A stretch of 12,272 nt of DNA from the NCBI GenBank assembly GCA_946479405.1, contig CAMLGD010000088.1, positions 1 through 12,272 of the forward strand, given 5' to 3'. The position numbers and the translations under genes were made by a program. This document shows positions 1 to 12,272 of this stretch, piece by piece. How positions within the stretch are numbered: the stretch's first letter is position 1; each line of letters starts with the position of its first letter. The notes beneath the pieces were generated by a model. It was not told where the DNA came from. It saw nothing but the letters and a program-made list of their open reading frames with translations, and ran no database searches. The stretch comes from an uncultured Vogesella sp. GTDB taxonomy: Bacteria > Pseudomonadota > Gammaproteobacteria > Burkholderiales > Chromobacteriaceae.

Positions 1-116
1 AACCGGGCTACGTCGACAAGGCCCCGGCGCATCTGGTGGAGCGCGACAAGGCGCAGCTGGCAGAGCTGAACGACAAGCTGGAGAAAATCAAGGTGCAGCT
101 GGCGAAGCTGGCTTGA
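1..116 (+). CDS. valS: Valyl-tRNA synthetase, C-terminal end (partial)
   Basis: Only the last 37 residues are present; full codons begin at position 3 and the TGA stop is at 114-116. The peptide starts PGYVDKAPAHLVERDKAQLA and continues as a heptad-like, charged helix ending VQLAKLA. A proline-glycine-(Y/F)-V-x-K-A-P turn followed by an amphipathic coiled-coil arm is the usual C-terminus of bacterial valyl-tRNA synthetases, where the arm contacts the tRNA-Val elbow. The enzyme charges tRNA-Val in the cytoplasm. A strong intrinsic terminator follows 15 bases after the stop, so this transcript ends here. The identification depends on a short fragment but the pattern is characteristic. Confidence 0.85.
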   Translation, partial: PGYVDKAPAHLVERDKAQLAELNDKLEKIKVQLAKLA

Positions 117-131
117 ACCTGACTTTCGCTG

Positions 132-163
132 ATAAGGCTGCCGCTTGCGGCAGCCTTATTTTT
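132..163 (+). terminator. Rho-independent terminator of valS
   Basis: A perfect 13-bp inverted repeat (ATAAGGCTGCCGC at 132-144 with GCGGCAGCCTTAT at 147-159) has a two-base centre and runs into a T tract (159-163). It lies directly downstream of the valS stop codon. Confidence 0.9.
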
Positions 164-229
164 ATCTGCCTGTCTGCTGTAAATCTTAGGCTAGGTGCCA
201 TTTCCCGCGTATCACACGAAAGCAACAAT

Positions 230-847
230 ATGAACCGCAAGACACTGTTTGCCCTGATCGCCGTGCTTTGCGCCGGTTCCGCTATGGCCGCCGAGCAAGG
301 CTGGTATGCCGGCGTGGCCGCGGGTCAGGCACAAACGCACTTTACCGGCCAGAGCCAGCTTTTCTACGATGCCGGCAGCAAGATTTATGATTACTCCGCC
401 GCGCAGAAGCTTTACGCCGGTTATGCCTTCAACCAGAACGTGCATGCCGAGCTGAGCGTCTTCAATCTGGGGCATTCGCGCTTCTCGGGCACCTCGAGCG
501 CTGCGCCGGCGCAGGATCGTTTCGGCGCCAAAGGCCTGTCGCTGGCGGCGGTGCTGGAACAGCCGCTGAACGACAAGCTGGCGCTGTTCGGCAAGCTTGG
601 CGCTGCAGCGGTTACCACTAACTACTCCTGCGTCGTCAACTGCGCGGGGCTGGAAAACAACGATCACCATGGCATCTACGCCAGCTACGGTGTCGGCGCA
701 CGCTACGCACTGACGTCGGCGCTGTCCGCCCGTATCGAGTTCGAGCGCTTCGATGGCATGAAGTACGAAACCGGTGGCGGCAGCGCGCGTGCGCACTTCC
801 GCAGCGATACCGACTTGCTGTCGTTGGGTGTGCAGTACGGCTTCTGA
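230..847 (+). CDS. Small outer-membrane beta-barrel protein (OMP_b-brl/OmpA-like barrel family)
   Basis: The protein is 205 aa. Residues 1-21 form a signal peptide (MNRKT, hydrophobic core, cleavage near GSAMA-A). The mature part begins EQGWYAGVAAGQ, a typical first strand of 8-stranded barrels. It alternates aromatic/hydrophobic strands with polar loops and ends LGVQYGF, the C-terminal Phe signature recognised by the BAM complex. Two cysteines (motif YSCVVNC, about residue 132-137) may form a disulfide in an outer loop. The ATG at 230 is chosen because it begins the signal peptide; the frame is open further upstream to a TTG at 113, but that stretch overlaps the valS stop and terminator. GAAAG at 219-223 is a weak ribosome site. 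The gene stands alone, convergent with the 75-aa gene. The function inside the barrel family (porin, adhesin, stability) cannot be told. Confidence 0.8.
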   Translation: MNRKTLFALIAVLCAGSAMAAEQGWYAGVAAGQAQTHFTGQSQLFYDAGSKIYDYSAAQKLYAGYAFNQNVHAELSVFNLGHSRFSGTSSAAPAQDRFGAKGLSLAAVLEQPLNDKLALFGKLGAAAVTTNYSCVVNCAGLENNDHHGIYASYGVGARYALTSALSARIEFERFDGMKYETGGGSARAHFRSDTDLLSLGVQYGF

Positions 848-898
848 TCGCCGCTAGGCGGGGCGGGTGACTGGTCCGCTATCTACGCGACAGCGCTG

Positions 899-945
899 AA
901 AAAGGTTGGCCGCAAGCCTGTATGGGCGTTGCGGCCAACCTTTTT
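899..945. terminator. Bidirectional terminator built from two GCGGCCAAC repeats
   Basis: A perfect 17-bp inverted repeat, 899-915 (AAAAAGGTTGGCCGCAA) with 929-945 (TTGCGGCCAACCTTTTT), encloses a 13-nt loop. It has A and T tracts on the two sides, so it can end transcription from the barrel gene (plus) and the 75-aa gene (minus). Each arm holds one copy of the dispersed repeat, at 905-913 and 931-939. Confidence 0.9.
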
Positions 946-973
946 CGTTATCGGGCGTAGTCCGCGTGCCTCG

Positions 974-1201
974 CTATACCAGTTGCCGGGCATGCCACTG
1001 CTGCAGATCGGCCGGAATGCCCAAGTCTTGCGGGCTGCCGAACGGCGGCCATGATGTTTCGCCAGCGGCGAGTGCCGCGGCGGCGGCTTCCGGGCTGGGG
1101 AAGGCGCCCAGTGCTTCGCCCTCATGCATGATGTGGTAGCTGCCATCGAGCGGCACGATCTCGAAGGGGCCATAGCGGGTGTCGTAGGTCCAGCATTTCA
1201 T
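974..1201 (-). CDS. Conserved hypothetical 75-aa protein
   Basis: The ATG is at 1201 and the TAG at 974-976. The sequence begins MKCWTYDTRYGPFEIVPLDG and has a central helix rich in Ala (FPSPEAAAAALAAG). It has no signal peptide or membrane segment. It is rich in aromatic and Trp residues (W4, and further Trp in the C-terminal half), with two predicted halves joined by a Ser-Pro-x-Glu-Ala segment. The start is fixed by a good ribosome site, GAGGAGG, 8 bases upstream on the minus strand. I recall similar small single-domain proteins annotated only as hypothetical in betaproteobacteria, and I cannot give a function. It is divergent from the NERD gene and shares the 899-945 terminator with the barrel gene. 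Confidence 0.7.
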   Translation of the reverse strand: MKCWTYDTRYGPFEIVPLDGSYHIMHEGEALGAFPSPEAAAAALAAGETSWPPFGSPQDLGIPADLQQWHARQLV

Positions 1202-1441
1202 GATGATGCCCTCCTCATCCTTGATGGTAGTCGTTGCGGCGTGCTTTATCGCATCGCTATCGCTGGGTGGGTACCACGCGGCTTGAGGCTCAAGGGCTGT
1301 AGCACGCCGGGTGGCAGGCAACGGGCGTGCCGCTAACGTTGAGCAGCGCAGTCGTGCCAGCCCTGCTTTATGGCAGGTAAATGTCATTGGCATATGCTTT
1401 AGGCCTATAATTTGGGCTCTGTTGTTATCGATGCACACGCC
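1202..1441. other. Divergent intergenic region between the 75-aa gene and the NERD gene
   Basis: No gene is supported in these 240 bases. They hold a short palindrome, CTTGAG-G-CTCAAG (1282-1294), an imperfect hairpin GCACGCC/GGCGTGC (1302-1308 with 1324-1330), and the -10-like hexamer at 1406-1411. Either hairpin could be an operator, but nothing in the sequence decides this. Confidence 0.4.
1406..1411 (+). promoter_or_regulatory. Candidate sigma-70 -10 box of the NERD gene
   Basis: A consensus TATAAT lies 30 bases before the ATG at 1442. No good TTGACA-like element lies 16-18 bases upstream, so the promoter is weak or activator dependent. The placement also argues against the upstream TTG at 1412 as a start, since that codon would fall between the -10 box and the transcription start. 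Confidence 0.45.
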
Positions 1442-2491
1442 ATGATCCTGAAAGAAAAAACCTTCACCGAAGCCCGCGACTGGAAGCAGGCCGCTGGGGA
1501 CGCCGCCGAAAAAGAGATGGCGTTTTATTTGCGGCGCTATTTTGGCGATGACGCGGAGGTGTTCATCCTCAACGATATCCGGCTGGAGATGGATGGCGAT
1601 GCGGCGCAGATGGACCATGTGCTGATTCACCCGGCTGGGCTGACCATCGTGGAAAGCAAGAGTGTGGCCGGCAAGCTGCAGATGAAGGCCGATGGAGAGT
1701 GGCTGCGCTGGTTCGACGACCGTTCCAGTGGCATGGCATCGCCGATTGTGCAGGCCCGGCTGCAGGCCGAGTTTCTTCGCAAATTTTTGCGTCGGATGGC
1801 CAAACAACCACAGGTGATTGATGCGCTGGCTATTGACTTCATGATTGCCATTTCCAGCCGTGGTCAGTTCATCCCGCCCAAGGGCGAAACAGTGGCGGAG
1901 GTATGCAAGGCTGATCTGGTGGGGGAGCGCATTCGCGCCAAAGTGGCGGGGGCGATGGCTTTCCCGGCACCGTATCGCAAGATACTGGGCGAGTATATGG
2001 CCAAGATGCACACGCCACGACAGGAGACGCAGTCGACTCCCTCTCTGACGCCAAGCACTGCGGTGCCGGCCAAGGAGCCAGCGCGCGAGTATGCTGCCAC
2101 GGTAGTGGAGGTGGTACTGGCCGAACCGGCGGTGCCGCTACGGCAGCAGGAGAAGACGCCGGGCTATCGCAATTTCGAGTTCATTGGTGACAAGTTGCGC
2201 AAGGTTGGCTTCCTCGACAAATTGTTGTCGTCCGAAGGTCCGCAAAAGCAGTATTTCACTTGCTGTAAGGGGTGTAGTTCACAGCTACTGGAGTTTCGCT
2301 ATGGCAAGTTCGGCTACTACCTGAAGTGTCGTGATTGTGGCGACAACACCAACATCAAGCTGGATTGTCGTCTGTGCCGGCGTCAGACCAAGCTGCGCAA
2401 GGAAGGGGATTTTTTGCTTGTGGAGTGTGCCGCGTGCCAGCTGTCCGAGTTGCTGCATCGCAACGATAGACCGTTGCCGGATCTGGACTGA
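1442..2491 (+). CDS. NERD (nuclease-related domain) protein with C-terminal zinc ribbons
   Basis: The protein is 349 aa. Residues about 15-125 match the NERD fold: the helix EKEMAFYLRRYF, strand VFILNDIRLE, the D58-H59 pair in QMDHVLIHPAG, and strand-borne E71-S72-K73 (VESKS). These give the D...ExK arrangement of restriction-endonuclease-like nucleases. Residues 195-240 are a Pro/Thr-rich linker. The C-terminus carries four CxxC pairs (C275/C278, C296/C299, C309/C312, C329/C332), read as two zinc ribbons of the topoisomerase-I type, likely to bind nucleic acid. It is cytoplasmic with no membrane segment. ATG 1442 (MILKEKTF) is preferred to an in-frame TTG at 1412 because a TATAAT overlaps the latter; no clear ribosome site is seen. 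NERD proteins are suspected to act in DNA processing, and no partner gene is present here. The substrate is unknown. Confidence 0.85.
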   Translation: MILKEKTFTEARDWKQAAGDAAEKEMAFYLRRYFGDDAEVFILNDIRLEMDGDAAQMDHVLIHPAGLTIVESKSVAGKLQMKADGEWLRWFDDRSSGMASPIVQARLQAEFLRKFLRRMAKQPQVIDALAIDFMIAISSRGQFIPPKGETVAEVCKADLVGERIRAKVAGAMAFPAPYRKILGEYMAKMHTPRQETQSTPSLTPSTAVPAKEPAREYAATVVEVVLAEPAVPLRQQEKTPGYRNFEFIGDKLRKVGFLDKLLSSEGPQKQYFTCCKGCSSQLLEFRYGKFGYYLKCRDCGDNTNIKLDCRLCRRQTKLRKEGDFLLVECAACQLSELLHRNDRPLPDLD

Positions 2492-2577
2492 TACCGGGTT
2501 CGCACTACACCACGGCGACAGCTCGCGGCACGGGTATTAGCCGGCCAGCGCGGGCGTGGCGCTGGTAACGGGAAAAC

Positions 2578-2607
2578 AAAAATGCGGCCAACGTTGGCCG
2601 CATTTTT
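2578..2607. terminator. Bidirectional terminator: perfect 30-bp palindrome of two GCGGCCAAC repeats
   Basis: Bases 2578-2592 (AAAAATGCGGCCAAC) and 2593-2607 (GTTGGCCGCATTTTT) form a perfect palindrome with no spacer. It has flanking A5 and T5 tracts and lies between the convergent NERD gene and the 42-aa gene. Two repeat copies, 2584-2592 and 2593-2601, abut head to head. Confidence 0.9.
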
Positions 2608-2626
2608 CCATGGGGCGAGCGTGTAC

Positions 2627-2755
2627 TTAATGCGGAATGATGATGGGCGGCATTTCTGTCGCATGTTTTTTCATGTGTTTGGCGGCCCGTTTTTCCTTGG
2701 CCGTGTGCATGGCCGGCTTCTTGGCCTCCTTGGTGCTATGTCTGGATTTACTCAT
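2627..2755 (-). CDS. Small basic Lys/Ala-rich protein, 42 aa
   Basis: The protein begins MSKSRHSTKEAKKPAMHTAK and ends EMPPIIIPH. About a quarter of the residues are Lys, with several His and Arg, then a hydrophobic PPIII tail. It has no signal peptide or Cys. The reading frame is short but well supported: the minus strand has AAGGAG 7 bases before the ATG at 2755, and a perfect bidirectional terminator starts 20 bases after the stop. The helical basic part could bind nucleic acid or ribosomes, but this is only inference from composition. I believe similar SKSRHSTKEAKKP-type small proteins occur in other betaproteobacteria as hypotheticals. It is convergent with the NERD gene. Confidence 0.7.
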   Translation of the reverse strand: MSKSRHSTKEAKKPAMHTAKEKRAAKHMKKHATEMPPIIIPH

Positions 2756-3023
2756 GGCGATGCTCCTTGACGCAGGCAGCCGCGGCGTCGCGTCGCAGCT
2801 TACCGCCAGTATAGATCGTGGTTGGCGAGATGGCGGCGGGCATGCTGTCGCTGTATTGCCGTCGCGGTGGAGGACTGATCGTGACTGTCGCTGCGGTGCA
2901 GGCGCAGTTGCCGACGGTGGCGGCATGGTTATGAGGCTAGGCGGTTGGGCTGGCGGCGGCGGGGCAGGAGCGTGCTGCGGATATGCTACGTGCTGAGGGG
3001 CTGCTGTGTGGGGGGCGGTTAGA
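2756..3023. other. Intergenic stretch without a supported gene
   Basis: 268 bases lie upstream of the 42-aa gene and downstream of the osmB-like terminator. A TATACT at 2808-2813 (minus strand) could be the -10 box of the 42-aa gene, without a recognisable -35. The open frames on the plus strand have no ribosome site and a composition unlike a protein. No repeats of note were seen. Confidence 0.4.
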
Positions 3024-3063
3024 TGGAAAACCGCCGCCACAGGGATGCGACGGCGGTTTTCCA
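3024..3063 (-). terminator. Hairpin terminator of the OsmB-like gene
   Basis: A perfect 13-bp inverted repeat, TGGAAAACCGCCG (3024-3036) with CGGCGGTTTTCCA (3051-3063), has a 14-nt loop. Read on the minus strand the second arm ends in TTTT, 14 bases beyond the osmB-like stop codon. The T tract is short and inside the stem, so efficiency may be moderate. Confidence 0.75.
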
Positions 3064-3076
3064 GTTGCCGGCGGGC

Positions 3077-3286
3077 TTACTTCACGCCGCCATTACCGAT
3101 AATGCCGCCGATGGCAGCACCACCTACGGTACCTGCGGTGCTGCCGTTGGTCAGTACCGAGCCGGCGATGCCGCCGACAGCCGCACCGATGGCTGCATTT
3201 TGCTGGCGTTGGGTCATGCCGGCACAGCCGGACAGCGAGGCAATCGCCAGTAGTACGAGGGTACTGCGGGTCAGGGTGCTTTTCAT
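3077..3286 (-). CDS. osmB: OsmB-like glycine-zipper lipoprotein
   Basis: The protein is 69 aa. Residues 1-20 are a lipoprotein signal with lipobox LSGC (C21). The mature part is a Gly/Ala-rich glycine-zipper pair: QNAAIGAAVGGIAGSVLTNG and then AAIGGIIGNGG. From memory this aligns along its length with E. coli OsmB (RNTAIGAGAG..., AVLTDGST..., GGAAVGGVIG), an osmotically and stationary-phase induced lipoprotein of unknown exact role. Length also agrees (OsmB is about 72 aa). The ribosome site is AAGGAG, 7-8 bases before the ATG at 3286. It stands alone with its own terminator. The family assignment is firm; the osmB symbol rests on similarity, not on shown orthology. Confidence 0.8.
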   Translation of the reverse strand: MKSTLTRSTLVLLAIASLSGCAGMTQRQQNAAIGAAVGGIAGSVLTNGSTAGTVGGAAIGGIIGNGGVK

Positions 3287-3447
3287 TGGGGGTCTCCTTC
3301 TAACGGCTGGTGTCAGGCAACCAGTGCACAGGTTTGCATCCGGTTATGACCGGGCGTGTTTTCGGCGAGTTCCGGTGACGCCGGGAGGTGTGGTGAGATT
3401 AGCTTTTTGGCATTGTTTGCTGCAAGGGGGTGATGCCAATGGCGATA

Positions 3448-3460
3448 AGGTTGGCCGCAG
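3448..3460 (-). repeat. Dispersed TGCGGCCAACCT repeat copy
   Basis: AGGTTGGCCGCAG, intergenic, is the exact reverse complement of 3616-3628. It has no T tract and no close partner, so it is not a terminator. Confidence 0.75.
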
Positions 3461-3511
3461 GGGGTGTAGGTGTGCCGGCGCGTGGGATTGGGTGGTAACT
3501 GCTGGCAGTTT

Positions 3512-3541
3512 TTGCCCATGACGGCCAACTTTTCCTATAAA
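3512..3541 (+). promoter_or_regulatory. Candidate sigma-70 promoter of the dienelactone hydrolase gene
   Basis: A -35-like TTGCCC (3512-3517), an 18-base spacer and TATAAA (3536-3541) would start transcription near 3548. That places the (GCCGC)6 repeat at the very beginning of a leader of roughly 105 bases. Confidence 0.5.
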
Positions 3542-3560
3542 GCGTTGTCTAGCGCCTGTC

Positions 3561-3590
3561 GCCGCGCCGCGCCGCGCCGCGCCGCGCCGC
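3561..3590 (+). repeat. (GCCGC)6 pentanucleotide tandem repeat
   Basis: Six perfect GCCGC units lie between the promoter candidate and the ribosome site of the dienelactone hydrolase gene. The repeat is outside the coding region as annotated, so changes in unit number would alter leader length and structure, not the protein. Confidence 0.9.
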
Positions 3591-3615
3591 GCTGGCGATA
3601 CTGCTGGCCTGCGTG

Positions 3616-3628
3616 CTGCGGCCAACCT
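3616..3628 (+). repeat. Dispersed TGCGGCCAACCT repeat copy
   Basis: CTGCGGCCAACCT lies in the leader of the dienelactone hydrolase gene, 26 bases before its ATG. It pairs perfectly with 3448-3460 in inverted orientation. Confidence 0.75.
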
Positions 3629-3654
3629 GTTCCCTTGCTGCAGAGGAGTTGTCG

Positions 3655-4536
3655 ATGAAGCCGCAATCCCGTCAGCCTGCCTTGTCGCAGGAGGTGATCA
3701 ATCTGTATGACCAATACACGCATCAGCCGTTGTCGCGCCGGGATTTTGTCGAGCGTCTGGCACGGCTGATGGGTGGGGTGGCCGCCGCCTATGCGGTGCT
3801 GCCGCTGCTGGAAAACAATTACGCGCAGGCCGAGGTGGTCGCCGCCGGCGACAGTCGGCTCAAGGCAGAGGATGTCCAGTTTGGCAGCCGTGCCGGGGTG
3901 CCGCTGAGCGGCTATCTGGTGCGCCCGACGGCGGGCGGCAGCTTGCCGGCGGTGGTGTTGATCCACGAAAACCGTGGGCTCAATCCGCATATCCGCGATG
4001 TGGCGCGGCGGCTGGCATTGGCCGGCTACTGGGTGCTGGCGCCGGATTATCTGTCGCCACTGGGTGGCACGCCGGCCGACGAGGATCAGGCGCGGGAGCT
4101 GTTTGCCAAGCTGGATGCGGCGATGACTGCGGATGTCTCGCTGGTGGCCTTGCGCTACCTGCAGGCGAAGGGCAACGGCAAGGTGGGGGCGGTGGGCTTT
4201 TGCTGGGGTGGTGGTCAGGTCGGGCAGATGGCGGTGCAGTTGCCGGATTTGCGTGCGGGGGTGATCTACTATGGCAGCCATCCGGCTGCGGCCGAGGTTG
4301 GCCGCATCCAGGCGCCGCTGTTGCTGCATCATGCCGGGCTGGATGATCGCATCAATGCCGGTATTCCGGCGTTTGAGACCGCGATGAAGGCCGCCGGCAA
4401 GCCGTACACCCTGTATCTGTATCCGGGGGTGAATCACGCCTTCAACAACGATACCAACGCGGCACGCTATAACCTGGATGCGGCCAACCTGGCCTGGCAG
4501 CGCACGCTGGATTTTCTGCAGCGGCAATTAGGCTGA
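3655..4536 (+). CDS. Dienelactone hydrolase family protein, probably Tat-exported
   Basis: The protein is 293 aa. An N-terminal extension holds a twin-arginine motif (S27-R28-R29-D-F-V) followed by a weakly hydrophobic Ala-rich stretch to about residue 58, consistent with Tat export. From residue 70 there is the alpha/beta-hydrolase fold of carboxymethylenebutenolidase: HENRG with E105, the nucleophile elbow GFCWGGG with C183, the acid in GLDD (D230/D231) and H261 in VNHAFNN. A Cys-Asp-His triad is the hallmark of dienelactone hydrolases, which open cyclic esters. E. coli YghX belongs to the same extended type. The true substrate is unknown, and no aromatic degradation genes are nearby. ATG 3655 is set by GAGGAG 6 bases upstream. 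Two repeat copies near the 3' end form a perfect 17-bp inverted repeat inside the gene. Confidence 0.85.
   Translation: MKPQSRQPALSQEVINLYDQYTHQPLSRRDFVERLARLMGGVAAAYAVLPLLENNYAQAEVVAAGDSRLKAEDVQFGSRAGVPLSGYLVRPTAGGSLPAVVLIHENRGLNPHIRDVARRLALAGYWVLAPDYLSPLGGTPADEDQARELFAKLDAAMTADVSLVALRYLQAKGNGKVGAVGFCWGGGQVGQMAVQLPDLRAGVIYYGSHPAAAEVGRIQAPLLLHHAGLDDRINAGIPAFETAMKAAGKPYTLYLYPGVNHAFNNDTNAARYNLDAANLAWQRTLDFLQRQLG
4295..4311 (-). repeat. Dispersed repeat copy, left arm of an intragenic 17-bp inverted repeat
   Basis: AGGTTGGCCGCATCCAG within the dienelactone hydrolase gene (codons for VGR) is the exact reverse complement of 4474-4490. Confidence 0.8.
4474..4490 (+). repeat. Dispersed repeat copy, right arm of an intragenic 17-bp inverted repeat
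   Basis: CTGGATGCGGCCAACCT within the dienelactone hydrolase gene (codons for LDAANL) pairs with 4295-4311 across 162 bases, in a different codon phase. Confidence 0.8.
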
Positions 4537-4549
4537 GCCGCCAGACGAC

Positions 4550-4583
4550 CACGGCGCCGGTAGCCATCGCCACCGGCGCCGTG
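4550..4583. terminator. GC-rich hairpin between convergent genes
   Basis: A perfect 12-bp inverted repeat, CACGGCGCCGGT (4550-4561) with ACCGGCGCCGTG (4572-4583), has a 10-nt loop. It extends by four more pairs (ACGA/TCGT) past one bulged C. Only a poor T tract (TCGTTTG) follows. It lies between the dienelactone hydrolase gene and the ComEA-like gene and probably terminates both. Confidence 0.65.
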
Positions 4584-4600
4584 TCGTTTGTGGCTTCGGC

Positions 4601-5035
4601 CTAGTTGTTGCCCTTGCCGTTGCCGCCCTTGTTGCCGCCGCCATTGCCGCCCTTGTTGCCACCTTTATTGCCCGGATTGTCATCCGTGGCGGTATCGGTT
4701 GGGGTGGCTTTCTTGGCCGGTACCGCCGGACTGACGCCCGGGATGGCTGGTGCGGTGCCGGAACGGGTGGTGACGCGCTGGCCATCAATGGTGAGATTGG
4801 CGCGCACGCGGTTCAGGTCGCCCTGTGTGATGCCCGGCAGGCCCAGCAGCTGCTTGCTGCTGGTAAAGGTGGTCGGGGTGCCGCTTGGCGGGTGGGTGGC
4901 ATCGTAGATGGTTTGCGCATCGGTCAGGCTGAAGCCGGCGTCCACCAGTTCCGCCACAGTGGCGGTGTTCAGCTCCAGCGCCATGGCTTGCCCGGTCAGG
5001 GCTAGCAGGGCCAGAGTCAGTAGGGATTTACGCAT
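4601..5035 (-). CDS. Secreted ComEA-like helix-hairpin-helix protein with Asn/Gly/Lys tail
   Basis: The protein is 144 aa. Residues 1-19 are a signal peptide (MRKSLLTLALLALTGQAMA). Residues 20-85 resemble the ComEA/T2SK helix-hairpin-helix domain: LELNTATVAEL, then a helix ending in IYDATH, then SSKQLLGLPGIT and DLNRVRANLTI. ComEA is a periplasmic DNA-binding protein that draws in DNA during transformation. The first hairpin is divergent (DAGFS in place of GIG) and the second reads PGIT. Residues 90-120 are a Pro/Thr linker; 121-144 is a low-complexity tail of N-K-G-G units, written by a degenerate codon repeat. The start at 5035 has AGGAG 7 bases upstream. It is 52 bases downstream of the Asp-rich gene and probably co-transcribed with it. 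It could be a diverged paralog with another role; binding of DNA is inferred. Confidence 0.7.
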   Translation of the reverse strand: MRKSLLTLALLALTGQAMALELNTATVAELVDAGFSLTDAQTIYDATHPPSGTPTTFTSSKQLLGLPGITQGDLNRVRANLTIDGQRVTTRSGTAPAIPGVSPAVPAKKATPTDTATDDNPGNKGGNKGGNGGGNKGGNGKGNN

Positions 5036-5087
5036 GGTGTACTCCTGTTGCGGGGGTACTGCAGTATAGCCTGCCGGGAAAACCGGC

Positions 5088-5354
5088 TTAGTCGTCGCCG
5101 CCCTTGCCGCCACCGTCATGGCCGCCGTGATCGTGGCCGCCTCTATCATGCCCATCGTTGCCGTCCCGGTCGTTGTCGTCTGCGGCGTCGTGCTGCCCAT
5201 CCTTGCCCTTGTCATCGTTGAGATCATGATTGGGGCCGTCGGCACTATCATCGACAACCGTGGTGCTGCCATCCGGATTGGTAGTCGTGTCCGCTGCCAG
5301 TACCGGCAGCGCGGGCAGGATCATCAGTGGCAGCAACCAGAGCAGTTTTTTCAT
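5088..5354 (-). CDS. Secreted acidic Asp/Gly/His-rich protein
   Basis: The protein is 88 aa. Residues 1-20 are a clear signal peptide (MKKLLWLLPLMILPALPVLA-A). The mature part starts with a Thr-rich DTTTNPDGSTTVVDD segment. From residue 42 it is almost entirely Asp, Gly, His, Asn and Lys, with no hydrophobic core, and it ends GGGKGGDD. It is therefore likely unstructured and exported to the periplasm or beyond. The H-D-H-G-G-H-D type runs suggest binding of divalent metal ions such as calcium, zinc or nickel; this is inferred from composition only. The ribosome site AAGGAG lies 6 bases before ATG 5354. It is the first gene of a probable pair with the ComEA-like gene. A PmrA/QseB-like direct repeat lies upstream. 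No named family is recognised. Confidence 0.75.
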   Translation of the reverse strand: MKKLLWLLPLMILPALPVLAADTTTNPDGSTTVVDDSADGPNHDLNDDKGKDGQHDAADDNDRDGNDGHDRGGHDHGGHDGGGKGGDD

Positions 5355-5425
5355 GGGGTTCTCCTTGGCATGGCCGCTATGGCGTTGCGATGTTGGCCGG
5401 GCGGGTTAGGGGTACGCACTACATT

Positions 5426-5461
5426 TTTATAGATAGTCCCCATGGCTTAACCATCGCTTAA
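5426..5461 (-). promoter_or_regulatory. Candidate promoter with PmrA/QseB-like direct repeat
   Basis: On the plus strand CTTAAC and CTTAAT (5446-5451 and 5457-5462) are separated by CATCG, giving GCTTAA units 11 bases apart. On the minus strand this is followed, 13 bases on, by TATAAA (5431-5426), about 72 bases before the ATG at 5354. The repeat covers the -35 zone, where no TTGACA-like hexamer exists, as in activator-dependent promoters. PmrA boxes are described as YTTAAK-N5-YTTAAK and QseB boxes as CTTAA-N6-CTTAA; this site fits at all but one position of the first. Confidence 0.45.
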
Positions 5462-5508
5462 TGTGCGCCGATTCGCTGCCGTTACCGCTTGGCGCTGTGG
5501 CAGAGCCG

Positions 5509-6408
5509 TCAGCCGCGCCGGGCGGCATCCAGCGTGGCAAACAGCTGGTGGATGCCCTGTTGCCAGCCGGGCAGCTGCAGGCCAAATGCCTGTTGCAGCT
5601 TGTGGCAATCCAGCACCGAGTACGCCGGGCGCAACGCCAGTTGCGGGTAGTCGGCGCTGGGTATCGGCTGCAGCCCGTCGCCGGGCAGGCTGATAGGCCA
5701 ACCCGCTTCGCGGGCAAGGCCGATCACGTACTCGGCGTACTGGTACCAGCTGGTGCAGCCCTGGGTGGCGACATGGTAGGTGCCGTATGGTTGTTCGTTG
5801 CTTAGCAGCGTGCGCGCCAGCAGCTGGGCGCTGACATCGGCCAGCAGGCTGGCCGGAGTGGGGGTGCCAAACTGGTCGTTCACCACTCGCAGCTGATCCT
5901 TGCTGGCCGCCAGTCGCAGCATGGTTTTGGCGAAGTTGTTGCCATGCACGCCGGCCACCCAGCTGCTGCGCAGGATGAAGTGGCGGCCGCCGGCGGCGCG
6001 CACCGCTTGTTCCCCTTGCCATTTGCTGTGGCCGTAGACCGACAGCGGTTTGGCGGTGTCGTCTTCGCGCCAGGCGGTCTCGCCGCTGCCATCGAACACA
6101 TAGTCGGTGGAGTAGTGCAGCAGCAGCGCATCGTTGGCCGCCGCCCACTCTGCCATGGCGCCCGGTGCGGCGGCGTTGATGGCATGAGCCAGATCGGCCT
6201 CGCTTTCCGCCTTGTCCACGGCGGTGTAGGCAGCAGCGTTGACGATCACCTCCGGGCGCTCCGCGTCCAGCCAGGCCAGCACCGCCTGGCGGCTGGCAAG
6301 GTTCAGCTGCCGGCGGCCCGGGCAGCGCAGCTCGCCAAACAGGCACAGCGCACGTTGCAGCTCGAAACCCAGCTGGCCGCTGGTGCCGGTTATCAGGATG
6401 CGGGGCAT
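5509..6408 (-). CDS. rmlD: dTDP-4-dehydrorhamnose reductase
   Basis: The protein is 299 aa, the usual length for RmlD (also called RfbD). This cytoplasmic enzyme reduces dTDP-6-deoxy-L-lyxo-4-hexulose to dTDP-L-rhamnose with NAD(P)H, the last step before rhamnose enters O-antigen or other glycans. Visible motifs are the Rossmann GTSGQLG (8-14), VNAAAYTAVDKAE (about 56-68), STDYVFDG (100-107), the catalytic Y125-G-H-S-K129 and SSWVAG. ATG 6408 (MPRILITG) starts directly at the Rossmann strand; the upstream sequence in frame is not conserved-looking. The ribosome site is a weak AAGAAAG. No rmlA, rmlB or rmlC is in the window, so the pathway genes are split. The gene is divergent from the vanZ-like gene. 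Confidence 0.92.
   Translation of the reverse strand: MPRILITGTSGQLGFELQRALCLFGELRCPGRRQLNLASRQAVLAWLDAERPEVIVNAAAYTAVDKAESEADLAHAINAAAPGAMAEWAAANDALLLHYSTDYVFDGSGETAWREDDTAKPLSVYGHSKWQGEQAVRAAGGRHFILRSSWVAGVHGNNFAKTMLRLAASKDQLRVVNDQFGTPTPASLLADVSAQLLARTLLSNEQPYGTYHVATQGCTSWYQYAEYVIGLAREAGWPISLPGDGLQPIPSADYPQLALRPAYSVLDCHKLQQAFGLQLPGWQQGIHQLFATLDAARRG
6133..6141 (-). repeat. Dispersed GCGGCCAAC repeat copy (rmlD)
   Basis: GTTGGCCGC inside rmlD is read on the coding strand as GCG GCC AAC (Ala-Ala-Asn). It is one of two copies with G in place of the preceding T. Confidence 0.6.
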
Positions 6409-6522
6409 GGCGCTTCTTTCTTGGTAATAAAGGGGTGGGCGGGCGGTTTTTGCATGCATGGCGGGTGCATGGCTGGCTGCCGCAGGGCACAATCCGCACA
6501 TTTTACGGTGCGGAGGGGTGCG

Positions 6523-6894
6523 ATGCCTGTTTCACGTTACTGGCTGCCGGCCTGGTTATGGTGGGTGCTATCGGTGTGGTTGCTGCTGCTCAAGCCGGCG
6601 GGGCCGCCATCCGGCATCCCGTATTTCGACAAGATAGGTCATTTCTGTCTGTTTTTATTGGGCGGTGTGCTGCTGGCCTGGCCACGGTTGCGGCAGGGCG
6701 TGCGTGGCGCAGCGCTGTGGCGGCCAAGCCTGCTGCTGTGCCTGGCATGGGCCGTTGGTTCCGAGTTGGCGCAAGGCTGGCTGACGGCCACGCGCTCGGC
6801 CGAGCTGGGCGATGCCCTCGCCGATATGCTTGGCGCCGTGGTAGGCATCATGTTGGCCGCATGCGCCATCGCCTGGCGGCAGCGGCAGGTGTAA
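6523..6894 (+). CDS. VanZ-like membrane protein
   Basis: The protein is 123 aa with hydrophobic segments at about 7-24, 38-55, 67-84 and 97-118, so four membrane helices are likely. It has the VanZ-family landmarks: DKIGHFCLF (residues 36-44) at the start of the second helix, and SELAQGWLTATRSAELGDALAD (80-101), where E81, Q84, R91 and the D of GDALAD correspond to the conserved E-x-x-Q...R...D pattern. VanZ confers low-level teicoplanin resistance in enterococci; chromosomal relatives in proteobacteria have no settled role and are thought to act at the cell envelope. ATG 6523 has GGAGG 6 bases upstream. It is 32 bases before pepP and likely the first gene of the long plus-strand operon. Confidence 0.85.
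   Translation: MPVSRYWLPAWLWWVLSVWLLLLKPAGPPSGIPYFDKIGHFCLFLLGGVLLAWPRLRQGVRGAALWRPSLLLCLAWAVGSELAQGWLTATRSAELGDALADMLGAVVGIMLAACAIAWRQRQV
6852..6861 (-). repeat. Dispersed TGCGGCCAAC repeat copy (vanZ-like 3' end)
   Basis: GTTGGCCGCA inside the vanZ-like gene is read as TTG GCC GCA (Leu-Ala-Ala), within 45 bases of the stop codon. Confidence 0.65.
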
Positions 6895-6926
6895 ACTGGG
6901 CGCCGTTTCGATTGCAGGTGTCTCGC

Positions 6927-8222
6927 ATGCACCAGAGTCTTGTAGACCGTCGCCAGCAGCTGCTGGCCGCCATTGGCGATGCTGTCGCCATTCTGCCCAC
7001 CGCGCCAGAAGCGGTGCGCAATGCCGATGCCCACTACCCCTATCGTGCCGACAGCCATTTCCTGTATCTGACCGGCTTTGCCGAGCCGGAGGCCGTGCTG
7101 GTGCTGGATGGCCGCCGCGGCAAGGCCATCCTGTTCTGCCGGGCCAAGAACCCGGATATGGAAATCTGGGAAGGCTTCCGCCACGGTCCGGACGCAGCTG
7201 CCGAAGCGTTTGCCTTTGACGAGGCCTACGCCATCGACGAGCTGGATCAGCGCCTGCCCGATTTGCTGGCCGATGTGCCGGCGCTGTACTGGCCGCTGGG
7301 CCGGACTGCCGTCTGGGATGCGCGGGTGGCTGGCTGGCTGGAGGCGGTGCGCGCCCGAGCCCGCTTCGGCGTGGATGCGCCGGCGCAGTTTGGCGATCTG
7401 CTGCCGCTGGTCGACGAGATGCGCCTGCTCAAGGACGAGCGCGAGCAGGCGATACTGCTGCGTGCCGGCCAGGTATCGGCCGAGGCGCATGTGCGCGCCA
7501 TGCAGACCACCCGGCCGGGCAAGTACGAGTACGAAATCGAGGCCGAGCTGCTGTATCACTTCGTGCGCAACGGTGCGCGTCAGCCGGCCTATGAGAGCAT
7601 CGTCGCCGGCGGCGGCAATGCCTGCACGCTGCACTATGCGGCCAACAATGCACGCCTGAACGACGGCGAGCTGCTGCTGATCGACGCCGGCTGCGAGTTC
7701 ATGGGCTACGCCGGCGATATCACCCGCACCTTCCCGGTGAATGGCCGCTTCAGCCAGCCGCAGCGCGACCTGTACGAGGTGGTGCTGGCGGCGCAGCTGG
7801 CGGCCATCGCCGCGGTGCGGCCGGGCGCCACGCTGGACGTACCGGCCGACGCCGCACTGCGTGTGCTGGTGCAGGGCATGCTGGATTACCAGCTGCTGCA
7901 GGGCAGCGTGGACGGTGTGATCGAATCCGGCGACTACCGCCGCTTCTACATGCACGGCATCGGCCACTTCCTGGGGCTGGACGTGCATGACGTCGGCCTG
8001 CGTCGCCCCGGCGGTCAGTGGCGGCAATTCCAGCCCGGCATGTGCACCACCATCGAGCCGGGGCTGTATGTCCGCCCGGACGATCGCGTGCCGGCGGCAT
8101 TCCACAATATTGGCATCCGTATCGAAGACAATGTGCTGGTCACCGCCACTGGCCATCACGTGTACACCGATGCGGCCCCCAAACGCATAGACGACATTGA
8201 GGCGCTGATGCAGGCCAGCTAG
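6927..8222 (+). CDS. pepP: Xaa-Pro aminopeptidase (aminopeptidase P)
   Basis: The protein is 431 aa, close to E. coli PepP (about 440). It is a cytoplasmic dimanganese peptidase that removes an N-terminal residue preceding proline. The N-terminal creatinase-like domain (1-165) includes NADAHYPYRADSHFLYLTGF. The pita-bread catalytic domain follows, with metal ligands D253 (LIDAG), D264 (YAGDITRTFP), H347 (HGIGHFLGLDVHD), E377 (TIEPGLY) and E400 (IRIEDNV). ATG 6927 is favoured over an in-frame GTG at 6918; only a weak GCAGG is seen upstream. It sits between the vanZ-like gene and ubiH with short gaps. The pepP-ubiH neighbourhood is the same as in E. coli. A repeat copy lies in the coding part at 7638-7646 and another touches the stop codon. 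Confidence 0.95.
   Translation: MHQSLVDRRQQLLAAIGDAVAILPTAPEAVRNADAHYPYRADSHFLYLTGFAEPEAVLVLDGRRGKAILFCRAKNPDMEIWEGFRHGPDAAAEAFAFDEAYAIDELDQRLPDLLADVPALYWPLGRTAVWDARVAGWLEAVRARARFGVDAPAQFGDLLPLVDEMRLLKDEREQAILLRAGQVSAEAHVRAMQTTRPGKYEYEIEAELLYHFVRNGARQPAYESIVAGGGNACTLHYAANNARLNDGELLLIDAGCEFMGYAGDITRTFPVNGRFSQPQRDLYEVVLAAQLAAIAAVRPGATLDVPADAALRVLVQGMLDYQLLQGSVDGVIESGDYRRFYMHGIGHFLGLDVHDVGLRRPGGQWRQFQPGMCTTIEPGLYVRPDDRVPAAFHNIGIRIEDNVLVTATGHHVYTDAAPKRIDDIEALMQAS
7637..7646 (+). repeat. Dispersed TGCGGCCAAC repeat copy (pepP)
   Basis: The copy inside pepP is read as GCG GCC AAC (Ala-Ala-Asn of YAANN). Confidence 0.6.
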
Positions 8223-8231
8223 TTGGCCGCA
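8222..8231 (-). repeat. Dispersed TGCGGCCAAC repeat copy at the pepP stop codon
   Basis: GTTGGCCGCA begins on the last base of the pepP TAG and fills half of the 21-base gap before ubiH. It is a single copy without hairpin or T tract. Confidence 0.75.
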
Positions 8232-8243
8232 GCGTAAGCAAGC

Positions 8244-9407
8244 ATGCAAGCAAACATTCTTCATTCCGATATCGTGATCGTGGGCGGTGGCCCGGTAGGG
8301 GCGCTGGCCGCCTTGCGCCTGAAGCAGGCCGGTCGCGATGTGTTGTTGATCGAGGCGCGCGCCAAGGATGCCCCGCTGCGCGATGCCCGCGCGTTGGCGC
8401 TGTCGTGGTACAGCCGCGAGCAGCTGGCCGCGGTGGGCGCCTGGCCGGATAGCCTGCCGGCTACCGATATCGACACCGTGCACGTGTCGCAGCAGGCCGC
8501 CTGGGGCCGCACGGTGATCAGCCGTGATGACCTGACGTTGCCGCACCTGGGTGCAGTGGTGGACTACCCGGCGCTAGCCGCCAGTCTGGGCGATGCGCTG
8601 CAGCAGCAGGGCGTGGCGGTGTGCTGGCAGCACAAGGTGACCGCAGTGCAGTCGCTGGCACGCTACGCCAGCCTGACGGTGGAGGATGCCGCCGGTCAGC
8701 GCCGCCAACTCACCGCACGGCTGGTGGTGCTGGCCGAAGGCGGCGCGCTGGCGGAAACCCTGCCAGGTATCCAGCGTCATGTGCACGATTATCAGCAGAG
8801 CGCACTGCTGGCCGAAGTGACGGCCAGCCTGCCGCACGGCAACGTCGCCTACGAGCGCTTTGCCGATGACGGCCCGTTTGCGCTGTTGCCGCACGGCGAA
8901 CGCATGATGCTGGTGTGGACGCGCACGCCGGCCGAGGCGCAACGGCTGCACGATGCAGACGAGGCCGCGGTGCTGGCCGAACTGCAGCAGGCGTTCGGCG
9001 AGCGCCTGGGTAGCTTCACTGCCATCGGCGAGCGTGCGGTGTTTCCGCTGCTGCTGCGCCAGCTCAACAGCGTGGTGTCCGGCCGGGTGGTGATGATCGG
9101 CAATGCCGCGCAGACCATGCACCCGGTGGCGGCGCAGGGCTTCAACTTGGGGCTGCGCGATGCGGTTGGCCTGACCGAGCTGCTTGCCGCCGCGGCCGAT
9201 CCGGGCGATGCCGCCGTGCTGCGCCGCTATGCCGCCCAGCGCCGCATGGACAGCCACGCGGTGGTGGGCTTTACCCATGGCTTGATCCGGTTGTTCGATG
9301 GTGCACATCCGCTGCTGAAGACGCTGCGCGGTGCCGGCATGAACATGCTGGACAGCCTGCCGCCGCTGCGCAAGCGCTTTGCCGGTCATCTGGTGTTTGG
9401 TGTGTAA
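8244..9407 (+). CDS. ubiH: Ubiquinone biosynthesis flavin hydroxylase UbiH
   Basis: The protein is 387 aa, of the UbiH/COQ6 class of FAD monooxygenases, which hydroxylate the aromatic ring of the ubiquinone precursor (2-octaprenyl-6-methoxyphenol C4 in E. coli). The N-terminal FAD motif is GGGPVGA (14-20), with the acidic end of strand 2 at E37. The second FAD motif is GNAAQTMHPVAAQGFNLGLRD (286-306), whose GNAAQ wording is typical of UbiH as against GDAAH of its paralogs. The middle DG motif reads AEGG (165-168), with Glu where Asp is usual. The protein is soluble and probably part of the Ubi complex. The ATG at 8244 is 21 bases after pepP, with only a weak AAGCAAG site, so translation may be coupled. 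It is followed by the second hydroxylase gene. Confidence 0.9.
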   Translation: MQANILHSDIVIVGGGPVGALAALRLKQAGRDVLLIEARAKDAPLRDARALALSWYSREQLAAVGAWPDSLPATDIDTVHVSQQAAWGRTVISRDDLTLPHLGAVVDYPALAASLGDALQQQGVAVCWQHKVTAVQSLARYASLTVEDAAGQRRQLTARLVVLAEGGALAETLPGIQRHVHDYQQSALLAEVTASLPHGNVAYERFADDGPFALLPHGERMMLVWTRTPAEAQRLHDADEAAVLAELQQAFGERLGSFTAIGERAVFPLLLRQLNSVVSGRVVMIGNAAQTMHPVAAQGFNLGLRDAVGLTELLAAAADPGDAAVLRRYAAQRRMDSHAVVGFTHGLIRLFDGAHPLLKTLRGAGMNMLDSLPPLRKRFAGHLVFGV

Positions 9408-9428
9408 ACTGCCGTAAACAGAGCGCGT

Positions 9429-9446
9429 GCGGCCAACGTTGGCCGC
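9429..9446. repeat. Perfect 18-bp palindrome of two GCGGCCAAC repeats inside the operon
   Basis: GCGGCCAAC (9429-9437) and GTTGGCCGC (9438-9446) abut between ubiH and the next hydroxylase gene. Unlike the copy at 2578-2607 there is no T tract, so it should not terminate fully. It could reduce downstream transcription or stabilise the upstream RNA. Confidence 0.85.
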
Positions 9447-9467
9447 CAAAGTTGCCATTAGGGAATC

Positions 9468-10622
9468 ATGAGCACTTCATTTGATGTCGTAATCGTCGGT
9501 GGCGGCCTGGTCGGTGCGGCGCTGGCGCTGGCGCTGGACAAGCAGGGCCGCCGCGTGGCGCTGGTGGAAAGCCAGCAGGCGCGCTTTGACGGCTTGCAGC
9601 AAGGCTGGGATGCGCGCGTGTACGCGATCAGCCCGGCCAATCGCCGCTTTATCGAGAGCCTGGGGGTGTGGCCGGACATGAGCCGCATCGGCACCATCGC
9701 CGGCATGGATGTGCGCGGTGATCAGGGCGGGTGCATTGCTTTCTCCGCTGCCGATGCCGGTGCCGAGGCACTGGCGTGGATTACAGAAAACCGCTGGCTG
9801 CTGGCCGCGTTGTGGCAGCAATTGCAAACCGCCAGCGGCGTCGAACTGGTGGAAGGCGTGCGGCCAACCGGTCTCCGGCATTCGCCTAAATCCGCGGAAT
9901 TGCAGTTGGAAGACGGCCGCGTGCTGCAGGCCCGGCTGCTGGTCGGCGCCGATGGTGCTAACTCCTGGGTGCGGCAGCAAAGCGGCATTTCCGCCGAGGT
10001 GAAGCCGTATGGTCAGAGTGGCGTGGTGGCCAACTTCGCCACCGAGCTGCCGCATGGCAATATTGCGCGGCAATGGTTCCTGGGCGATGGCATCCTGGCC
10101 TGGCTGCCGTTGCCGGACAATCGCATCTCCATCGTGTGGTCCACGCCGCAGCCGGAACCGCTGCTGGCACTGTCGGCGGAACGTTTTGCCGCCGTGGTGG
10201 CCGAAGCCGGTGGGCATGCGCTGGGCAAGCTGGAAGTGCTGACGCCGGCGGCGGCTTTCCCGTTGCGGTTGCTGACGCCGCAGCACGTGATTGCCGAGCG
10301 CGTGGCGCTGGTGGGCGATGCCGCGCACACCGTGCATCCGCTGGCCGGGCAGGGCGTCAACCTGGGCTTTCAGGACGCTGCCCGCTTGGCCGCTATCATC
10401 GCCGAGGGCAAGGATCCGGGCGAATGGCTGGCACTGCGCCGTTACGAGCGCGGCCGTAAAGAGGCGGTACGCACCATGCAACTGACCTGCGACACGCTGT
10501 TTGGCCTGTTCCACGCCAAGCAGCTGCCGGGCATTGCCTGGCTGCGCAATACCGGCCTGAACCTGACGAATCGTCTGCCGCTGATCAAGCGGCAGCTGGC
10601 CCGCCACGCGGTGGGCTTTTAA
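9468..10622 (+). CDS. UbiH/UbiF/UbiI/COQ6-family FAD hydroxylase
   Basis: The protein is 384 aa and a paralog of the preceding gene. Motifs are GGGLVGAA (11-18), ARVYAISP (49-56), GADGANSWVR (160-169) and GDAAHTVHPLAGQGVNLGFQD (283-303), all standard for ubiquinone flavin hydroxylases. The C-terminal helix NRLPLIKRQLARHAVGF is also typical. Position three in pepP-ubiH-X matches E. coli ubiI (visC), which makes the C5 hydroxylation; but betaproteobacterial enzymes of this class differ in regioselectivity (UbiI, UbiF, UbiL and UbiM exist), so no symbol is given. ATG 9468 is preceded by a weak AGGGA. The gap to ubiH is 60 bases and holds a repeat palindrome; the gap to dsbC is 16 bases. Confidence 0.9.
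   Translation: MSTSFDVVIVGGGLVGAALALALDKQGRRVALVESQQARFDGLQQGWDARVYAISPANRRFIESLGVWPDMSRIGTIAGMDVRGDQGGCIAFSAADAGAEALAWITENRWLLAALWQQLQTASGVELVEGVRPTGLRHSPKSAELQLEDGRVLQARLLVGADGANSWVRQQSGISAEVKPYGQSGVVANFATELPHGNIARQWFLGDGILAWLPLPDNRISIVWSTPQPEPLLALSAERFAAVVAEAGGHALGKLEVLTPAAAFPLRLLTPQHVIAERVALVGDAAHTVHPLAGQGVNLGFQDAARLAAIIAEGKDPGEWLALRRYERGRKEAVRTMQLTCDTLFGLFHAKQLPGIAWLRNTGLNLTNRLPLIKRQLARHAVGF
9859..9868 (+). repeat. Dispersed TGCGGCCAAC repeat copy (second hydroxylase gene)
   Basis: The copy is read in a fourth codon phase as (G)TG CGG CCA AC(C), coding Val-Arg-Pro-Thr. Confidence 0.65.
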
Positions 10623-10638
10623 CTGAAAAAGGATTGCA

Positions 10639-11400
10639 ATGAAGCTCCGTCTTCCCCAGTTGGCCATCATTCCGCTCTGCCTGTCGCTACTTGCTTGCAC
10701 CGCGTCTGCGGCCGATGAAACGCCGGATTCGGTGCGCGCCAACTTCAAGAGCAAGTTCCCGCAGCATGACATCACCAGCGTGCAGCCGGCGCCGGTAGCG
10801 GGGCTGTACGAAATCGTGGTGAAGATGAAGCGTGGCGCGCGCGAGGAATACACCATCGTCTATGCCGATGCCAAGGTGGAGCATCTGCTGACTGGCGACC
10901 TGATCGATACCAAGACCCGCCAGAGCCTTACCGAAGGCCGGTTGGAAGAGTTGAATCAGGTGAAATTCGACTTCAACGCCCTGCCGCTGGACAAGGCGAT
11001 CAAGGAAGTGCGCGGTAAGGGCGAGCGCAAGCTGGCGGTGTTCTCCGATCCGGATTGCCCGTTCTGCAAGCGCCTAGAGCAGGATGCGTTGTCCAAGCTG
11101 GATAACGTCACCATCTACACTTTCCTGTACCCGCTGGCACAGCTGCACCCGGATGCGCCGCGCAAGGCCGCGCAGATCTGGTGCAGCAAGGATCGCGCCG
11201 CAACCTGGACCGCGGTGATGCGTAACGGTGCCCAGCTGCCGGCTGGCAATGCCAACTGCAGCACCCCGCTGGCCGAGTTGGCCGCATTGGGCGAAAAACT
11301 GGGGGTAGCCGGTACCCCGGCACTGTTCCTCCCCAATGGGCGGATGATCTCCGGTGCCGTGCCGGTGGAAACCATCGAAGCCGCATTCAAGGCCAAGTAA
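10639..11400 (+). CDS. dsbC: Thiol:disulfide interchange protein DsbC
   Basis: The protein is 253 aa. It is a periplasmic disulfide isomerase that reshuffles wrong disulfides and is kept reduced by DsbD. Residues 1-24 form a signal peptide; cleavage is probably after TASA, although L-L-A-C20 is also close to a lipobox, so lipidation is possible. Residues 27-100 make the DsbC dimerisation domain (SVRANFKSKFPQHDI, then LYEIVV). The thioredoxin domain has the active site C140-P-F-C143 in DPDCPFCKRLE, a second Cys pair C182/C207, and the cis-proline G-T-P227. The active site is CPFC rather than E. coli CGYC. ATG 10639 has AAAAAGGA 5 bases upstream. It lies 16 bases after the hydroxylase gene and 7 before the TonB-like gene, hence in the same operon. 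Confidence 0.93.
   Translation: MKLRLPQLAIIPLCLSLLACTASAADETPDSVRANFKSKFPQHDITSVQPAPVAGLYEIVVKMKRGAREEYTIVYADAKVEHLLTGDLIDTKTRQSLTEGRLEELNQVKFDFNALPLDKAIKEVRGKGERKLAVFSDPDCPFCKRLEQDALSKLDNVTIYTFLYPLAQLHPDAPRKAAQIWCSKDRAATWTAVMRNGAQLPAGNANCSTPLAELAALGEKLGVAGTPALFLPNGRMISGAVPVETIEAAFKAK
11277..11286 (-). repeat. Dispersed TGCGGCCAAC repeat copy (dsbC)
   Basis: GTTGGCCGCA inside dsbC is read as TTG GCC GCA (Leu-Ala-Ala). Confidence 0.65.
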
Positions 11401-11407
11401 GCGCGGC

Positions 11408-12034
11408 ATGCCCGCCTGGTTGGTAAACTCCCGGCCGCTGCTGGCCAGTGCCTTGCTGGCACTGGCCGTGCATGCGGCCTTGCTGTTGCTGCCGCTGGCG
11501 CCAGCCGGGCAGAGCGGAGGCGCGCGCGCACTGGCGGTAACGCTGGCCAGTGCCGAGCCTGCACCGCCGGTATCGCCAGCGGAGGTGCCCGAGCTGCCAG
11601 TGACCGTGCCGACATCCTTCGAGGAGGCGTCTGCACCGCCAGCCACGGTACCTGTCGAGGTCGCCGTTGCGGCCTCGCAGCCGGAAGCGGAGGTGCCGCT
11701 GCTGATGGCGCCAGCTTCTGCGGCTACCGGTGCGCTGCCGGGGCTGGCGCTGGATCCGTATTACTCGGCCAGCGAGCTGGACGTGCTGGCGGCGCCCATC
11801 GGCCAGCTGCTGCTGGATTACCCGGCAGGCAGCCCCGAGCAGCTGCAATTGTTGTTGTACATCAGCAGTGACGGCGGGGTGGATCGGGTGGAGGTAACAT
11901 CCGGCAATGGCGATAGTGACTATGCGCGCTTTGCGGTGGCGACCTTTCGACAGGCGCATTTCATGCCGGCCAAGAAGGGGGGCGTGGCGGTACGCAGCCG
12001 CAAGCGCATTCAGATAGCGTTGCAGCCGCATTAA
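11408..12034 (+). CDS. TonB-like energy-transducer protein
   Basis: The protein is 208 aa with TonB architecture. A short cytoplasmic N-terminus and one membrane helix (about 10-30) with H22 are followed by a Pro/Ala/Val/Glu-rich periplasmic spacer (48-110) and a C-terminal TonB-like domain (about 143-206). In that domain YISSDGGVDRVEV is followed by YARFAVATFRQAHFMPAKKG and RKRIQIAL. TonB couples the proton gradient, through ExbB-ExbD, to outer-membrane receptors. Differences from E. coli TonB are that the Ser of the SxxxH helix motif is Ala18, and no Pro-Lys/Pro-Glu repeats are present. No exbB, exbD or receptor gene is nearby, so a different partner is possible. ATG 11408 starts 7 bases after dsbC without a clear ribosome site, suggesting coupled translation. 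It is the last gene of the operon. Confidence 0.7.
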   Translation: MPAWLVNSRPLLASALLALAVHAALLLLPLAPAGQSGGARALAVTLASAEPAPPVSPAEVPELPVTVPTSFEEASAPPATVPVEVAVAASQPEAEVPLLMAPASAATGALPGLALDPYYSASELDVLAAPIGQLLLDYPAGSPEQLQLLLYISSDGGVDRVEVTSGNGDSDYARFAVATFRQAHFMPAKKGGVAVRSRKRIQIALQPH

Positions 12035-12044
12035 ACGATCGTTT
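12033..12044. promoter_or_regulatory. Perfect palindrome AAACGATCGTTT, candidate TetR-family operator
   Basis: The 12-bp palindrome overlaps the stop of the TonB-like gene and lies 91 bases before the acyl-CoA-binding protein gene. It fits the AAAC-N4-GTTT core of the PsrA motif ((G/C)AAAC-N2-4-GTTT(G/C)), with the right outer C present and the left one absent. PsrA-type regulators respond to long-chain fatty acids or acyl-CoA, which fits the downstream gene. Confidence 0.45.
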
Positions 12045-12135
12045 CATGGTAAATTTGGCCGGCCGGGGCAACCGGCGGGCTAATACAACATCAACCAGGA
12101 GCGAGGTATCGTTCCGCAGTGCAAAGGATAAACAT

Positions 12136-12272
12136 ATGTCCGACCTGAATACCCTGTTTGAACAGGCGCAAAAAGACGTCACCACCCTGGCCGAGCGCCC
12201 GGACAACCAGACCCTGCTGCAGCTGTACGCGCTGTTCAAGCAGGCCACCGATGGCGATGTGCAGGGCGAACG
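12136..12272 (+). CDS. Acyl-CoA-binding protein (partial, 5' half)
   Basis: 45 complete codons are present and the gene runs off the window. It begins MSDLNTLFEQAQKDVTTLAE, then RPDNQTLLQLYALFKQATDGDVQGE. The pattern F-xx-A-xx-D-V-xxL-xxRP-xN-xxLLxLYALFKQAT-xGDV is the acyl-CoA-binding protein (ACBP) signature: Y31 and K35 of the LYALFKQ helix contact the acyl-CoA in known structures. Full-length bacterial ACBPs are about 85-90 aa four-helix proteins that hold long-chain acyl-CoA esters in the cytoplasm. The ribosome site AAAGGA is 7 bases before ATG 12136. It is probably expressed apart from the operon upstream, with an operator-like palindrome in the 101-base gap. Confidence 0.9.
   Translation, partial: MSDLNTLFEQAQKDVTTLAERPDNQTLLQLYALFKQATDGDVQGE

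Follow-up and report, generated by a model that had tools for sequence, protein, structure and literature searches.

The nine-base word GCGGCCAAC, which is scattered through a 12,272-nt stretch of DNA from an uncultured Vogesella sp. (contig CAMLGD010000088.1; hereafter the window), very probably marks DNA for uptake by natural transformation in Vogesella and part of the Chromobacteriaceae, where it would be read by a ComP-type pilin. The original prediction had taken it for a new uptake-sequence dialect or another genome-wide signal word, and checks of abundance, codon phase, terminators and pilins in relatives support the uptake-sequence reading. In these relatives the word is abundant, lies almost equally on both strands, occurs in lineage-specific dialects and is accompanied in every carrier by a ComP-class pilin; it is also enriched between genes in V. 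indigofera and low in number on a Vogesella plasmid. We infer that a ComP-type minor pilin within the type IV pilus would bind the word in free DNA and that this DNA would be brought in by pilus retraction and the ComEC channel, so that own-kind DNA would be taken up preferentially. Recombination of tagged fragments would then spread and maintain the word across the chromosome in the course of transformation, and plasmids would remain near chance word numbers.

Counted on both strands, GCGGCCAAC outnumbers every other 9-mer of the window with its 16 copies (7 on the plus and 9 on the minus strand); its own overlap TGCGGCCAA has 14 and the next 9-mer 8. With the window itself, motif included, as its training set, an order-4 Markov model predicts 1.6 copies of GTTGGCCGC and 0.37 copies of GTTGGCCGCA; 16 and 14, respectively, are observed. 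All 16 start positions given in the original prediction were borne out, as were the T 5' of the core in 14 of the 16 copies and the extension to TGCGGCCAACCT in six. Its division into nine intergenic and seven coding copies agrees with our reading of the ORFs, two copies (3618 and 8222) being borderline, and the codon contexts of the coding copies, judged by eye from the translations, are AAN (three), LAA (two), VGR (one) and RPT (one), again as claimed.

Six of the copies form inverted pairs. Facing copies of the word, GTTGGCCGC at 905 (905..913, minus strand) and GCGGCCAAC at 931 (931..939, plus strand), both intergenic, form a hairpin at 897..947 that is flanked by A and T runs (fold -38.9 kcal/mol, z -8.3) and is probably the terminator of the OmpA-like gene upstream of it. 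Copies 3 and 4 meet head to head 3' of the NERD-domain gene in the perfect palindrome GCGGCCAACGTTGGCCGC (2584..2601; fold z -4.3), with an A run and a T run on either side. Neither structure is among the matches of a consensus scan. Copies 13 and 14 form a further head-to-head palindrome (9429..9446) between two FAD-monooxygenase (UbiH-type) genes, which has no T run and folds no better than shuffles (z -1.0). Copy 5 (3450..3458, minus strand) is intergenic, copy 6 (3618..3626, plus strand) lies just within the longest ORF of a dienelactone-hydrolase-like gene (3613-4536) and probably upstream of its true start, and copy 12 (8222..8230, minus strand) shares the final base of the pepP stop codon. 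Coding copies are located at 4297..4305 (minus strand, VGR) and 4480..4488 (plus strand, AAN), in the RmlD-like gene at 6133..6141 (minus strand, AAN), in the VanZ-like gene at 6852..6860 (minus strand, LAA), in pepP at 7638..7646 (plus strand, AAN), in the second FAD monooxygenase at 9860..9868 (plus strand, RPT), and in the DsbC-like gene at 11277..11285 (minus strand, LAA). Copies 3 and 4 are both intact in the V. indigofera alignment, the other eight loci being unalignable there. The copy at 7638 is intact in eight of nine related loci, and copies 13 and 14 are both intact in four of nine, with one of the two intact in V. oryzae and four loci unalignable. Among the 10 window sites that can be aligned in V. 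oryzae, six are intact copies and four are one-base variants, including those at 4297, 7638 and 9860. Single base changes account for gains and losses of copies between species.

Genome-wide tests were run on relatives of the window genome. In a set of 79 related loci, and with N runs disregarded, GCGGCCAAC ranks first or second among the 9-mers of each of the nine Vogesella-type loci (11-21 copies), the remaining 70 having 0-2 copies; in the V. indigofera locus it is second with 15 and its overlap word TGCGGCCAA is first with 16. Each of seven whole genomes of Vogesella type, which include a MAG under the title Neisseriaceae, contains 2,449-3,490 copies (0.7-1.0 per kb) and 27-86 copies of a reversed-word control, an excess of about 40-120 times. 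Strand counts are near-equal in all seven, the widest split being 1,311 versus 1,188. The copy number is 58-227 in Aquaspirillum and eleven further Chromobacteriaceae-type genomes, and zero in one Neisseriaceae genome. A survey of 61 genomes of the family with the degenerate word GTTGGCCGMR distinguished 22 carriers (868-3,107 copies), one intermediate genome (G056, 294 copies) and 38 low genomes (53-245 copies), in which the count reaches up to about 3.4 times that of the control word (controls 23-123). The intermediate G056 is a relative of G055 and G057 that has kept the ComP loop, and it seems to be in the process of losing the word.

As far as the scanned genomes indicate, the word belongs to a family of three or more dialects that occurs in part of the Chromobacteriaceae; those identified, GTTGGCCG-CA, -AG and -AA, differ in their last two bases alone. 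In order-4 Markov scans of 80-221 kb per genome, the highest-ranking word is GTTGGCCGCA for V. indigofera, GTTGGCCGAG for C. luteus, and GTTGGCCGAA for JH1-16, uncultured Aquitalea G011, G054, G055, and G057. Scans of 40 kb have the -AG form on top in G048 (32 seen, 0.93 expected) and the -AA form in G049 (15 seen, 0.36 expected), and in about 40-47 kb of G009 the word is seen five times (0.4 expected) without being top. Among the places listed, the ending is AG in 100 of 100 for G048 and AA in 48 of 50 for G049. The word is the top over-represented 10-mer in eight carriers (stretches of 40-221 kb), and no such word tops the 60-141 kb scanned in C. subtsugae, Aquitalea LB_tupeE, P. yongneupense, and G050. 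In G011 (loci L130-L139 and L011), a second over-represented word, GTTTGCCGAA (36 seen, 2.1 expected), occurs beside GTTGGCCGAA and is possibly a second dialect within one genome, a situation described for Simonsiella muelleri (PMC3630211). Phylogenetic analysis of PepP, conducted without G054, clarifies that the carriers do not form one clade; four changes are needed, at least three of them forced by supported branches, and this distribution is compatible with one ancestral presence followed by losses and also with several gains. The PepP gene of the carrier G054 (G054:C3:400209-401499) is interrupted by stop codons, owing to assembly errors or decay.

Placement was analyzed in stretches of 140-200 kb from V. 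indigofera (200 kb), C. luteus, JH1-16, and the uncultured Aquitalea, with genes called by a home-made codon model. Intergenic DNA makes up 12.2% of the V. indigofera stretch and holds 60 of its 142 copies. Enrichment is 2.5 in the uncultured Aquitalea and 1.2 and 1.3 in C. luteus and JH1-16, the last two values being unreliable in either direction since the intergenic fractions of these two samples (16 and 23%) look too high. The word might be a by-product of hairpin terminators with a shared stem together with favoured AAN or LAA codons, as these small enrichments in two of four samples (where gene calls are poor), the better-than-shuffled folds of two of the three palindromic window pairs and three favoured frames among the coding copies (44, 17, and 13 of 81) would suggest. 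However, coding copies occur, if unevenly, in several phases and use both gene strands in V. indigofera. Close inverted pairs number 19 there (18 intergenic), 13 in C. luteus (5), 11 in JH1-16 (9), and none in the uncultured Aquitalea, and 19 pairs versus 142 copies are too few for terminators to suffice as an explanation. Also, Chromobacterium and Aquitalea of like base composition show no such large excess, and a terminator and codon origin therefore deserves hardly any weight. A replication- or recombination-orienting site (Chi, KOPS or similar) would account for thousands of non-palindromic copies at the density found in Vogesella, but sites of this type show a strong local skew to one strand. 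No strong local skew is present in the four stretches; the strand balance that the original prediction had proposed to examine is 78 versus 64 in V. indigofera, and the other three splits are 44/61, 17/31, and 68/42. Such a site also fits poorly with the intergenic enrichment and inverted pairs of V. indigofera, which makes it very improbable. As sole causes, Chi or KOPS sites, codon use and terminators are all rejected on placement and strand counts. Gaps between copies have a coefficient of variation of 0.70 in V. indigofera and of 0.83, 0.99, and 0.78 in the others, where chance gives about 1 (descriptive values, without a formal statistic).

Highly iterated words, of which HIP1 of cyanobacteria is an example, may also be kept by some other genome-wide process such as repair, methylation or binding of a nucleoid protein, with no role in uptake. 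Abundance by itself names no function, the uptake role is argued from sequence, and copies come and go between species by single base changes, all of which leaves room for a process of this kind. It is nonetheless unlikely, as the last two bases vary by lineage, the ComP-class pilin is present in 22 of 22 carriers, the full word is not palindromic, and numbers on the Vogesella plasmid are about twice chance, although a site that acts throughout the cell should be active there too. This XCS3 plasmid has 7 copies in 150 of its 164.5 kb (2.6-3.8 expected), whereas the 142 copies in 200 kb of V. indigofera chromosome compare with 9-15 expected. Known DUS are scarce in foreign and mobile DNA. Depletion in prophages failed as a clean test of this property. 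Seven prophage-portal stretches contain 63 copies in 140 kb versus 193 in 240 kb of control, a difference driven by G054. Of the three depleted stretches in this genome, two share all their word positions and are therefore near-copies. The Vogesella portal loci in G059 (L244) and G060 (L243), whose portal matches are weak, have normal word numbers and are perhaps old domesticated elements. A 183-kb contig, G054:C1 (L154-L156, L256, L257), is nearly word-free, with 1 copy in 100 kb versus 56 in 80 kb of C3. Its IS5-type transposase region has 89% DNA identity to one on the XCS3 plasmid, and the three ORFs examined encode an IS5-type transposase, a helicase and an aminotransferase.

Judged by its sequence features, the word most probably serves as a DNA uptake sequence. 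It resembles the DUS of Neisseriaceae in length (a 10-mer), in density, in its use of both strands, in the inverted pairs located between genes, in having lineage dialects and in the presence of ComP. In one account of the Neisseriaceae (PMC3630211), the DUS described comprise eight dialects, each with CTG at +6 to +8, with A at +10 and with two semi-conserved bases 5' of the 10-mer (AG in most dialects), and in each genome one 10-mer, repeated about 940-5,900 times, is the top over-represented word. Carrier genomes reach comparable numbers, 868-3,490 each (9-mer and degenerate 10-mer). In Neisseria notation the Vogesella word is AG-GTTGGCCGCA. The 5' AG is clear in V. indigofera (A 76%, G 58%), G048 (A 74%, G 62%), and G055 (A 70%, G 63%) and weak in C. 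luteus, JH1-16, G011, and G057 and, at the first base, in G049. In register, AGGTTGGCCGAA agrees with the nearest dialect string in 9 of 12 bases (shuffle P 0.009) and the other two forms in 8 of 12 (P 0.065-0.085), five of the eight dialect strings being provisional, and the 10-mers alone give P 0.18-0.65; on these sequences, the match to the Neisseria dialects is at most suggestive. The word lacks the CTG core, as the original prediction had claimed: all three Chromobacteriaceae words have CCG at +6 to +8 where DUS have CTG, and the CTG form GTTGGCTGCA occurs six times (3.4 expected) versus 327 perfect copies in 566 kb of Vogesella DNA. Further differences are the G at +5, which is new against these partly provisional strings, and the occurrence in Chromobacteriaceae, no carrier being found among 80 Neisseriaceae genomes sampled from the larger group (0-117 copies). 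At +10, the Vogesella and AA forms have A as do DUS, and C. luteus and G048 have G.

One-mismatch forms were counted at each position as observed/expected ratios, which for the AG and AA dialects are based on small counts. Ratios at +6, +7, and +8 (0.5, 1.3, and 0.7 in AG; 0.6, 0.7, and 1.3 in AA) show no clear excess. An excess exists at +1 (9.4 in AG, 4.2 in AA), at +10 in AG (3.4), and at +4 in AA (8.1, mostly the second word of G011). Ratios are low elsewhere as well (AG: 1.5 at +2, 0.9 at +3; AA: 1.3 at +2, 1.2 at +9, 1.5 at +10), and in Vogesella they are 0.5-1.3 from +2 to +7, 2.1 at +8, 3.2 at +1, and 5.8 at +10. Positions without excess are thus not confined to +6 to +8 and some counts are tiny, so that the position of the core failed as a clean argument. 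In N. meningitidis, peripheral DUS bases are reported to matter less than inner ones (PMC3868556).

The comP-type minor pilin that the original prediction had suggested looking for is represented by one pilin class in 22 of 22 carriers, but this class is present in most non-carriers too. Of 35 non-carriers with a ComP match, 29 are in the loop table and G013 was read separately; G028, G031, G033, G052, and G053 were left out. PF16732 is matched above its curated cut-off in 19 of 20 genomes and in 0 of 14 controls; since other minor pilins and non-carrier genomes pass this cut-off, the match by itself says little. Comparison with solved relatives, which covered two pilins and one profile, ranked Neisseria ComP (PDB 5hz7, 2m3k, 2nba) first, by sequence for the C. 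luteus pilin and for a 13-row profile, and by structure for the V. indigofera pilin model. The predicted fold is closer to ComP than to other type IV pilins. Neisseria ComP and carrier pilins share a block like ALLENA..F.E.Y...YK..WP.LP. In Neisseria ComP, a second disulfide defines the DD region (PMC4906244). In contrast, the aligned Chromobacteriaceae pilins lack the beta1 cysteine and conserve only the C-terminal cysteine pair, and hence this defining disulfide is absent from the aligned sequences. Given that the CTG core is missing and the pilin has no DD disulfide, the word is not filed as a Neisseriaceae DUS; it is best explained as a new CCG-core branch, a second dialect clade, of the DUS-ComP kind. 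The DUS-ComP system might predate the Neisseriaceae and go back to their common ancestor with the Chromobacteriaceae, to which we give slightly less than an even chance, having lowered it a little from even because the core-position argument is not clean. The CCG branch would then survive in Vogesella, Crenobacter, and a few relatives and have been lost in Chromobacterium and most Aquitalea, CTG would be the choice of one branch, and the ComP of the CCG branch, without a DD disulfide, would use its beta1-beta2 loop.

Like the USS of Pasteurellaceae, the word is short, dense and self-marking, and the Vogesella form contains the letters of the USS core GCGG (PMC12616744). GCGG is absent from the AG and AA dialects, however, so that this likeness looks accidental. 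The uptake receptor of Pasteurellaceae was still called unknown in a 2025 text (PMC12616744), and the binding mode of ComP has been called enigmatic (PMC12061091). Of the receptor-word pairs that mediate selective DNA uptake, ComP with DUS is the one studied best. If our reading is correct, the CCG branch breaks the CTG core that is supposedly fixed in Neisseria tags. How the word is read could then be worked out by contrast with a sister clade that has another core, three dialects differing at the edge and a simpler ComP, together with lineages that lack the word, as in Aquitalea, or have few copies of it, as in G056. The system would be open to study in environmental bacteria, not pathogens. 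Full-text searches of a literature collection returned nothing that pairs an uptake sequence with Vogesella, Crenobacter, or Aquitalea, and among the matches listed for the six 10-mers no title concerns uptake.

The genes of the window are of housekeeping type (OmpA-like, NERD, dienelactone hydrolase-like, RmlD-like, VanZ-like, pepP, two UbiH-type, DsbC-like, and TonB-like). Window PepP is nearest to that of Vogesella oryzae (93% identity) and falls within the Vogesella branch of the PepP tree (support 100/98). When plasmids were searched with the ubi genes of the window, the best 20 of 28 records were mostly ubiquinone hydroxylases and other FAD monooxygenases. On the minus strand, 4601-5272 probably encodes, from the inner start, a small secreted-looking protein with a Gly/Asn/Lys-rich tail. 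It has a weak helix-hairpin-helix match (PF12836, E 0.063, under the cut-off), and it loosely resembles ComEA, the DNA-binding protein of competence.
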